From assembly GCA_913030835.1 (NCBI GenBank), contig CAJWDP010000016.1, positions 1 through 62,438 of the forward strand: a stretch of 62,438 bases of DNA, in the 5' to 3' direction. Below the pieces are notes generated by a model that was given only the letters and a program-made list of their open reading frames with translations, had not been told where the DNA came from and made no database searches. A program made the position numbers and the translations under genes. This stretch comes from an uncultured Flavobacteriales bacterium (lineage in GTDB: Bacteria > Bacteroidota > Bacteroidia > Flavobacteriales_D > Parvicellaceae). Shown here piece after piece: positions 1 to 62,438 of the stretch (position 1 is its first letter; every line of letters begins with the position of its first letter).

Positions 1-54
1 TAGAGCGCTTCCTTGGTAAGGAAGAGGTCACGGGTTCAATTCCCGTCATTGGCT
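1..54 (+). tRNA. tRNA-Thr (GGT), 5' end cut by window edge
   Basis: The window opens inside the D-arm of a tRNA. The anticodon stem CTTCC/GGAAG encloses the loop TTGGTAA, giving anticodon GGT (threonine). The T-arm ACGGG-TTCAATT-CCCGT is perfect. The 3' acceptor strand CATTGGC is followed by discriminator T, and CCA is not encoded. In Bacteroidota a tRNA-Thr gene usually lies just before tuf, as here, so the two are probably co-transcribed. Confidence 0.93.
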
Positions 55-211
55 CTGTAAAGGAAATTGCCGGGTATGAAATGTGAAAGTTTTGTTCCGG
101 GTTAAAATGAAATAGAATTGTAACCAATTCGAAAAAGTGTTGAGTCTGAAATGACTCTTTTGAAGTATAAGAAATAAATAATAGTAAGTAATAAATTAAA
201 CATCTAAGGAT

Positions 212-1393
212 ATGGCTAAGGCGAATTTCGAAAGAACAAAACCGCACGTAAATATCGGTACCATTGGTCACGTTGACCACGGTAAAACTACCCTTACGGC
301 GGCAATTTCAAAGGTATTGTCGGATGCGGGACTTGCTGAAAAGCAAGATTTCGATCAAATCGACAATGCTCCTGAGGAAAAAGAAAGAGGTATTACAATT
401 AATACCGCACACATTGAGTATGAAACAGCAGCAAGACACTACGCTCACGTAGATTGTCCTGGTCACGCGGATTACGTTAAAAACATGGTAACAGGTGCTG
501 CTCAGATGGATGGTGCAATATTGGTTTGTGCTGCTACTGACGGACCTATGCCACAAACAAGAGAGCACATTCTTTTGTCAAGACAGGTTAACGTACCTAG
601 AATAGTTGTTTTCATGAACAAGGTAGATATGGTGGATGATCCTGAACTACTTGAGTTGGTTGAAATGGAACTAGCAGAATTGTTAGAATCATATGGATAC
701 AACGATACGCCAATTATTCAAGGTTCTGCTTTGGGTGGTTTGAATGGCGATCAAAAATGGGTTGATTCTGTTATGGAATTGATGAACAATGTGGACAGCT
801 GGATTGAAACTCCTGAAAGAGATACAGATAAGCCTTTCCTAATGTCAGTTGAGGATGTATTCTCTATTACTGGTCGTGGTACGGTAGCAACCGGTGCGAT
901 CGAGACTGGAATTATCAATACGGGTGATGCTGTAGACATCGTTGGTCTTCAGGACGCTAAGATGACCTCTACAGTTACTGGTGTTGAGATGTTTAGAAAA
1001 ATTCTTGATGAAGGAAGAGCCGGTGAAAACGTTGGGCTTCTTTTAAGAGGTATTGAAAAAACTGACATCAAGCGGGGAATGGTAATTGCAGCTCCGGGTT
1101 CAATTACTCCTCACAAAAAATTCAAAGCTGAGGTATATATTTTGAAGAAGGAAGAAGGTGGAAGACACACACCATTCCACAATAAGTATAGACCACAGTT
1201 TTATTTGAGAACGTTGGATGTTACTGGTACTATCGAACTTGAAGATGGTAGAGAAATGGTAATGCCAGGAGACAACGTTACAATTACAGTTGAGTTAATT
1301 ACTCCAGTTGCAATGGATAAAGGACTGCGTTTTGCGATCAGAGAAGGTGGTAGAACAGTTGGTGCCGGTCAGGTGACTGAAATTATTGAGTAA
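212..1393 (+). CDS. tuf: Elongation factor Tu
   Basis: EF-Tu is the GTPase that carries aminoacyl-tRNA to the ribosomal A site. The 393-residue protein has the expected length. The P-loop GHVDHGKT lies at residues 19-26, followed by the effector region (RGITI), DCPGH and NKVD nucleotide-binding motifs, then the two beta-barrel domains ending in [11 protein letters not shown]. The start is the only sensible one because the N-terminus matches the family immediately. It lies between tRNA-Thr and tRNA-Trp, as in other Bacteroidota, ahead of the secE-nusG-ribosomal protein-rpoBC genes. The 157 bases upstream are AT-rich; I found no convincing promoter there. Confidence 0.99.
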
Positions 1394-1421
1394 TAACTGT
1401 AGGTTAACACTATTGATGCGA

Positions 1422-1449
1422 AAAGGTGGGGCATTTATGGCTCACCTTT
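1422..1449 (+). promoter_or_regulatory. Stem-loop between tuf and tRNA-Trp
   Basis: AAAGGTG (1422-1428) pairs with CACCTTT (1443-1449) around a 14-base loop, and TGTCGTTTT follows directly before the tRNA. The downstream T-run is short, so this is at best a weak terminator. It could instead be a processing or attenuation signal separating abundant tuf mRNA from the tRNA and secE. Confidence 0.4.
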
Positions 1450-1460
1450 CGTGTCGTTTT

Positions 1461-1533
1461 ACGGGTGTAGCTCAGTTGGTAGAGCAGTGGTCTCCAACAC
1501 CAAAGGTCGAGAGTTCGAATCTTTCCGCCCGTG
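1461..1533 (+). tRNA. tRNA-Trp (CCA)
   Basis: A complete 73-base tRNA without encoded CCA. The acceptor strands ACGGGTG and CGCCCGT pair with one G-U, and the discriminator is G as expected for tRNA-Trp. The D-arm is GCTC...GAGC, and the anticodon loop CTCCAAC gives CCA. The T-arm is GAGAG-TTCGAAT-CTTTC with one G-U. The outermost pair of the anticodon stem is a G-A mismatch, which is unusual but tolerable. Its position between tuf and secE is conserved in Bacteroidota. Confidence 0.95.
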
Positions 1534-1575
1534 CAAAAGAGGTTCTAAAGACGATTGAATATTTAAATAAGTAGA

Positions 1576-1818
1576 GTGGCAAAAATTATTACATACTTGG
1601 AAGAAACGGTTGATGAACTATTAAATAAAGTCTCTTGGCCGACTTGGAAAGAACTGCAAACCAGTGCAATCATAGTGTTGGTGGCCTCTGTAATAATTGC
1701 TTTGCTAGTTTGGATTATGGATTTCACATTTGGAATAAGGGATGGTGAAGGAGTAATTTGGCAAGGAATCTTAGGATTTTATTATGACTTTGTAACACCT
1801 GAATTTCTAAACCCATGA
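1576..1818 (+). CDS. secE: Protein translocase subunit SecE
   Basis: SecE is the small membrane subunit that clamps SecY in the Sec translocon. The 80-residue protein has an amphipathic N-terminal helix, the conserved segment EELLNKVSWPTW-like at about residues 12-24, and one transmembrane helix at about 31-48, which is the minimal SecE form. The start is GTG; no ATG lies near it. It overlaps nusG by four bases (ATGA), so the two are probably translationally coupled. Confidence 0.96.
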   Translation: MAKIITYLEETVDELLNKVSWPTWKELQTSAIIVLVASVIIALLVWIMDFTFGIRDGEGVIWQGILGFYYDFVTPEFLNP

Positions 1819-2375
1819 TGAAAATGGCTGATATTGACTTAAAATGGTATGTGGTCCGAGCCATTAGTGGCAAGGAGAAGAAAGTGAAGGATTACATTGA
1901 ATTGGAGATTGATCGATTGGGTCTTTCCGATTATGTCAAACAAGTCCTGATTCCTACGGAAAAAGTGTACCAGATAAGAAATGGTAAAAAGGTTTCGAAA
2001 GAACGAAACTATTTCCCTGGATATGTTCTGATTGAAGCCAGCTTGGTCGGTGAGATTCCTCATGTGATCAAGGGAGTTACAAATGTAATTGGGTTTTTGG
2101 GCTCCAAGAAAGGTGGAGAGCCGATGCCTTTAAGACAGTCAGAGGTCAATCGAATACTTGGTAAGGTGGATGAATTGGCTGAAAATGATGAGGAACTAAC
2201 CATACCATTTGTAATAGGGGAAACGGTGAAGGTAATAGATGGTCCGTTTAATAATTTCAACGGGATCATTGAAGAGATTAATGAGGAAAAGAAAAAATTA
2301 AAAGTGATGGTGAAGATTTTTGGAAGAAAGACTCCACTTGAGCTTAGCTACATGCAAGTAGAAAAAGAAGGCTAA
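1815..2375 (+). CDS. nusG: Transcription termination/antitermination factor NusG
   Basis: NusG binds RNA polymerase and links it to Rho or the ribosome. The N-terminal NGN domain begins with KWYVVRAISGKEKKV and contains the FPGYVLIE strand. The C-terminal KOW domain contains VKVIDGPFNNFNG. Total length is 186 residues, normal for the family. Three ATGs lie close together (1815, 1818, 1824), so the exact start is uncertain by a few residues. The first forms an ATGA overlap with secE. Confidence 0.98.
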   Translation: MMKMADIDLKWYVVRAISGKEKKVKDYIELEIDRLGLSDYVKQVLIPTEKVYQIRNGKKVSKERNYFPGYVLIEASLVGEIPHVIKGVTNVIGFLGSKKGGEPMPLRQSEVNRILGKVDELAENDEELTIPFVIGETVKVIDGPFNNFNGIIEEINEEKKKLKVMVKIFGRKTPLELSYMQVEKEG

Positions 2376-2441
2376 TAGGTAATTAGGTGGAGATGATTAA
2401 TGCTTCCCGTCGAAACCGAAGTACCACAATTATATATAAAA

Positions 2442-2882
2442 ATGGCAAAAGAAGTAGCTGGATTAATAAAGTTACAGATTAGAGGCGGAGCCGCAAATCC
2501 ATCACCTCCTGTTGGACCTGCATTGGGTGCAAAAGGGGTGAATATTATGGAGTTCTGTAAGCAATTTAATGCTAGAACTCAGGATAAACCCGGTAAAGTG
2601 CTTCCTTGTGTCATTACTGTTTTCGCAGACAAATCTTTCGAGTTTGTAATTAAAACTCCTCCTGCCGCAGTCCAACTTATGGAAGCTGCAAAGGTGAAGA
2701 AAGGTTCGGCTGAATCTAATCGTATCAAAGTTGCTACGGTTAACTGGAATCAAGTAAGGACAATTGCCGAAGACAAAATGCAGGATTTGAACTGTTTTAC
2801 TGTTGAGTCGGCCATGAAAATGGTCGCCGGAACAGCACGTTCAATGGGCATTAATGTTAGAGGAGGGGACGCACCCGCTTAA
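2442..2882 (+). CDS. rplK: 50S ribosomal protein L11
   Basis: L11 binds the GTPase-associated centre of 23S rRNA. The 146-residue protein starts [13 protein letters not shown], continues with the proline-rich [20 protein letters not shown] segment in the N-terminal domain, and ends with the rRNA-binding C-terminal domain (GTARSMGI). An in-frame ATG at 2400 would add 14 non-conserved residues; 2442 fits the family and is chosen. It is followed closely by rplA, forming the L11-L1 pair. Confidence 0.98.
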
Positions 2883-2900
2883 TATTCAAATTGAATAACA

Positions 2901-3593
2901 ATGGCACTGAGTAAGAAAAGAAAAGAAGTATTGTCCAAATTTGACCAAGATAAAGCGTATAGCTTGGATGAAGCTTCTTCCATTTTAAAGGAAGTATCGA
3001 ATACCAATTTTGACGCAACTGTTGATGTTGCCGTAAGATTAGGAGTAGATCCCAGAAAAGCTAATCAAATGGTTAGGGGAACTGTTTCTCTTCCTCACGG
3101 AACAGGAAAAGACGTTAAGGTGTTGGTTCTTTGTACATCTGATAAAGAAGAAGAAGCCAAAAATGCTGGAGCGGATTATGTTGGTTTGGATGAGTACATC
3201 AATAAGATCAAACAAGGCTGGACGGATGTCGATGTGATAATCACAATGCCTTCAGTGATGGGTAAAGTTGGTGCATTAGGTAGAATTTTAGGGCCTAGAG
3301 GTTTAATGCCTAACCCTAAAACTGGCACGGTAACGATGGATGTTGCTAAAGCTGTTAATGACGTCAAAGCGGGAAAGATCGATTTCAAAGTTGACAAATA
3401 TGGAATCGTACACGCAGCGGTTGGAAAGGCGTCTTTTGAAGCTAGCAAGATCAAGGATAATGCGGATGAGCTGATCAAAACATTGATCAAACTCAAACCA
3501 TCATCGTCAAAAGGTACCTATGTGAAAAGTATCTATCTATCATCAACTATGAGTCCAAGTATTCAAGTGGATACTAAATCTGTAACTGTATAA
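2901..3593 (+). CDS. rplA: 50S ribosomal protein L1
   Basis: L1 forms the mobile stalk near the E site and in many bacteria represses its own operon. The 230-residue protein has the expected length and carries the family signature [15 protein letters not shown] in the central domain. It follows rplK after 18 bases and precedes rplJ after 10. No obvious L1-mimic leader was identified upstream by eye. Confidence 0.98.
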
Positions 3594-3603
3594 ATAGCTT
3601 GGT

Positions 3604-4125
3604 ATGACTAAAGAACAAAAAAACGAAGCGATAAATCAGTTGTCAGAAGAATTGGCTGGAGCCAACATTTTCTACTTGGCTGATACGTCTGAGTTGGATG
3701 CAGATTCAACCTCCAAGTTGAGGAGAAACTGTTTCAAACAGGATATATCGCTGAAAATCGTGAAAAACACATTGCTTCAAAAAGCAATGGAAAAGGTTGA
3801 AGAGAGAGACTTTAGTGAGCTTTACAGTGTTTTATCAGGACCAACGTCTATCATGTACTCTGAGGTGGGAAATGCACCCGCAAAGATCATCAAGGAGTTT
3901 AGAAAAAAGCATGATAAACCAGTTCTTAAAGCTGCATACATTGAAGAATCAATTTATATCGGAGACGACAAATTAGGTTCGCTTTGCGACATCAAGTCCA
4001 AGGAAGAATTGTTAGGAGAAGTAATTACACTTCTTCAGTCGCCTGCGAAGAACGTTGTTTCTGCATTGCAGTCCGGAAAACATACTATTGCTGGCTTGGT
4101 TAAAACTTTAGCCGAAAGAGAATAA
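3604..4125 (+). CDS. rplJ: 50S ribosomal protein L10
   Basis: L10 anchors the L7/L12 dimers to the ribosome. The 173-residue protein has the N-terminal rRNA-binding part with KIVKNTLLQKA and the GPTSIMYS strand, then a C-terminal helix that would bind L7/L12. Order and spacing (rplA before, rplL after) match the universal rplJL arrangement. Confidence 0.97.
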   Translation: MTKEQKNEAINQLSEELAGANIFYLADTSELDADSTSKLRRNCFKQDISLKIVKNTLLQKAMEKVEERDFSELYSVLSGPTSIMYSEVGNAPAKIIKEFRKKHDKPVLKAAYIEESIYIGDDKLGSLCDIKSKEELLGEVITLLQSPAKNVVSALQSGKHTIAGLVKTLAERE

Positions 4126-4163
4126 TTAACAATTAAGTAAAACAATACACAAAATCAAATAAA

Positions 4164-4544
4164 ATGGCAGACGTAAAAAACTTAGCAGAAGAGTTGGTAA
4201 ACCTTACTGTTAAAGAAGTTAATGAGCTTGCTGAAATCCTTAAGGAAGAATACGGTATCGAACCTGCAGCTGCAGCTGCAGTAGCTGTTGCTGCACCTGG
4301 TGCTGGTGGCGGAGATGCTGGTGGAGAAGAAAAGTCAGAATTCGACGTAGTACTTACTGCTGCTGGAGGTGCAAAACTTCAGGTAGTAAAGGCGGTTAAA
4401 GAATTGACTGGTCTTGGTCTTAAGGAAGCAAAGGAGATGGTTGACAACGCTCCTAGCACACTGAAAGAAGGTGTGTCTAAAGACGAAGCTGAAGGCATCA
4501 AGAAGGCTCTTGAAGAAGCCGGTGCTGAGGTAGAGTTGAAGTAA
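4164..4544 (+). CDS. rplL: 50S ribosomal protein L7/L12
   Basis: This is the stalk protein that recruits translational GTPases. The N-terminal dimerisation helices (residues 1-32) are followed by an Ala/Gly-rich flexible hinge at about 35-55, then the compact C-terminal domain with [15 protein letters not shown]. At 126 residues it has the typical length. The hinge is encoded by a GCAGCTGCA-type repeat that is part of the gene, not a separate element. It is the last ribosomal gene before rpoB. Confidence 0.98.
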
Positions 4545-4563
4545 TATACCTTCACTATCATTC

Positions 4564-4612
4564 GGTATGGACATCCATGCTGGTCTTTTTTGATCGGTTG
4601 GAAGTCCATACC
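4564..4612 (+). promoter_or_regulatory. Hairpin in the rplL-rpoB spacer (possible attenuator)
   Basis: GGTATGGAC (4564-4572) is the exact inverted complement of GTCCATACC (4604-4612). After one A-A mismatch the pairing continues with TCCA/TGGA inside. The region after it, TTTGTCGTTTTT, is only partly T-rich. In other bacteria this spacer holds an attenuator or RNase site that lowers rpoBC expression relative to the ribosomal proteins; the same role is inferred here. Confidence 0.5.
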
Positions 4613-4671
4613 CTTTGTCGTTTTTAGACAATTCATTTTTTATCGAACTTCTTAACTAAACATATTTACAA

Positions 4672-7600
4672 TTGGCAACTACAAATAGTACAACAGGAAG
4701 AATCAATTTCGCATCAAGTAAACATCGATTTCCGTATCCAGATTTTCTCGAAGTTCAATTAAAGTCGTTCCAGGAATTTTTCCAATTGGAAACAACGCCT
4801 GAGAACAGAGAAAAAGAAGGATTGTATAAAGTTTTCAATGAGAACTTTCCAATTACAGACACGAGAAATCAATTCGTTCTTGAATTTTTAGATTATTTCG
4901 TTGATCCACCAAGGTATACCATCGAAGAGTGTATCGAAAGGGGCTTGACATATTCTGTACCGCTTAAGGCAAAATTAAAGCTGTATTGCACCGATCCTGA
5001 GCACGAGGATTTTGAAACCATCGTACAGGATGTTTATCTGGGAACAATTCCGTATCTCACACCAAAAGGATCTTTCGTTGTAAATGGTGCGGAAAGAGTC
5101 ATTGTTTCTCAGCTGCATAGATCTCCAGGGGTTTTCTTTGGTCAAAGCAGACACGCGAACGGTACCAAACTGTATTCGGCTCGGGTCATTCCTTTTAAGG
5201 GTTCTTGGATCGAATTTGCTACTGACATCAACAGTGTAATGTATGCCTATATCGACAGGAAGAAAAAACTTCCGGTGACTACGTTATTTAGGGCAATTGG
5301 ATTTGAAAGCGATAAAGACATTCTTGAAATTTTCGATTTAGCCGATGAGGTTAAAGTTACCAAGGCAGGTCTGAAGAAGGCGTTGGGTAGAAAACTAGCG
5401 GCAAGAGTGCTTAAATCATGGGTTGAGGATTTTGTAGATGAAGACACAGGAGAAGTTGTATCTATTGAGAGAAATGAAGTAATCATTGATAGGGAGACCA
5501 TCTTAGAGGAAGCCCACATTGAAGAGATCATTGACGCAGGTGTTAAAACGATAATTCTACACAAAGTAGATGTGAATTCTGCCGATTTTGCGATCATTTA
5601 CAATACGCTTCAAAAAGATACCTCAAACTCTGAGAAAGAAGCTGTAGAGCACATCTATCGTCAATTGAGAAATGCGGAACCGCCAGATTTGGAAACCGCT
5701 AGAGGGGTGATTGACAAACTTTTCTTTTCTGAGCAGAGATATGATTTAGGTGAGGTTGGAAGATACCGATTAAGTAGAAAGTTAGGCCTTGATGAAAACG
5801 AAGACTCAAGAGTACTAACTAGAGAAGACATTATCTCGATCATCAAATATTTAATTGAATTGGTCAATTCAAAAGCGGATATTGATGATATTGATCACCT
5901 TTCAAATAGAAGGGTAAGAACGGTTGGAGAACAGCTTCATAGCCAGTTTTCTGTGGGATTAGCCAGAATGGCAAGAACCATTAGAGAGCGAATGAATGTA
6001 AGAGACAATGAGGTATTTACACCCATTGATCTGATCAATGCAAAGACATTGTCCTCGGTCATTAACTCATTCTTTGGGACGAATCAGCTGTCTCAGTTTA
6101 TGGATCAAACCAATCCACTAGCTGAGGTTACGCACAAAAGAAGACTTTCAGCATTAGGGCCCGGAGGTTTATCAAGAGAACGAGCAGGATTCGAAGTGCG
6201 GGACGTTCACTATACACACTATGGAAGATTGTGTACGATTGAGACTCCTGAAGGACCAAATATTGGTCTGATTTCATCTTTGTGTGTTTTCGCAAAAATC
6301 AACAGACTTGGTTTCATTGAAACGCCTTATAGAGAGGTGAAGAATGGAAAGGTAAATGTTAAAGATGATCCAATTTACCTTAGCGCGGAAGAAGAAGATG
6401 AAAGAACGATTGCTCAGGCAAATGCACAGGTAGATGAAAATGGTAAATTCTTGACAGACAGGGTTAAGGCGCGTCTTGAAGGTGATTTCCCGGTTGTAGA
6501 ACCAAAAGACATCAATTTGATGGACGTTGGTACCAACCAGATTGCATCTATTGCTGCATCCTGTATACCATTCCTTGAACATGATGATGCGAACAGAGCA
6601 TTGATGGGATCAAACATGCAGAGACAGGCTGTACCATTACTAAGGCCATCTGCTCCTATTGTAGGTACAGGTATCGAAGAGTTGATCGCAAGAGATTCAA
6701 GAGTTCTTATCAACGCTGAAGGAAAAGGGGTTGTCGAGTATGTAGATTCTGAAGAAATTATAATTAAGTACAGTAGGTCCAAAGAGGATCAGCTGGTTTC
6801 TTTTACCGGTGATTCGAAGTCGTACAAGCTAACGAAGTTTCAGAAAACGAATCAAGGTACTTGTATCAACCTCAAGCCTATTGTGAAATTAGGAGAGAAG
6901 GTTGTTGCAGGCCAGGTGCTTTGCGAAGGTTATGCAACAGACCGAGGAGAATTGGCGTTGGGTCAGAACCTTAAAGTGGCATTTATGCCTTGGAAAGGTT
7001 ACAATTTTGAGGATGCTATCGTAATCTCTGAAAAAGTGGTTAAAGACGATATTTTCACGTCCATTCACATTGATGAATATACACTGGAAGTTAGAGATAC
7101 GAAAAGAGGTTTGGAAGAGCTGACTGCGGATATTCCAAACGTTTCTGAAGAGGCGACTAAAGATTTGGATGAAAATGGAATTATTCGAATTGGTGCTGAA
7201 ATTGAGGAAGGAGATATTCTAATCGGAAAGATTACTCCGAAAGGAGAAACTGATCCATCACCGGAAGAAAAACTGTTGAGGGCAATTTTTGGTGATAAAG
7301 CAGGAGATGTAAAGGATGCGTCGTTAAAGGCTTCTCCATCACTTCGAGGAGTTGTTATTGACAAGAAACTCTTCTCAAGAGCAATTAAGGATAGAAAAGC
7401 CAAAGCACAGGATAAACCTGCTTTGGAACAGCTTGATAAGGAGTTCGAAAAAGAATCCTTGGAACTTAAAGGAGTACTTGTTGGTAAATTGTTGGAAGTC
7501 ATTGGCGCAGAAAAGTCCACTGGAGTAAACAACAATTTTAAGGAAGAGATCATTAAGAAAGGCATCAAGTTTACCACGAAAAACCTGATGGCTTTGGATT

Positions 7601-8484
7601 ATACTGTAGTTTCTCCGAATAACTGGACGAAAAGTCAGGCGACCAATAAGCTGATTAGTCGATTGTTACACAATTACAACATCAAATACGGTGATGTTCT
7701 TGGTGTTTACAAAAGGAAGAAGTTCCACATTACGGTTGGAGATGAACTTCCAAACGGAATCGTGAAATTGGCGAAAGTTTACATCGCAAAGAAGAGAAAG
7801 CTGAAAGTTGGTGATAAGATGGCGGGTCGTCATGGAAATAAAGGTATTGTAGCGAAGATCGTTAGAGCTGAAGATATGCCTTTCCTTGAAGACGGAACGC
7901 CGGTTGATATCGTTCTTAACCCATTAGGGGTACCTTCTCGAATGAATCTCGGGCAGATTTATGAAACTGTTCTAGGTTGGGCAGGGCTGAATTTGGGTAA
8001 AACCTATGCTACACCAATTTTCGATGGAGCTTCGATTGATAGTATCAACGCTGAAACCGATGAGGCTGGTGTGCCTAGATACGGTAAAACTTATCTCTAT
8101 GATGGTGGTACGGGTCAGAAATTTGATCAGCCCGCTACCGTCGGTGTCATTTATATGATCAAGTTGAGTCACATGGTGGATGATAAAATGCACGCAAGGT
8201 CGATTGGTCCATATTCATTGATTACGCAGCAACCATTGGGTGGTAAAGCCCAGTTTGGTGGTCAGCGATTTGGTGAAATGGAAGTTTGGGCGCTTGAAGC
8301 ATTTGGAGCTGCAAATATTTTGCAGGAGATCCTCACAGTGAAATCCGATGATGTAATGGGAAGAGCGAAAGCGTATGAATCGATCGTAAAAGGCGATAAC
8401 ATACCCACTCCGGGAATTCCGGAATCGTTCAACGTATTGCTTCATGAATTGAACGGATTAGGACTGAACGTAACATTAGAATAA
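4672..8484 (+). CDS. rpoB: DNA-directed RNA polymerase subunit beta
   Basis: The beta subunit forms half of the RNA polymerase active-site cleft and contains the rifampicin pocket. The 1270-residue protein runs from the N-terminal [16 protein letters not shown] to the C-terminal [11 protein letters not shown]. It includes the [18 protein letters not shown] rifampicin region and [12 protein letters not shown] near the active centre. The start is TTG: the product from this codon matches the family N-terminus and no upstream ATG fits. Residue 522 is Thr within [12 protein letters not shown], where most bacteria have Pro. It is followed by rpoC after 69 bases. Confidence 0.98.
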
Positions 8485-8553
8485 TAGATCATTTTAGGCG
8501 GAAAAGGCGGTGCTGCCCGATCCGGTTTTTATAATACTTGCAATAGTTAAAAT

Positions 8554-11500
8554 ATGGCTTACTTAAAAGATAAAAAGCAGAACAGTAACTTCAAAACGAT
8601 AACAATTTCATTGGCTTCTCCCGAGATGATTTTGGAAAAATCGCATGGTGAAGTGCTGAAACCGGAAACAATCAACTACAGAACCTACAAGCCGGAAAGG
8701 GATGGTTTGTTTTGTGAGCGGATTTTTGGACCGGTGAAAGACTATGAATGCCATTGCGGGAAATACAAGAGAATTCGATACAAAGGAATTGTTTGTGACC
8801 GTTGTGGGGTGGAAGTAACTGAGAAAAAAGTAAGAAGAGAGCGAATTGGTCACATTTCTCTTGTGGTGCCGGTAGCACATATTTGGTACTTCAGATCATT
8901 ACCAAATAAGATTGGATACTTGCTGGGTCTACCAACAAAAAAGTTGGATCAGATCATATATTACGAAAGATATGTGGTTATCCAACCTGGCTCTGCTATG
9001 AATGCGGAAGGTGAGCCTGTGCAGAAAATGGACTATCTAACGGAAGACGAATACCTGGACATTCTGGAAACGCTTCCAAAAGAAAACCAATACTTAGACG
9101 ATACAGATCCTGAAAAGTTCTTAGCTAAAATGGGCGCAGAGGCGTTGTATGAGCTGCTTAAAAGGCTGGATCTAGATGGTTTATCTTACGAACTCAGACA
9201 TAAAGCAAGTACAGAAACTTCGCAACAGAGGAAGAATGAAGCACTTAAGAGGTTGCAGGTTGTTGAAGCAATGAGGGATTCTCAAAAGAGAATTCAGAAC
9301 AATCCGGAATGGATGATCATCAAAGTTGTACCGGTAATTCCGCCGGAATTGAGACCGTTAGTACCACTCGATGGAGGTAGGTTTGCTACATCTGACCTCA
9401 ATGACTTGTACAGAAGAGTCATCATTAGGAACAACCGTCTTAAGAGATTGATTGAAATCAAAGCGCCTGAGGTAATACTTAGAAATGAGAAACGAATGTT
9501 GCAGGAGGCAGTTGATTCATTGTTCGACAACTCAAGAAAATCTTCTGCAGTTAAGACAGAAGCGAATAGACCGTTGAAGTCACTTTCCGATTCCTTAAAA
9601 GGGAAACAAGGACGATTCAGACAGAATCTTTTGGGTAAGAGGGTAGATTACTCTGCACGTTCTGTAATTGTTGTAGGGCCTACGTTGAAATTGCATGAAT
9701 GTGGTCTTCCTAAAGGAATGGCAGCCGAGCTTTATAAGCCGTTTATCATTCGTAAAATGATCGAACGAGGTATTGTGAAAACGGTAAAGTCTGCAAAGAA
9801 AATTGTTGACCGTAAAGAGCCGGTGGTATGGGATATTCTTGAAAATGTACTGAAAGGACATCCTGTATTACTAAACAGGGCACCAACACTCCATAGAATG
9901 GGTATCCAGGCTTTCCAGCCGAAACTCATTGAGGGTAAGGCGATACAGCTTCATCCACTGGTGTGTACTGCATTCAACGCGGATTTTGATGGTGACCAGA
10001 TGGCCGTGCACTTACCGCTTGGACACGCTGCGGTACTTGAGGCGCAAATTTTAATGTTGGCTTCTCATAACATTTTGAATCCTGCTAATGGAGCGCCGAT
10101 TGCGGTTCCTTCTCAGGATATGGTACTTGGTTTATACTACATTACCAAGCACAGAACATCAACCAAAGAACATCCGGTTGCAGGAGAAGGGATGACTTTT
10201 TACTCTTCAGAGGAAGTGAATATTGCTTACAATGAAGGGAAACTAGACCTTCACGCAGGTATAAAAGTAAAAGCACAAGACCTGAATGAAGATGGTGAAT
10301 TGGTCGATCAATTCATTGAAACAACTTGTGGTAGAGTTCTTTTCAATGAAGTGGTTCCTCAGGAAGCCGGATTTATTAATGAGGTACTTACTAAAAAAGC
10401 CTTGAGGGATATCATTGGTCACATTTTAAAAGTAGCGGGTGTGGCAAGAACGGCGGCGTTCTTGGATGATATCAAGGAGATGGGATATTACAATGCATTC
10501 AAGGGAGGTCTTTCATTTAATTTGGATGACATTATCATTCCGGAGCACAAGGAAACCATGGTATCCAAGGCAACGAATGAAGTGGATGAAGTGATGATGA
10601 ACTACAATATGGGACTCATCACCAACAATGAGAGATACAATCAGATCATTGACATTTGGACGCATACAAACTCCAGACTAACCCACGATCTAATGAGTCA
10701 GCTCAAAAATGATCAGCAAGGATTCAATTCTATCTACATGATGTTTGATTCCGGTGCGAGAGGTTCTAAGGAGCAGATTCGTCAGCTTTCCGGAATGAGG
10801 GGATTGATGGCGAAACCAAGAAAGTCTGGATCTTCTGGTGGTCAGGAGATTATTGAAAACCCAATTTTAGCAAACTTTAAAGAGGGTCTTTCGATTTTGG
10901 AGTACTTTATATCAACTCACGGTGCAAGAAAAGGTCTGGCAGATACCGCCCTTAAAACTGCAGATGCGGGTTACTTGACCAGGAGATTGGTTGACGTATC
11001 TCAAGATGTTATTATTACCGGAGAAGATTGTTCTACACTCAGAGGATTGGTAGCGGTTCCATTGAAGAAAAATGAGGAAATCGTTGAACCTCTCTTTGAT
11101 AGAATTTTGGGTCGTACTTCCGTGAATGATATTTATCACCCGGAAACGGAAGAATTGATCATAGCTGCGGGTGACGAATTCAGAGAAACTCAGGCTCGTG
11201 CAATCGAGAATGCTGGAATTGAAGAAGTGGAGATCCGTTCTGTATTAACTTGTGAACAGAGAAGAGGTGTCTGTGCAAAATGCTACGGCCGAAATCTGGC
11301 AACAGGAAGAATGGTCAACATAGGGGAGACTGTTGGTGTTATAGCAGCTCAGTCAATCGGTGAGCCAGGTACACAGCTTACTTTGAGAACGTTCCATGTC
11401 GGTGGTACAGCATCGAATATTGCTGATGAAAATAGCATTATTGCGAAATACGATGGTAAAATCGAGATAGAAGGCTTGAGAACCGTTAGCAAGAAAGATG

Positions 11501-12867
11501 CTGATGGAGTGGTGAAAGAGATTGTAATTGGTCGTGCGGCTGAAATGAGAGTTATTGATGAGGAATCGGGCGCTATAGTCAACACCAATAACATCCCTTA
11601 CGGTTCTGAAATTTTGGTGAAAGGTAAAAGGAAAATCAAAAAAGGCGATGTAATCTGTAGATGGGATCCGTATAATGCGGTTATCCTTTCGGAAATGGAT
11701 GGAAAAGTTGCATTTGATAATATTGAAGAGGGAATCACCTACAGACAGGAGATCGATGAGCAGACTGGTTTTGAAGAGAAGGTGATTATTGAAACCAAAG
11801 ACAAGAAGAAGAACCCAATGATTCGTATTGTTGCTGGTAAGGATGAAACGTTAAGGACGTACAACCTTCCTGTAACTGCTCACATCATGGTGAAAGAAGG
11901 AGCTAAAATCGGTCAGGGTGATATCATTGCGAAAATACCACGTGTTGCAGGAAAAACAGGGGATATTACGGGTGGTCTTCCAAGAGTAACTGAACTTTTT
12001 GAAGCCAGAAACCCGTCGAATCCGGCTGTGGTAGCCGCGGTTGATGGAATCGTTTCGTTTGGAAAAATAAAACGTGGAAATAGAGAGATCATTATTGAAG
12101 CGAAAAATGGTGACGTTAAGAAATACCTGGTTTCTCTTTCTAAGCACATATTGGTGCAGGAAAATGATTTTGTGAAAGCAGGTCAGCCATTGTCTGATGG
12201 TGCTACAACTCCGCAAGATATTTTGGAAATTAGCGGACCAACTGCAGTTCAGGAATACCTGGTAAATGAAATTCAGGAAGTATATCGACTGCAAGGGGTG
12301 AAAATCAACGACAAACACTTTGAAGTGGTTGTTCGTCAGATGATGAGAAAGGTCGAAATTGTAGAGCCGGGAGATACCAAGTTTTTGGAGAAACAAGCGG
12401 TAAACAAATTTGACTTTATGGAAGAAAATGATGAAATCTGGGGCAAAAAGGTTGTTGTTGAGTCTGGAGATTCTGAGAACTGTAAGCCGGGTCAAATTAT
12501 ATCCGCTCGAAAGTTGAGAGATGAAAACTCCGTTCTTAAGAGAAAAGATAAAGCGCTGATCGAAGCGAGAGATGCAATACCTGCAACGTCAAAACCGATA
12601 TTGCAAGGTATTACAAAAGCATCGTTGCAAACGGACAGCTTCATTTCTGCAGCATCATTCCAGGAAACGACCAAAGTATTGAACGAAGCTGCAGTAGCAG
12701 GTAAAGTTGACGGTTTGAGAGGATTGAAGGAGAATGTGATCGTCGGTCACAAAATCCCAGCGGGTACAGGTATGAGAATCTGGCAAAATTTAGTTGTTGG
12801 TTCTCAGGCAGAATACGACCAGCTGGTTGGCTCGTCATCTTCAGAAGAAGCTGTCGTAGAAGGATAA
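8554..12867 (+). CDS. rpoC: DNA-directed RNA polymerase subunit beta'
   Basis: The beta' subunit carries the catalytic Mg2+. The 1437-residue protein has the N-terminal zinc ribbon with Cys66, Cys68, Cys81 and Cys84, the absolutely conserved NADFDGD at 475-481, the trigger-loop/bridge-helix region, and the second zinc site ([11 protein letters not shown]). The length and long domain before the C-terminus are usual for Bacteroidota. The gene ends 12 bases before a strong hairpin terminator. Confidence 0.99.
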
Positions 12868-12879
12868 TTATTAATGGAT

Positions 12880-12927
12880 AAAGCTCCTCTCGTCATGATG
12901 CGTGATGAGAGGAGCTTTTATTTTTTA
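12880..12927 (+). terminator. Rho-independent terminator after rpoC
   Basis: AAAGCTCCTCTC pairs with GAGAGGAGCTTT, and the stem extends through GTCA/TGAT, leaving a loop of about seven bases. It is followed by TTTTATTTTTT. This is a near-ideal intrinsic terminator. The start codon of the DUF3467 gene lies only five bases after the T-run. Confidence 0.9.
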
Positions 12928-12932
12928 CAGAT

Positions 12933-13247
12933 ATGAGCGAAGAGAATAAAAATCAGCTGAACATTGAGCTTTCAGAAGAAACGGCCGAAGGAACCTATTC
13001 GAACTTGGCAATAATTACACATTCTCCAAGTGAATTCGTAACCGATTTTGTCAGAGTAATGCCGGGAATGCCTAAGGCAAGGGTTCATTCAAGAATTATA
13101 ATGACTCCTCAGCATGCAAAAAGAATGATGAAGGCGTTACAGGACAATTTGCAGAAATATGAGTCGGTTCATGGTCCGATAAAAGACGACGATCCAAGAG
13201 GCCATGCGATTCCATTGAACTTTGGAGGGCCTGCTACTCAAGCATAA
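12933..13247 (+). CDS. DUF3467 family protein
   Basis: A 104-residue soluble protein of unknown function, recognised as DUF3467 from TYSNLAIITHSPSEFVTDF, the MPGMPKARVHSRIIMTP stretch and the following AKRMMKALQDNL helix. In Bacteroidota this gene commonly sits directly behind rpoC. Here a strong terminator separates them with no room for a promoter in between, so it must be read by leak-through or from a promoter inside the rpoC 3' end. No catalytic motif is evident. A role linked to transcription is suggested only by position. Confidence 0.93.
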   Translation: MSEENKNQLNIELSEETAEGTYSNLAIITHSPSEFVTDFVRVMPGMPKARVHSRIIMTPQHAKRMMKALQDNLQKYESVHGPIKDDDPRGHAIPLNFGGPATQA

Positions 13248-13260
13248 CATTACCTTTTAT

Positions 13261-13833
13261 TCAATTTAAATTGTTCGTCTCACGCCTAAACCAGGAATGA
13301 CGTCCAAACTCTTCGATTTCCACGGATTTGTTGTCCGACAAAAAATTGTAATACCCCATTATGAGGTGATGGATATATTTCTTGTAACCTGGAATGAAAA
13401 TTAATGGTCGTAAAATGATCCATAGCGGTCGAGGAATATTTCTATAGCTATTTAGATCAATCTGAACTGTGAATTTAGACTCAGAAGCAGCAATTTTTTC
13501 GTAAACAAAGTGAACGATTATTTGATTTTCCTGTTTCTTCTGCTCTGCGGGTCGAATACTTAAAATCAAACCATTTTGATCGTTCCATTGCTGAACTGTC
13601 CGAATAAATTCTTTGTCATTGATATATGTGAAATGGTCTGAAGAACCGACCCCAACCCATGAAGACGAATCATTGGATTTCACAAAAGGGTTAACATGTA
13701 TAAGGTATCCTGGTTTGGAAAGCAGTTCCCATATTTTGCTCGTCGGAACGGGAATCTTATGGGTCCCCGAAATCGACAGCATTTTTCTAGATTTCGAATT
13801 AATTTTCCACTCTATGTTCTTCGGATCGATCAA
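13261..13833 (-). CDS. SRPBCC-fold (START/polyketide-cyclase-like) protein
   Basis: A 190-residue protein without signal peptide or membrane segment. The pattern GTHKIPVPTSKIWELLSKPGYLIHVNPFV near the N-terminus (amphipathic strand, then helix with W and L), a beta-rich centre and a long C-terminal helix (KYIHHLIMGYYNFL) fits the SRPBCC ligand-binding fold. The ligand is unknown. An internal Met at residue 18 is an alternative start. It diverges from the JmjC-type gene with 51 bases between the starts, so the two could share a control region, and it converges with DUF3467. Confidence 0.7.
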   Translation of the reverse strand: MIDPKNIEWKINSKSRKMLSISGTHKIPVPTSKIWELLSKPGYLIHVNPFVKSNDSSSWVGVGSSDHFTYINDKEFIRTVQQWNDQNGLILSIRPAEQKKQENQIIVHFVYEKIAASESKFTVQIDLNSYRNIPRPLWIILRPLIFIPGYKKYIHHLIMGYYNFLSDNKSVEIEEFGRHSWFRRETNNLN

Positions 13834-13884
13834 AACAACTGAATCACGAACTTATTCTTAAATTGCATAGTAAACAAGTCTTAT

Positions 13885-14964
13885 ATGGCAAGATATTTAA
13901 ATCCGGAATTCAGGAAAATTCCATACAAATGGAGATTTCAATACGGATTTTATCAGTTTTTTGATCATTTTCTAACGCGTGGTTTTTTTTCAAGAGTAAC
14001 GGCGCGCAGCAGAAGCAGACTTTACAGGAAATTGCAGCGGTGGTTAGAACAAGGAGGCGAGGGTAAAATCATTCCTGTTGAACGTAGGTCTGAATTGACC
14101 TACGATGAATTTATGAGGAATTATGTGAAAAAGGGTATCCCTGTTATTCTAACCGGTCAAGCTGCTGAATGGAATTGTACCAAAAATTGGTCGTTGGACT
14201 ACTTCAAAGAATTGCACGGTCAGGATGAGGTACTGTACATGGATCAAGCGCACATCAAGAAAGGCGTTTATAGTGAGACTACTTTAGGTGATGTAATTGA
14301 CAAAATTAAAACTGGTGATAGCGAATATTACAGGTTCTATCCTTTGTTGAAAAGACATCCGGAACACATTCTTGATTTTGACTACAAGTGGATCAGAAAG
14401 AGAAGACTAAAAAGAGGGTTTGGAGAAGCATTTCAGGTCTTTATAAGTGGAAAAAACGGTTATACTGCTTTGCACAACGCAAGTACACAGAATATTTTTA
14501 CTCAGATATACGGAGAAAAGAAATGGATGCTCTATCCGGTAGAATACACGTTTATTGTTGATCCTGATCCTGCCCGTAATGTATACCGGAGCTCGCCGAT
14601 CCGAAACGGACATGTCTTCAATCCGTTTGAGAAGAAGTATGAAGGCCACAGTTTGTATAAGTATATGGATGGATATTCTGTTCATCTGAAGGCAGGGGAT
14701 GTGTTTTACAACCCACCATATATGTGGCATTGTGTGCAAAACCCAACAGAGAGTATTGGTGTCGGGTATCGGTATTTCACCCCTTGGACAGCTTTTAAAA
14801 AGTCACCTTTGTATATGTTTCTTGAATTCTTTGCATTTCGACCGCCGGTGTGGAAGTCATGGAAAAATTACAACGACATTAATATTATCCACCTCGCTGA
14901 AAGCGGGCAGCTGAAGAAAATTGCAAAAGAAAGAGGAGTTAAGGAGCTTAAGACCACAGTATAA
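13885..14964 (+). CDS. JmjC/cupin_8 family protein with HxA motif
   Basis: A 359-residue cytosolic protein with the cupin_8 (JmjC-like) Fe(II)/2-oxoglutarate oxygenase layout. It has an N-terminal helix-rich part, PVILTGQAAEW at about 86-96, the first metal strand TALHNASTQNIF, GEKKWMLYP at 210-218, and the distal strand GDVFYNPPYMWHCV with His282. The usual facial triad H-x-D/E...H reads His197-Asn198-Ala199...His282, so the acidic iron ligand is replaced by Ala. Some cupin_8 relatives share such motifs, and in Fe/2OG halogenases the same replacement opens a halide site. Substrate unknown. It lies alone between divergent and downstream genes. A run of eight Ts at 13983-13990 is within the frame. 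Confidence 0.8.
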   Translation: MARYLNPEFRKIPYKWRFQYGFYQFFDHFLTRGFFSRVTARSRSRLYRKLQRWLEQGGEGKIIPVERRSELTYDEFMRNYVKKGIPVILTGQAAEWNCTKNWSLDYFKELHGQDEVLYMDQAHIKKGVYSETTLGDVIDKIKTGDSEYYRFYPLLKRHPEHILDFDYKWIRKRRLKRGFGEAFQVFISGKNGYTALHNASTQNIFTQIYGEKKWMLYPVEYTFIVDPDPARNVYRSSPIRNGHVFNPFEKKYEGHSLYKYMDGYSVHLKAGDVFYNPPYMWHCVQNPTESIGVGYRYFTPWTAFKKSPLYMFLEFFAFRPPVWKSWKNYNDINIIHLAESGQLKKIAKERGVKELKTTV

Positions 14965-15032
14965 GCCTGAGGCAACGGTCTGGTTGCACAAAATCAGTTA
15001 ATTGTTAATAAAATTCAAACAATTGGAACAAA

Positions 15033-15063
15033 AAAAAAGTAGCTATTCAAACCAATAAGTTTA
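15033..15063 (+). promoter_or_regulatory. Candidate Bacteroidota-type promoter for carB
   Basis: TTG at 15033-15035 is followed, after 20 bases, by TAAGTTTA at 15056-15063. This is close to the Bacteroidota primary-sigma consensus TTG-N19-21-TAnnTTTG, with one mismatch in the last base. It lies about 95 bases upstream of the preferred carB start, and the spacer is A-rich. Confidence 0.4.
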
Positions 15064-15158
15064 ACTTCGTGGCCTAATGAAGTCAAGGGAACTTTCATTG
15101 GAGCTAATTGTCAATAATGTGCCTGAACGGGCACGATTCACTCATTTTTTTTCAAGTT

Positions 15159-17978
15159 ATGCCGAAAGATAATAGTATCAAATCGATATTAATTATTGGT
15201 AGCGGACCTATAGTAATAGGCCAGGCCTGCGAATTCGATTATTCAGGATCTCAAGCGTCTAGATCGCTTAGAGACGAAGGAATTGAAGTAACACTTATCA
15301 ATTCCAATCCAGCGACAATTATGACCGATAAGGTAGTCGCGGACAACATTTATTTGAAACCACTGGAACCGGAATCTATTGTCGAAATTCTGGAAAAGCA
15401 TCCCAATACCGACGCTGTCCTACCAACTATGGGAGGCCAAACGGCATTGAACTTGGCCATGAAGTGCGATGAGATGGGAATTTGGGATGAGTTTGGTGTT
15501 AAAATGATCGGAGTTGACATCGATGCGATCAACATTACGGAAGATAGAGAACAGTTCAGGGAACTGATGAATCAGATGGGAATTCCTATGGCACCCCAAA
15601 GAACTGCAAAGTCATTTCTTGAAGGAAAAGAAATTGCTCAGGAATTTGGATATCCGCTTTGCATTCGAGCTTCTTTTACGCTAGGTGGCGCAGGTGCAAC
15701 TTTTGTCCACAACGAAGATGAATTTGATGAGGCACTTACAGCTGGTTTGCACACCTCACCAATTCATCAGGTGATGATCGATAAGGCCTTGGTTGGCTGG
15801 AAAGAATTTGAGTTGGAGCTATTACGAGATTCCAATGATAACGTGACCATCATCTGTTCTATTGAGAACTTCGATCCAATGGGAATTCATACTGGGGATT
15901 CAATTACGGTAGCACCGGCTATGACACTTTCTGATAGCACTTACCAGAAGATGAGAGACATGGCGATCAGGATGATGAGAAAAATTGGTGATTTCGCAGG
16001 TGGTTGTAACGTTCAGTTTGCTGTAAGCGATGACGAAAAAGAAGAAATCATCGCGATCGAAATCAATCCAAGGGTTTCCCGATCTTCTGCTCTTGCTTCT
16101 AAAGCAACAGGTTATCCGATTGCAAAAATTGCTTCAAAGCTGGCAATTGGATATCATCTGGATGAGCTGGACAACCAAATTACCAAATCAACTTCGGCCT
16201 TTTTTGAACCAACGCTTGATTACGTGATTGTGAAAATCCCAAGATGGAATTTCAATAAATTTCCAGGTTCGAACAGGGAGCTAGGACTTCAGATGAAAGC
16301 AGTTGGGGAAGTCATGGGTATTGGAAGATCTTTCCAGGAAGCACTGCAAAAAGCATGTCAATCTCTGGAAATAGGAAGAAATGGTCTAGGTGCTGATGGG
16401 AGAGAACTGAGAAATCAGGATCAGATTTTACACAGTTTGGAAAGACCCAGCTGGAACAGGCTATTCCACATCTATGATGCTATTAAGCTGGGAATACCGT
16501 TCAAAACGATCAGAGAGAAGACTAGGATTGATGAATGGTTCCTAAGACAGATTGACGAACTGATTCAGCTGGAAGGAACAATCGAAAAGCATACGATTGA
16601 TTCCTTACCGAAGGATCTTTTCTATGAGGCGAAACAAAAAGGGTATGCGGACAGGCAAATTGCTCATTTGGTGAAATGTCTCGAAAGTGAAGTTTTTAAC
16701 AAAAGACACGATCTCGGAATTAAACGAGTCTATAAACTGGTGGATACATGTGCAGCCGAGTTTGAGGCCAAAACACCGTATTACTACTCTACATTCGAAG
16801 ATGAAAATGAATCGATCGTTTCCAACAACAAGAAAATAGTAGTTCTTGGTTCGGGGCCCAATCGCATTGGTCAAGGAATAGAATTTGATTATTCTTGTGT
16901 GCATGGTGTCCTTGCAGCAAAGGAATGCGGGTATGAAACCGTAATGATCAATTGCAATCCGGAAACCGTATCCACTGATTTTGATACAGCAGATAAACTG
17001 TACTTCGAACCCGTTTTTTGGGAACACATTTACGACATTATTCTTCACGAAAAACCGGAAGGTGTCATTGTTCAGCTGGGAGGTCAAACAGCATTGAAAC
17101 TAGCGGAGAAACTGGAACGCTACGGTGTGAAAATAATGGGAACCAGCTTCAACGCGCTAGATCTTGCGGAAGACAGAGGAAGGTTTTCGAACCTACTCAA
17201 GGACTTGGATATTCCATATCCTAAATTTGGAGTGGTAAAAAGTGCTGAGCAAGCACTTGAACTTGCGGCCGAGCTGGGGTATCCGCTTTTGGTCAGGCCA
17301 TCGTATGTGCTTGGTGGTCAGAAAATGAAGATTGTGATCAATGACGATGAACTGGAACATCATGTGGTAGACATTCTTCGAGACATGCCGGATAACCAGA
17401 TATTACTGGATCACTTTTTAGGAGGAGCAATAGAATGCGAATCGGATTCCATCTGTGACGGAGAAAACGTGTACACCATCGGTATCATGCAGCATATTGA
17501 ACCGGCCGGTATACATTCTGGTGATTCGTATGCAGTATTACCTCCTTATAATCTTGGTGATTTGGTAATGGAGCAAATAGAAGAATATACTCGACGTATC
17601 GCTATTGCATTAGAAACGGTTGGATTGATTAACATTCAATTTGCGGTGAAAGACGATAAGGTCTACATTATTGAAGCGAATCCTAGAGCTTCAAGAACTG
17701 TACCTTTCATAGCGAAAGCCTATGACGAACCTTACGTGAATTATGCGGCTAAGGTAATGTTGAAGGACAAGAAAGTAACCGATTTTAATTTCGATCCGCG
17801 AAAAAAAGGGTACGCGATTAAAATCCCGGTTTTCTCTTTCGAGAAGTTTCCGAATGTAAATAAGGAGCTGGGACCTGAGATGAAGTCTACTGGTGAAGCA
17901 ATCCGGTTCATTGACAACCTTAGGGATCCTTTTTTCAGAAAGATCTATTCCGAGCGAAACCTGTACCTGAGCAGATAA
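15159..17978 (+). CDS. carB: Carbamoyl-phosphate synthase large subunit, lacking allosteric domain
   Basis: CarB makes carbamoyl phosphate from ammonia (supplied by CarA), bicarbonate and two ATP, for pyrimidine and arginine synthesis. Two homologous ATP-grasp halves are visible, each opening with a GSGPIVIGQACEFDYSG-type or GSGPNRIGQGIEFDYS motif, joined by the oligomerisation helices. The 939-residue protein stops after the second half (STGEAIRFIDNL...), so the C-terminal MGS-like regulatory domain of the roughly 1070-residue enterobacterial enzyme is absent; this short form occurs in Bacteroidota. ATG 15159 (MPKDNSIKS) is preferred to 15108, whose extra 17 residues are not family-like. carA is not in the window. 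Confidence 0.97.
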   Translation: MPKDNSIKSILIIGSGPIVIGQACEFDYSGSQASRSLRDEGIEVTLINSNPATIMTDKVVADNIYLKPLEPESIVEILEKHPNTDAVLPTMGGQTALNLAMKCDEMGIWDEFGVKMIGVDIDAINITEDREQFRELMNQMGIPMAPQRTAKSFLEGKEIAQEFGYPLCIRASFTLGGAGATFVHNEDEFDEALTAGLHTSPIHQVMIDKALVGWKEFELELLRDSNDNVTIICSIENFDPMGIHTGDSITVAPAMTLSDSTYQKMRDMAIRMMRKIGDFAGGCNVQFAVSDDEKEEIIAIEINPRVSRSSALASKATGYPIAKIASKLAIGYHLDELDNQITKSTSAFFEPTLDYVIVKIPRWNFNKFPGSNRELGLQMKAVGEVMGIGRSFQEALQKACQSLEIGRNGLGADGRELRNQDQILHSLERPSWNRLFHIYDAIKLGIPFKTIREKTRIDEWFLRQIDELIQLEGTIEKHTIDSLPKDLFYEAKQKGYADRQIAHLVKCLESEVFNKRHDLGIKRVYKLVDTCAAEFEAKTPYYYSTFEDENESIVSNNKKIVVLGSGPNRIGQGIEFDYSCVHGVLAAKECGYETVMINCNPETVSTDFDTADKLYFEPVFWEHIYDIILHEKPEGVIVQLGGQTALKLAEKLERYGVKIMGTSFNALDLAEDRGRFSNLLKDLDIPYPKFGVVKSAEQALELAAELGYPLLVRPSYVLGGQKMKIVINDDELEHHVVDILRDMPDNQILLDHFLGGAIECESDSICDGENVYTIGIMQHIEPAGIHSGDSYAVLPPYNLGDLVMEQIEEYTRRIAIALETVGLINIQFAVKDDKVYIIEANPRASRTVPFIAKAYDEPYVNYAAKVMLKDKKVTDFNFDPRKKGYAIKIPVFSFEKFPNVNKELGPEMKSTGEAIRFIDNLRDPFFRKIYSERNLYLSR

Positions 17979-18042
17979 TTTACCCGGCTACAGGATTAGT
18001 CCATATAGATTGCGTATTTTCGGAATCGTTAAATCCAATTCA

Positions 18043-20778
18043 ATGGGAGCCTGGTTTAAGAAAAATTATGTGCATTTCGTTGCGATCGGCATTTTTTTGA
18101 TCGCCTCAATGGTCTTTTATCGTCCGGCATTACAGGGCTTAATACCCCAAATGCATGACATTACCACACACCGTTCAAGCAGCAAAGAGCTGGTAGATTA
18201 CAAGAACATTTCAGGAGAGTCTTCGCTGTGGACGAGCAGAACGTTTTCTGGAATGCCTGCATACCAGATCATGAACGATTATCCAAAGGCAATACCCAAA
18301 TTTTTATTGCATGTGTTGACGCTTTGGCTTCCGTATCCCATCAACATGATGTTTTTACTGATGCTCAGTTTGTACATCCTGTTTATGTGTTTAAAAGTTG
18401 ATCCCTGGTTGGCATTAATTGGTTCGTTGTGTTTTGGTTTCTTCTCACATTTTCTGAACATAATGGGAGCGGGGCATACCTCAAAAACCCATGCAATGGC
18501 CTACATGCCAGCAATACTTGGGACGTTTTATGCGGTGTTTACTCGGAAGAACTATTTGCGGTATGGAATTGCGTTTGCCCTGTTTCTATCGTTACAATTG
18601 TTCGCAAATCATTATCAAATAACGTATTACACGATCATTCTTTTGTCTATTGTTGGAGTATTTCTGTTCGTTTCGGGGCTCAAGAAGGAGTCTGCAGTTG
18701 TTCAAGTCAAAAAGATTGGATTGTTGGGTGTCGGGGCAATCCTTGCATTTATGATCAGCTCACCAAGTATCATACTAACGAATGATTTTGCGAAGCAGAC
18801 CATACGTGGTAAATCTGAGCTGACCATTAACAAAAGTGGAACAGCAATCGATCAGGACGATCCAAATAAATCGGAAGGGCTTCCAAGGGATTACATCACC
18901 GAATATTCCTACGATAAGGGAGAACTAATGAGTCATTTGATTCCAAACTCAATTGAGACGGAAGACCATCAGGATTGGATGGAGCAAATGCAAAGAAAGC
19001 ACCAGGGGGAGTTTTCTGCCCTTTATCAGGCCTACCAGGCGAATGCAGACACTTTGAGAAGGAACAGTGGCATATTTGTTGGGAATTACTTTGGTGACCA
19101 AACCTCTGCCAGACCACACTATATAGGCGCCTTGATGTTCTTCCTTGCTATTTTAGGTTTGATCTATGCGAAAGGCTGGGTCAGGTGGGGGCTATTTTCG
19201 GCATCCATTCTGGCGGTCCTTCTTTCTTTGGGGCAGAATCTTGGAGGATCAATTGAAAACATGTGGCTCACCAACTTTTTTATTGATTACGTTCCAATGT
19301 ATAACAAGTTCAGGGCGGTGAAGATGATACTGGTGATTGTGGAAATTTCCATTCCTGTGTTGGCCATGTTGGGTCTAAATCAAATATTGAAGGACAGAGA
19401 GCAGGCCAATAAGCAGAAGCGAGGATTCATCATTGCAGCTGGCGCAATGGTTCTCTTTTTATTGGCAAATGTTGCTAAACCGGACCTCGTTGCATCTTTC
19501 TTTAGTACGAATGAGGAAATGGTAATTGCCGGATACGGAGACAAGCTTATGATGGAGAATCCTACCGAATTTCAGCTGTTTGATTCAGGAACGGAAATGG
19601 TTCGGGAGAAAAGGGTAGTGGGTTACATGAGTGATGCCTGGCGTGCTTTGCTTTTCGTAGTTTTCGGAGCAGGGATACTATTGCTCTATTTCCTGAAAGT
19701 GATAAAAAGACAGGTAGTCATTCCGGCCATCGGCCTCCTATTGTTAATTGACACAGTTGGTATTGCCTCCCGATTTAGTAAGAATGAGCAGGACCGAAGG
19801 GGCGAATACGTAATGTGGATGAACAAGGACGATCTAAATAATCGTGCTGTTGTTCCAAGCAAGGCAGATTATGATATACTTGCACTGGAGTCGGCTAAAA
19901 TTCCAGATTTTGCTGCAAGAAAAAATCAGATCACGAAAAAACTTAAGGATAAAGGGCTTATTGATGGGATTGCTGACAAAAAGCTGGCCGAGTTCACGAC
20001 ACTAAATTTCAATTCTAATTTCAGGGTCTTCAATTTAGGGAATTCGTTTAATGATGGCCATACTCCCTTCCTGCATAAGGCGACAGGAGGATACAATGCA
20101 GCGAAGTTGAAGAAATTTCAGGAGATCATTGAATTCAGACTATCGGGTGAAAAAAGAAACCTTATGGATCCAAGTGGAACTAAGGTGATGAACATGTTGA
20201 ATACTCAATATTTTTATGCCCCGGACAATCCTCAGACACCACAAGATGAAAGCCAGATGGGAGCGAATCCGTTCGCTTTTGGAAATGCATGGTTGGTGCA
20301 AGACCTTCACAAAGTAGTAAATGCGGATGAGGAAATTTTAGCGATCAATGATGTAGATGTAAGTACTACGGCAATTATCCAGGAAAAGTATCTGAGTAAA
20401 GTTCCGGATTTCAAATACGATTCATCGGGCACCATAACACAGGAGGTACTCGATTATAAACCAAATCACCTGATCTATAAATTCAGTGCAAATGCTGATC
20501 AGTTCGTGGTGTTCTCGGAAATATATTACGCCGATGGTTGGAATGCATACATTGACGATCAACCAGCTGAACATGTTGCGGTCAATTATATTTTAAGAGG
20601 ATTGCACGTGCCGGCTGGTGAGCATACTATTGAATTCAAGTTTGAGCCGAATAAGGCAGCAACCTTAAGTGCAGTAGCTTCCATAGGTGGTTGGTTGTTG
20701 ATCTTGGTTCTTGTAGGGGGTGCATTTTCCCTGTACAGAGATGTAAAGAACCCGAAACAACTAAATGACAACAGCTAA
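18043..20778 (+). CDS. YfhO-family multi-pass membrane protein
   Basis: A 911-residue protein with about a dozen hydrophobic helices in its first two thirds, an extracytoplasmic loop with HDITTHRSSSKEL after the first helix, and a beta-rich soluble segment before a last helix (FVVFSEIYYADGWNAYID). This is the YfhO/GT-C-like organisation associated with adding sugars to cell-envelope polymers from lipid-linked donors. The ATG at 18043 is preferred over a TTG at 18010. The 3' end overlaps the next glycosyltransferase by 14 bases, indicating coupled expression. The exact substrate is unknown. Confidence 0.83.
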   Translation: MGAWFKKNYVHFVAIGIFLIASMVFYRPALQGLIPQMHDITTHRSSSKELVDYKNISGESSLWTSRTFSGMPAYQIMNDYPKAIPKFLLHVLTLWLPYPINMMFLLMLSLYILFMCLKVDPWLALIGSLCFGFFSHFLNIMGAGHTSKTHAMAYMPAILGTFYAVFTRKNYLRYGIAFALFLSLQLFANHYQITYYTIILLSIVGVFLFVSGLKKESAVVQVKKIGLLGVGAILAFMISSPSIILTNDFAKQTIRGKSELTINKSGTAIDQDDPNKSEGLPRDYITEYSYDKGELMSHLIPNSIETEDHQDWMEQMQRKHQGEFSALYQAYQANADTLRRNSGIFVGNYFGDQTSARPHYIGALMFFLAILGLIYAKGWVRWGLFSASILAVLLSLGQNLGGSIENMWLTNFFIDYVPMYNKFRAVKMILVIVEISIPVLAMLGLNQILKDREQANKQKRGFIIAAGAMVLFLLANVAKPDLVASFFSTNEEMVIAGYGDKLMMENPTEFQLFDSGTEMVREKRVVGYMSDAWRALLFVVFGAGILLLYFLKVIKRQVVIPAIGLLLLIDTVGIASRFSKNEQDRRGEYVMWMNKDDLNNRAVVPSKADYDILALESAKIPDFAARKNQITKKLKDKGLIDGIADKKLAEFTTLNFNSNFRVFNLGNSFNDGHTPFLHKATGGYNAAKLKKFQEIIEFRLSGEKRNLMDPSGTKVMNMLNTQYFYAPDNPQTPQDESQMGANPFAFGNAWLVQDLHKVVNADEEILAINDVDVSTTAIIQEKYLSKVPDFKYDSSGTITQEVLDYKPNHLIYKFSANADQFVVFSEIYYADGWNAYIDDQPAEHVAVNYILRGLHVPAGEHTIEFKFEPNKAATLSAVASIGGWLLILVLVGGAFSLYRDVKNPKQLNDNS

Positions 20779-22072
20779 GAAAAAGGTCTTAATTATATCT
20801 TATTACTGGCCCCCTGCCGGTGGCGTAGCTGTTCAGCGTTGGTACAAGTTTGCAACCTATCTTCCGGAGTTTGGTTATGAGCCTATAATTTTTACCGTAA
20901 AGGATGGTGAATTTGGTGCTTTAGATCATTCAAAAGATGACCTTTCGGATCGAATTACCGTGCTGAGAGAACCGATTTTAGAACCGTACAAACTGTACAA
21001 AAAGTTTACGGGAAAAAAGAGCGAAGACAAGATCAAACAAGAAGCTTTTTCGGGTAGTCAAGGTAAAGAAGGGTTGGCAGTATGGATTCGAGGTAATTTT
21101 TTCATTCCGGACGCAAGAAAATATTGGGTAAAGCGATCGGTTAAACGATTGAGCTCTTTTTTAAGAGAAAATCATGTAGATGCAATCATCAGTAACGGAA
21201 CACCACATTCCTGCCATCTGATTGGGATGAAACTAAAGAGAAAATTTAATATTCCATGGCTTGCAGACTTCAGGGACCCCTGGACCAAGGTCGATTACTT
21301 TGATGACCTTAAATTGACGAGTTTGGCTAGACGCAAACACTATAGACTGGAATACAATGTCCTGGAGAATGCAGATGCAGTCACTACGGTAAGTAAAACT
21401 TGGGAGCAGGACTTTGCTCAATTGGGCGCAAAAAATACGGCAACCATTACGAATGGTTTTGATAGAAGTGATTTTTCCGACTTGCATCATAAGGATTCAG
21501 ATAAATTTGTCATCACCCACCTTGGAACACTATCAAAATTCCGTTTTCATGAAGAGTTTTGGAATGGTATTCTTGAAAAGGTAAAGAAAGATCCGGCCTT
21601 TAAGCAGCAACTGGAAATTCGATTGATAGGTAACGTAGACGAGACTTTTTTCAGGTATTTTCATCGTACATCTCTAATAGAGAATGTAGTACACATATCG
21701 CATTTAGACCATAAGGAAGCACTTGCACATGCGGTTTCCAGCGACGCCTTGCTCTTGTTGTTAGGTCATAAATCCATGTCGGAGGGTAGAATTCCTGCCA
21801 AGGTGTTCGAATATTTGGCCGTTGCAAAACCCATTTTGGCTTATGGACAAAGTCCTAGCGATGTAGAAAAAATTATTTTGGAGTCGAATGCGGGAATATT
21901 TGTTCCATTCGATGACTCAAATGGCTTGAATAAAGCGCTTGACGAATTGTTTTTGCAGTTTAAAACAGGAAATACTTTGGTTGAACCGAAAGGAATTGAG
22001 AAATTTGAAAGAAAGAACCTAACTGCAGAACTCGCAAATGTTCTGGATGGCATAACAGGTAATGGCAATTAG
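20765..22072 (+). CDS. Glycosyltransferase, GT-B fold (family 4-like)
   Basis: A 435-residue cytosolic glycosyltransferase. The N-terminal Rossmann domain starts KVLIISYYWPPAGGVAVQRW, with the GG-x-x-x-Q-R loop that binds the acceptor and phosphates. The C-terminal donor domain contains THLGTLSKFR and the EGRIPAKVFEYLAVAKPI segment in place of the usual E-x7-E motif. It is in an overlapping series with the YfhO-like gene upstream and the PhyH-like gene downstream (11-base overlap). Donor and acceptor sugars cannot be told from sequence. Confidence 0.88.
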   Translation: MTTAKKKVLIISYYWPPAGGVAVQRWYKFATYLPEFGYEPIIFTVKDGEFGALDHSKDDLSDRITVLREPILEPYKLYKKFTGKKSEDKIKQEAFSGSQGKEGLAVWIRGNFFIPDARKYWVKRSVKRLSSFLRENHVDAIISNGTPHSCHLIGMKLKRKFNIPWLADFRDPWTKVDYFDDLKLTSLARRKHYRLEYNVLENADAVTTVSKTWEQDFAQLGAKNTATITNGFDRSDFSDLHHKDSDKFVITHLGTLSKFRFHEEFWNGILEKVKKDPAFKQQLEIRLIGNVDETFFRYFHRTSLIENVVHISHLDHKEALAHAVSSDALLLLLGHKSMSEGRIPAKVFEYLAVAKPILAYGQSPSDVEKIILESNAGIFVPFDDSNGLNKALDELFLQFKTGNTLVEPKGIEKFERKNLTAELANVLDGITGNGN

Positions 22073-22862
22073 CAGTTTAATAAAGGCATGGTCTTACATT
22101 CAGTTTGAAACGGTTAAGGACAAACTGAACAAAAAATCATTTGAATTAAGTTCAGGGGAAGCCTTTGAAAAAGCTGAGCAGATCAGGAAGGACGGTCTGT
22201 GCGTAATACCTGACTATTATTCTTCTGAAGTATGTGATGCCATGGTAGCAGAAATCGATCGGTTGATTGCTGAAGAGAAGGCAAATGTCTGGCAAGATGA
22301 TGAGGGTTCTGATACTCGGCTGTATGGATCTCACCTGTATTCTGATTTGATAGAACGGTTCCATACAGATCCGTTTTTGATTGAAATCGGAGAACGCTAT
22401 TTACGCTCGGAGCTGATCAATTCGCATACGCTGGGTGCAAAACTAATACCTAAGATGAACAATCTGGGTTCAGGCGGAGGATGGCATCGAGACAGTGTGT
22501 TTAAAAAGCAATACAAAAGTATTCTTTACCTGACCGATGTAGATGAGGAAAATGGGCCATTTCAATTCGTTATGGGGAGCCATAACAAGTCAACCATTTA
22601 TTCATCCATTAAAAGGAACGGATTCACTGCACATCAGAACAGAATTTCAAATGACAGTGTGAATACATTTTTGCAATCTCATCAGGGATTTGAGTCAAAA
22701 ATATGCGCGGCTTCGAAAGGAACAGTGATTTTAGTAGATACGAGTGGGATTCACCGGGGAATGCCAATAATAAAGGGAAGTCGATACGCCTTAACCAACT
22801 ACTTTTATCCGAAGCATCATTTCAATCAAAGACAGAAAGAAAAATTCCAAAAGCTCTTTTAG
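22062..22862 (+). CDS. Phytanoyl-CoA dioxygenase (PhyH)-like Fe/2OG oxygenase
   Basis: A 266-residue cytosolic protein with a complete Fe(II)/2-oxoglutarate oxygenase triad: His142-x-Asp144 in GGGWHRDSV, distal His231 in SGIHRGMP, and Arg241, likely the 2OG carboxylate binder, in GSRYALTNYF. Members of this family hydroxylate small molecules, lipids or sugars. Placed between a glycosyltransferase and a sugar-methyltransferase-like gene, it probably modifies a surface polysaccharide component or its precursor. That substrate is inferred from context only. Confidence 0.85.
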   Translation: MAISSLIKAWSYIQFETVKDKLNKKSFELSSGEAFEKAEQIRKDGLCVIPDYYSSEVCDAMVAEIDRLIAEEKANVWQDDEGSDTRLYGSHLYSDLIERFHTDPFLIEIGERYLRSELINSHTLGAKLIPKMNNLGSGGGWHRDSVFKKQYKSILYLTDVDEENGPFQFVMGSHNKSTIYSSIKRNGFTAHQNRISNDSVNTFLQSHQGFESKICAASKGTVILVDTSGIHRGMPIIKGSRYALTNYFYPKHHFNQRQKEKFQKLF

Positions 22863-22906
22863 CCAAATTCGAAGGCATAAGAGATTGGATTTGTTAATAT
22901 TGCAGC

Positions 22907-23569
22907 ATGGAGCATTACAAAGTTGATTTAGACAAGAAATGGGATTACGAAAATGGATTCTACTTAACGTGTGAAACGGGCCGTATAGGAAAACTATTGA
23001 ACCATCTCGAAATCTATAAGAAGATCATGGATGTCCCGGGAGATATTCTGGAGTTTGGAGTGTATAAAGGAACGTCTTTGGTTAGATTGATGGCTTTTAG
23101 AGACTTATTAGAATCAACTCATTCAAGAAAAATAATTGGTTTCGACGCTTTTGGAAAGTTTCCGGATGACCTAACCCTCGAAAGTGATAAGGAGTTTGTA
23201 ACTAATTTTGAAGGTGCCGGCGGATATGGGGTTAGTAAAGAACATTTAAATGACCTGCTCAAGAATAAAAAGGTGGAGAATTACGAGCTAATTGAAGGAG
23301 ATATTTTAACTACTATTCCTGAATTTCTTGAGAAAAACACTTCGTTGAAAATAGCTCTCCTGCATATTGATGTTGATGTTTATGAGCCGACTAAAGTGAT
23401 TTTAGAAGCTCTATGGGATAAGATTGTTTCAGGTGGAATTCTGATGCTTGATGATTATGGTACTGTCGAAGGGGAAACTCAGGCGGTAGATGAATTTTTT
23501 GCTGGCAAAGGTGTTGAAATTCATAAGCCCAGATTCTATCACATACCATCGTACATTGTCAAGGATTAA
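22907..23569 (+). CDS. TylF/MycF-like class I methyltransferase
   Basis: A 220-residue SAM-dependent methyltransferase. The SAM loop is in GDILEFGVYKGTSLVRL at about 45-61. The metal-binding Asp residues of the TylF family appear in LLHIDVDVYEPT and MLDDYG. TylF-type enzymes methylate hydroxyls of sugars, suggesting O-methylation of a surface glycan. It is the last gene of the forward group from the YfhO-like gene. Its stop codon overlaps that of the convergent glycosyltransferase (shared TTAA). Confidence 0.85.
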   Translation: MEHYKVDLDKKWDYENGFYLTCETGRIGKLLNHLEIYKKIMDVPGDILEFGVYKGTSLVRLMAFRDLLESTHSRKIIGFDAFGKFPDDLTLESDKEFVTNFEGAGGYGVSKEHLNDLLKNKKVENYELIEGDILTTIPEFLEKNTSLKIALLHIDVDVYEPTKVILEALWDKIVSGGILMLDDYGTVEGETQAVDEFFAGKGVEIHKPRFYHIPSYIVKD

Positions 23570-25416
23570 ACTAGCTCGTCGGCGATTCGCTTACAAACTT
23601 GTCCGTCAATAGCGGTGGCACGGGCAACTACAAACTTTTTATACGCTTCATCATCTTTTTTGATCTTTCCGGCTAGAATTCCTGAAATGGTCGATTGCAT
23701 TTCATCGTAGTTCATTACTTCAACTCCCACACCATCTTTAATGAATCCGCCAAAATCGTTATCGTAGTAATTTAGGACAATCAAAGGCTTGTCGAAATAG
23801 GTAGTCTCTACACCCACTGTACTATTATAAACCAAAACCATATCAGCGATTGATAGCATTTTGTAGAGATCAGAACGATACACCTGAACATTCAATACGT
23901 CATGTTTCCTGGCAATGCCGGCAAAGAATTTCTCAGCATCATCTTCTTTAGGGTGAGGTTTTACAATGAAAAGATCGTTGGGGTGCTGTTTGGCTGTTTT
24001 AATGAAGTCTACTGCAAGCTGCTCTCGTTTTTCATGCTCACCGGGGTGAAGAAGCTGCGACCCATATAAAACAATTCTCTTATTAAAATTGATCCCAAAT
24101 TCATTTTTGGTCTGGGTAGTTTTTGTAAGAAGCTCGGGTATTGTATCCGTTCTGATTTGTCCTAGTTCCCTGACGATTTCTGGTGGATAGGCGGAATCTT
24201 TTGTTAATACATCCGACCAGAAACTTCCCCAAGTGAAAGTAACGTCTGGTAAAATTGATTTGGTCGGGGTTCCTTTTGAGAATATGTAATGAAGGTGCTT
24301 TGTATGAACTGACCCATGTTGAACCGCGAACGATTTTGATTTTCCTTTTTTCTTAACGGATTCAATAATGGATCTCATTCTTACATCGTGCTCATTAGAT
24401 CCACCAATCCATTCGGGTTTGAGAATAGCAAGGACCATATCTATGGCGGCCATTCTAACGGATAGAAATGAAATTAGTCTTTTGAATGAAGAGGATATAA
24501 CAGGAACGTGTTTTAAATCACCTTCTAATTTCAAGCTTGTAAAATGAGCAATGGCGCGCTTGGATGTTCTTAAGTACTTAGCCGCTTTGATGTAGAATAC
24601 TGGATTTATAACATTGAGAAAGAGCAAAGGTTCTATATAAACTTCGTTTCTGTATCTCGGAAATATCCCTCTCGAATTTAAATTTACCTTGATGCTGGAT
24701 TTCAAGGCAGGAGGAAAAAACTCGGTTAGATTAAGGTGCCTCTTCCGTTTAGCAAATTCTGCCTGTAACCCTTCGCTATATTGATCGCCATACTTTTCTG
24801 TCCCGTCGGGTAGTAGCACTTTTTGTGCGCTGTAGGCACTGGATACGAGAACATTTTTTCTTCTGATCAAGAGCTTTGGTAAAAGGAACCATCCAATAAA
24901 CAATCGGATATTCAAAGCAATCAGATACTTCAGCAAATTACCAAAGGTTTCGTTTTTCGGCTTTTCGAATGTTGCCTTTATTACCTCGATATGTGTAGGT
25001 ACGGCACTTTTTAAATAACCTGAATTCGACACAATTACAATTTTACCATTCCCAGTATTTTGATGGTGAAGCAGTATAGCTTTTAAGGAATAGTCATCGT
25101 AAAGTCGTTGACGAAATTTATAAAGGCACATGAATCGGAAGTAGTACCACCACGAGTTTCCATTATTGCTGATTTGTAACAGTTTAACAGGGTCTCTTTT
25201 TTCACCCGTGAGTTCCGAGATGTTAACCAGAATCGAAAAAGCGTTTTCAAAGGAGTCGACAAAGGCCTTAGAATTATCAAATATTTTAGCCTTGTAGCTT
25301 GAATCGAGCCAGGTTAAGTCACTGGTGTAGATACTGCAGTTAGCTCCATACGATTTGATAATTCTAAGTGTCTCATCAGACGGCTTAGATAGGATATAGA
25401 CTGATGTCTCTTCCAT
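23566..25416 (-). CDS. GT-B-type surface polysaccharide glycosyltransferase, candidate nonulosonate transferase
   Basis: A 616-residue protein with no signal peptide. The C-terminal half looks like a GT-B donor domain related to CDP-glycerophosphotransferases and capsule transferases: FAVQHGSVHTKH, a FTWGSFW strand, VLYGSQLLHPGEH, FIVKPHPKEDD and the VYNSTVGVETTYFDKP loop. The N-terminal 200 residues are less recognisable and include a hydrophobic patch at about 190. It starts eight bases after the KdsC-like phosphatase and ends the nonulosonate cassette, so a role in transferring the activated nonulosonate to a glycan is inferred. Family assignment is tentative. Confidence 0.65.
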   Translation of the reverse strand: MEETSVYILSKPSDETLRIIKSYGANCSIYTSDLTWLDSSYKAKIFDNSKAFVDSFENAFSILVNISELTGEKRDPVKLLQISNNGNSWWYYFRFMCLYKFRQRLYDDYSLKAILLHHQNTGNGKIVIVSNSGYLKSAVPTHIEVIKATFEKPKNETFGNLLKYLIALNIRLFIGWFLLPKLLIRRKNVLVSSAYSAQKVLLPDGTEKYGDQYSEGLQAEFAKRKRHLNLTEFFPPALKSSIKVNLNSRGIFPRYRNEVYIEPLLFLNVINPVFYIKAAKYLRTSKRAIAHFTSLKLEGDLKHVPVISSSFKRLISFLSVRMAAIDMVLAILKPEWIGGSNEHDVRMRSIIESVKKKGKSKSFAVQHGSVHTKHLHYIFSKGTPTKSILPDVTFTWGSFWSDVLTKDSAYPPEIVRELGQIRTDTIPELLTKTTQTKNEFGINFNKRIVLYGSQLLHPGEHEKREQLAVDFIKTAKQHPNDLFIVKPHPKEDDAEKFFAGIARKHDVLNVQVYRSDLYKMLSIADMVLVYNSTVGVETTYFDKPLIVLNYYDNDFGGFIKDGVGVEVMNYDEMQSTISGILAGKIKKDDEAYKKFVVARATAIDGQVCKRIADELV

Positions 25417-25424
25417 AAAGGAAA

Positions 25425-25946
25425 TTATTGGTTTAAGTGTTCGCCTTGTAGGTAAAGCTCTACTACTCTTTCCAATTCTCCTTCGCCTTTAAGGATGTCT
25501 TCTACAAATTCTCTGAAAGCCCCTTCACCGCCATTTTTGATGGTGCAATTGGAGACCCTGGCTTTAACATAATCTGGAGCAGAATTTACAGAATAGGCCG
25601 TTCCAACTTTTTCCAGAATCTTGATGTCGTTAATGTCATCCCCAATGTAGGCCACATCATTCCAGTTACATTGGTACTTTGAAAGAAGCTGCTCAACACA
25701 GGCAACTTTATCTTTCACGCCAAGATGCACCTCTTCTATACCTAGTTTCTTGGCTCGCCTGGCCACAATCTGGGTGTCTTCTCCGGTAATGATTCCGACA
25801 GGGATTTTTAAAATTCGGCACCAAAGAACCCCCGCACTGTCACTTGTATTGAATTTCTTAAGCTCGTCACCATCTTCAGAATAGAACATTCCTCCATCGG
25901 TCCAAACGCCATCAATATCACTAAGTATGAGTTTTGGAAGTGCCAT
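25425..25946 (-). CDS. KdsC-type HAD phosphatase (acyl/nonulosonate 9-phosphate phosphatase candidate)
   Basis: A 173-residue C0-type HAD hydrolase without cap domain. Catalytic Asp10 and Asp12 lie in SDIDGVWTDGG, motif II Thr54 in IITGED, motif III Lys in GVKDK, and motif IV Asp103-Asp104 in GDDIND. KdsC removes phosphate from Kdo-8-phosphate; close relatives act on Kdn-9-phosphate or Neu5Ac-9-phosphate. It sits directly behind a NeuB-like synthase with no gap, so the 9-phosphate of a nonulosonic acid is the likely substrate. This implies that the synthase uses a hexose 6-phosphate. Confidence 0.85.
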   Translation of the reverse strand: MALPKLILSDIDGVWTDGGMFYSEDGDELKKFNTSDSAGVLWCRILKIPVGIITGEDTQIVARRAKKLGIEEVHLGVKDKVACVEQLLSKYQCNWNDVAYIGDDINDIKILEKVGTAYSVNSAPDYVKARVSNCTIKNGGEGAFREFVEDILKGEGELERVVELYLQGEHLNQ

Positions 25947-26990
25947 TTATTGTATGAATTCGGGATAAATAATTTCGTTTTTGTTCAAATCCTTGGTCAT
26001 TTTCTGACCAACTAATTTGTCCTTATCAGCCCATTTGTAACCATCTCCTGGTGATAACAGATGGATGTCGTCCTCGGTTAAAACCTCACCGGCTTTTAAG
26101 TTCCGTTTTGAAGCAATGCTTCTTTCCAATTTGATTTGAGCCGGCTTAACATTTTCAACGATGTGAATTTCTTCATTACCTAAAGACATTTCGGTTAGTC
26201 TGATGTCTCTTATCATCCTGTTCACACCATCAGGACCTAACGAACCTTTTTGATCCGTTCCTTTCATTCTCCTGTCGATCGTAATGTGCTTTTCGATGAT
26301 CTCGGCACCTAAAGCTACGGCAAGTGCAGGAGAGGAGATACCAATTGTGTGATCTGAGTAGCCAATTTTGAATTCACCGTAATTTTTTTGCAAGTAATTG
26401 ATGGTTTTCAGATTTACATTTTCTGGTCGGGTTGGATATTCAGATACGCAATGCAAGATGCCCAAATCATTGTGATATTTAGTAATAATATCTATCGCAT
26501 CATCAAGCTCCTTTTTTCCCGCCATTCCTGTGGATATAATTAAGGGTAGCTTAGTCTGAGCCAATGCATCCAATAACGGGAGATTCGTCAAGTCTCTACT
26601 CGCTACTTTTAGATAGTCAGGCGTGAAGTAATTAAGAATATCTATACACGATAGACCGCATAGGGTTTCGACGAAATCAAGGCCTTTCGATTTAGCATAA
26701 TCAAAGCACTCTTTGTGTTCCTCGAAAGATAGCTCCAGAAATTCTCTGTGCTCTCCATAAGTTTTGCCAAATGAATTAGGCCCGGTATACGCTCTGTTCA
26801 TCTGACTGGCAGAAAGCTCTTCGCTGAGGTCCCTTTTTGTCATTTTAACCGCGTCTATACCCTTAAGCTCTGTATTGAAAAGACTTTCTTTAATCGGGAC
26901 TGACACCATATCGATTATTAGCTTGGCAATGTCCACTGAGCCATTATGGTTTTGGCCTATTTCACCAATTATGTAGGTACTCTTCATCAC
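25947..26990 (-). CDS. NeuB-like nonulosonate synthase
   Basis: A 347-residue enzyme of the sialic acid synthase family, condensing phosphoenolpyruvate with a hexose (or hexose phosphate) into a nine-carbon 2-keto acid. It shows the N-terminal TIM-barrel start IGEIGQNHNGS, LPLIISTGMAG, IGYSDHTIGI with the metal-binding His region, EKHITIDR, and a C-terminal SAF (antifreeze-like) domain from about residue 285. Two usually conserved spots differ: DAVKMTKRD where NeuB has DAVKFQ, and FVETLCGL where it has F-STPFD. This points to a divergent specificity. It overlaps the cytidylyltransferase by ATGA and abuts the phosphatase. Confidence 0.88.
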   Translation of the reverse strand: MMKSTYIIGEIGQNHNGSVDIAKLIIDMVSVPIKESLFNTELKGIDAVKMTKRDLSEELSASQMNRAYTGPNSFGKTYGEHREFLELSFEEHKECFDYAKSKGLDFVETLCGLSCIDILNYFTPDYLKVASRDLTNLPLLDALAQTKLPLIISTGMAGKKELDDAIDIITKYHNDLGILHCVSEYPTRPENVNLKTINYLQKNYGEFKIGYSDHTIGISSPALAVALGAEIIEKHITIDRRMKGTDQKGSLGPDGVNRMIRDIRLTEMSLGNEEIHIVENVKPAQIKLERSIASKRNLKAGEVLTEDDIHLLSPGDGYKWADKDKLVGQKMTKDLNKNEIIYPEFIQ

Positions 26991-27745
26991 TTGCTATTCG
27001 CCTTTATTTCCTGACTCATTTGTTCGAGAATATCTTCCCGACTTTTGGTGAATTTAATAAGATTAGGCGTATCGAAGTCCAATTCCAATACGAACTTTGA
27101 ATACAATTCTTTTAATAAGTTGAAATCGTGTTGAGTATCCAAAGTTAGCCTGACCTTCTCCGTATCATCATATGTACTCTGGACAGGAATCCATTCCACG
27201 GTAAACTTTTCGGTGTTTTTGTACAAGTAATTTGTCACATGCTCTGTGTAATAGGGATCCTGTGTCAATGCAGCAGCTTCGCGCAAAGCCGTCAATTTTA
27301 CCCCTTCCGCAAATAAGCCCAAATGGGATAAAATTGAAGGGGTTCCATTTGAAAATTGAAAAGAAACATAGTCCGCTGCAGAGGTCTCTAGTTTGGAGCG
27401 AAGAAGCTGCAGGCTTTCCATGTCAAGAAAGGGATTGTCTGCACAAATTCTTATGACTTTGGTAGATCCTAGCTGTTCGGTCGCTTGAATAAATCTGTCA
27501 AGAACATTGTTTTCACTTCCTCTGAAACAATTGATTTCCAGTTTGTTGGCAATTTCTTCAATTGCGTCATCTAGAGGTTCAGAAGATGTGGCAATACAAA
27601 TTGGTGTAGATGAGAATGAATCACGTATTCTTTCTGAAATGAGTTCAAGAATTCCCTGGGAACCATGGAAAGGTTGAATTACCTTCTGTGGCATTCTCGT
27701 AGAGCCCGTTCGGGCTTGAATTACTATTCCAATTTTATCTTCCAA
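26987..27745 (-). CDS. SpsF-like cytidylyltransferase
   Basis: A 252-residue nucleotidyltransferase of the SpsF/COG1861 type, with the phosphate-binding signature IQARTGSTRMPQK at 9-21, the metal-binding ICADNPFLD and the DTQHDFNLL segment near the C-terminus. SpsF works with the NeuB-like SpsE in spore coat sugar synthesis, and other members activate nonulosonates as CMP sugars. Here it is the first gene of the cassette with a NeuB-like synthase and a KdsC-like phosphatase, so formation of a CMP-nonulosonate is inferred. The promoter should lie in the 177-base divergent spacer at 27746-27922. Confidence 0.85.
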   Translation of the reverse strand: MEDKIGIVIQARTGSTRMPQKVIQPFHGSQGILELISERIRDSFSSTPICIATSSEPLDDAIEEIANKLEINCFRGSENNVLDRFIQATEQLGSTKVIRICADNPFLDMESLQLLRSKLETSAADYVSFQFSNGTPSILSHLGLFAEGVKLTALREAAALTQDPYYTEHVTNYLYKNTEKFTVEWIPVQSTYDDTEKVRLTLDTQHDFNLLKELYSKFVLELDFDTPNLIKFTKSREDILEQMSQEIKANSK

Positions 27746-27922
27746 GAATCCCTCTCTTTCCTTTAATTCTAACTAGGTAAAGTTACTAAAGTTTAGCATT
27801 TTTTAGGATTAAATAATCCTTCAGTCCCTTGCTATTAGAAGACTTAGCTCGATAATTTTCTGTAGATTCGGCTTGTTTTTTAAGTGTGCTTGTAGACACG
27901 CGAATAAGACTAAAAAGAACAA

Positions 27923-28684
27923 ATGGGATTTAAATCGTTTTTACTTGAGAATTTGCCACGTCCTCTGGCCAAGAAGCTTTATCTAGTGAGGAACTATGAG
28001 ACTGTAATCGACTCGGAGATTCTTGATGGCTTTAAAGTACAACTGGGGGTGCCTGCCAGGAACAAGATTTGGATCGATAGATTGTCCAAGAAGGAAGGAC
28101 ACGAAGTGGCAATTTCGAGATGGATGAGAGATCTTGTTCAGCCCGGAGAAGTGGTATATGATATCGGTTCATGTTACGGTTATTTTCCTGCTTTGCTGGC
28201 TGCTGTGCACAAAAACATGAAGATTCATGCGTTCGAGGGAGATTGGAAGCAGCTGTATTTTCTTGAAAGGAATATTCCAAGGAATCAAAAGGATAGTGAA
28301 ACTAGAATAGTTTCTCGCTTCCTTGGCAAAACCTCGGAAAATGGACTGTTATCAGTTGACGATCACATCAAAGCGACGGATCAATCGCCTACGTTAATCA
28401 AAATGGATACGGATGGCGCAGAGTATGATATTTTGCTTGGTTCAAAAGACCTCATTGCCAAGAGAAGCGCTGAGTGGTTGATCGAAATACATCCAAATAT
28501 TTTGAAAAGCAAAGGAGTTGATCTTGCAATGATTCTAGACCTTTTTGGTGAAGGACATATCATAAAAGGACTTGTTGACCTTAGAGATGGCAATGAGTCT
28601 TGGGATGAAGATTTATCCAAGCTTGATTTAGATGACAACCCATACATCTATGTTTCTCCAAAGGAAATAGCTAGATTTAAATAA
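27923..28684 (+). CDS. FkbM-family methyltransferase
   Basis: A 253-residue SAM-dependent methyltransferase. The SAM loop is VVYDIGSCYGYF with Asp80, followed by the acidic strand IHAFEGD that would bind the ribose. Later come LIKMDTDGAEYDIL and WLIEIHP, both typical of FkbM proteins. FkbM enzymes O-methylate sugars or polyketides. It is the first gene of a forward trio (FkbM, FkbM, flippase) that diverges from the nonulosonate cassette, so glycan O-methylation is inferred. Confidence 0.85.
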   Translation: MGFKSFLLENLPRPLAKKLYLVRNYETVIDSEILDGFKVQLGVPARNKIWIDRLSKKEGHEVAISRWMRDLVQPGEVVYDIGSCYGYFPALLAAVHKNMKIHAFEGDWKQLYFLERNIPRNQKDSETRIVSRFLGKTSENGLLSVDDHIKATDQSPTLIKMDTDGAEYDILLGSKDLIAKRSAEWLIEIHPNILKSKGVDLAMILDLFGEGHIIKGLVDLRDGNESWDEDLSKLDLDDNPYIYVSPKEIARFK

Positions 28685-28685
28685 T

Positions 28686-29624
28686 ATGGCAAAGAGAAAA
28701 TTGGTAATCCATCAGGAAGCCATTACTGAATTTTTGAAAGAAAATAGAATGGTCGTTGTGGATGGCGGAGGCAGGGGTGCTCTGTTCCAACCTTTCGATC
28801 GAATACCACAAAATTTACGAACAGTGTTGCGGTTTGAACCTGATCCCGATGCTGAGATCATAAAGTCCGACAATGAGATTATTTTCAATAAAGGCCTCTG
28901 GAACAAGGAAGAAACGGTAAGCTTACATTTGGCAAAAGTTCCATCTACGTCATCAGTTTATCCTCCGAATAAACAATTGCTTGATCAGTTCGATGACCGA
29001 ATAGGCTTTCCACCAAGAGCTACACAAAACATTTTGAAAGTGGAAGGGATCAATATTGATGGGGCAATGCAGGGCGAAAACCTGTCCTCGATTGATTTTA
29101 TCAAATTGGATGTACACGGGGCAGAGTATGAAGCCATAGAAGGGGCATCAGGAGTTCTCAGTAATTCTTGTGTTGGATTAATGGTTGAATCATGGTTAGT
29201 CGAGGTGCATTCAGGTCAGCGATTAATTTTTGACGTCGAAAAAGAAATGGCTCGATATGGATACTACAAGTTTGGTAACACGCAAGTCATATCATGGCCA
29301 AGAAAGAGCACGGAAAAACTGCGAAGCAGAAAGCAGATCGTAGGCGAGGAGAATGTGTATTTGTTGTTGTGCAGCTCTGCTGAGGATGCAGAAAAGCTAG
29401 GAATGAAAAGAGCGCTAAAATTGTCCATAGTTGCTGATCTTTTCGGTTACACGGATTATGCAATTCAGATCATTGAATTGTGCCATAAAGCCGGGTTTTT
29501 GCCAAAAGAAGATTCGCTATCGATCGTGAACCATATCCAACGAAACAACAAGATGGGTTTCACCGATAAAGTGTTGACGAAAGCAATTCACGTACTCCAA
29601 AATAAAAGGGACAACAGATTATAA
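28686..29624 (+). CDS. Second FkbM-family methyltransferase
   Basis: A 312-residue protein beginning one base after the previous stop codon. The SAM-binding DGGGRGALFQPF (26-37), LRFEPDPDAE and DFIKLDVHGAEYEAIEG motifs place it in the FkbM family, but it is clearly different in sequence from its neighbour, so this is not a recent duplication. A C-terminal helical extension of about 70 residues follows the methyltransferase core. The last base overlaps the first of the flippase gene. Confidence 0.82.
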   Translation: MAKRKLVIHQEAITEFLKENRMVVVDGGGRGALFQPFDRIPQNLRTVLRFEPDPDAEIIKSDNEIIFNKGLWNKEETVSLHLAKVPSTSSVYPPNKQLLDQFDDRIGFPPRATQNILKVEGINIDGAMQGENLSSIDFIKLDVHGAEYEAIEGASGVLSNSCVGLMVESWLVEVHSGQRLIFDVEKEMARYGYYKFGNTQVISWPRKSTEKLRSRKQIVGEENVYLLLCSSAEDAEKLGMKRALKLSIVADLFGYTDYAIQIIELCHKAGFLPKEDSLSIVNHIQRNNKMGFTDKVLTKAIHVLQNKRDNRL

Positions 29625-31135
29625 TGGGAATCATTGCCAAACAAAGCTCATGGAACTTCATCATTCTTTATTTGGGTGTTGCACTTGGCGTGGTGAACAA
29701 TTTCGTCATGGCGCATGCCATGTCACCGGAAGAATTAGGCATTGTAGGCATTTTGATGTCAATGATGCTCCTCGGCGGACAAATTGCTCTGTTTGGAGGG
29801 GCACAATCCATTATTAAGTTTTATCCAAAATTAGGAAAAGAGTCAGCTACTGGCTTTGCTTACTTCATTTTACGCAATACGCTGATCAGTTTGGGCATAG
29901 CGATCATTACCTATTTCTGCATTGAAGATTTGTTGATCGGGTTTTATGAAGATCGGTCAAGTATTTTTGGAAACTACGCACTGCTTTATATTCCGCTGCT
30001 TACATTCTTCGTCTTTCAGGAGTTTTTTGGATCCTACGTGAGAAGCTTATTGAAAAGTGTAGCTCATACATTTGTTAGGGAGGTGTTGCTCCGTTTGTAT
30101 CAGGGAATACTGTTCATATTGCTCATGACCAGTGTCATCCACTTTGATGTATTCTTAGTGCTATATGTTGGCGGATATTTGTTAACAGCTACTATTTATG
30201 GAATAATAGCGATTACGAGTGATGCAAAGAATTTTAGTTTTGGCCGCAAACTGGACCGGAAAAGTAAAAGAGAAATTACGAGGTTCAGTTGGGCAATTTT
30301 CACCACCGGGATTTCCGGTGCGGCCTTAGGTAATATCGATGTGATTATGATTGGTGCCATTGCGCCGATTGTGGCTTCAATGGATGGAACGTTGGATGGT
30401 GTAGATCTAGCTGGGGTGTACAGCAGAATGTTGTTCATGGCTGTACTTATATTGGTCCCATTAAGAAGTATTCAGAATATTGCTGTTCCACTTGTGAGTC
30501 GAGCATGGTCGAAAAAGGACTATGGTGATTTGAAGAGTGTATATATGAAGTCATCTTTAACTATGATGATCATAGGCGTTGTGACGTTTGCAGGTATTTG
30601 GGTCAATATCGATTACATCCTTTCATTGTTTCCGGAGCATTTTGTAATTGGAAAGTATGCTTTTCTAGTATTGGCGGTAGGTAACTTGATTCAGCTTTCT
30701 CTAGGTGTAAATGGTCCGATTATATGGAACAGTCCTAAGTACATCGTAAGCAGTATTGGAGTACCGTTACTTGCGATTATTGCCATTGTTTCGAACTACT
30801 ATTTTATCCCCAGATATGGTATTGTTGGAGCTGCTTTTGCCACCGTTTTGAGTAAATTCATTTTCAATTTGGCGATGTATCTTTTCCTGCTGATTCAGTA
30901 CAAAATGCAACCGTTTACTTGGAGAAACATGTACGTGATAGGAGTCGGAGTTGCCATCGTTTTACTGGTTGACTTAATACCTGATCAGGGCTCATTGGTT
31001 CTTGATGTTTTGGTCAGATCCGTAGTTGTTTTGATTCTGTTTATTCCGGCGATCATTGTTCCTAAAATTTCTGCGGAAATAAATGAAATGACTGGAAACG
31101 TGCTGAAAAGAATTTGGCCGGGGAAATCCTTTTGA
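29624..31135 (+). CDS. Wzx-type polysaccharide flippase
   Basis: A 503-residue integral membrane protein with about 14 hydrophobic helices. It starts QSSWNFIILYLGVALG and contains the MAHAMSPEELGIVGILMSMM element common to Wzx/MATE-like exporters. Such proteins flip undecaprenyl-linked oligosaccharides across the inner membrane. It is coupled to the two methyltransferases upstream (one-base overlap), suggesting that it exports the glycan they modify. The gene converges with yihY, with nine bases between the stops. Confidence 0.86.
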   Translation: MGIIAKQSSWNFIILYLGVALGVVNNFVMAHAMSPEELGIVGILMSMMLLGGQIALFGGAQSIIKFYPKLGKESATGFAYFILRNTLISLGIAIITYFCIEDLLIGFYEDRSSIFGNYALLYIPLLTFFVFQEFFGSYVRSLLKSVAHTFVREVLLRLYQGILFILLMTSVIHFDVFLVLYVGGYLLTATIYGIIAITSDAKNFSFGRKLDRKSKREITRFSWAIFTTGISGAALGNIDVIMIGAIAPIVASMDGTLDGVDLAGVYSRMLFMAVLILVPLRSIQNIAVPLVSRAWSKKDYGDLKSVYMKSSLTMMIIGVVTFAGIWVNIDYILSLFPEHFVIGKYAFLVLAVGNLIQLSLGVNGPIIWNSPKYIVSSIGVPLLAIIAIVSNYYFIPRYGIVGAAFATVLSKFIFNLAMYLFLLIQYKMQPFTWRNMYVIGVGVAIVLLVDLIPDQGSLVLDVLVRSVVVLILFIPAIIVPKISAEINEMTGNVLKRIWPGKSF

Positions 31136-31144
31136 GATAAGCCG

Positions 31145-32083
31145 TTAACTTATATCCGGAGTATTCTGTTTTTTGATTTGGCCTATTTTGGTAGTTAATT
31201 CGAATCCGATCAGTAAGATGCGTGAGCATAAGTTCACCCAAACGAGCAGAACTATAAGTGATCCCAAAGAACCATACAGCTCATTGTAGTTTCCAAAGTT
31301 GGTTGCATAGGCAATAAACCCAATTGACGCCAGAATAATCACCAATGCTGCGAGTGATGATCCGGCACTAACAAATTTGAATTTTTTTACTTCAGGATTA
31401 CCAAAGTTGTAAAGAACGGTTATGCCTAAAATAAGCATGAAGAAAACAATAATCCACTTTATGCCATGCCCGAGGTAATAGGCTGCCGTATGATCCAACG
31501 ATAGTGAGTTGTTAATGAGTTGAATAAGCTCTTCACCTAATATTATCAAAACGATAGCTCCCAATGAAAGCAGCGCCCAAACCAAGCTCAATGATAAGGC
31601 GATTAATCTTTGTTTTATCGGATGGCGTTTTAGCTCAATTTGAAATGAAGAATTAAATGAGCTCAGTATGGTATTGATACTGTTTGACGCATAGTACACT
31701 GTAAGTACAAAACCAATAGAAAGAACGAAGTAGTGTTTTTGAAGCACCAGATCTTCTAAGGTGGGAACAAGGAATGGCCTCATGTCGCTCGGAACCACAC
31801 CGATTAGCTCAGCTAAAACAGATGCTTGAAATCCATCAATGGGCAGATAAGGAATTAAAGCAAGAATCACCAATAAGAGTGGGAAGATAGCTAGGATTAA
31901 ATTGAAGGATATAGCTGCTGCACGAATAGAATAGTTTCCCTCTTTGAATGATCGCAGTAAAAATAGAACCAGATCATATATGCTCAAGCCTTCAAATCCC
32001 GGGGGCTGAATGTTTTCCAGAAGCTTGATCGCCCAGCGAACCGGCATTGAATTTTGTATCCTTTCTTTAATTCCTCTACTCAT
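31145..32083 (-). CDS. YihY/BrkB family membrane protein
   Basis: A 312-residue inner-membrane protein with six predicted helices. It has the N-terminal family pattern (SIRAAAISFNLILAIFPLLL), the PYLPIDGFQ loop and the C-terminal GSLGSLIVLLVWVNLCSRILLIGFEL motif. The family was once annotated as ribonuclease BN; its real role, possibly transport of anions or small metabolites or envelope homeostasis, is unsettled. It overlaps nadC by eight bases, as is common in Bacteroidota near rlmH. Confidence 0.92.
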   Translation of the reverse strand: MSRGIKERIQNSMPVRWAIKLLENIQPPGFEGLSIYDLVLFLLRSFKEGNYSIRAAAISFNLILAIFPLLLVILALIPYLPIDGFQASVLAELIGVVPSDMRPFLVPTLEDLVLQKHYFVLSIGFVLTVYYASNSINTILSSFNSSFQIELKRHPIKQRLIALSLSLVWALLSLGAIVLIILGEELIQLINNSLSLDHTAAYYLGHGIKWIIVFFMLILGITVLYNFGNPEVKKFKFVSAGSSLAALVIILASIGFIAYATNFGNYNELYGSLGSLIVLLVWVNLCSRILLIGFELTTKIGQIKKQNTPDIS

Positions 32084-32921
32084 TCATCGCTTTTAAGCTC
32101 ATATCCAGATTGTGCACGGAATGCGTTATAGCGCCAACAGAAACGAAGTCTACACCGCATTCGGCAATAGTGCGTATTGTATTTAGATTGACTCCTCCTG
32201 ACGCTTCCGTTTCATATTTGCCGTCAATCAATTCAACCGCTGCTCGAGTATCTTCTAAAGAAAAATTGTCGAGCATAATGCGGTCAACTCCACCTATACT
32301 CAGAACCTCTTGGACTTCTTGTAAATTTCTAGTTTCCACTTCAATTTTCAAATCTTTATTGTTTTGGTCTAAGTATTCTTTAGTTTTCAGTATGGCTTGT
32401 TTCATCCCTCCTGCAAAGTCAATGTGGTTGTCTTTTAACATGATCATATCATACAGTCCGAATCGATGATTTTCTCCGCCGCCGATCAAAACAGCCCATT
32501 TTTCCATGAAGCGAATTCCCGGTGTTGTTTTTCGTGTATCAAGTATTTTGGTGTTCAGATCTACTATTCGATCAACGTATTTTCGAGTTTCCGTTGCTAT
32601 AGCACTCATGCGTTGCATGCAATTCAAAACAATACGTTCCGCAGTAAGAATGCTTTGTGCCTTTCCACTGACCTGAAATACAACATCACCGGATTCAACA
32701 GGACTGCCGTCTTCAATGAAAACATCGACCTGAAGTGCTTCATCGACAAAACGAAAAACCTCCTTTGCAAGCTTGACACCTGCTAGAATGCCATTTTCCT
32801 TTATGAGTAAGCGGGCTTTGTTTTGTGCATTCTCAGGGATACATGCCAGACTGGAGTGATCACCATCCTTGACATCCTCGGAAAATGCAGTGTGCATAAA
32901 CTCCCTTATTTCTGCTTCCAT
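32076..32921 (-). CDS. nadC: Nicotinate-nucleotide pyrophosphorylase (carboxylating)
   Basis: NadC (quinolinate phosphoribosyltransferase) converts quinolinate and PRPP into nicotinate mononucleotide in de novo NAD synthesis. The 281-residue form starting MEAEIREFM shows DVKDGDHSSLACIP near the N-terminus, DTRKTTPG at 128-135, GGGENHRFGLYD at 147-158 and MLKDNH ending at 166. A further in-frame Met (position 32957) would add 12 residues; the shorter form fits the family better. It diverges from rlmH. Confidence 0.96.
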   Translation of the reverse strand: MEAEIREFMHTAFSEDVKDGDHSSLACIPENAQNKARLLIKENGILAGVKLAKEVFRFVDEALQVDVFIEDGSPVESGDVVFQVSGKAQSILTAERIVLNCMQRMSAIATETRKYVDRIVDLNTKILDTRKTTPGIRFMEKWAVLIGGGENHRFGLYDMIMLKDNHIDFAGGMKQAILKTKEYLDQNNKDLKIEVETRNLQEVQEVLSIGGVDRIMLDNFSLEDTRAAVELIDGKYETEASGGVNLNTIRTIAECGVDFVSVGAITHSVHNLDMSLKAMNE

Positions 32922-33004
32922 ATCAACAAAATTAAGCAAAGCAATCAGACTCTTCAAGATAACTTTTGTGGCAATGAACTATATTTATCTCAATTTGATA
33001 GAAA

Positions 33005-33478
33005 ATGGAGGTTAAGTTGATTCTTGTAGGTAAGACAACATCAGCGTATCTGTTAGAAGGTGAGCAAAACTACGGCAATAGGTTGAAGCACTATTTGAGG
33101 TTTAAAGAGCATGTAATTCCGGAGCTAAAGAATGTTAGAGGTCTCTCTGTCGACCAAATCCGAGCAAAGGAGGGCCAGCTGATCCTGAATCAACTGGATA
33201 GGTCAGATGTGGTTGTATTGCTTGATGAAAATGGAGATCAGTTAACGTCTGTGCAATTCTCCGAATGGATCCAAAAGAAAATGAATTCGGGAATTAAAGG
33301 GATTACCTTTGTTATTGGCGGTGCATACGGTTTTTCAAAGGAAGTTTACGATCGTGCCAATGTAAGGGTTGGACTTTCAAAAATGACATTTTCTCACCAG
33401 ATGGTAAGACTTATTTTTAAGGAACAACTATATCGGGCATGCACAATTTTAAAAGGAGAACCGTATCATCATAAATAA
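33005..33478 (+). CDS. rlmH: 23S rRNA (pseudouridine1915-N3)-methyltransferase RlmH
   Basis: A 157-residue SPOUT-type methyltransferase that modifies pseudouridine 1915 of 23S rRNA in the assembled ribosome. It shows the knot motif FVIGGAYGF at about 102-110, LSKMTFSHQMVR at 124-135, LIFKEQLYRA and the C-terminal GEPYHH. Length and ends agree with the family. Next to nadC and yihY, this is a conserved housekeeping arrangement in Bacteroidota. Confidence 0.97.
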   Translation: MEVKLILVGKTTSAYLLEGEQNYGNRLKHYLRFKEHVIPELKNVRGLSVDQIRAKEGQLILNQLDRSDVVVLLDENGDQLTSVQFSEWIQKKMNSGIKGITFVIGGAYGFSKEVYDRANVRVGLSKMTFSHQMVRLIFKEQLYRACTILKGEPYHHK

Positions 33479-33487
33479 CGGCAATAA

Positions 33488-34861
33488 TTGAGCACACTTT
33501 CAAGCATAGAATTATGGGAGTTTTTGGTTTTGCCACTTTACCTGGGCTTGATCTATTACTTTGCATTCAGGGTGAAGTCTCTTAATATTAAACGTGGCAA
33601 TTCCTATTACAGATATTACGTTTGGGGCTTGACTGCAAAAGTGGTAGGCAGCATCTTCTTTTGTCTGATCTATATCTACTATTATGGAGGAGGCGATACG
33701 GTGATGTACTACGATTCGACGCGCCCATTTGTCGATTTGGCGAGTACGGATTTTGGTGCATATCTACAGGTGCTGTTTGGTGATAATACAGTCGAAACGA
33801 AATCATTATTTACAAGTGAAACAGGGGTTCCTTATAGCTATATGTACTTCAACGATAAGACCTGTATGGTCCTGCGTCTTACAAGTGTCATCTTATTGAT
33901 GGGATTCAAGAGCTTTTTAATAGCGAGTGTTTTACTAAGTGTAATGTCTTATGTCGGATTATGGAAAATCTACAAGCTGCTTTGTACATATTACCCGGAA
34001 TTGAGTAAGATTTTATGTTATGCAGTATTGTTTGTGCCGTCTATAACTTTTTGGGGAAGCGGAATATTAAAAGATACGTATACCATGGCAGCAACCGGCC
34101 TGATTGCTTTTTCTTTTCATGAATTGTTCATTAAGAAAAAATTGAAAAGTGTGGCTAACTGGGCAATATTTTTACTCAGCGTTTATCTCTTACTTGCAAT
34201 TAAGCCATACATTTTTATGACCATCGTTCCCTGTTTGTTCATCTGGCTGATTTTTGATCGGATGGAAAAAACCAAGAACATTCTGGTTTATGGATTGGCG
34301 TCTCCCATATTTCTGGGGATCTTATTTGTTGGCATGTATTTTATATTTTCCGGATTGGGGGACATGCTATCAAAGTTTTCACTCGATCAGGCATTAGAAA
34401 CGGCTCAGATTATTCAGAATGACTTGCAACGAGCTGAACAATACGGAGAAAACTATTTTAATGTTGGTGTGTTTGACGGTAGTATTTCATCGGCAATTGG
34501 TTTAGCGCCGTCTGCAATTTTTGCTGGCCTGTTCAGACCACAAATCTTTGAAGCAAAAAATATCGTTATGCTGATAAGTGGGTTGGAGAATTTTGTCCTG
34601 CTGGTCATGACTTTGGGTATTCTGATCAGACCGGGTATTCGACAAACTTATTTGATCATAAAGAACAATTCATACATCAAATTCAGCTTGATCTTTTGCC
34701 TTTTGTTTGCGTTTATTATTGGATTGACTACAGCCAACTTTGGTGCTCTAGTTCGTTTTAAAATACCACTGTTCCCCTTTTATTTAAGCACCCTGTTCAT
34801 CATTTACTTTTATCCAAGGCTGGCGCAGTTTGAATCGACTCGGAAAACAACTACAGGTTAG
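33488..34861 (+). CDS. Multi-pass membrane protein of unknown function, possibly polymerase or GT-C-like
   Basis: A 457-residue protein with about ten hydrophobic helices, beginning nine bases after rlmH with a TTG start; no ATG lies near the N-terminus. After helix two there is a periplasmic-type loop with YYGGGDTVMYYD, and PSITFWGSGILKDTY lies in the middle. The topology resembles O-antigen polymerases (Wzy) or GT-C glycosyltransferases, but I do not recognise a defining motif. Its position in the polysaccharide region fits either. A Wzy is otherwise missing from the window, which makes this a candidate. Confidence 0.7.
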   Translation: MSTLSSIELWEFLVLPLYLGLIYYFAFRVKSLNIKRGNSYYRYYVWGLTAKVVGSIFFCLIYIYYYGGGDTVMYYDSTRPFVDLASTDFGAYLQVLFGDNTVETKSLFTSETGVPYSYMYFNDKTCMVLRLTSVILLMGFKSFLIASVLLSVMSYVGLWKIYKLLCTYYPELSKILCYAVLFVPSITFWGSGILKDTYTMAATGLIAFSFHELFIKKKLKSVANWAIFLLSVYLLLAIKPYIFMTIVPCLFIWLIFDRMEKTKNILVYGLASPIFLGILFVGMYFIFSGLGDMLSKFSLDQALETAQIIQNDLQRAEQYGENYFNVGVFDGSISSAIGLAPSAIFAGLFRPQIFEAKNIVMLISGLENFVLLVMTLGILIRPGIRQTYLIIKNNSYIKFSLIFCLLFAFIIGLTTANFGALVRFKIPLFPFYLSTLFIIYFYPRLAQFESTRKTTTG

Positions 34862-34872
34862 GTTGCAACTGT

Positions 34873-36075
34873 TTATTTGGAATAAATCGTAGCGTAAATA
34901 GGAATCTGATGATTGATATTACGGTGCTTGTCTGCCAGTACTCGGCAACGTTCCTGGTAATCCACTCGACTTGAAAGTAGCGATTTTATCGCGTTGGCAG
35001 CAGCTGTCAGACCATCATAAGAAAGATCTTGGATCACTACACCTGCTTGACTCTCTTCGATCAGTTGCGAATCGTCTGAGATCCCTTTTGTAATCACGAC
35101 CGGTAATCCCATCGCCCAGTACTCCCCGTCTTTAATTGAAGTGCAGTATCTTTTTGTAGGCACCGGCCTAACCGGATTCAAAGCAAAATTTGCCTGAGCA
35201 AGGTGTAAAGGGACCTCTTTGTGAGGGACAAAACGCTTCACAAACAAATCCTTACTTAAATTGTGTTGCATCAATTTTGCTTCGAAAGCATCGTCGTCGT
35301 AATTGGTCAAAAAGATGACCTTAAAAGAATCGAAAAGTGAATTGCATATTTTCCAGAATATGAAGATTTCATCGTCCAAATAGATGCCTCCTACTTTTCC
35401 TGCGTAAACACAAACTACATCTTCAGGTAAAATTCCTAGCTCGTGCCGAATATTGGGATACTTATTCTTGGAGAACAGGTGTAAATCTGTGCATGCCGGT
35501 TTAACGTAAAAGTGCTTCGGATCTACGTTATAATTGGAACTACTGTAATCTCTCATTTTCGAGGTTAAACCGATCAGGTGTTCCGCGGCTTGGGCTTGTT
35601 TTTTTTCCAGTCTGAACAACAATTTAAATGGCAAACCACCTTTGGTCCACGTTCCGTTTTCAACCATACTTTCCGCATGAGGTTCAAAACTATCCAGAAC
35701 GAGGCGAATACCTGTTTTTCTATGGATCAAATACCCAATTGCTCCGCCAGGTGTGCACCAACAGTGTATAGTCTTCACTTTTTTTTCAATGGCGCGGTGT
35801 TTAAGCTGTTTGATTATTTTGGATAATTTGAAGATGGTTCTTACGCCAAAAGAAGAATAGGGGAAGGCGAGTATGTTGAAATCAGGGTCTTTTAATTTTC
35901 GTAAATTTTCTATTTCCGTGTGATTGGGTTCCAAGGTGACTAAGTCGATCGTTGACCCCTTAGGTAGCAGTTTTTTTATTTCTCTGACATAAGGCAACGT
36001 ATATGCCTGAACCAACGCATCATTGAATGACCAGTACGTGACTACTAAAACATTATGTGAAGTACTTTCTGACAA
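34873..36075 (-). CDS. Glycosyltransferase, GT-B (family 4-like)
   Basis: A 400-residue cytosolic protein. The N-terminal domain opens NVLVVTYWSFNDALVQAYTL; the C-terminal donor-binding domain has VCVYAGKVGG, FVPHKEVPLHLAQANFALNP and YCTSIKDGEYWAMGLPVVIT, which resembles the E-x7-E donor motif. It overlaps the family-2 glycosyltransferase upstream by 23 bases, so the two are translated from one mRNA. The sugar donor is unknown. Confidence 0.83.
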   Translation of the reverse strand: MSESTSHNVLVVTYWSFNDALVQAYTLPYVREIKKLLPKGSTIDLVTLEPNHTEIENLRKLKDPDFNILAFPYSSFGVRTIFKLSKIIKQLKHRAIEKKVKTIHCWCTPGGAIGYLIHRKTGIRLVLDSFEPHAESMVENGTWTKGGLPFKLLFRLEKKQAQAAEHLIGLTSKMRDYSSSNYNVDPKHFYVKPACTDLHLFSKNKYPNIRHELGILPEDVVCVYAGKVGGIYLDDEIFIFWKICNSLFDSFKVIFLTNYDDDAFEAKLMQHNLSKDLFVKRFVPHKEVPLHLAQANFALNPVRPVPTKRYCTSIKDGEYWAMGLPVVITKGISDDSQLIEESQAGVVIQDLSYDGLTAAANAIKSLLSSRVDYQERCRVLADKHRNINHQIPIYATIYSK

Positions 36076-36904
36076 TGGGCGGATAAATAAGAATGGATTT
36101 GAATACGAATTTAAGGCCTTTTAATTTCTTACCTCCGTCGTGCCACCAACTTCCCGCAAGAATTTTATACAATTGGGCGAAACATTTGCGCTCGAATGAT
36201 TTGGTGGTAAACATGCCATTTTCTTTTGCTTTAAGGTAAACACGAAGATGGTCATCTTCCATATTTGCGATATTTTTATGCATGTTTTCTTCATGCATTC
36301 TATATCCTCCAAGTACTTCCGGGACCATTTTAATCGTAAATTTTGACGCGATTCGGATAAAAAAATCCTGATCCGCTGCAGTAGAAAATTGAGGATCAAA
36401 TTTTCCAGAGACTTCGTATGATTCTTTCCGCACGATAATGCTACTTGGAGAGGGTATGTTGCAACCGTCCCATAGTAAGATCGATTCAAGAATATTTCCT
36501 TCTTTTCCTTTTAAAACATCGCCTGTAGGTGTACCCGTTGAGTCGATTACTTCCATGTAGGAATGGACTAAGCCGACATGCTCGCCCGTAAATAGGGGCA
36601 AGGAACGTTCCAATTTCATTGGATGCCAAATATCATCAGCGTCAACAAATGCTAAATACGTGCCTTTGGCTTTTTCGGCACCAAAGTTTCTGCTATTTGA
36701 TACTCCCGAATTTGTTCTGTGGTAAACCTGAACGCGTTTATCGACAATCTCATTGCAAATACGCAATGTTTGGTCTGTGCTACCATCATCTACTATAATG
36801 AGCTCCAGTTCTTTGAACGATTGATTGAGTATGGATAAGATGGTTTCTCCAATAAATTTTTCTGCATTGTAAGCGGGTATTATTACCGAAACTAATGGAT
36901 CCAT
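36053..36904 (-). CDS. Family 2 glycosyltransferase
   Basis: A 283-residue inverting GT-A enzyme. It opens VSVIIPAYNAEKFI, with Asp39-Asp40 in VDDGST binding the nucleotide and the metal-binding DADD at 88-91 in AFVDADD. The C-terminus lacks a membrane anchor apart from a weakly hydrophobic end (KFVFKSILIYPPIV). It is the first gene of a two-gene unit with the GT4-like gene at 34873 and probably adds one sugar to the polysaccharide repeat. Confidence 0.9.
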   Translation of the reverse strand: MDPLVSVIIPAYNAEKFIGETILSILNQSFKELELIIVDDGSTDQTLRICNEIVDKRVQVYHRTNSGVSNSRNFGAEKAKGTYLAFVDADDIWHPMKLERSLPLFTGEHVGLVHSYMEVIDSTGTPTGDVLKGKEGNILESILLWDGCNIPSPSSIIVRKESYEVSGKFDPQFSTAADQDFFIRIASKFTIKMVPEVLGGYRMHEENMHKNIANMEDDHLRVYLKAKENGMFTTKSFERKCFAQLYKILAGSWWHDGGKKLKGLKFVFKSILIYPPIVRKYFT

Positions 36905-36994
36905 ACGTTTTACTTGTCACTGGCTGAGGTGCACAGGGGGTAATATTACGAATTGGATTCATCAAATTCAACAATTGTCGCTATTCAATAAAAC

Positions 36995-37016
36995 AGTCCA
37001 ATCAGATTGAGGGACT
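36995..37016 (-). terminator. Weak candidate terminator after the TatT-like gene
   Basis: Read on the minus strand, AGTC...GACT and, inside it, CAAT-CTG-ATTG form a bulged stem immediately after the stop codon of the gene at 37021, followed by GTTTTATT. The stem is short and interrupted, so function is uncertain. Confidence 0.3.
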
Positions 37017-37020
37017 TTGA

Positions 37021-37794
37021 TTATGCATCAAATGAGATGCCACGGGACGCGAGCATTTGTCTAGACTGTTTCTGAAAGTATAAGTTCCAGGGCAGAGAAT
37101 TGCCTGCCTTGTGAGGGTTTTGTCGGAGTACCCAAAACAGGTCTTCCAAATAAGCGGATCGGTTACCCGTAATTTCGTGCAAATATTTGGCTCGCGCCCA
37201 TCTGTTCACAATGTAATTTGGACCGGCTCCGATCGCTTTATCGAATTCAATTTCAGCCCGTTTTTTAGACCCTCCGAATCGCTCGGGGAGCGCAATTAGA
37301 TAGATGGCCTTGGACATCATATTGCCTCCACCTTCCCAACTTGGGTCCAATTCTTCAATTCTGGAAATCATTTTATAATTGTCCATTACCAATTTTACAT
37401 TGAACATTCTTTCAGCCGCTGTAAAACATTCTCGGAAATAATAGAACCTGGCGGTATACCAGAAGCCCATCGCCGAGAGGTAGTTCTCATCCAGGTGTTT
37501 TGCCGAATCGGCAATTGAATTTCCGTCACGAATGCTTTGCTTGAAATTTGGATTCAACATCATTGCTTGCTCACAATATTCAACAGCCTTTTTGTAGTTC
37601 GTCTTTTTAGATCTTCTTGTTGTTGAATGGCCTGCTCCCAACAATGTATATAAGTTGCCTATTTTCCAAAGAGGTTTGACCTGGTTAGGATGTCGCTCAT
37701 GGAAGCTTTTGTATTGCTCGATTACTGCTACTAATTTTTTCCTAGAATCAGCATTATTCTCTTCTGTTTCGATTAGGTTAAACTCATTTTCCAT
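37021..37794 (-). CDS. TatT-like tetratricopeptide protein (TRAP TatT family-like)
   Basis: A 257-residue all-helical protein with TPR-type repeats, no signal peptide and no membrane helix. The segment ELDPSWEGGGNMMSKAIYLI...LPERFGGSKKRAEIEFDKAI matches the layout of the TatT/TRAP-associated TPR family (D-x-W-E-G-G-G, then GG-x-K-x-A at the next helix). No TRAP transporter genes are nearby, and the protein lacks the lipoprotein signal of classical TatT. It is a single gene between a glycosyltransferase and a sugar epimerase. The function is unknown, probably protein-protein interaction. Confidence 0.65.
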   Translation of the reverse strand: MENEFNLIETEENNADSRKKLVAVIEQYKSFHERHPNQVKPLWKIGNLYTLLGAGHSTTRRSKKTNYKKAVEYCEQAMMLNPNFKQSIRDGNSIADSAKHLDENYLSAMGFWYTARFYYFRECFTAAERMFNVKLVMDNYKMISRIEELDPSWEGGGNMMSKAIYLIALPERFGGSKKRAEIEFDKAIGAGPNYIVNRWARAKYLHEITGNRSAYLEDLFWVLRQNPHKAGNSLPWNLYFQKQSRQMLASRGISFDA

Positions 37795-37892
37795 GTGAAT
37801 ACTTTCTTATTCTAACAAAGTGTTTAACAAAATGTTCAAAAGATTAAACAAAAAAAGATTACGGGCGGTTGGGTTAACCTAATTCGAACGCT

Positions 37893-38825
37893 TTATCTAG
37901 CGTATTCTAAGATGGACTTGATACCCTCATCAAGGCTGGTGGTGGGCTTGAATCCAGTGAATCGCATGAGCTTGTCGGATGAACCTACACGTCTTCCCAC
38001 CTCGTAGTCATAACGTTTTGCCGGTGCATTGATCAGAGTAATTTCTGACTTTGATTCTGTAAACACACGAATTTTTTCTGCCAATGTGGATATGTCCGAC
38101 TCTAATTCGTTGGCTACGTTGAATATTTCAAACCCTGTGACGTTACTTGCTAATTTAATGGTTGCTTTAATGGTATCGTCGATGTAAGTGAAATCTCTTG
38201 TTTGTTTTCCTGACCCATACACTGTGATCGACCTTCCAGCCTTTGCTTGCTCAATGAATCTAGGTACCACCATCCTGCTATCTTGCCTTGGACCGTATAC
38301 ATTAAAAAATCGAAGGCAAATGCAATCGATTCCTTTTTCCTCCTGAAGAGAAGCCAAATAGATTTCATTGTATCGTTTGGCCATTGCATAAGAAGTTGTA
38401 GGATCGACTAAAATTTCTTCCGTCACCGTTTGTTCCAAAGCATTATGACCATAAACACCGCTGGTAGAGGCATAGATTATCTTGGAAATATTATTCTGTA
38501 ATGCTGCACGAACTACATTTTGGGTTCCAATGACTTCAGTTTCCATGGTTTCCATGGGATTGTCAGCTACAATATCAACACCCAGAATTGCAGCAAAATG
38601 AAAAATCATGTCGCAGCCAATGCTCGCTTCCAGAACTTGGTTGAAATCATTTACGTCAGCTTTTATGAAAGTAATCTTCTTGAAAACATCGGAAACAATT
38701 TTATTTCCTCTCAATAAATTGTCCAGAACAACTACTTCATTTCCTAAACCAACAAGGGCTTCAACCAGATGACTTCCTATAAATCCGGCTCCGCCCGTTA
38801 TTAATATCTTTTTATTTGAAATCAA
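37893..38825 (-). CDS. NAD-dependent sugar epimerase/dehydratase (extended SDR)
   Basis: A 310-residue extended short-chain dehydrogenase. It shows the NAD-binding GGAGFIGSH at 11-19, the catalytic Tyr146-x3-Lys150 (SYAMAK) with Ser/Thr near 120 (YASTSGVYG), RFFNVYGPRQ, and the substrate-binding VYGSGKQTRDFTYIDD. This fits UDP-glucose 4-epimerase-like or UDP-glucuronate epimerase/decarboxylase-like enzymes, which form nucleotide sugars for surface glycans. The exact reaction cannot be fixed. It heads the leftward group continuing from the glycosyltransferases at 38.9-42.3 kb. Confidence 0.88.
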   Translation of the reverse strand: MISNKKILITGGAGFIGSHLVEALVGLGNEVVVLDNLLRGNKIVSDVFKKITFIKADVNDFNQVLEASIGCDMIFHFAAILGVDIVADNPMETMETEVIGTQNVVRAALQNNISKIIYASTSGVYGHNALEQTVTEEILVDPTTSYAMAKRYNEIYLASLQEEKGIDCICLRFFNVYGPRQDSRMVVPRFIEQAKAGRSITVYGSGKQTRDFTYIDDTIKATIKLASNVTGFEIFNVANELESDISTLAEKIRVFTESKSEITLINAPAKRYDYEVGRRVGSSDKLMRFTGFKPTTSLDEGIKSILEYAR

Positions 38826-38912
38826 TTACATCAACTAATGAGGTATAAACATAAGCATAATAGACGAATAGGTCCTCATAAGAATCTAAGTTTAGAGATA
38901 CTCTGAATTTTG

Positions 38913-40031
38913 TTACCGGGACATGATCTCAGTGTACAATTTTACATAGTTGTCCCACATGGTTTGGATAGAAAACAATTTTTCTGCTTTTTCTTTTGCT
39001 CTTTTAGCCATTAGTTCAGCATCATTGCTCATCATAAATAGAACCCCTTCGGCCAGCGAATCAGGGTCATAATAATTGGCCAGCCACCCGTTATTTTTGT
39101 GTTCGATGAGGTCTAGCGCTGAGCCGGTTGGAGTAGAAACGATCGGAACTCCGTTGCCCGCGGCCTCGGGTATAACAAAACCGAACGGTTCCATGTAGCT
39201 GCCGTGCAGATATATATCCAAACATTGGTACGCGGTTGGAATGATCCTTTTTTCAATGCGCCCTACTAGAATGATATGATTTTCTAGGTTTTTGGATTTG
39301 ATGTAGTCCGCGAGCTCTTGCTCCTGTTCGCCCCCACCAACACACAATAGCAAGACATTTGGTATTTTCTTTCTCAGGATTTCAATTGCATCGATCATAT
39401 CGAAATATCTTTTCCACTCGATGTACCTGGATACCGTGCCGATCACAAATTTGTCTTCCAAATTGTACTTTCTCCTGAATTCTGCCCGATCTTCCGGAGT
39501 TGATCTTGTTGTGGTGTCAAATGAAACTCCGTGCGGAATAAATGAGATCTTTCCTTCAGGCGCCAATTCCTTTTCGATTAAAAAGGTTTTATTCTCGGAG
39601 GATATCGCTATCAGATCTGTTGCCCACTGATTGATTTTACGGTCGAATTTCACCCCTTTTTTTGCATAATTCCAATGAAATCCGGTGCATTGTTTTGTGT
39701 GTATTCGTCCCTTTATATTCAGTTTTTTGCCCGCGTAATGACAAATAAGGGCATCCTCGAATAAATTAGTGTGGATGATGTCGGGATTTAATTTTTTGAG
39801 TAAAGCTTTCGTTTGTCTGTAAACAGAATACAGCTTCTTTTTCCTGGAATGATAAGGATACTTTATCCAATGAACATCCGGATTATTATTAGGATAATTA
39901 GCCTTTGGTCGATCATCACATAAATGCACAAATGTTAGCTGGAAAGGACAATTGTTTTGTGTGTGAAGTGCGGCAAATTCATTGAAGTAATGGACATCAG
40001 CGTTAAAAGCGATAATCAATACGACATGCAT
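38913..40031 (-). CDS. Family 4 glycosyltransferase
   Basis: A GT-B glycosyltransferase of 372 residues when started at MHVVLIIAF; an upstream in-frame ATG (40070) would give 385. The donor domain shows VIGTVSRYIEWKRYFDMIDA, LLCVGGGEQEQEL, and YLHGSYMEPFGFVIPEAAGNGVP as the E-x7-E motif. It is the most canonical GT4 enzyme of the region and sits last in the leftward run 44.8 to 38.9 kb. Substrates are unknown. Confidence 0.9.
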   Translation of the reverse strand: MHVVLIIAFNADVHYFNEFAALHTQNNCPFQLTFVHLCDDRPKANYPNNNPDVHWIKYPYHSRKKKLYSVYRQTKALLKKLNPDIIHTNLFEDALICHYAGKKLNIKGRIHTKQCTGFHWNYAKKGVKFDRKINQWATDLIAISSENKTFLIEKELAPEGKISFIPHGVSFDTTTRSTPEDRAEFRRKYNLEDKFVIGTVSRYIEWKRYFDMIDAIEILRKKIPNVLLLCVGGGEQEQELADYIKSKNLENHIILVGRIEKRIIPTAYQCLDIYLHGSYMEPFGFVIPEAAGNGVPIVSTPTGSALDLIEHKNNGWLANYYDPDSLAEGVLFMMSNDAELMAKRAKEKAEKLFSIQTMWDNYVKLYTEIMSR

Positions 40032-40091
40032 GTTTGAAGATATTTCGTATTTGTTATTTGTCAATTTCAACGGGTTAGGGTTTAAAATTAA

Positions 40092-41207
40092 CTACTCGCG
40101 CAGTAATTCACTCAAATGTTCGCCAATATCAGTCAACATCTTATCGAAAAGATACTTTTTTGAGTACTCAATTCTTTTTGCTGGTTGAATCTCATCTTCT
40201 CCTTTTTTAAAGTAGTGATCCATTAATTCAAGTAGTTCATTGTGATCATTGCTCATGTATATGATGTCTCCAAGCTCCTTGTACGCATGAAATACAGGGC
40301 TGAATATTGGCTTGCCTTGTGCTAAATATCCCAGTGTTTTATGATTGGATATGGTATTAGGAATGTGTTTTACGTCCAGAAATGAAATGCAGAAATCGGC
40401 TAAATGAATAAAATATTTCAATTCTTTGTAATGGCGTGGCCCGATTGCTAAAGCATTGGGGTATTTTTTCTCAGTAAAAATTCTTTGCGCCGCATCATTT
40501 GTTTCAGGCAATTGTACTGGACCCACGAACAAAAAGTTAATGTGATTGAATTTTTTAAGTGCTTTTTCTACCAAACTAAAATCCATTCTATAGTCGATAG
40601 CTCCAGTGTAAAGTCCATATCGTTTGAACGGTAATTTAATCTTTTCAAGTTGATCCGCTGAAATAATGTATTCGTCTTTGGATATTCCATGTGGGATGTG
40701 GTATGTTGGTTTGTTGTAATGCGAATATCCTTCAATTAGTTTCGGTGAGGTGGCAAGTATCACATCAGAGTTATCGTACAGCTTATGCGAACCAAAATGT
40801 TCCGGACCATACATATCCACATAATGAAAAATTCCAAGTCGCGCCCCTAGCAATTTTGCATCATATAAGCGATGTGGATCAAATGTCCATACTATGTAAT
40901 CGTTAAAATGATTTTTCTTAATCCATTTGCGCAATCTTTTGGATATGATCTTGTTGTTCCATTGATCTAGCTGTTTCGTTCTCACAGGTAATGGATTGCC
41001 ATAGTCCAGAATATGGAGCGTGTCGCTGTATTGAGTCGTTCTAATTCGGCTGGTTAAAATCGAAATCGGCGACCACTTTTTCACCGGATTCAAGAACAGC
41101 ACCTGATTGTTTCGGGAAAGCTCAAACGCATAATTTTGTTTCGAATACCAAACGTCGCCCCATGGTTCGTTAGAAATAATAAGTATGCTTTTTCCCTTCA
41201 GATTCAT
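40092..41207 (-). CDS. GT-B glycosyltransferase (family 1/4-like)
   Basis: A 371-residue protein starting SILIISNEPWGDVWYSKQNY and containing a HYVDMYGPEHFG loop, VILATSPKLIEGY, YHIPHGISKDEY and GLYTGAIDYRMD. The later DVKHIPNTISNHKTLGYLAQGKPIF part corresponds to the donor-binding loop. Such proteins resemble the GT1/GT4-type glycosyltransferases of exopolysaccharide clusters. The start codon overlaps the upstream gene's stop (ATGA), so translation is coupled. Base composition is visibly AT-richer than in the rpoBC region. Confidence 0.8.
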   Translation of the reverse strand: MNLKGKSILIISNEPWGDVWYSKQNYAFELSRNNQVLFLNPVKKWSPISILTSRIRTTQYSDTLHILDYGNPLPVRTKQLDQWNNKIISKRLRKWIKKNHFNDYIVWTFDPHRLYDAKLLGARLGIFHYVDMYGPEHFGSHKLYDNSDVILATSPKLIEGYSHYNKPTYHIPHGISKDEYIISADQLEKIKLPFKRYGLYTGAIDYRMDFSLVEKALKKFNHINFLFVGPVQLPETNDAAQRIFTEKKYPNALAIGPRHYKELKYFIHLADFCISFLDVKHIPNTISNHKTLGYLAQGKPIFSPVFHAYKELGDIIYMSNDHNELLELMDHYFKKGEDEIQPAKRIEYSKKYLFDKMLTDIGEHLSELLRE

Positions 41208-42322
41208 TTACTTATTGCACTGTAAATTTTTATGATCTGCTCAATTGAGTCGCAAAGATTAGCATGGTTTCGGACCACGTTGGATGCGTTTTCAATTTGT
41301 TCCGATAGCTTTGCCTTGTCCATTTCATAGATTCTTTTCATTTCCAATGCCAGCGTATGATGGTCAGAATTGGATAGCTGGGACACCGTTTTTTGATTGA
41401 ACAGATCATTGTCATAGGTCGCTGTTCCCAAAATTACTGGAACTTTGCAAAGCATCGCTTCTAATGCTGTATTTGGAGTCCCGTCTGATTTGGGTATCAT
41501 CACTACTTGGTTGGCTGAAGCGTATTGTTGCATAAGGTCCTTGAATCCAAGCTCCTGAATAAATTCAACATTTTTTTTCAATCCTAGCCCTTCACAAATT
41601 TGTTTTACTTTTCTGCTGTAGTCCGAGTCATTGGAAAGCATAACCAGCTTCGCATTTTCGCAATAGCTAAGAAAAATATGAAAAGCTTTTACGATGATAT
41701 CCAGGTTGTAGATAAGCCTTGGTTCTCTTGGTGAGAAGATGGTATATGATTCATTTCTTCTTGATTCTGATTTTTGAAGAGTCAAGTCAATTTTCGCCAC
41801 ATCCACACCGGTGCGAATTATTTGAACTTCCGATGATGTTAAATGTTTTATCCTTTCTTTTTGCAAATTCGAAGTGCAGGTGACAAATTGCGCATTTTCC
41901 AAAGCCAGCTTCCCTTCCTTGTTGAAATGCCTGTTAATTAACGGTTTGAATTTCGACGTTACATTATGGTAATTATTTGGATATTCAACAAGAATGTCCG
42001 ATCCTCTGGTAGTTATTACATGAGGCTTAAAACCCGATTGATTCGCCCATATTGAATTGGGAAAAAGGTACATGGAATGAATTACATCCGGTTGGAAATT
42101 AGTTATGATTTCTCTTATCTGATCTAGTGTTTCTTTTCTGTTTCGCGTTTTATACGAGTAGGGAGGAAGAATCTTATGGAGTCGAATTCCACTGTTTAGT
42201 TGGTTGACTCGGTTTACGTTTGAGGCAATTACTTCTACCTCATTTTCTATTGCAATTTGGTTGATCCATTTACAATCATGATGGGAATTTTCAGAAGAGA
42301 AAAAGAGCACTTTCATTATCAA
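41204..42322 (-). CDS. Family 4 glycosyltransferase
   Basis: A 372-residue GT-B glycosyltransferase. It opens MKVLFFSSENSHHDCKWINQ (the third residue is also Met and may be the start). Other motifs are DVIHSMYLFPNSIWA, ITTRGSDILV, IIRTGVDV and the donor motif MIPKSDGTPNTALEAMLCKVP, which includes the acidic pair. It lies between the flippase and another glycosyltransferase, overlapping the latter by four bases. Sugar specificity is unknown. Confidence 0.9.
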   Translation of the reverse strand: MIMKVLFFSSENSHHDCKWINQIAIENEVEVIASNVNRVNQLNSGIRLHKILPPYSYKTRNRKETLDQIREIITNFQPDVIHSMYLFPNSIWANQSGFKPHVITTRGSDILVEYPNNYHNVTSKFKPLINRHFNKEGKLALENAQFVTCTSNLQKERIKHLTSSEVQIIRTGVDVAKIDLTLQKSESRRNESYTIFSPREPRLIYNLDIIVKAFHIFLSYCENAKLVMLSNDSDYSRKVKQICEGLGLKKNVEFIQELGFKDLMQQYASANQVVMIPKSDGTPNTALEAMLCKVPVILGTATYDNDLFNQKTVSQLSNSDHHTLALEMKRIYEMDKAKLSEQIENASNVVRNHANLCDSIEQIIKIYSAISK

Positions 42323-42413
42323 TAGGAAATTCTCTTGATTATTCGCATGTTCTCTTAGTGTCCTTTATTGTATGTGATGAAGGTCGATTGGGTATTCATT
42401 TTTCATGTTAATC

Positions 42414-43754
42414 TTACTTATCGTTTCTACCCAATAAACCGGGAATCATGAGAGTGAAAACCCTTATTCCAATACCCTCTTTTTTTGCTACTCTCCACAT
42501 ATAGCCTAAACATACTAAAAAAATGCTGAAATAGGTGACGTTTGTTGCCCATGAGGCCCCTACAATTCCGAACTTGGGAATCAGCAGATAATCCAATATT
42601 AATGTTACAAGTAAACCAACGATTGTGCCGATTAGATTGACAGTTACCCTGCCTTTTGCAAAAATAAACGAGGCCATGGTTTTTGATAATGAACCAAAAA
42701 ATATTCCGATCAATAAAAGCTGGAAAGGCAGCACAGAAGCTTCGAATTCTGCACCATATAACTCAGGGATTAGAATCGGGGCCAGAATGAGGCCAATTAT
42801 TATGCAAATACTTGTCAAGAGCGTGTTAAGCCGAGTTATTTTTATCGTTGTGGAAATGGATGGATTTTCACAAAGTCGAGGGAAATAAACCAGATTTATG
42901 GCGGTCGGAATTTGCCAGATGATCTGAGATAACGTAACGGCAATAAGATAAAAGCTCAGTAGGTCAAATGCTTCAAAAAAGAAGTAGGATATAAACCAAA
43001 TGTCAATTCTGTAATTGAAGAAGTTGATCACGTTTGATAAATGCCCAATCAAGGCAAAACGGATCATTGGTTTAAAATCATCTTTGATGCTGAAGCGAAC
43101 GATCCTTAGATTTTCTTTGCGAATTGTGCGTAGTACAAAATAAATCAGTGGTGAGATGGTAATCACGTTGGATAAGATGAGCAATTGAATAACAAGCGTA
43201 AAATGTTCTGTTTGCTGCAACTGATCATTGGTGAACAGGTAAAGAAATAAGGGTGTAATGGCCATAAAATTGACAAGGGCAATGATGAGTGTGTTGACAT
43301 TGATCCACTTGATTTTTTGATACCCTTGCAGGAATGCAATAGCCATTAGCTTAAATACCTGGAAAAAAAAGGTCAGAAAAAAATAGAGCACAACAGTCGG
43401 ACCCAAGAATTCCGGTGAATAAACGATCAAACTGTATCCAAAAGCATCAATGGTGAAATAGGCCACCAATGCAACAACAAGTGCCGAAGCAAGCAGAAAT
43501 GCGGAAATAGACAGTACCTTTTCTGGCTTGATTTTTTTATTAGAAATAAAATAAGTGATTGCGCTACCTAGGCTTAAGCCAAGTATCAGTACCAAAAGCT
43601 CAATATTGAAGGAGATCAAACCTAGAACTCCCTTTCCGGTTGGTCCCAGTATCTGAACGATAAATATACCAACTAGAAATGATGATATTAGCCCTGGCAG
43701 GGCCACCATTAGGGTCTGAAAAATGTGATTGCTGAATAGGTTTTTCAGTCTCAT
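42414..43754 (-). CDS. Wzx-type polysaccharide flippase
   Basis: A 446-residue integral membrane protein with about 12-14 hydrophobic helices, opening MRLKNLFSNHIFQTLMVALPG and containing FIVQILGPTGKGVLGLISF, a typical oligosaccharide-flippase element. It would export lipid-linked glycan units. The frame is open further upstream to 43862, but ATG 43754 makes a clean ATGA overlap with the stop of wecE and gives a normal N-terminus. It is the second flippase of the window, in a different operon from the one at 29624. Confidence 0.87.
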   Translation of the reverse strand: MRLKNLFSNHIFQTLMVALPGLISSFLVGIFIVQILGPTGKGVLGLISFNIELLVLILGLSLGSAITYFISNKKIKPEKVLSISAFLLASALVVALVAYFTIDAFGYSLIVYSPEFLGPTVVLYFFLTFFFQVFKLMAIAFLQGYQKIKWINVNTLIIALVNFMAITPLFLYLFTNDQLQQTEHFTLVIQLLILSNVITISPLIYFVLRTIRKENLRIVRFSIKDDFKPMIRFALIGHLSNVINFFNYRIDIWFISYFFFEAFDLLSFYLIAVTLSQIIWQIPTAINLVYFPRLCENPSISTTIKITRLNTLLTSICIIIGLILAPILIPELYGAEFEASVLPFQLLLIGIFFGSLSKTMASFIFAKGRVTVNLIGTIVGLLVTLILDYLLIPKFGIVGASWATNVTYFSIFLVCLGYMWRVAKKEGIGIRVFTLMIPGLLGRNDK

Positions 43755-44797
43755 TTTGTATTTGCTTTCATGAACGCTTCGAACACCAGCATTTGATTTT
43801 TCGATTCCAGAGACAATCTGCAAATATTTTTCGTTTTGTACGCGACAGAATTTGGGTCGCAATTACTTAACAATTGATAGTGCCCCAGAGCATAATGCAT
43901 TTTTTCATGGCTCAGTCCATTATCTATAACCCAGAAAATATGTCCATTGTGCCCAACGCATCCTGTAGAAAATTCCATTTCGGAAAATTCATTTGTGAAA
44001 AACTCCAAATAATTGTTCCAGACCAGTAATCTCTGGTCAGTAGCTTCATTCAACTGCTGCAGCTGAGCCCATAAAAATGCAGCATTAATTTCGCTCATTA
44101 AATAGCTTGAGCCAACATCAATTTTTTTGTAAAACGGAATCTCTCCTCGTAGGAATTTACTTCGGTTTGTTCCCTTCTCTCGAATTACTTCAGCTCGTTC
44201 TAGTAGATCTCTATTGTTTATCAGGATTGCACCGCCCTCTCCACAATGAATATTCTTGGTTTCATGGAAGCTGATGCAACCAATGTCTCCAATGCTTCCC
44301 AGATGTTTGCCGTCCTGGAATGAGTTGATGCACTGCGCAGCATCCTCAACCACGAAAAGTCCATTGGATCGGGCAATTTCTAGGATCATGCTCATGTTAC
44401 ATCCTACGCCGCCATAGTGCATTGGGACGATGACTTTTGTGCGGTCAGTGATCAGTCCTTGAATTAACGTTTCATCTATATTCAAGGTGTCTGGTCGAAT
44501 GTCGCAATACACCACTTTAGCTCCCCTCAATTCGAATGCGTTGGCGGTGCTGGAAAAGGTAAATGGAGACATGATTACTTCGTCACCGGGCTGAACATCC
44601 AATAGAAGCGCAGCCATTTCAAGGGCTGCTGTACACGATGGGGTAAGTAGAGCTTTCGTCTTGGTTAAATTTTCAAGAAATTCAGTGCATCTTTTACCAA
44701 ATAACCCGTCCCCTGAGAAATGAGTTCCATTGTCAATTACTTCTTGAATATATTTACTTTCGTTTCCAGATAAATAGGGAATGTGAAATGGGGTCAT
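43751..44797 (-). CDS. dTDP-4-amino-4,6-dideoxygalactose transaminase-like (WecE/RffA), compact C-terminus
   Basis: A 348-residue PLP-dependent sugar aminotransferase of the DegT/DnrJ family. It strongly resembles WecE/RffA, which converts dTDP-4-keto-6-deoxyglucose into dTDP-Fuc4N. Examples are LTPSCTAALEMAALLLD, PDTLNIDETLI, SFHETKN with the PLP lysine at 181 (same number as in E. coli), and GGAILIN. It is shorter than the 376-residue relative: the FHYIPLH segment before the C-terminus is missing, though the end still reads like the family (ICRLSLE). Its start codon is only three bases from that of rdgB on the other strand. Dehydratase and acetyltransferase partners are not in the window. 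Confidence 0.82.
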   Translation of the reverse strand: MTPFHIPYLSGNESKYIQEVIDNGTHFSGDGLFGKRCTEFLENLTKTKALLTPSCTAALEMAALLLDVQPGDEVIMSPFTFSSTANAFELRGAKVVYCDIRPDTLNIDETLIQGLITDRTKVIVPMHYGGVGCNMSMILEIARSNGLFVVEDAAQCINSFQDGKHLGSIGDIGCISFHETKNIHCGEGGAILINNRDLLERAEVIREKGTNRSKFLRGEIPFYKKIDVGSSYLMSEINAAFLWAQLQQLNEATDQRLLVWNNYLEFFTNEFSEMEFSTGCVGHNGHIFWVIDNGLSHEKMHYALGHYQLLSNCDPNSVAYKTKNICRLSLESKNQMLVFEAFMKANTK

Positions 44798-44800
44798 ACT

Positions 44801-45382
44801 ATGGAACTAGTCTTTGCTACAAATAACAAAAATAAGATAAAAGAAATTCAATCGCTTCTTAATGGGAAGTTCCGGATTTTGAGTTTGGAAGAAATCGGTT
44901 TTTCGGGTGAAATCCCGGAAGATCATGATACGTTAGAAGAAAATGCTTTCCAAAAAGCGGAATTCATACAGTCACGATTTGCTGTAAATTGTTTTGCTGA
45001 TGATACCGGTCTGGAAATTGATGCGTTAAATGGGCGTCCCGGTGTATATTCGGCCAGGTATGCCGGGTTGAAAGCATCTGCAGAGGATAATATCGATAAA
45101 GTACTAACTGAGCTGGGTGAGGAAACCAATCGAAGAGCCCAATTCAGAACGGTGATCAGCCTATTGCTCAATAACCAGAGATATAGTTTTGAAGGAATGG
45201 TAGAAGGAGAAATTCTTATGCATAAATCGGGTTCGGATGGGTTTGGTTACGATCCAATATTCCGCCCTATGGGTTATGAACAATCATTTGCAGAAATGTC
45301 GTTGAACGATAAAAATGAAATTTCGCACAGAGGTCGAGCAGTTCAGCAGCTCATCAGCTTTCTTGAGCAAGTGAAATTTTAA
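44801..45382 (+). CDS. rdgB: Non-canonical purine NTP pyrophosphatase (RdgB/HAM1)
   Basis: The enzyme hydrolyses dITP, dXTP and related damaged nucleotides to monophosphates, keeping them out of DNA. The 193-residue product starts MELVFATNNKNKIKEI with the conserved TNNKNK at 7-12, ADDTGLEIDAL with catalytic Asp67/68, GVYSARYAG at 81-89 and SDGFGYDPIF. ATG 44801 is required for the N-terminal strand; an earlier ATG at 44783 adds only six non-conserved residues and would overlap wecE. The stop codon overlaps that of ddl (shared TTAA). Confidence 0.96.
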   Translation: MELVFATNNKNKIKEIQSLLNGKFRILSLEEIGFSGEIPEDHDTLEENAFQKAEFIQSRFAVNCFADDTGLEIDALNGRPGVYSARYAGLKASAEDNIDKVLTELGEETNRRAQFRTVISLLLNNQRYSFEGMVEGEILMHKSGSDGFGYDPIFRPMGYEQSFAEMSLNDKNEISHRGRAVQQLISFLEQVKF

Positions 45383-46347
45383 AACGCTTGTTCAATGGTG
45401 CGGGAGAAAAGCTCGGAAAGGCTGATCCCTTCTATTGCTGCCATTTTCGGCACAATACTTTCGCTTGATTGGCCCGGAACTGTATTGATCTCAATTATGT
45501 AGGGTGTTTCCCCTTTGATCATATAGTCAATTCGACAAATTCCTGCTAGTCCAAGTGCAGTGTATATTTCCGTGGAGATACTCTGTATTTTCTTTGTTAG
45601 CTGATCGGAGATGCGAGCTGGTGTTATCTCCGAGGATTGTCCCAGGTATTTGGCATTGAAATCAAAAAAATCGTTCTCCGAAACGATTTCCGTCACCGGT
45701 AGGGCCTTTACTTCAGTGCCGTTAAAAAATACTCCATTGGTAACTTCGGTTCCTGATATGAATTCTTCAATAATAACTTCTTTTCCGTGTTGAAATGCAC
45801 TATTAATGGCGGCCTCAAGTTGACCTTCTTCGGTAACTCGTGTTGCGCCAAAGCTTGAGCCTCCATCATTTGGTTTCACGAAACAAGGCAATCCAAGCTC
45901 GGTAACAATGGTTGAAGCACTCCAACCGGTTGATTTTCGCAATAGAATCGCCTTTGCACAGCTGAAACCATATGTTTCAAGAGCTCTGTTGCAATAGTAT
46001 TTGTTGAAGGTCAGTGTTGACGACATTTGATCACATGTATTGTAGGGCATGCCGATCATGTCAAAATACGCTTGCAGCTTTCCATCTTCCCCCGGAGTTC
46101 CATGTATTACAATCATGGCGCAATCGAATTTCTGAATGGAATCTTTTAGCTGAACTGAAAAATCACTTTTGTTGACTTCTAGGTTCAATCCAAGTGGGTC
46201 GTATGTCCAGGATTCTTTTGTTATCCGAATACGATGAGGCACGTACTGATCCGTGTTGAGGTTGTTCATTACCGTGTCTGCACTTTTAAATGAGATTTCA
46301 GCCTCATTCGAATAGCCGCCGTCGATCACTGCAATATGCTTCTTCAT
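45379..46347 (-). CDS. ddl: D-alanine--D-alanine ligase
   Basis: Ddl joins two D-alanines for peptidoglycan. The 322-residue protein has the N-terminal IAVIDGGYSNEAEISFKSAD, HGTPGEDGKLQAYFDMIG, PCFVKPNDGGSSFG of the ATP-grasp fold, EVIIEEFISGTEVTNGVF and IIEINTVPGQSSESIVPKM with metal-binding Glu and Asn. An ATG five codons upstream (46362) is an alternative start. It diverges from the PASTA gene, a usual neighbour in Bacteroidota. Confidence 0.96.
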   Translation of the reverse strand: MKKHIAVIDGGYSNEAEISFKSADTVMNNLNTDQYVPHRIRITKESWTYDPLGLNLEVNKSDFSVQLKDSIQKFDCAMIVIHGTPGEDGKLQAYFDMIGMPYNTCDQMSSTLTFNKYYCNRALETYGFSCAKAILLRKSTGWSASTIVTELGLPCFVKPNDGGSSFGATRVTEEGQLEAAINSAFQHGKEVIIEEFISGTEVTNGVFFNGTEVKALPVTEIVSENDFFDFNAKYLGQSSEITPARISDQLTKKIQSISTEIYTALGLAGICRIDYMIKGETPYIIEINTVPGQSSESIVPKMAAIEGISLSELFSRTIEQAF

Positions 46348-46445
46348 TTGTGTAAACTTCATTACAAATTTACTTGTGGATTTAATATTTTATTATTCGT
46401 CCTTTACTACTTATTAACAGGGATTATTTAGCACATCAATATTTA

Positions 46446-46453
46446 TATCTTTG
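46446..46453 (+). promoter_or_regulatory. Candidate -7 element for the PASTA gene operon
   Basis: TATCTTTG matches the Bacteroidota -7 consensus TAnnTTTG exactly. At the expected -33 position there is only ATT rather than TTG, so the match is partial. It would give a very short leader before ATG 46469. Confidence 0.35.
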
Positions 46454-46468
46454 TTCAGCTCAATACGA

Positions 46469-47380
46469 ATGAAGGTTTACATTTTAATAGCGGCAGGGGT
46501 ACTTTTGCTATTGCTGGTAGTGCTAAGGAAAAGGCTGGCTCCTTATTTTCGTTTTCTCATCACACCCATGTTTCTAATTAATTTTTTCTGTGCAATTATC
46601 GTTGCTGGATTTGCATTTTGGGGATTGTTGGCCTACTTGGATAATTATACCCTTCATGGAGAAAATATTGCTGTTCCCAACTTTTATGGAATACACGTCA
46701 ATGATTTAGATTCTTTTTCGAAAGAAAAAAATCTGCGGTACATGATCAATGACTCAGTATATTCAGATGAATTGCCGAAAGGAACTGTAGTGAAACAAGA
46801 TCCGATTGCTCACACAGAGGAGACGGAATCTTTTGTTAAACCAAACAGAACAATATATCTGATGGTGGTCAGATCAGGCGTAGAGTACAAGACGATGCCG
46901 AAGGTGAAGGACCTTTCGAAGGATTTTGCCATTTCCAGTTTAATGATTAATGGGTTAACCTACGCAATAAAGCCCGTTCCTGGCGAATACCGTGATTTAG
47001 TGTATGGTGCCTACTACAAGGGCAAAGAAATCAAGGAAGGCGAGAAAATACCAAAGGGCTCTGAGATACTGTTGCACGTTGGTAGAGGAACAGGGGGTGA
47101 CCGAACAGGTGTTCCAAATCTAATTTGCAACACAATAGAAGAGGCTAGGGGATCGTTAAGTGGATATTCATTGTTTTTAGACTTCCACTGCGATGATTGT
47201 AAAACAGCTTTGGATAGTCTAAATGCTAAAATTTACAAACAAGTGCCGGGCGCTGTATCTTTGGGAAATAGTTTGGTGAGAGAAGGTTCAGAATTGACGG
47301 TTTTCGCATCCGTTGTTTACGAGTGTGAAAAGCAGGTGCCCGTGCAGGATAGCACATCTATGCAGCCCAATACGCCATGA
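46469..47380 (+). CDS. PASTA-domain membrane protein
   Basis: A 303-residue protein with two adjacent hydrophobic segments in the first 60 residues, then an extracytoplasmic region of three PASTA repeats (about 68-140, 141-210, 212-290). Each has the VPNFYGIHVNDL- or MPKVKDLSKDFA-type start. PASTA domains bind peptidoglycan fragments. Unlike Gram-positive PASTA proteins there is no kinase domain. ATG 46469 is preferred over a TTG at 46451. The end overlaps the next gene by ATGA. Next to ddl, it probably senses or scaffolds cell-wall synthesis. Confidence 0.9.
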   Translation: MKVYILIAAGVLLLLLVVLRKRLAPYFRFLITPMFLINFFCAIIVAGFAFWGLLAYLDNYTLHGENIAVPNFYGIHVNDLDSFSKEKNLRYMINDSVYSDELPKGTVVKQDPIAHTEETESFVKPNRTIYLMVVRSGVEYKTMPKVKDLSKDFAISSLMINGLTYAIKPVPGEYRDLVYGAYYKGKEIKEGEKIPKGSEILLHVGRGTGGDRTGVPNLICNTIEEARGSLSGYSLFLDFHCDDCKTALDSLNAKIYKQVPGAVSLGNSLVREGSELTVFASVVYECEKQVPVQDSTSMQPNTP

Positions 47381-49638
47381 AAATCCTATTCATTATTTTC
47401 TTGTCTTTGATCGGCATCAATCTGTTGGCCCAAAAGGAACGTGGGGAAGAAACACTTTCTCCACTTAAATACAATCATGTTTTATTAAATTCCAATACGA
47501 TTGGGACATCAAAGAATATCGACGGAATGTTCGTATATCGATACGACACGATCAAAGTGCCAAATGGAAAAGGTTTGTTTGACGATTTCACTACCAATAA
47601 ATTTAAGCCTGCCGATGCGCAACCGGGAGATCCGGAAGTTTCGGATACAAGCTGGTTTCATTTGTATCGTGCCGGAATTCCTGACACAATGGGAACAGAA
47701 TATATGTCTGATACGACCTATTACATTTTAATCGATACTGTGGTAGGATATGGATTCGATTCCCTTGTTTCTACTTACGTACCTTTTCCTTCTTACGAAG
47801 TGACGGTGCTGGATATTTGTACTTATCCACCAACGGTGCATTTAGATACACTTTGGCCCAATGCTGCATATATTGATTCGGTCTGGCCGAGCTCCGTCAT
47901 TGATATACCTTTTAAAGATCCGAGCCCTGATTTCGAACAGGATTCTGTGAAGGTGTATAAGGTGGCCACTTCGATATTGGATACAGGATATTTGTGGGTC
48001 GATCAGGGTGTCTACAGGAACAATACATATGCAGTCGATCCTCCTTCGTATGGAGTAGCTACTTTTGACGGGTTGGATTACGCTGGCTATCCCTATAATT
48101 TCACTACCACAGCTCAAGGAGATAACGACTATCTTACTTCCGTTCCATTAGATCTTGCTGTTAAAGAGGACGGAACTACACCGTGGTTGGCAAGTGATTC
48201 TTTGGAGCTTAGTTTTTGGTATCAACCGCAGGGCATAGGAAATGAACCGGAAGCAAGTGATTCTCTGGTGCTTCAGTTCTGGTCACCGACAGATAACGAT
48301 TGGTCTACCGTGTGGGTGAAAGAAGGAGCGCCATTGGATACGTTTAGGAGGGCTTCTCTTAAAATCATATCAACGAATTATTTACGAAAAGGCTTCCAGT
48401 TCAGGTTTGTTAATTACGGTGCTCAGAATGGAAGCCTTGACCATTGGCATTTGGATTTTATTCAGCTAAAATCGAATGCAATTAACGATGAGACGCTGCA
48501 GGAAATCGCTATTCAGAATCCGGTGAATACAATGCTTAAGGAATACACTGCAATGCCTTGGACTCATTACAAGGATTCACCTGAGCTGTATATGTTGGAT
48601 TCTGTTAATCTGGACGTTGTAAACTCATGGACGCTCGCTGTTTCAGCGAATACGGCAAAATATGATGTCTCAGAAAACGGCGTCCCACTTACGACGGTTT
48701 TTGCTGACAATGCGACCTATACCGTTCCGGCGGGAGGAAAAGTGTCTATACCCATTGACGTATATCAAGATGCATCCTGGTTTGTTTTTGATACGGCGGT
48801 TTCGGATACCAGTGCATTTTTTGATGTCGATTTCAATTTTACTGGAGGAGTATTTCTTACAAAATCCAATGAGACGTTTTCCTTGCGTCAACGATTTTCA
48901 AACTATTACGCATACGATGATGGTACGGCTGAAGCCGCATATGGCATAACGGGAACGCAGCCTAAATTGGCCTATCGATTCAATTCTGCAATAGCCGATT
49001 CACTCTACGCGATTAAGATTCACTTTGAACCTTCCGTTAATGATGTGAGCGTAGATCCATTTATTTTAATGGTATGGGACAATACAGGTGCGGGTGGAAC
49101 TCCGGGAAATGTAATTTATGAAGAGCCTTTGTTGGTAACGCCGGAATACAATTTGGGTGTAAATGGGTTTTATACCTACGAGCTGAGTGAAAAAGTTCCT
49201 TTGTCCGGCACCTATTATGTGGGTTGGAAGCAAACTACAACGAGCCGATTGAACGTTGGATTTGACAAAAATATTGATCATCAGGATAAAATTTACTACA
49301 ACGTTTCAGGGACTTGGGCAAACACTTCGTATCAGGGTGCCTTAATGATTCGGCCTTTGTTCAGTGCTGCTCAGCCTTCAGGTTGGGTCGGATTAAAAGA
49401 GGAGAGTTTTGATATGAAACTTTACCCAAATCCAACGAGTTCCATTTTACAATACGATATTTCAAGACCCGACACATATGCGTGTGACCTGATTGATTTA
49501 AACGGAAGTTTGGTAAGGAGAGAATGGATTGGAACTACAGGGTGGATTAATTTAAGTGATCTGCAATCGGGTCTTTACTTGCTGAAAGTGTCAGATAAAA
49601 GGGGCAGCTTTAAGACAATCAAGGTGATCAAAGAATGA
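47377..49638 (+). CDS. Secreted T9SS type A sorting-domain protein, unknown function
   Basis: A 753-residue secreted protein with signal peptide MKILFIIFLSLIGINLLAQ, several beta-rich segments (one resembling a jelly-roll, around LSFWYQPQGIG and FQFRFVNYG), and a C-terminal sorting domain from about 678. That domain has the MKLYPNPTSS motif and ends LYLLKVSDKRGSFKTIKVIK. It is therefore exported by Sec and then across the outer membrane by T9SS. No catalytic motif was found. It is locked between the PASTA gene and rluD by ATGA overlaps on both sides. Confidence 0.88.
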   Translation: MKILFIIFLSLIGINLLAQKERGEETLSPLKYNHVLLNSNTIGTSKNIDGMFVYRYDTIKVPNGKGLFDDFTTNKFKPADAQPGDPEVSDTSWFHLYRAGIPDTMGTEYMSDTTYYILIDTVVGYGFDSLVSTYVPFPSYEVTVLDICTYPPTVHLDTLWPNAAYIDSVWPSSVIDIPFKDPSPDFEQDSVKVYKVATSILDTGYLWVDQGVYRNNTYAVDPPSYGVATFDGLDYAGYPYNFTTTAQGDNDYLTSVPLDLAVKEDGTTPWLASDSLELSFWYQPQGIGNEPEASDSLVLQFWSPTDNDWSTVWVKEGAPLDTFRRASLKIISTNYLRKGFQFRFVNYGAQNGSLDHWHLDFIQLKSNAINDETLQEIAIQNPVNTMLKEYTAMPWTHYKDSPELYMLDSVNLDVVNSWTLAVSANTAKYDVSENGVPLTTVFADNATYTVPAGGKVSIPIDVYQDASWFVFDTAVSDTSAFFDVDFNFTGGVFLTKSNETFSLRQRFSNYYAYDDGTAEAAYGITGTQPKLAYRFNSAIADSLYAIKIHFEPSVNDVSVDPFILMVWDNTGAGGTPGNVIYEEPLLVTPEYNLGVNGFYTYELSEKVPLSGTYYVGWKQTTTSRLNVGFDKNIDHQDKIYYNVSGTWANTSYQGALMIRPLFSAAQPSGWVGLKEESFDMKLYPNPTSSILQYDISRPDTYACDLIDLNGSLVRREWIGTTGWINLSDLQSGLYLLKVSDKRGSFKTIKVIKE

Positions 49639-50666
49639 TGGAAGATAAAACCATTCAGGATTCCGAAGAGCTTTATGAGCATCATAGCTTTATCGCGGAT
49701 CAAGGTCAGGAACCATTGCGCATCGATAAGTTTTTGATGGACAGGGTGCCGAATACTTCCAGAAATCGACTTCAAATCGCGGCAAAAAACGGCAACATTT
49801 TGGTGAACAAGAAACCAGTAAAGTCGAGCTACAAGGTGCGACCCAACGATGTGATTTCGATTGTGCTGCCTTATCCGGTTCGTGAGATTGAGCTGATTCC
49901 TGAAGATATTCCTTTGGATATACTGTATGAAGACGATGAAGTGTTGGTGATCAACAAGCAAGCAGGCTTAGTCGTACATCCGGGTTATGGAAATTACAGT
50001 GGGACATTGGTGAATGCATTGGTATATCATTTTGAGCAATTACCACCCAGTAAAGATTATGCCGGGAGACCAGGATTGGTTCACCGATTGGATAAAAATA
50101 CCACCGGTATAATGGTGGTAGCTAAAACCGAAAACGCATTAACGCATTTGGCAAAGCAGTTTTTTGATCGAACTTCCAAAAGGTACTATTATGCCTTGGT
50201 ATGGGGAGACTTTGATGAAGATCAAGGAACCATAATTGGTAAAGTAGGTCGATCTATCAAGAATCGGAAAGTAATGCAGGTATTTGATGATGATACAGAT
50301 GCCGGAAAACATGCGGTAACGCATTATGAGGTGATAGAGCGATTTGGTTATGTTACTTTGGTGAAATGTAAACTTGAAACGGGTAGAACACATCAAATTA
50401 GGATACACATGAAACACATTGGTCATCCGCTGTTTGGGGATCCTGAGTATGGTGGAGATCGAATAATCAAAGGCACTACTTTTTCGAAATACAAGCAGTT
50501 TATTGAAAATTGTTTCAAGACATTACCGCGTCAGGCGCTCCATGCACAATCTTTAGGTTTTACCCATCCTAAAACCAATGATTGGATGGAGTTTGAATCA
50601 GAACTCCCCGCTGATATATCGGAAGTTCTTTCGAAATGGAGCCGATACGCAACGGGGAGAACGTAG
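49635..50666 (+). CDS. rluD: 23S rRNA pseudouridine synthase RluD
   Basis: RluD makes pseudouridines 1911, 1915 and 1917 in helix 69 of 23S rRNA. The 343-residue protein has an N-terminal S4 domain (about 27-75, LRIDKFLMDRVPNTSRNRLQ) and the catalytic motif HRLDKNTTG with Asp153. GRTHQIRIHMKHIGHPLFGD follows. Its substrate pseudouridine 1915 is the target of RlmH, encoded elsewhere in this window. The start is one of two tandem ATGs; the first overlaps the previous stop. Confidence 0.95.
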   Translation: MMEDKTIQDSEELYEHHSFIADQGQEPLRIDKFLMDRVPNTSRNRLQIAAKNGNILVNKKPVKSSYKVRPNDVISIVLPYPVREIELIPEDIPLDILYEDDEVLVINKQAGLVVHPGYGNYSGTLVNALVYHFEQLPPSKDYAGRPGLVHRLDKNTTGIMVVAKTENALTHLAKQFFDRTSKRYYYALVWGDFDEDQGTIIGKVGRSIKNRKVMQVFDDDTDAGKHAVTHYEVIERFGYVTLVKCKLETGRTHQIRIHMKHIGHPLFGDPEYGGDRIIKGTTFSKYKQFIENCFKTLPRQALHAQSLGFTHPKTNDWMEFESELPADISEVLSKWSRYATGRT

Positions 50667-50677
50667 AGTTTGAATTC

Positions 50678-51814
50678 TTAATCTTTACGTTTTTTGAGGT
50701 TAAATCCAAGACTTAATCCGGTTTGCCAGCCATGTTTGTTGAATGAAGCAAATAGGTTGACAGGAATGTTCAAATGCCCGGAATGAAATGTTTTTCCGAT
50801 TGCCATAACCCAGCCGGCTGAAAGTTTTGGTGTTCCCCTTTTGTCCATTCGTGGTTCGATTGGATATGGATTTGCAATAAAATTACCATTGGTGTCCAGC
50901 TCACTCCATTCGCTTGCCAGATGCCAGGTGGATGATTCGGTATTGAAATAGCTGTTCGCCTCTTTTTCTATACCAAAGGAAGGTCCAAATGCAAATTCCC
51001 AACCTGTTCTACCACTTCTAAATCCATTCATTAAAATTAATTTGGGATTGAATAAGCGTTGTTCCGGGCCACTCAATATGAACAATGTTTCAATCAGTGC
51101 GTGGAAGTCCCCGGCGCTCAAGTATTCCTTTTCTATCTGGTATCCAAATTGGGATACTACCGGATATGCGCCCCAACCACCTTCACTGATTGGTGCTTGC
51201 ATTCTGTCAGCCATGTCACCAAGTACTATGGCTGCCCCAACTCGCGGACCATTATTGGTAATGTCCACTTGCGGTGCTTCAGGCGGTTGAATATAGTGGA
51301 TCAATGGTCTTTCCAGTTCCGGATCATTTTCAATTCCTAACATGGTATTTATGGTAAGCTGTACCATCGTTTGAATTTCATTGCGGTCGTTAATGAATTC
51401 CATGATTGTAGTCTTGTCGTAAGTTTCATCTTTAACATCAAGGATTTTAAGACTGATCACAATTTTATTTCCCATTTGTTCGATGCTTCCCGAGAACATT
51501 TTGTCTACTGAAATACCCCTCCCAATTTCAGATAAGCACTTTTTTCCGTAGCAGTCATTTAGATCTAATGACTTTGTTCGGAGGTCTTCAAGGATGTCAT
51601 ACCTGTCTAATACACTGTATTTTTCGGTTTTCACCAGCTCAATTCTCAGTAGGCTTCCACATGTTTCGGGAGTTAGAGAATCAAGATTTGTGTATAAATT
51701 CAAAACGGCTGCAGTAGGTTTTGTTGGGTCGGTGTCTGCGGTTTGACTGTATCCACTAATGGTTAGTATTGAAAGGAACAAGCCTGCAGTGCGGATTATA
51801 TAGCTTCTTTTCAT
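50678..51814 (-). CDS. Secreted/outer-membrane protein with CsgG/TolB-like N-terminal domain
   Basis: A 378-residue protein with a signal peptide ending around GYSQ. The next 130 residues (AAVLNLYTNLDSLTPETCGSLLRIEL, YSVLDRYDILEDL, GRGISVDKMFSGSIEQMG) resemble the CsgG/FlgO or TolB N-terminal nucleotide-independent fold. The rest is beta-rich with SAGWVMAIGKTFHSGHLNIPVNLFASF, ending in GLSLGFNLKK, compatible with an outer-membrane barrel or surface domain. Cys residues at about 53, 88 and 93 (SLTPETCGS, DCYGKKC) are conserved-looking. Function unknown. It is transcribed away from the paaY-like gene and shares its repeat-containing upstream region. Confidence 0.65.
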   Translation of the reverse strand: MKRSYIIRTAGLFLSILTISGYSQTADTDPTKPTAAVLNLYTNLDSLTPETCGSLLRIELVKTEKYSVLDRYDILEDLRTKSLDLNDCYGKKCLSEIGRGISVDKMFSGSIEQMGNKIVISLKILDVKDETYDKTTIMEFINDRNEIQTMVQLTINTMLGIENDPELERPLIHYIQPPEAPQVDITNNGPRVGAAIVLGDMADRMQAPISEGGWGAYPVVSQFGYQIEKEYLSAGDFHALIETLFILSGPEQRLFNPKLILMNGFRSGRTGWEFAFGPSFGIEKEANSYFNTESSTWHLASEWSELDTNGNFIANPYPIEPRMDKRGTPKLSAGWVMAIGKTFHSGHLNIPVNLFASFNKHGWQTGLSLGFNLKKRKD

Positions 51815-51884
51815 TTTTTTAGTTTTTGAATAGTGCTAAGTACGCTAATATGGCTTTCTGCTAAAAGTTTATGTTTCCAAAATG

Positions 51885-51960
51885 CGTATATTATATAGTA
51901 ATGTTAAATGATATAAATCAAATTAAAATTTTGCTTATATACGTATATTATAATAATGTT
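51885..51960. repeat. Imperfect direct repeat in a divergent intergenic region
   Basis: The blocks CGTATATTATA and TAATGTT occur twice, at 51885-51905 and 51942-51960, separated by three bases in the first copy and one in the second. The second copy sits within a perfect 12-base palindrome ATATACGTATAT (51937-51948). The spacing of 57 bases between copies is about five helical turns. The region lies between the divergent genes at 50678 and 52006, so this may be a paired operator. Confidence 0.6.
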
Positions 51961-52005
51961 TTTTGTTCAGCATAAGGATGATTATCTTGCTTAAAAATCA
52001 ATTCG

Positions 52006-52608
52006 ATGATATTTGAGTTTAATGGTTTCAAACCAGTAGTTGATGAGTCGGCATTTGTCCATCCCCTTGCAGCAGTTACCGGAAATGTTTTTATTGGTGC
52101 AGATGTATATATAGGTCCTGGTGCAGCAATTCGAGGAGACTGGGGTAAAATAGTGATAGAAGACGGTTGTAATGTTCAGGAGAATTGCACGATCCACATG
52201 TTTCCGGGGACAACGGTAACCCTAAAGAAAGGCGCGCATATTGGTCATGGAGCAATTGTTCATGGAGGAACGATCGGTGAAAACTGTTTGGTAGGAATGA
52301 ATGCTGTGATCATGGATGAAGCGGTGATCGGTGATGGCAGTATTATTGGTGCTTTGGCTTTTGTTCCTGCGAATATGGAGGTGCCAAATAGAAAATTGGT
52401 GGTGGGTAATCCGGCGAAAATAATCAAAGATGTTTCGGACGATATGCTTGATTGGAAGACAAAAGGAACTGCTTTATACCAAAAACTCCCTGCCGAATGC
52501 AAGGAGTCTTTAAAAGAATGTCAACCGTTACGAAGTGTCGAAGAAAATCGCCCTGATCAAGAAGCAATTCTCAAAACGTGGAATGAAATACGTAAAAGAA
52601 AAGGTTAG
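52006..52608 (+). CDS. PaaY-like gamma-carbonic-anhydrase/hexapeptide protein
   Basis: A 200-residue left-handed beta-helix protein with hexapeptide repeats (FIGADVYIGPGAAIRGDWG, IGHGAIVHGGTIG, LVGMNAVIMDEAVIGDGSI). His residues in the IHM and GHGAIVHG positions could bind a metal. The C-terminus (DVSDDMLDWKTKGTALYQKL, QPLRSVEENRP) closely follows PaaY, a thioesterase-like protein of phenylacetate catabolism. No other paa gene is nearby, so the function here is uncertain. Confidence 0.88.
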   Translation: MIFEFNGFKPVVDESAFVHPLAAVTGNVFIGADVYIGPGAAIRGDWGKIVIEDGCNVQENCTIHMFPGTTVTLKKGAHIGHGAIVHGGTIGENCLVGMNAVIMDEAVIGDGSIIGALAFVPANMEVPNRKLVVGNPAKIIKDVSDDMLDWKTKGTALYQKLPAECKESLKECQPLRSVEENRPDQEAILKTWNEIRKRKG

Positions 52609-52641
52609 TCAATAACCCAATCTGCAAAAACGACAGGGGGT

Positions 52642-53256
52642 TTATTTCTTCACCACCTTACGACACTGTTTCTCCTGACCTTGAGTTAGTTCCAGTACGT
52701 AAACACCTGCAGCTAAATGTTCCGTATCCAAAATAGTTCGATCCGTGCGCACTATTTCAGAGTGCTCCAGCTTTCCGATCAAATTGTATAGCTTCAATTC
52801 ACAACCTACACAATCAGAAACAGTTAAAGTCTCTCGAAATGGATTGGGATAAATGTTCATCCTGCTCAACTCATTTGTGCTGATGGTAGTGGTTCCTGAA
52901 GAAACTACGATCGAATTGGTCATCATAGAATGGAATTCACAATTGTAAAAGAAGGTGCCTGCTGATGATGGAAGCCAAGCAATGGTTCCACTTGATGTTC
53001 CATTATTTGCTACCGAAACAGCATTACCTGTTCCTGTACCTGCAATCGTTTTTAGCCAAAATGGATGACCTGGGGCATTCACGGTAAAAATGAGAGAATC
53101 TCCCAAATCTATATTAATAATGGGATCCGCGCCGGTAAAGTCGCCAGAAAATGTGTAGTCCATGGAACTGCTTGCAGTTACTGTTACGTTGTAGGTAGCG
53201 GCATTAGAGTTAACCAGTGCTCCAAAAACGAAAAAAAGAAATAGTGTGAAACGCAT
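52642..53256 (-). CDS. Secreted amicyanin-like cupredoxin with T9SS sorting domain
   Basis: A 204-residue protein with a signal peptide (about 1-20) and a beta-rich domain to about 120 carrying a type 1 copper set: His64 in GHPFW, then Cys106, His109 and Met112 in YNCEFHSMM. The C-x2-H-x2-M spacing is that of amicyanin. A linker and T9SS C-terminal domain from about 130 (MNIYPNPFRETL ... AAGVYVLELTQG) follow, so the copper protein would be exported to the surface. It could carry electrons or copper. It lies near the copper-type genes at 54.2-57.3 kb, separated by a DUF2461 gene. Confidence 0.85.
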   Translation of the reverse strand: MRFTLFLFFVFGALVNSNAATYNVTVTASSSMDYTFSGDFTGADPIINIDLGDSLIFTVNAPGHPFWLKTIAGTGTGNAVSVANNGTSSGTIAWLPSSAGTFFYNCEFHSMMTNSIVVSSGTTTISTNELSRMNIYPNPFRETLTVSDCVGCELKLYNLIGKLEHSEIVRTDRTILDTEHLAAGVYVLELTQGQEKQCRKVVKK

Positions 53257-53367
53257 GTTAGATTAATTTTTTAGTTAGTACGATTACAAGACGATTAAAG
53301 TTATTAATAAGTTGTTTCCTACCATAATAATACGGAATACAATTGCCTTTCCATCTTCAACATGTGT

Positions 53368-54042
53368 TTACTGAATGTGCTCAATTGGTTTAATAAAAAA
53401 ATCATTCAGTGGTTTCATAATGCTGAAGTGCGCTGCGATGAGATCACTAAAATTATCCTCTAGTGCAATTTTAGGTGCGTATTCTGCAAACCAATAGAAT
53501 TGTTTGTTGTAGATCATAGGCTGTTGTTCAGCTGCAGATTGGAACTCTTTTGCAATCCTAACGTTTTTTTCGCCACGTATCGACCCGAATGTCGCTGTAA
53601 ATTGGATATCTTCAATTAAGCGGGAAAACGTTTCAGATTCGTATGCAATTTCCTCCCGGATTGACTGTAAGTGCTCCTTTTTGGGCTCAAAAACGCCTCC
53701 GTATATTCGCACCTTTTCACAATCCACTTCGAAATAGAGACCCGGCATTCCTTTGTTTTTTTTACCACCTTTTCGTATCACTGCAGAGCGATTCATTTTG
53801 TAAGGAGTTTTATCCTTGCTAAATCGTATATCTCTATTTATTCTAAAAATGCAGTCTTTTGATTCATTTGCAATGCTTGGTTCAATTTCAACTATTTTCT
53901 CCAGGACATCCCGCACAAGATTGTCAAAAGGCTTTTTTACATGCTGATGGTATCTTTCCCTGTTTAAATCGAACCAATCCTTGTTGTTATTTGGTGCCAG
54001 CTCTTTAAAAAAGTCAAAAAATTCCGAAGTTAAATACGTCAT
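53368..54042 (-). CDS. DUF2461 family protein
   Basis: A 224-residue cytosolic protein of the DUF2461 (TIGR02453) family, recognised by LAPNNNKDWFDLNRERY at about 14-30, FRINRDIRFSKDKTPYKMN, and GLYFEV. The function of the family is not known. It lies on the minus strand between the cupredoxin gene and the copper-type operon and is separated from the latter by 222 bases that contain the promoter candidate at 54220. Confidence 0.93.
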   Translation of the reverse strand: MTYLTSEFFDFFKELAPNNNKDWFDLNRERYHQHVKKPFDNLVRDVLEKIVEIEPSIANESKDCIFRINRDIRFSKDKTPYKMNRSAVIRKGGKKNKGMPGLYFEVDCEKVRIYGGVFEPKKEHLQSIREEIAYESETFSRLIEDIQFTATFGSIRGEKNVRIAKEFQSAAEQQPMIYNKQFYWFAEYAPKIALEDNFSDLIAAHFSIMKPLNDFFIKPIEHIQ

Positions 54043-54219
54043 AACGTCCGCTGATAAATCTTGGTTTGGTGTCCAATAATATGGATAAAGTCAGTTGGAA
54101 TAATCCCCGTTCGTTACTTATTCCATTTTTTGTTAAAAGTATACGCTTGTTATGCCATCTAGTTGAGATGTAGAAAATTAGGATTCATATCTTGTGTCGA
54201 TCGTCTGATGATTACGCTG

Positions 54220-54227
54220 TATATTTG
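54220..54227 (+). promoter_or_regulatory. Candidate -7 element of the metal-related operon
   Basis: TATATTTG fits the Bacteroidota -7 consensus TAnnTTTG exactly and lies 37 bases before ATG 54265. The nearest upstream TTG (54192) is 25 bases away, wider than the ideal 19-21, so the -33 element is weak; a regulator may assist. Confidence 0.35.
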
Positions 54228-54264
54228 AAGAAACAATTTGTAAATTGGACCGTTATAACAAGCG

Positions 54265-54654
54265 ATGAAGCGTTTCTTATCGACCATAGGAATTCTATTT
54301 TATTTGATTGCCATATCTCATGTGTCAATCAATTTTCATTATTGTTGCGACCAGCTTGTTGATGTTGCGGTCAACAAAGAAGCGTCATGCGGGCATCAGT
54401 CTGATGAAGCGCCGGGATGCAGGTCTAAGTCGTGTTGTGACAACAATACTCTGTTTTTTGACTCAGAAACACATGTGGCAAGCGAAAATTTAAACGTGAC
54501 TCCAATCAACTTGGAAATTGCTTGCCCTTATGTTGATGTAGCTGAAGCAATTTTGAACTTAACCGATAGGCAAATTAATGCTCGAGCGGGACCGTCAAAG
54601 TATCAGATATCCAAGCGTTTTTTGCTTTTCTCTTCTTTATTGCATTATGGGTAA
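54265..54654 (+). CDS. HYC_CC_PP family metal-resistance-associated protein
   Basis: A small 129-residue exported protein with an N-terminal hydrophobic segment. The family's cysteine pattern is clear: His25-Tyr-Cys27-Cys28 just after the signal, Cys42, Cys52 and Cys57-Cys58 (GCRSKSCC). Such proteins sit next to TonB receptors and HMA proteins in Bacteroidota metal loci. The C-terminus ends LLFSSLLHYG, without an obvious PP motif. Metal (copper or similar) binding in the periplasm is inferred. It begins the three-gene run to 57290. Confidence 0.85.
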   Translation: MKRFLSTIGILFYLIAISHVSINFHYCCDQLVDVAVNKEASCGHQSDEAPGCRSKSCCDNNTLFFDSETHVASENLNVTPINLEIACPYVDVAEAILNLTDRQINARAGPSKYQISKRFLLFSSLLHYG

Positions 54655-54705
54655 TTCCTCTTTTGTATCGTAAGCAAAAGTTGAATCATATTATCCATTA
54701 TTGAC

Positions 54706-55032
54706 ATGAAAAAAATTAAAATACTAGTTACTGCTACTGCACTCGTTGTATGCTTTCAAGGTGTAGCGCAGTCAAAATTCAAAGAGATAAATTTCAAAGT
54801 CCAGGGAAATTGTGGGATGTGCGAGAAACGCATTGAAAATGCTTTGGATCTAAAAGGAATAAAAGTAGCCGACTGGAATGTTAAGACCAAAACTTGTAGA
54901 GTAGTTTATAAGACATCGGTCTTTAAAGAGGATGAAATTCATCAGATTGTTGCCAATCTTGGACACAGTACACATAAGATCAAAGCAACCAAGGAGAGCT
55001 ACGATAAATTGCACAGCTGCTGTAAATACTGA
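54706..55032 (+). CDS. Periplasmic HMA-domain metal-binding protein
   Basis: A 108-residue exported protein with a signal peptide (cleavage around VAQ) and one heavy-metal-associated domain with the Cys36-x2-Cys39 site in GNCGMCEKRIENAL. A terminal Cys105-Cys106 pair (SCCKY) could add a second site. It probably binds Cu(I) or a similar soft metal in the periplasm and passes it to or from partners. It is 51 bases after the HYC_CC_PP gene and five before the TonB receptor. Confidence 0.9.
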   Translation: MKKIKILVTATALVVCFQGVAQSKFKEINFKVQGNCGMCEKRIENALDLKGIKVADWNVKTKTCRVVYKTSVFKEDEIHQIVANLGHSTHKIKATKESYDKLHSCCKY

Positions 55033-55037
55033 TTGCT

Positions 55038-57290
55038 ATGAGAAATAGTTTAATTGTGTTATTGCTCATCCCATTCGGTTTATGGGCGCAGCATACAGCT
55101 GATCATGGTGTCGTAAAAGGAATCGTTGTTGAAGATTTTGGTGATAGCCTGAGTCCGATTCCTGGTGCTCAATTGCGGTGGTTGGGCTCTGACCTGAGAA
55201 CGGTGACTGATAATGAAGGGAAATTTGAAATTGATCACGATCCAGAATACCATGATCTTGTTATTGAAGCATTTGGATTCAAAACCGATACAATAGAATA
55301 TGATCAAGAAGAATTCCTTTCCATCGTTATTCGCGACGGGAATTTGATCGAAGGGGTTGTTGTTGAGTTTGATGCTGATAAGTTGAGGCTTAGCTTAATC
55401 GACCCTCTAAATGCTCATTTGATCGATCAGGGTGAGCTCAGGAAAGCCGCGTGTTGCAGTCTTGCCGAAAGCTTCGAAACAGACCCCTCTGTAGATGCCT
55501 CGTTTACAGATGCGGTTACAGGAACGAGACAAATTCAAATGATGGGACTTTCAGGTAAATACGTACAGCTCATGCAGGATAACATCCCAATGACAAGAGG
55601 ATTGGCGACAGTGTATGGTTTGGAATATACGCCGGGGGCATGGATCAATTCGATTCAGGTGAGTAAGGGTGCTGGTTCTGTTGTAAATGGATATGAATCA
55701 TTGATCGGACAAATCAATGTAGATTGGAAAAAGCCGGGAAATGCAGAACAGCTTCATGTAAACCTATATGGGAATCAGGCAGGTAGAGCTGAACTTAATC
55801 TTATTGTGGATCAACCTGTAGGTTCCAGATGGGAATCAACATTGTTGGCACATGCAAAGCAAAATCAGGTTCGATGGGATAATAATGAGGATGGGTTCTT
55901 GGATAATCCGTTGGCTTCCAATTTTAATGTCCACAATCAGTGGAATTTCGTAGGTGATAATCTGCATGTTGAGCTTGCAGCAGGTGCTTTGTCGTACAAT
56001 ACTGTTGCCGGTCAGATGGAATATGAAAAAGGAGACAATGTGGTGGGAAGCATATATGGAGTCGAGCTGGAAACCAGAAGAGCACAGGGGTTTGCCAAGA
56101 TCGGGTATTTGTTTCCGGATGAAGATTACAAGAGTGTTGCTATCCAGCTTTCAGGGTCGTACCAAAGATTGAATAATGTTTTTGATCGAACCAATTACTT
56201 CGGTGAGCAACTTTCCGGAATCGCCAATTTGATCTATCAGGATGAGATCGGCGACAATGAAAATCAATCGTTTAAAACGGGAATTAGCTTCCTATTTGAC
56301 GAATACCAGGAAATTCACAAATACGATCGATACGAGCGTTTGGAGCTAGTTCCAGGAGCATATCTTGAATACAATTTGGTGCCAAACGATGATTTTGCTC
56401 TAGTTGCTGGTATTCGAGGAGACTATCACAATTTGTATGGTTTCTTTTATTCTCCAAGGTTGCATTTGAGGTATAAACTAAGTGAGCTCGCTGCAGTGAA
56501 ATTATCTGCAGGAAAGGGTCAACGAACTCCCAACATTTTTGCAGAGAATATAGGGTATTTTGTAAGCTCGAGGCAATGGGTGATCCAAGGAGATTTAAAT
56601 GACAACGGTTATGGTCTTGATCCCGAACGCGCCTGGAATTTTGGGCTGAATTTAACCAAGAAATTCCTGGTTGGCATTGCCGAACGAGAGGGAAGCTGGA
56701 CTGTAGATCTGTACCATACACGTTTCGAAAATCAAATCGTAATCGATCTGGAAGATGCAACCATGGTGCGATTCTACAATTTAAATGGCCAGTCTTTTTC
56801 CAATAGTATTCAAACGGAGCTGAATTATGAGCTAATGAAAAGAACTTCCATAAGATTGGCTTATCGATACCTAGATGTGAGAACGGATTACATTTCAGGA
56901 TTACTGGAAAAACCATTTGTTCCAAAACACAGAGGATTTGTGAACCTTGAGTATCAAACCAAGGAGTCGGAAAAAGGAGGAAGCTGGAAATTTGATGTCA
57001 CAACTCAATGGATTGGGCCTCAGAGAATTCCCAATACAATGGAAAAAGCACCGGAATACCGATTGCCTGATTACGCAGATCCATTCTGGGTGGTAAATGG
57101 ACAAATCACGAAAGTGTTCAATTCACAATGGGAAATTTATTTAGGTGGAGAAAATTTGTTGAATTACAGGCAGTCGAATCCCATTTTATCTGCTGAAAAT
57201 CCGTTTTCTTCAGAATTTGATGCCTCAATGGTGTGGGCACCGATCTTTGGTCGCATGATCTACGGCGGACTTCGATTTACGATTCAGTAG
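55038..57290 (+). CDS. TonB-dependent receptor (metal-locus type)
   Basis: A 750-residue outer-membrane receptor with a signal peptide (about 1-17), a carboxypeptidase-like regulatory domain (about 24-105, VVKGIVVEDFGDSLSPIPGA), a plug domain and a 22-strand-type barrel ending GGLRFTIQ. The plug begins KAACCSLAESFETDPSVDAS with Cys139-Cys140, a form seen in receptors next to HMA proteins, and includes GLSGKYVQLMQDNIP. The substrate is probably a metal complex, inferred from the two genes upstream. Confidence 0.93.
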   Translation: MRNSLIVLLLIPFGLWAQHTADHGVVKGIVVEDFGDSLSPIPGAQLRWLGSDLRTVTDNEGKFEIDHDPEYHDLVIEAFGFKTDTIEYDQEEFLSIVIRDGNLIEGVVVEFDADKLRLSLIDPLNAHLIDQGELRKAACCSLAESFETDPSVDASFTDAVTGTRQIQMMGLSGKYVQLMQDNIPMTRGLATVYGLEYTPGAWINSIQVSKGAGSVVNGYESLIGQINVDWKKPGNAEQLHVNLYGNQAGRAELNLIVDQPVGSRWESTLLAHAKQNQVRWDNNEDGFLDNPLASNFNVHNQWNFVGDNLHVELAAGALSYNTVAGQMEYEKGDNVVGSIYGVELETRRAQGFAKIGYLFPDEDYKSVAIQLSGSYQRLNNVFDRTNYFGEQLSGIANLIYQDEIGDNENQSFKTGISFLFDEYQEIHKYDRYERLELVPGAYLEYNLVPNDDFALVAGIRGDYHNLYGFFYSPRLHLRYKLSELAAVKLSAGKGQRTPNIFAENIGYFVSSRQWVIQGDLNDNGYGLDPERAWNFGLNLTKKFLVGIAEREGSWTVDLYHTRFENQIVIDLEDATMVRFYNLNGQSFSNSIQTELNYELMKRTSIRLAYRYLDVRTDYISGLLEKPFVPKHRGFVNLEYQTKESEKGGSWKFDVTTQWIGPQRIPNTMEKAPEYRLPDYADPFWVVNGQITKVFNSQWEIYLGGENLLNYRQSNPILSAENPFSSEFDASMVWAPIFGRMIYGGLRFTIQ

Positions 57291-57310
57291 GATTCCGGGT
57301 TCTACATAAA

Positions 57311-57335
57311 AAAAGGGCGCTAGCTGCGCCCTTTT
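57311..57335. terminator. Bidirectional intrinsic terminator
   Basis: AAAAGGGCGC (57311-57320) pairs with GCGCCCTTTT (57326-57335) around a five-base loop TAGCT. There are A-runs before and T-runs after, so the hairpin can end transcription from both the TonB receptor gene (+) and the PA-domain gene (-). Confidence 0.92.
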
Positions 57336-57353
57336 ATCGCGTTAAATTCTATG

Positions 57354-59141
57354 TCATTTGGCGATGGTCACTTTCACATGTGAACTTCTGCCATTTTCTT
57401 CCGTCAGAACAAATATGTACTGGCCGTTTGCAAGATCATTTACATCCAGCGTAATTGTGGCCGAACCATTGTTATTGATCGCTCTCTTTTTCACCAAATT
57501 TCCGGTAATATCCATGATACTGATGCTACTCAAGTTCAGGTTAGTTCCTGACCTTAAAGTAACCAGGTTGCCGGTAGGATTTGGGTATGCAAGAATAGTT
57601 GGTGCTTCAATTTCTTCAATTGAATTTACGCCCGTTACGGTAATTGCCGTGCTCGGCACTACATCCGGGCCGAATCCATTAGCATTCCAACCCAAATCGA
57701 CTTGCACAATACCTAATGGTTGAGCGTAAACTTCTCGATTCAAGGTATAATCTGCATTACCATCATGGGATACGTACAATCCTTCTGTATTTGTGGCTAC
57801 ACAAAACAGATACCTAGTGTTATCTGTCATGGTTAATGGTCCACCAATCAATGAGTTCAACTGTCCGTGTACAAATTCCTGCTGAAGATCCGCAAGATAA
57901 TCGTATTCTCCACTTGCCACTTGATTTAGTAAAAGACTTGTCGGGTTGTAGGCCGCATCGTTGACATCTGTAAATACATCACTCCATTCATAGGCAAACA
58001 ATTGTACATAGGTTCCGGTAAGTGAATCACCCATGCCCCCGGAAGCGGCGAAATACATCCCGGTTGCCTGAATTCTGCTTGCAAGAGAATCTCTGAAATG
58101 CATACAAGTAGTGAAATCAACATTTGTTCCCGTATTAACCCCTCTGTAAAAAACACCGGGTTGCGGAACCATGTTGGAATCCAATTGCCCCAATGAAAGA
58201 AGATGGTCAGAAATCTGGAAATCGGCTTCAATTACATTATCATATGAAAAATCATCAACTGAATCAGATGTAACCGCATAGGTAACATCATAATAGCCAA
58301 TATCGTAAGTTGGTTCTGAAAAGGTAGGAAGCATAAGCAGCGTATCCGACCCGGCAGATAGATCAACCGGTGTGGTAGATTGAGTATATAGAACTGAACC
58401 GCCATATTCTACTGTTGCAGTTACTGTCACGTTCGTTTGGTCGTTCACACCATAATTGGTAACCCGCGCACCCATATCGACCGAGAAATCAGCACTTGAC
58501 ATGGCCAATTGCCTCGGAGTTGATGCATTTTCTGCCCGCATTACGGATTCTCTTCCTGCTCCTATGTCGTTGCCAAATGCACCGATACGATTTCCAATGA
58601 ACATGACGACTGGTCCGTTTTGCATTTCGGCAATCAATCGATTTCCGTCAACACTTGACAAGAACACAGCAGGAATGTGGACATTAACACCTCCGACTCC
58701 ACCAAGCATGCCCACAAGAGCGTTTTCTCGGTTGACAATAATTGCTGCCACTGCACCGGCATCTTGTGCATTCAAAACTTTGGCACCAAACTCACAGGTA
58801 TTTCTGTAAATCACCGCGATTTTTCCGTTCAGGTCATTGATCAATGGATTGCAGCCTTCATGAGTACTGTCAACTCCTTGTGGATTGACCCCTGGAGTGC
58901 CGTCTTCTACCAGCATTAGGGTATCTTGAATAAATGTTCCATTAACATTGAAGTTGATACTGTCTTGTGTTGATCCCCAGGTTCCATCGTCAGTTTCACC
59001 GGGCCATGCACCGCATGCCACCTGAACACCAAAATCATAATTTCCTTGAATACTGGCTGGACTTATACCAGTTACAACGGCTTGTGCAAAGGTGGTGATC
59101 GCCGTAACACAAATTAGACTAGTTAGTAAAAGTTTTTTCAT
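57354..59141 (-). CDS. Secreted PA-domain protein with T9SS sorting domain
   Basis: A 595-residue secreted protein with signal peptide (about 1-20, ending TTFAQ) and a protease-associated domain around 105-190 (LNGKIAVIYRNTCEFGAKVLNAQDAGAVAAIIVN, then HIPAVFLSSVDGNRL). Beta-sandwich regions follow, with a C-terminal T9SS domain from about 515 (ILAYPNPTGNLVTLRS). PA domains usually accompany peptidases, but no protease motif is visible, so it may be a binding or adhesive protein. Single gene, ended by the bidirectional terminator. Confidence 0.88.
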   Translation of the reverse strand: MKKLLLTSLICVTAITTFAQAVVTGISPASIQGNYDFGVQVACGAWPGETDDGTWGSTQDSINFNVNGTFIQDTLMLVEDGTPGVNPQGVDSTHEGCNPLINDLNGKIAVIYRNTCEFGAKVLNAQDAGAVAAIIVNRENALVGMLGGVGGVNVHIPAVFLSSVDGNRLIAEMQNGPVVMFIGNRIGAFGNDIGAGRESVMRAENASTPRQLAMSSADFSVDMGARVTNYGVNDQTNVTVTATVEYGGSVLYTQSTTPVDLSAGSDTLLMLPTFSEPTYDIGYYDVTYAVTSDSVDDFSYDNVIEADFQISDHLLSLGQLDSNMVPQPGVFYRGVNTGTNVDFTTCMHFRDSLASRIQATGMYFAASGGMGDSLTGTYVQLFAYEWSDVFTDVNDAAYNPTSLLLNQVASGEYDYLADLQQEFVHGQLNSLIGGPLTMTDNTRYLFCVATNTEGLYVSHDGNADYTLNREVYAQPLGIVQVDLGWNANGFGPDVVPSTAITVTGVNSIEEIEAPTILAYPNPTGNLVTLRSGTNLNLSSISIMDITGNLVKKRAINNNGSATITLDVNDLANGQYIFVLTEENGRSSHVKVTIAK

Positions 59142-59345
59142 ATCAGATAAGGTTAGTTTGTTCTACAATAGAAAATGAAGATAGCCAATATTTCTTAATG
59201 CCGCTTGAGGTCAAGTCAAGTTTAGCTGGATCCAAACTGTTGAATGTGACTTTCAATCGTTAGCTTTACACTAAGAAATTCGGCTTGTTTTACAGTTGAA
59301 AAAACGAAATGAAGATCCCCAAAATAATAGATCAATTCGGTAACC

Positions 59346-60407
59346 ATGCTAAAGGCTTCTTGTTTTAAACATAGATTGTACTTCAAACGACCAAGCGGAA
59401 CATCAAGAGGTGTGCTCAATTCAAAAGACAGCTGGTTTATACAAATGTGGAATTCCGAAAAGCCTGAATGGATTGGAATAGGGGAGTGCTCATTGATTGA
59501 AGGGCTTAGTCCGGATGCATTGCCGGAATTTGAATTGATCTTACATGAAATTTGCAATTCGATACATGATATTTGTGAGAGTAGCTCTGTAGGTGATCTT
59601 AATTTGCTGCGTTGGCCATCTATTGCATTTGGGTTGGAGCTGGCATTAATGGATCTGGAAAACAAAGGAAATAAACGTTTTGTGGATGAATTCGTTGGCG
59701 GGAAAGAAATCCCGATCAACGGCCTGATCTGGATGGGAGAGAAGTCGTATATGAAACAGCAGATCGATCAGAAACTGGAATCGGGTTTTAATTGTGTCAA
59801 ACTTAAAATTGGGGCGCTTGATTTTGATGAAGAGCTATCTCTTTTGAGCTACATTCGGGAGGAGTATTCTAATGATGAGATTGAAATAAGGGTGGATGCA
59901 AACGGAGCATTTTCAGTTGTGGATGCTTTGGATAAATTAAAACGATTGTCGGATTATGGAATCCACTCGATAGAACAACCCATTCGAGCAGGCCAGTTCG
60001 AAGAAATGGCGGAATTGTGTGCCTTTTCTCCAATTCCCATAGCCCTCGACGAAGAGCTGATAGGTCCGTTTAACGCAGAAATGAAAAGAAACTTGTTGGA
60101 GCGTATTAAACCTCAATACATTATTTTGAAACCCAGCTTACATGGTGGATTCAGTGGAGCGAATGAATGGATTTCAATTGCCGAGGAGTTGAAAGTTAAA
60201 TGGTGGGCTACGAGTGCGCTAGAATCGAATATTGGTCTTAATGCAATAGCTCAGTGGACTTGCACCTATGACAACGATCTGCCTCAGGGTTTGGGAACGG
60301 GACATTTGTTTACGAACAACATAGATTCGCCATTATATGTTTCGAATGGAAAATTGGGTTATTCCAAATCAGGTATATGGGATTTTACATTATTTGAAAC
60401 CAGATAA
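59346..60407 (+). CDS. menC: o-Succinylbenzoate synthase
   Basis: MenC dehydrates SHCHC to o-succinylbenzoate in menaquinone synthesis. The 353-residue enolase-superfamily enzyme shows the catalytic Lys152-x-Lys154 in CVKLKIG, metal ligands Asp184 (IRVDANG), Glu210 (SIEQPI) and Asp235 (IALDEEL), and Lys262 in YIILKPSLHGG. The N-terminal capping domain is intact. It is seven bases upstream of menE, and together they carry out successive steps. Confidence 0.94.
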   Translation: MLKASCFKHRLYFKRPSGTSRGVLNSKDSWFIQMWNSEKPEWIGIGECSLIEGLSPDALPEFELILHEICNSIHDICESSSVGDLNLLRWPSIAFGLELALMDLENKGNKRFVDEFVGGKEIPINGLIWMGEKSYMKQQIDQKLESGFNCVKLKIGALDFDEELSLLSYIREEYSNDEIEIRVDANGAFSVVDALDKLKRLSDYGIHSIEQPIRAGQFEEMAELCAFSPIPIALDEELIGPFNAEMKRNLLERIKPQYIILKPSLHGGFSGANEWISIAEELKVKWWATSALESNIGLNAIAQWTCTYDNDLPQGLGTGHLFTNNIDSPLYVSNGKLGYSKSGIWDFTLFETR

Positions 60408-60414
60408 TCGACGT

Positions 60415-61449
60415 ATGGAAAGCATTATACTGGATCGGATCAGCTATGGAAAAGAGGAGGATTATGGTTCTTTGATTGAAGGAAGTAGCGGAATTTACAA
60501 TGAAATATTCCGATTCTTAGGCGATTGGTTTTCCGATACAGATGAAATTGAGGTGAGTACTTCAGGAAGCACAGGTGTTCCGAAAATAATTGCTCTTAAA
60601 AAGGAAGTGATGCGAAAAAGTGCAGAGGAAACATGCAACTTTTTCAATGTGAAAAGCTCCTTCAGTATCCACCTTTGTTTGCCTGTTCGATTTATCGCCG
60701 GAAAGATGATGCTGGTAAGAGCAATTGTTTCAGGGGCAAATGTTCAGGTAGAGGAACCTGTTTCGTCACCAAATTGCAATTTTAAAGAAGCCGTTCAATT
60801 GTCAGCAATGACTCCGGCTCAGGCTTTATCGATTCTCTCTAACGATCCGGTCAGATTAGAAACGGTGAATAATCTCATTCTAGGTGGAGCACCTGTTGGG
60901 TCTGAGCTAAAACAACTTTTGCAAAATCTAGGGACAAATTGTTATTCCACTTTTGGAATGACCGAAACGGCTACTCACATTGCCCTTATGAAACTCAATG
61001 GGGGGGATAAGTCGGATGTATATAAATCGATTGGAGACGCATATTTTGAATTGGATGAAAGGCAATGTTTAGTGGTCAGCTCGAAAAACCGAGAATTGGA
61101 AAATCTCGCTACCAACGATGTAGTGGAACTTCGTGATAATCAATCTTTCCGTTGGTTAGGCAGGTGGGACAATGTTATTAATACGGGTGCAATAAAATTA
61201 TTTCCTGAGGAGCTGGAAAGGAAGATTCAACCATATATTCAAGGAAATTACTTCTTCACTTCACTCCCAGATGTCGTCTATGGTGAAATTGTAATTCTGG
61301 TCGTTGAAGGTACTAAGCGTCAATTAGAACTGGAACCCCTGAACAAGCTTGAAAAACCAAAGCGAATTTTTTTCGTGGATCAATTTAGTTTCACTGAAAC
61401 GGGTAAGATCGACCGCAAAAATATCTTGAAAGAAATTATGGATGCGTAA
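60415..61449 (+). CDS. menE: o-Succinylbenzoate--CoA ligase
   Basis: MenE activates o-succinylbenzoate as a CoA thioester. The 344-residue protein is a short member of the ANL superfamily with the phosphate loop STSGSTGVPK at 48-57, STFGMTET at 178-185, LGRWDNVINTGAIKLFPEELE, and the catalytic lysine in ETGKIDRK near the C-terminus. ATG 60415 is chosen; an earlier in-frame ATG (60337) would overlap menC by 71 bases and adds non-conserved residues. It overlaps the J-domain gene by eight bases. Confidence 0.93.
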   Translation: MESIILDRISYGKEEDYGSLIEGSSGIYNEIFRFLGDWFSDTDEIEVSTSGSTGVPKIIALKKEVMRKSAEETCNFFNVKSSFSIHLCLPVRFIAGKMMLVRAIVSGANVQVEEPVSSPNCNFKEAVQLSAMTPAQALSILSNDPVRLETVNNLILGGAPVGSELKQLLQNLGTNCYSTFGMTETATHIALMKLNGGDKSDVYKSIGDAYFELDERQCLVVSSKNRELENLATNDVVELRDNQSFRWLGRWDNVINTGAIKLFPEELERKIQPYIQGNYFFTSLPDVVYGEIVILVVEGTKRQLELEPLNKLEKPKRIFFVDQFSFTETGKIDRKNILKEIMDA

Positions 61450-62287
61450 GCAATACCTAAAAATATTGGGTCTTTCAGAAGATGCAACGGATGCTGAAAT
61501 TAAAAAGGCATACAGAAAGAAAGCGTTTCTTTATCACCCGGACCTCAACGATTCACCGGATGCAAAAGAGCAATTTGTTCGCATAGATAAGGCATATCAG
61601 TTTTTGATGAATGAAGATGCGGAACCGGAACTGATTTATACACCTGCTAAAGATGATGATGATCGCATAAAGAACAGCGCCAGGTATCGCCAGATGGCTA
61701 AAGAATTCAAGAAAAAGCAAGCTGAACAATATCGACAAGATATCATCAGAAGGATGAAAATATTCAGAGGGAATTTATTATTTGATGTCGGGCTTTCCAT
61801 TTTTTCTCTTCTGATATTCACGTATGGTTTGCTCGTAATAATTGATCAAACGCTTTCAACCAACCAAGATACATTTCAGGTTTATGGTCATGGGCAAGAT
61901 GCGGATGGATATTACTTTATAATTCTGAACGAGTCAGGAAATTTAACGGTGAGTGCTTCCTGGGAAGTTACTGCCCGAATTGATGCGTATGGCAGGCCCA
62001 ACTCTATAGTGGATATCGATCTGACTCCAATATTTAAACTTCCGAAGCGAATCCAATTCGTCAATGGATGGGAGATTCAGGATAAAAAAGTGCCGTTCAA
62101 TGTATTGTACAATTGGGGATTTCCGATACTAATGTTACTACCCGTTTTTTGGTTATTCTATAGGAAGCCTGCATTTCCTATGATCGTACTGGGAAATTGT
62201 CTTTTATTCGTTTATCCCATTATAATAGGTGTGCACCTGTACCTTATGTTTGCAGACAGAACACGAATTATTTTACAAATGCTTTGA
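61442..62287 (+). CDS. Membrane-anchored J-domain protein
   Basis: A 281-residue protein with an N-terminal J domain (1-60; LKILGLSEDATDAEIKKAYR and the HPD at 32-34). A linker of charged residues and three hydrophobic segments at about 110-130, 220-240 and 245-270 follow. It has no zinc-finger or C-terminal DnaJ domains, so it is a J-only co-chaperone that would recruit DnaK to a membrane site. A stretch at 140-210 between helices is probably extracytoplasmic. It is translationally coupled to menE. Confidence 0.87.
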   Translation: MRKQYLKILGLSEDATDAEIKKAYRKKAFLYHPDLNDSPDAKEQFVRIDKAYQFLMNEDAEPELIYTPAKDDDDRIKNSARYRQMAKEFKKKQAEQYRQDIIRRMKIFRGNLLFDVGLSIFSLLIFTYGLLVIIDQTLSTNQDTFQVYGHGQDADGYYFIILNESGNLTVSASWEVTARIDAYGRPNSIVDIDLTPIFKLPKRIQFVNGWEIQDKKVPFNVLYNWGFPILMLLPVFWLFYRKPAFPMIVLGNCLLFVYPIIIGVHLYLMFADRTRIILQML

Positions 62288-62295
62288 TTTCGATT

Positions 62296-62438
62296 TTAAA
62301 GATCAGCTATGTGTTCTGACTCTGATCGCTTAGCGGATTTTCTTCTTCGCAACGCGACAATTGTTTCCACTACAGGGAAAATCAACAAGACCATCCATAT
62401 AACACCTGTGATTGTAAAATAAGGCATGAAGAAACTAT
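62296..62438 (-). CDS. Small membrane protein, cut by window edge or complete
   Basis: An open frame on the minus strand runs to the window edge and ends at TAA 62296-62298. From the ATG at 62425-62427 it would encode only 43 residues: one hydrophobic helix (ITGVIWMVLLIFPVVETIVA) and a basic tail (LRRRKSAKR). The frame stays open upstream to the edge (S-F-F), so a longer protein is possible. No family recognised. Confidence 0.5.
   Translation of the reverse strand, partial: SFFMPYFTITGVIWMVLLIFPVVETIVALRRRKSAKRSESEHIADL

Follow-up and report, generated by a model that had tools for sequence, protein, structure and literature searches.

What nonulosonate does a compact gene cassette of an uncultured Flavobacteriales bacterium make, and which enzyme places it on the cell surface? 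The cassette lies at positions 23566-27745 of the window, the whole stretch of 62,438 nucleotides that was analysed. The three genes for a cytidylyltransferase, a synthase and a phosphatase are read here as a CMP-Kdn route of the Bacteroides thetaiotaomicron type via a phosphorylated intermediate, with a probability of roughly 80%. The CMP-Kdn pathway is already known; the enzyme attaching Kdn to the surface is not. In the proposed route the synthase would convert mannose-6-phosphate, provided by a PGI/PMI-type isomerase encoded elsewhere in the genome, and phosphoenolpyruvate into Kdn-9-phosphate. The HAD phosphatase would take off the phosphate to give Kdn, the SpsF-like enzyme would convert Kdn into CMP-Kdn, and a GT-B protein would transfer Kdn onto a surface polysaccharide. 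Gene order, protein families, the synthase clade and the active site residues are direct observations, while the substrate, the product and the donor of the GT-B protein are inferred.

The earlier note on this DNA had described four contiguous, overlapping genes on the minus strand. Order and strand were confirmed, but the genes for the SpsF-like protein and the synthase were the sole overlapping pair (4 bp); the synthase and phosphatase genes abut, and 8 bp separate the phosphatase gene from the GT-B gene. Pfam gave CTP_transf_3 (90.2 bits) for the SpsF-like protein, NeuB (223.3 bits) and SAF (39.8 bits) for the synthase and a HAD hydrolase match for the phosphatase. Promoter and terminator scans gave no excess over shuffled sequences, and GC content across positions 12000-47000 did not set the cassette apart. 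The window also holds a gene of the NAD-epimerase family (37893-38825) and a DegT aminotransferase gene (43751-44797).

The KdsC-like HAD phosphatase (25425-25946, minus strand, 173 aa) is probably a Kdn-9-phosphate phosphatase. It scored 226.6 bits against NF058599 (KDN-9-PPhBT), above the NCBI cut-off of 180, and the closest solved chain was 3e81 (E 3e-49), whose group we take to be the B. thetaiotaomicron Kdn-9-phosphate phosphatase. The window phosphatase has Glu56 and Lys67, and so do all 83 rows from related cassettes (82 distinct, as L126 repeats L039; none was dropped). These positions are Gly/Tyr in the KdsC of the same genome, Arg/Ser in 3mn1 and Arg/Glu in 2p9j, and among the deposited chains 4hgq has Ala at 56 and 4hgr Ala at both 56 and 67.

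The NeuB-like synthase with SAF domain, probably a Kdn-9-phosphate synthase, is encoded at 25947-26990 on the minus strand (347 aa; the listed start is GTG and codon 2 is ATG). It fell below the cut-offs of the equivalog models NeuB_NnaB (TIGR03569, 254.3 against 399.65 bits) and PseI (TIGR03586, 214.6 against 340.25 bits). A quick tree, in which fusion proteins were cut to the synthase part and seven distant NeuB-like fusions were left out, placed it in one clade of 88 rows with an SH-aLRT support of 99 and 25 other rows outside. The same clade holds the synthase of locus L124, which is 65% identical to that of the window and whose adjoining phosphatase is 99% identical to 3e81.

The catalytic residues of NeuB were conserved in the window synthase (Glu10, Lys49, Lys128, His214, Glu233 and His235). 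Thr51, Cys111 and Ser313, however, replaced the NeuB residues Gln55, Phe112 and Arg314, which the clade lacks and which were kept in 18/18, 17/18 and 17/18 of the other homologues, respectively. According to passages of PMC6795526, all three are among 13 ligand contacts of NeuB, and Arg314 may place the N-acetyl group. Gln55 and Arg314, NeuB contacts to ManNAc, are Thr51 and Ser313 here. Thr51 was present in 87 of the 88 clade members, the exception being L140 with Gln. Cys111, Lys287 and Ser313 also occur in a three-member sister group, in which two members retain Gln at position 51; Thr51 is therefore the one residue that comes close to being specific to the Kdn clade. NeuB Phe288, Asn74 and Asn184 also differ in the window synthase, but these say little because they vary among the other homologues as well.

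A 9-phosphate route of the Kdn type, which the earlier note had read from the dedicated phosphatase, is supported by the phosphatase model and residues together with the clade and active site of the synthase. That note had allowed either mannose-6-phosphate or ManNAc-6-phosphate as substrate. The first is favoured here, and the second was ranked lower because NanE found no match in the genome. A route from ManNAc-6-phosphate to Neu5Ac-9-phosphate, as in animals, would share the 9-phosphate logic, and a TYGEH stretch of the window synthase also occurs in the human 9-phosphate synthase. The genome furthermore contains two Epimerase_2 genes above cut-off; as they lie on other contigs, the earlier statement that no NeuC/epimerase or legionaminate gene is present holds for the cassette and not, as regards epimerases, for the genome. 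In PMC6200933, the B. thetaiotaomicron synthase BT1714 is tabulated with a Km of 1.4 mM for mannose-6-phosphate and the human synthase with both substrates. Synthases of this kind can therefore be promiscuous, as the human enzyme illustrates. With no match to NanE in the genome, Gln55 of NeuB replaced by Thr in nearly the whole clade and the phosphatase above the cut-off of the Kdn-9-phosphate model, a Neu5Ac route nevertheless appears unlikely.

For the favoured Kdn route, mannose-6-phosphate could be supplied by a PGI/PMI-type gene elsewhere in the genome (PF10432, E 4.5e-47); proteins of this type can be bifunctional. Two models for type I phosphomannose isomerase had no match in the genome, and the supply of mannose-6-phosphate therefore rests on the PF10432 gene. 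One of these models, PF01238, is a poor probe for type I isomerases, with matches in only two of 14 control genomes. PF01050 exceeded its cut-off with a partial match (34.8 bits, positions 40-112 of 116, in a frame of 139 residues), which makes a type II isomerase no more than possible. The precursor genes fit a 9-phosphate Kdn route without proving it.

The SpsF-like cytidylyltransferase (26987-27745, minus strand, 252 aa, TTG start as listed), a probable CMP-Kdn synthetase, is encoded next to the synthase. Its closest solved chain was the cytidylyltransferase 6oew (E 1.6e-30), and its weak matches to KdsB models were all below cut-off. The earlier note had remarked that SpsF replaces the usual NeuA. 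An SpsF-like gene is indeed present, but this is no anomaly, as the L124 cassette also has one and such a gene lies upstream of the synthase gene in 66 of 80 related loci; in three genomes the SpsF-like domain is even fused to a related synthase. All three genes occurred together in 64 of the 80 titled loci, with titles nearly all from Bacteroidota. These loci were counted by tblastn, as counts based on open reading frames miss genes lying under over-extended frames (e.g. in L102 and L046).

Of 80 cassettes in which a phosphatase was called, 27 have a gene between synthase and phosphatase (a count based on open reading frames), and products may therefore vary. The Kdn enzymes might thus be reused for another nine-carbon ulosonic acid from a different hexose-6-phosphate. 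This was judged slightly less probable still than a Neu5Ac route, as the window cassette has no isomerase or epimerase gene and its synthase and phosphatase agree with the Bacteroides pair. Kdo synthesis as the role of phosphatase and synthase, to which the phosphatase score above the broad KdsC/YrbI cut-off (140.1 against 106.95 bits) could point, was dropped as highly improbable because another KdsC-like gene, whose product does not have Glu56/Lys67, lies on contig 36 of the genome, while the synthase is of the NeuB family with a SAF domain and related synthases such as Kdo-8-phosphate synthase lack an AFP-like domain according to passages of PMC6795526.

With CMP-Kdn as the favoured product of the three genes, the fourth (23566-25416, minus strand, 616 aa) encodes a GT-B protein with an N-terminal extension, a probable CMP-Kdn transferase. 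Its four Pfam matches were all below cut-off, as were those to NCBIfam, including the BFO_1060 family (NF046086, 68.9 bits against a cut-off of 200, residues 461-615 only), and phmmer against solved chains gave no match at E values up to 1. A close relationship to a named family was therefore rejected. A profile of 15 homologues matched the UDP-GlcNAc 2-epimerase 3dzc (E 7.7e-6), 8csb and 5fa0 (E 0.005-0.006), the latter presumably the Kdo-transferase part of WbbB, and KpsC 8fuw (E 0.86). In the AlphaFold model, approximately residues 184-616 could be aligned with GT-B chains, but confidence was reached only from about residue 311; the part before this has a mean pLDDT of 64, and no claim is made for it. 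UDP-GlcNAc 2-epimerases led the fold matches, with TagF, TarL and MurG also listed, a generic GT-B result. The nucleotide-binding half also matched WaaA (4bfc, rank 34; Z 16.8, rmsd 2.7 over 160), in the domain that binds CMP-Kdo. The motifs KPHP (486-489), ST (532-533) and QH(G) (366-368) were observed; Pro489 was invariant in the 15 aligned homologues, and the His of HP was absent in two (L042 and L104). The bacterial CMP-sialic-acid transferases of GT-38, GT-52 and GT-80 carry D/E-D/E-G and HP motifs, as described in passages of PMC2169525. HP was present in the window protein, and no clear D/E-D/E-G was seen.

Direct sequence search found the GT-B protein in five of 390 genomes of the phylum, its own included. 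No Kdn synthase was encoded in the 15-16 kb of sequence surrounding each of the four direct homologues, and three of these genomes (G013, G034 and G131), which count as one case as they belong to one genus, carry a Kdn-clade synthase on another contig. Profile comparison revealed remote homologues in related cassettes, where they come as the first or second gene behind that for the phosphatase: this was the location of 13 of 16 profile matches outside the profile-building set, though seven came from near-identical loci. Pfam and NCBIfam showed no transferase family common to the genes after the phosphatase (57 of 68 genes, the other 11 belonging to the same clusters as kept ones): DUF4910 was the commonest Pfam family (6/57), the commonest NCBIfam family reached 3/57, and A-2_8-polyST was seen in 2/57. 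As named families alone show no shared transferase, the link to the cassette came from profile comparison. This recurring position suggests that the GT-B protein is the Kdn transferase of the cassette, which we consider more probable than not, and the WaaA-like half argues in the same direction. It might instead transfer another sugar of the same polysaccharide, a less favoured but substantial alternative with which the generic fold matches and the occurrence of remote family members in 24 of 87 other cassettes agree. Fisher values computed for the cassettes are rough, as related loci entered them as independent. The position-biased GT-B family provides named candidates for a Kdn transferase.

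A TylF-type methyltransferase gene (22907-23569, plus strand; Pfam TylF 69 bits), possibly for a Kdn O-methyltransferase, is convergent with the GT-B gene and overlaps its stop by 4 bp. Eight related cassettes have a methyltransferase gene directly after the synthase gene, in seven of them before the phosphatase gene. Among 1115 open reading frames, the window TylF was the only further match (E 3e-30) to a profile of these eight, which hints at O-methyl-Kdn as product. In twelve other cassettes the same position is taken by a hexapeptide acyltransferase-like gene. Four other loci, one from Brumimicrobium salinarum, one from a Vicingaceae genome and two from Flavobacterium genomes, have both a GT and a TylF gene in their Kdn cassettes. 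If the window pair are diverged counterparts of these, the window would carry all five genes of that set in a different arrangement, and the locus might make O-methylated Kdn displayed by a new GT-B family of CMP-Kdn transferases, a proposal we advance tentatively. In Bacteroidota at large, Kdn would then be a surface sugar that is both modular and decorated.

Kdn-containing capsules are apparently uncommon among bacteria, according to PMC9000132, and PMC12413058 states that B. thetaiotaomicron can make Kdn although the structure of its capsule is uncharacterised. That 64 of the 80 related loci, almost all of them titled as Bacteroidota, share the three-gene set suggests that Kdn is commoner than reported. 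The KdsA/KdsB/KdsC pathway to Kdo shares a KdsC-like phosphatase with the window, and its KdsB is matched weakly and below cut-off by the SpsF-like protein, but the cassette has a synthase of a different family and a phosphatase with Glu56/Lys67, and a further KdsC-like gene lies outside it in the same genome. The legionaminic acid pathway of Bacillus subtilis (sps) also has an spsF cytidylyltransferase gene, whose product presumably forms one family with that of the window, and a NeuB-family synthase, SpsE. In contrast, the window cassette lacks legionaminate precursor genes, has a dedicated phosphatase, and its synthase is only distantly related (1vli, E 2.8e-34). The Neu5Ac pathway with a Neisseria-type NeuB shares synthase family and catalytic residues, whereas the window adds the phosphatase, replaces Gln55, Phe112 and Arg314 and stays under the NeuB_NnaB cut-off. 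The Kdn pathway of B. thetaiotaomicron, reportedly described by Wang and colleagues in 2008, has the same three enzyme families as the window. L124 has the same gene order, with identities of 38% for SpsF, 65% for the synthase and 56% for the phosphatase. After the phosphatase, the window has the 616-aa GT-B protein and the convergent TylF gene, where L124 has an open reading frame of 392 aa; before SpsF, L124 has one of 419 aa that weakly matches the window GT-B protein (35% over 89 residues, E 2.6e-4).

The four minus-strand genes of the cassette were found in the transcription order SpsF-like cytidylyltransferase (26987-27745), NeuB-family synthase (25947-26990), KdsC-like HAD phosphatase (25425-25946) and a 616-aa GT-B protein, GT (23566-25416). 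The first three belong to clear Pfam families; all Pfam matches of GT (Epimerase_2, Glyphos_transf, Capsule_synth and DUF6716) were below cut-off. The earlier note described the genes as contiguous and overlapping; they are contiguous and tightly packed, with overlap in the SpsF-like/synthase pair only. The window is part of contig 16 of a 3.14 Mb genome in 86 contigs. Close to the cassette, the plus strand carries genes for a PhyH-type dioxygenase and for two FkbM-type methyltransferases (22062-22862 and 27923-29624). A second block, at 37893-44797, comprises glycosyltransferases together with an NAD-epimerase family gene and a DegT aminotransferase. A Por secretion tail was found on one protein of the window.

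Against a cut-off of 180 bits, the window phosphatase reached 226.6 on the NCBI equivalog for Kdn-9-phosphate phosphatase; its score on the broad KdsC model was 140.1 bits. Its closest solved relatives were 3e81, which we take to be the Kdn-9-phosphate phosphatase of B. thetaiotaomicron, and two variants of it: as printed, the 4hgq sequence departs from 3e81 at residue 56 and that of 4hgr at residues 56 and 67. These are presumably the specificity-setting positions. The window phosphatase has both Glu56 and Lys67, as does every one of the 83 cassette rows (82 rows are distinct, and none was dropped). The corresponding residues were Gly/Tyr in the other KdsC-like protein of the genome (contig 36), Arg/Ser in 3mn1 and Arg/Glu in 2p9j.

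The window synthase scored below both the NeuB and PseI equivalog cut-offs. Among the matches listed from 395 phylum genomes an identity gap was observed: nine genomes (own included) reach at least 55%, three fall at 40-47%, and the remaining matches do not exceed 42%. In a tree made by a quick method, the window synthase and 87 others formed one clade (SH-aLRT 99). One clade member is the synthase adjoining a phosphatase that shares 99% identity with 3e81. The sister group consists of three proteins with an SpsF-like domain fused ahead of the synthase. Fusions of this kind, in one reading frame with a 9-phosphate-type synthase, are encoded in the related loci L011 (751-2496), L012 (1450-3243) and L013 (1456-3327); a Kdn-type phosphatase gene is located nearby in L011 and L012. 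Compared with NeuB, six catalytic or metal-site positions were conserved in all 88 clade rows (one locus repeated), and three residues were replaced: Gln55 by Thr (87/88), Phe112 by Cys (88/88) and Arg314 by Ser (88/88). Eighteen other phylum homologues retained these residues in 18, 17 and 17 cases. NeuB Phe288 is Lys in the window synthase and is also unconserved in the 18 homologues. The available text of PMC6795526 places Gln55, Phe112 and Arg314 among 13 ligand contacts and suggests that Arg314 may position the N-acetyl group. Since the sister group shares the Cys and Ser replacements, while two of its three members keep Gln, Thr51 would be the best candidate for selecting mannose over N-acetylmannosamine. 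The segments KRDL (52-55) and SFGxTYGEHR (73-82) are near-invariant across the clade and may, because of what we take to be their similarity to the human 9-phosphate synthase, take part in phosphate binding.

A single NeuB match was found in the whole genome. NanE had no match in the genome, and neither of two models detected a type I phosphomannose isomerase there. A PF10432 (PGI/PMI-type) gene is present, the PF01050 match was partial, and two Epimerase_2 genes are located on contigs other than that of the cassette. Mannose-6-phosphate is the likelier acceptor of the synthase, with a putative source in the genome.

Of 152 related loci 80 titled ones were kept, 79 with titles naming Bacteroidota and one with a title naming Treponema. 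SpsF-like and phosphatase genes were both beside the synthase in 64; twelve lacked the SpsF-like gene only, two the phosphatase only and two both. Three absences are unobservable, the contig starting less than 300 bases from the synthase (L040, L103) or ending just past it (L096). SpsF had been regarded as a stand-in for the usual NeuA; from this distribution it is the usual partner and no oddity. Eight loci without the SpsF-like gene (seven Prevotella or Prevotellaceae) have instead, after the phosphatase or synthase, a gene of cluster c14, read from its sequence as cytidylyltransferase-like. In the Prevotella-type loci L038, L046, L048, L052, L053 and L057, c14 in this position is mostly followed by the conserved genes c19 and c25, which may serve in sugar modification. 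Five Kdn cassettes without a stand-alone SpsF gene encode a 553-606 aa protein in which a distant NeuB-like barrel precedes an SpsF-like domain (L054 4238-5998, L074 4329-5996, L075 8288-9949, L099 475-2142, L100 3900-5720). L137 and L138 encode a protein of similar length in which the barrel alone was matched. A phosphatase matching 3e81 at E <=1e-40 was found in 44 of the 158 genomes of the B. gallinarum genus. The Treponema parvum record (Spirochaetota; L062) holds a full cassette, probably acquired by lateral transfer, with a 70% identical synthase within the Bacteroidota clade.

Among 87 cassettes examined, 80 had a called phosphatase, and in 27 of these one ORF separated it from the synthase: 12 hexapeptide acyltransferase-like and four glycosyltransferase-2-like (both types read from sequence), seven TylF-type and four single others. 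L094, a locus in which no phosphatase was seen, has an eighth TylF gene behind its synthase. When the 1115 ORFs from 95 stretches (94 of them distinct) were searched with a profile of these eight, there was only one further match, the window gene 22907-23569, which is convergent with GT (E 3e-30; 30-34% identity). TylF-type genes are commonplace in polysaccharide loci, and the match is therefore a hint, not proof. A precedent for methylated Kdn is the 5-O-methyl Kdn of a Sinorhizobium fredii structure, named in a title cited in PMC9000132.

Direct sequence search found GT in 5 of 390 genomes, own included. The four homologues have no Kdn synthase in the surrounding 15-16 kb, though three of their genomes (one genus) encode one on another contig. 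In profile comparisons GT matched three of 21 clusters tried. One, whose genes come directly behind the phosphatase in nine loci, was matched over profile positions 52-543 (probability 98.9, E 1.2e-17); the other two were matched by the C-terminal part (95.9 and 97.6). A profile of GT and eleven relatives found 28 ORFs. Of the 16 outside the profile build, 13 were one or two genes downstream of a phosphatase (seven from near-identical loci) and three elsewhere. The family is represented in 24 of 87 other cassettes; in the rest, transferases of different families would have to do this job. Scanning 57 genes downstream of the phosphatase against named families gave no family common to them. The GT model, confident from about residue 311 only, aligns to GT-B chains. 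UDP-GlcNAc 2-epimerases were its best fold matches, and TagF, TarL and the CMP-Kdo-binding half of WaaA are also listed. An HP motif, ascribed to CMP-Neu5Ac binding in the available text of PMC2169525, was found in GT; its His is missing in two of 15 aligned sequences. For Tannerella, the available text of PMC7439481 names proteins with a TagB domain as candidates for the transfer of Pse and Leg. GT is probably the Kdn transferase, at a probability of roughly 0.6.

The open-licence literature searched, which omits most subscription journals, yielded no paper dealing with a Kdn transferase or with methyl-Kdn in Bacteroidota. The Kdn pathway is already described for B. thetaiotaomicron in the available text of PMC6200933, PMC9000132 and PMC12413058. 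The window cassette is probably a further example of that pathway; what deserves a bench test is the transferase family and the link to the methyltransferase.
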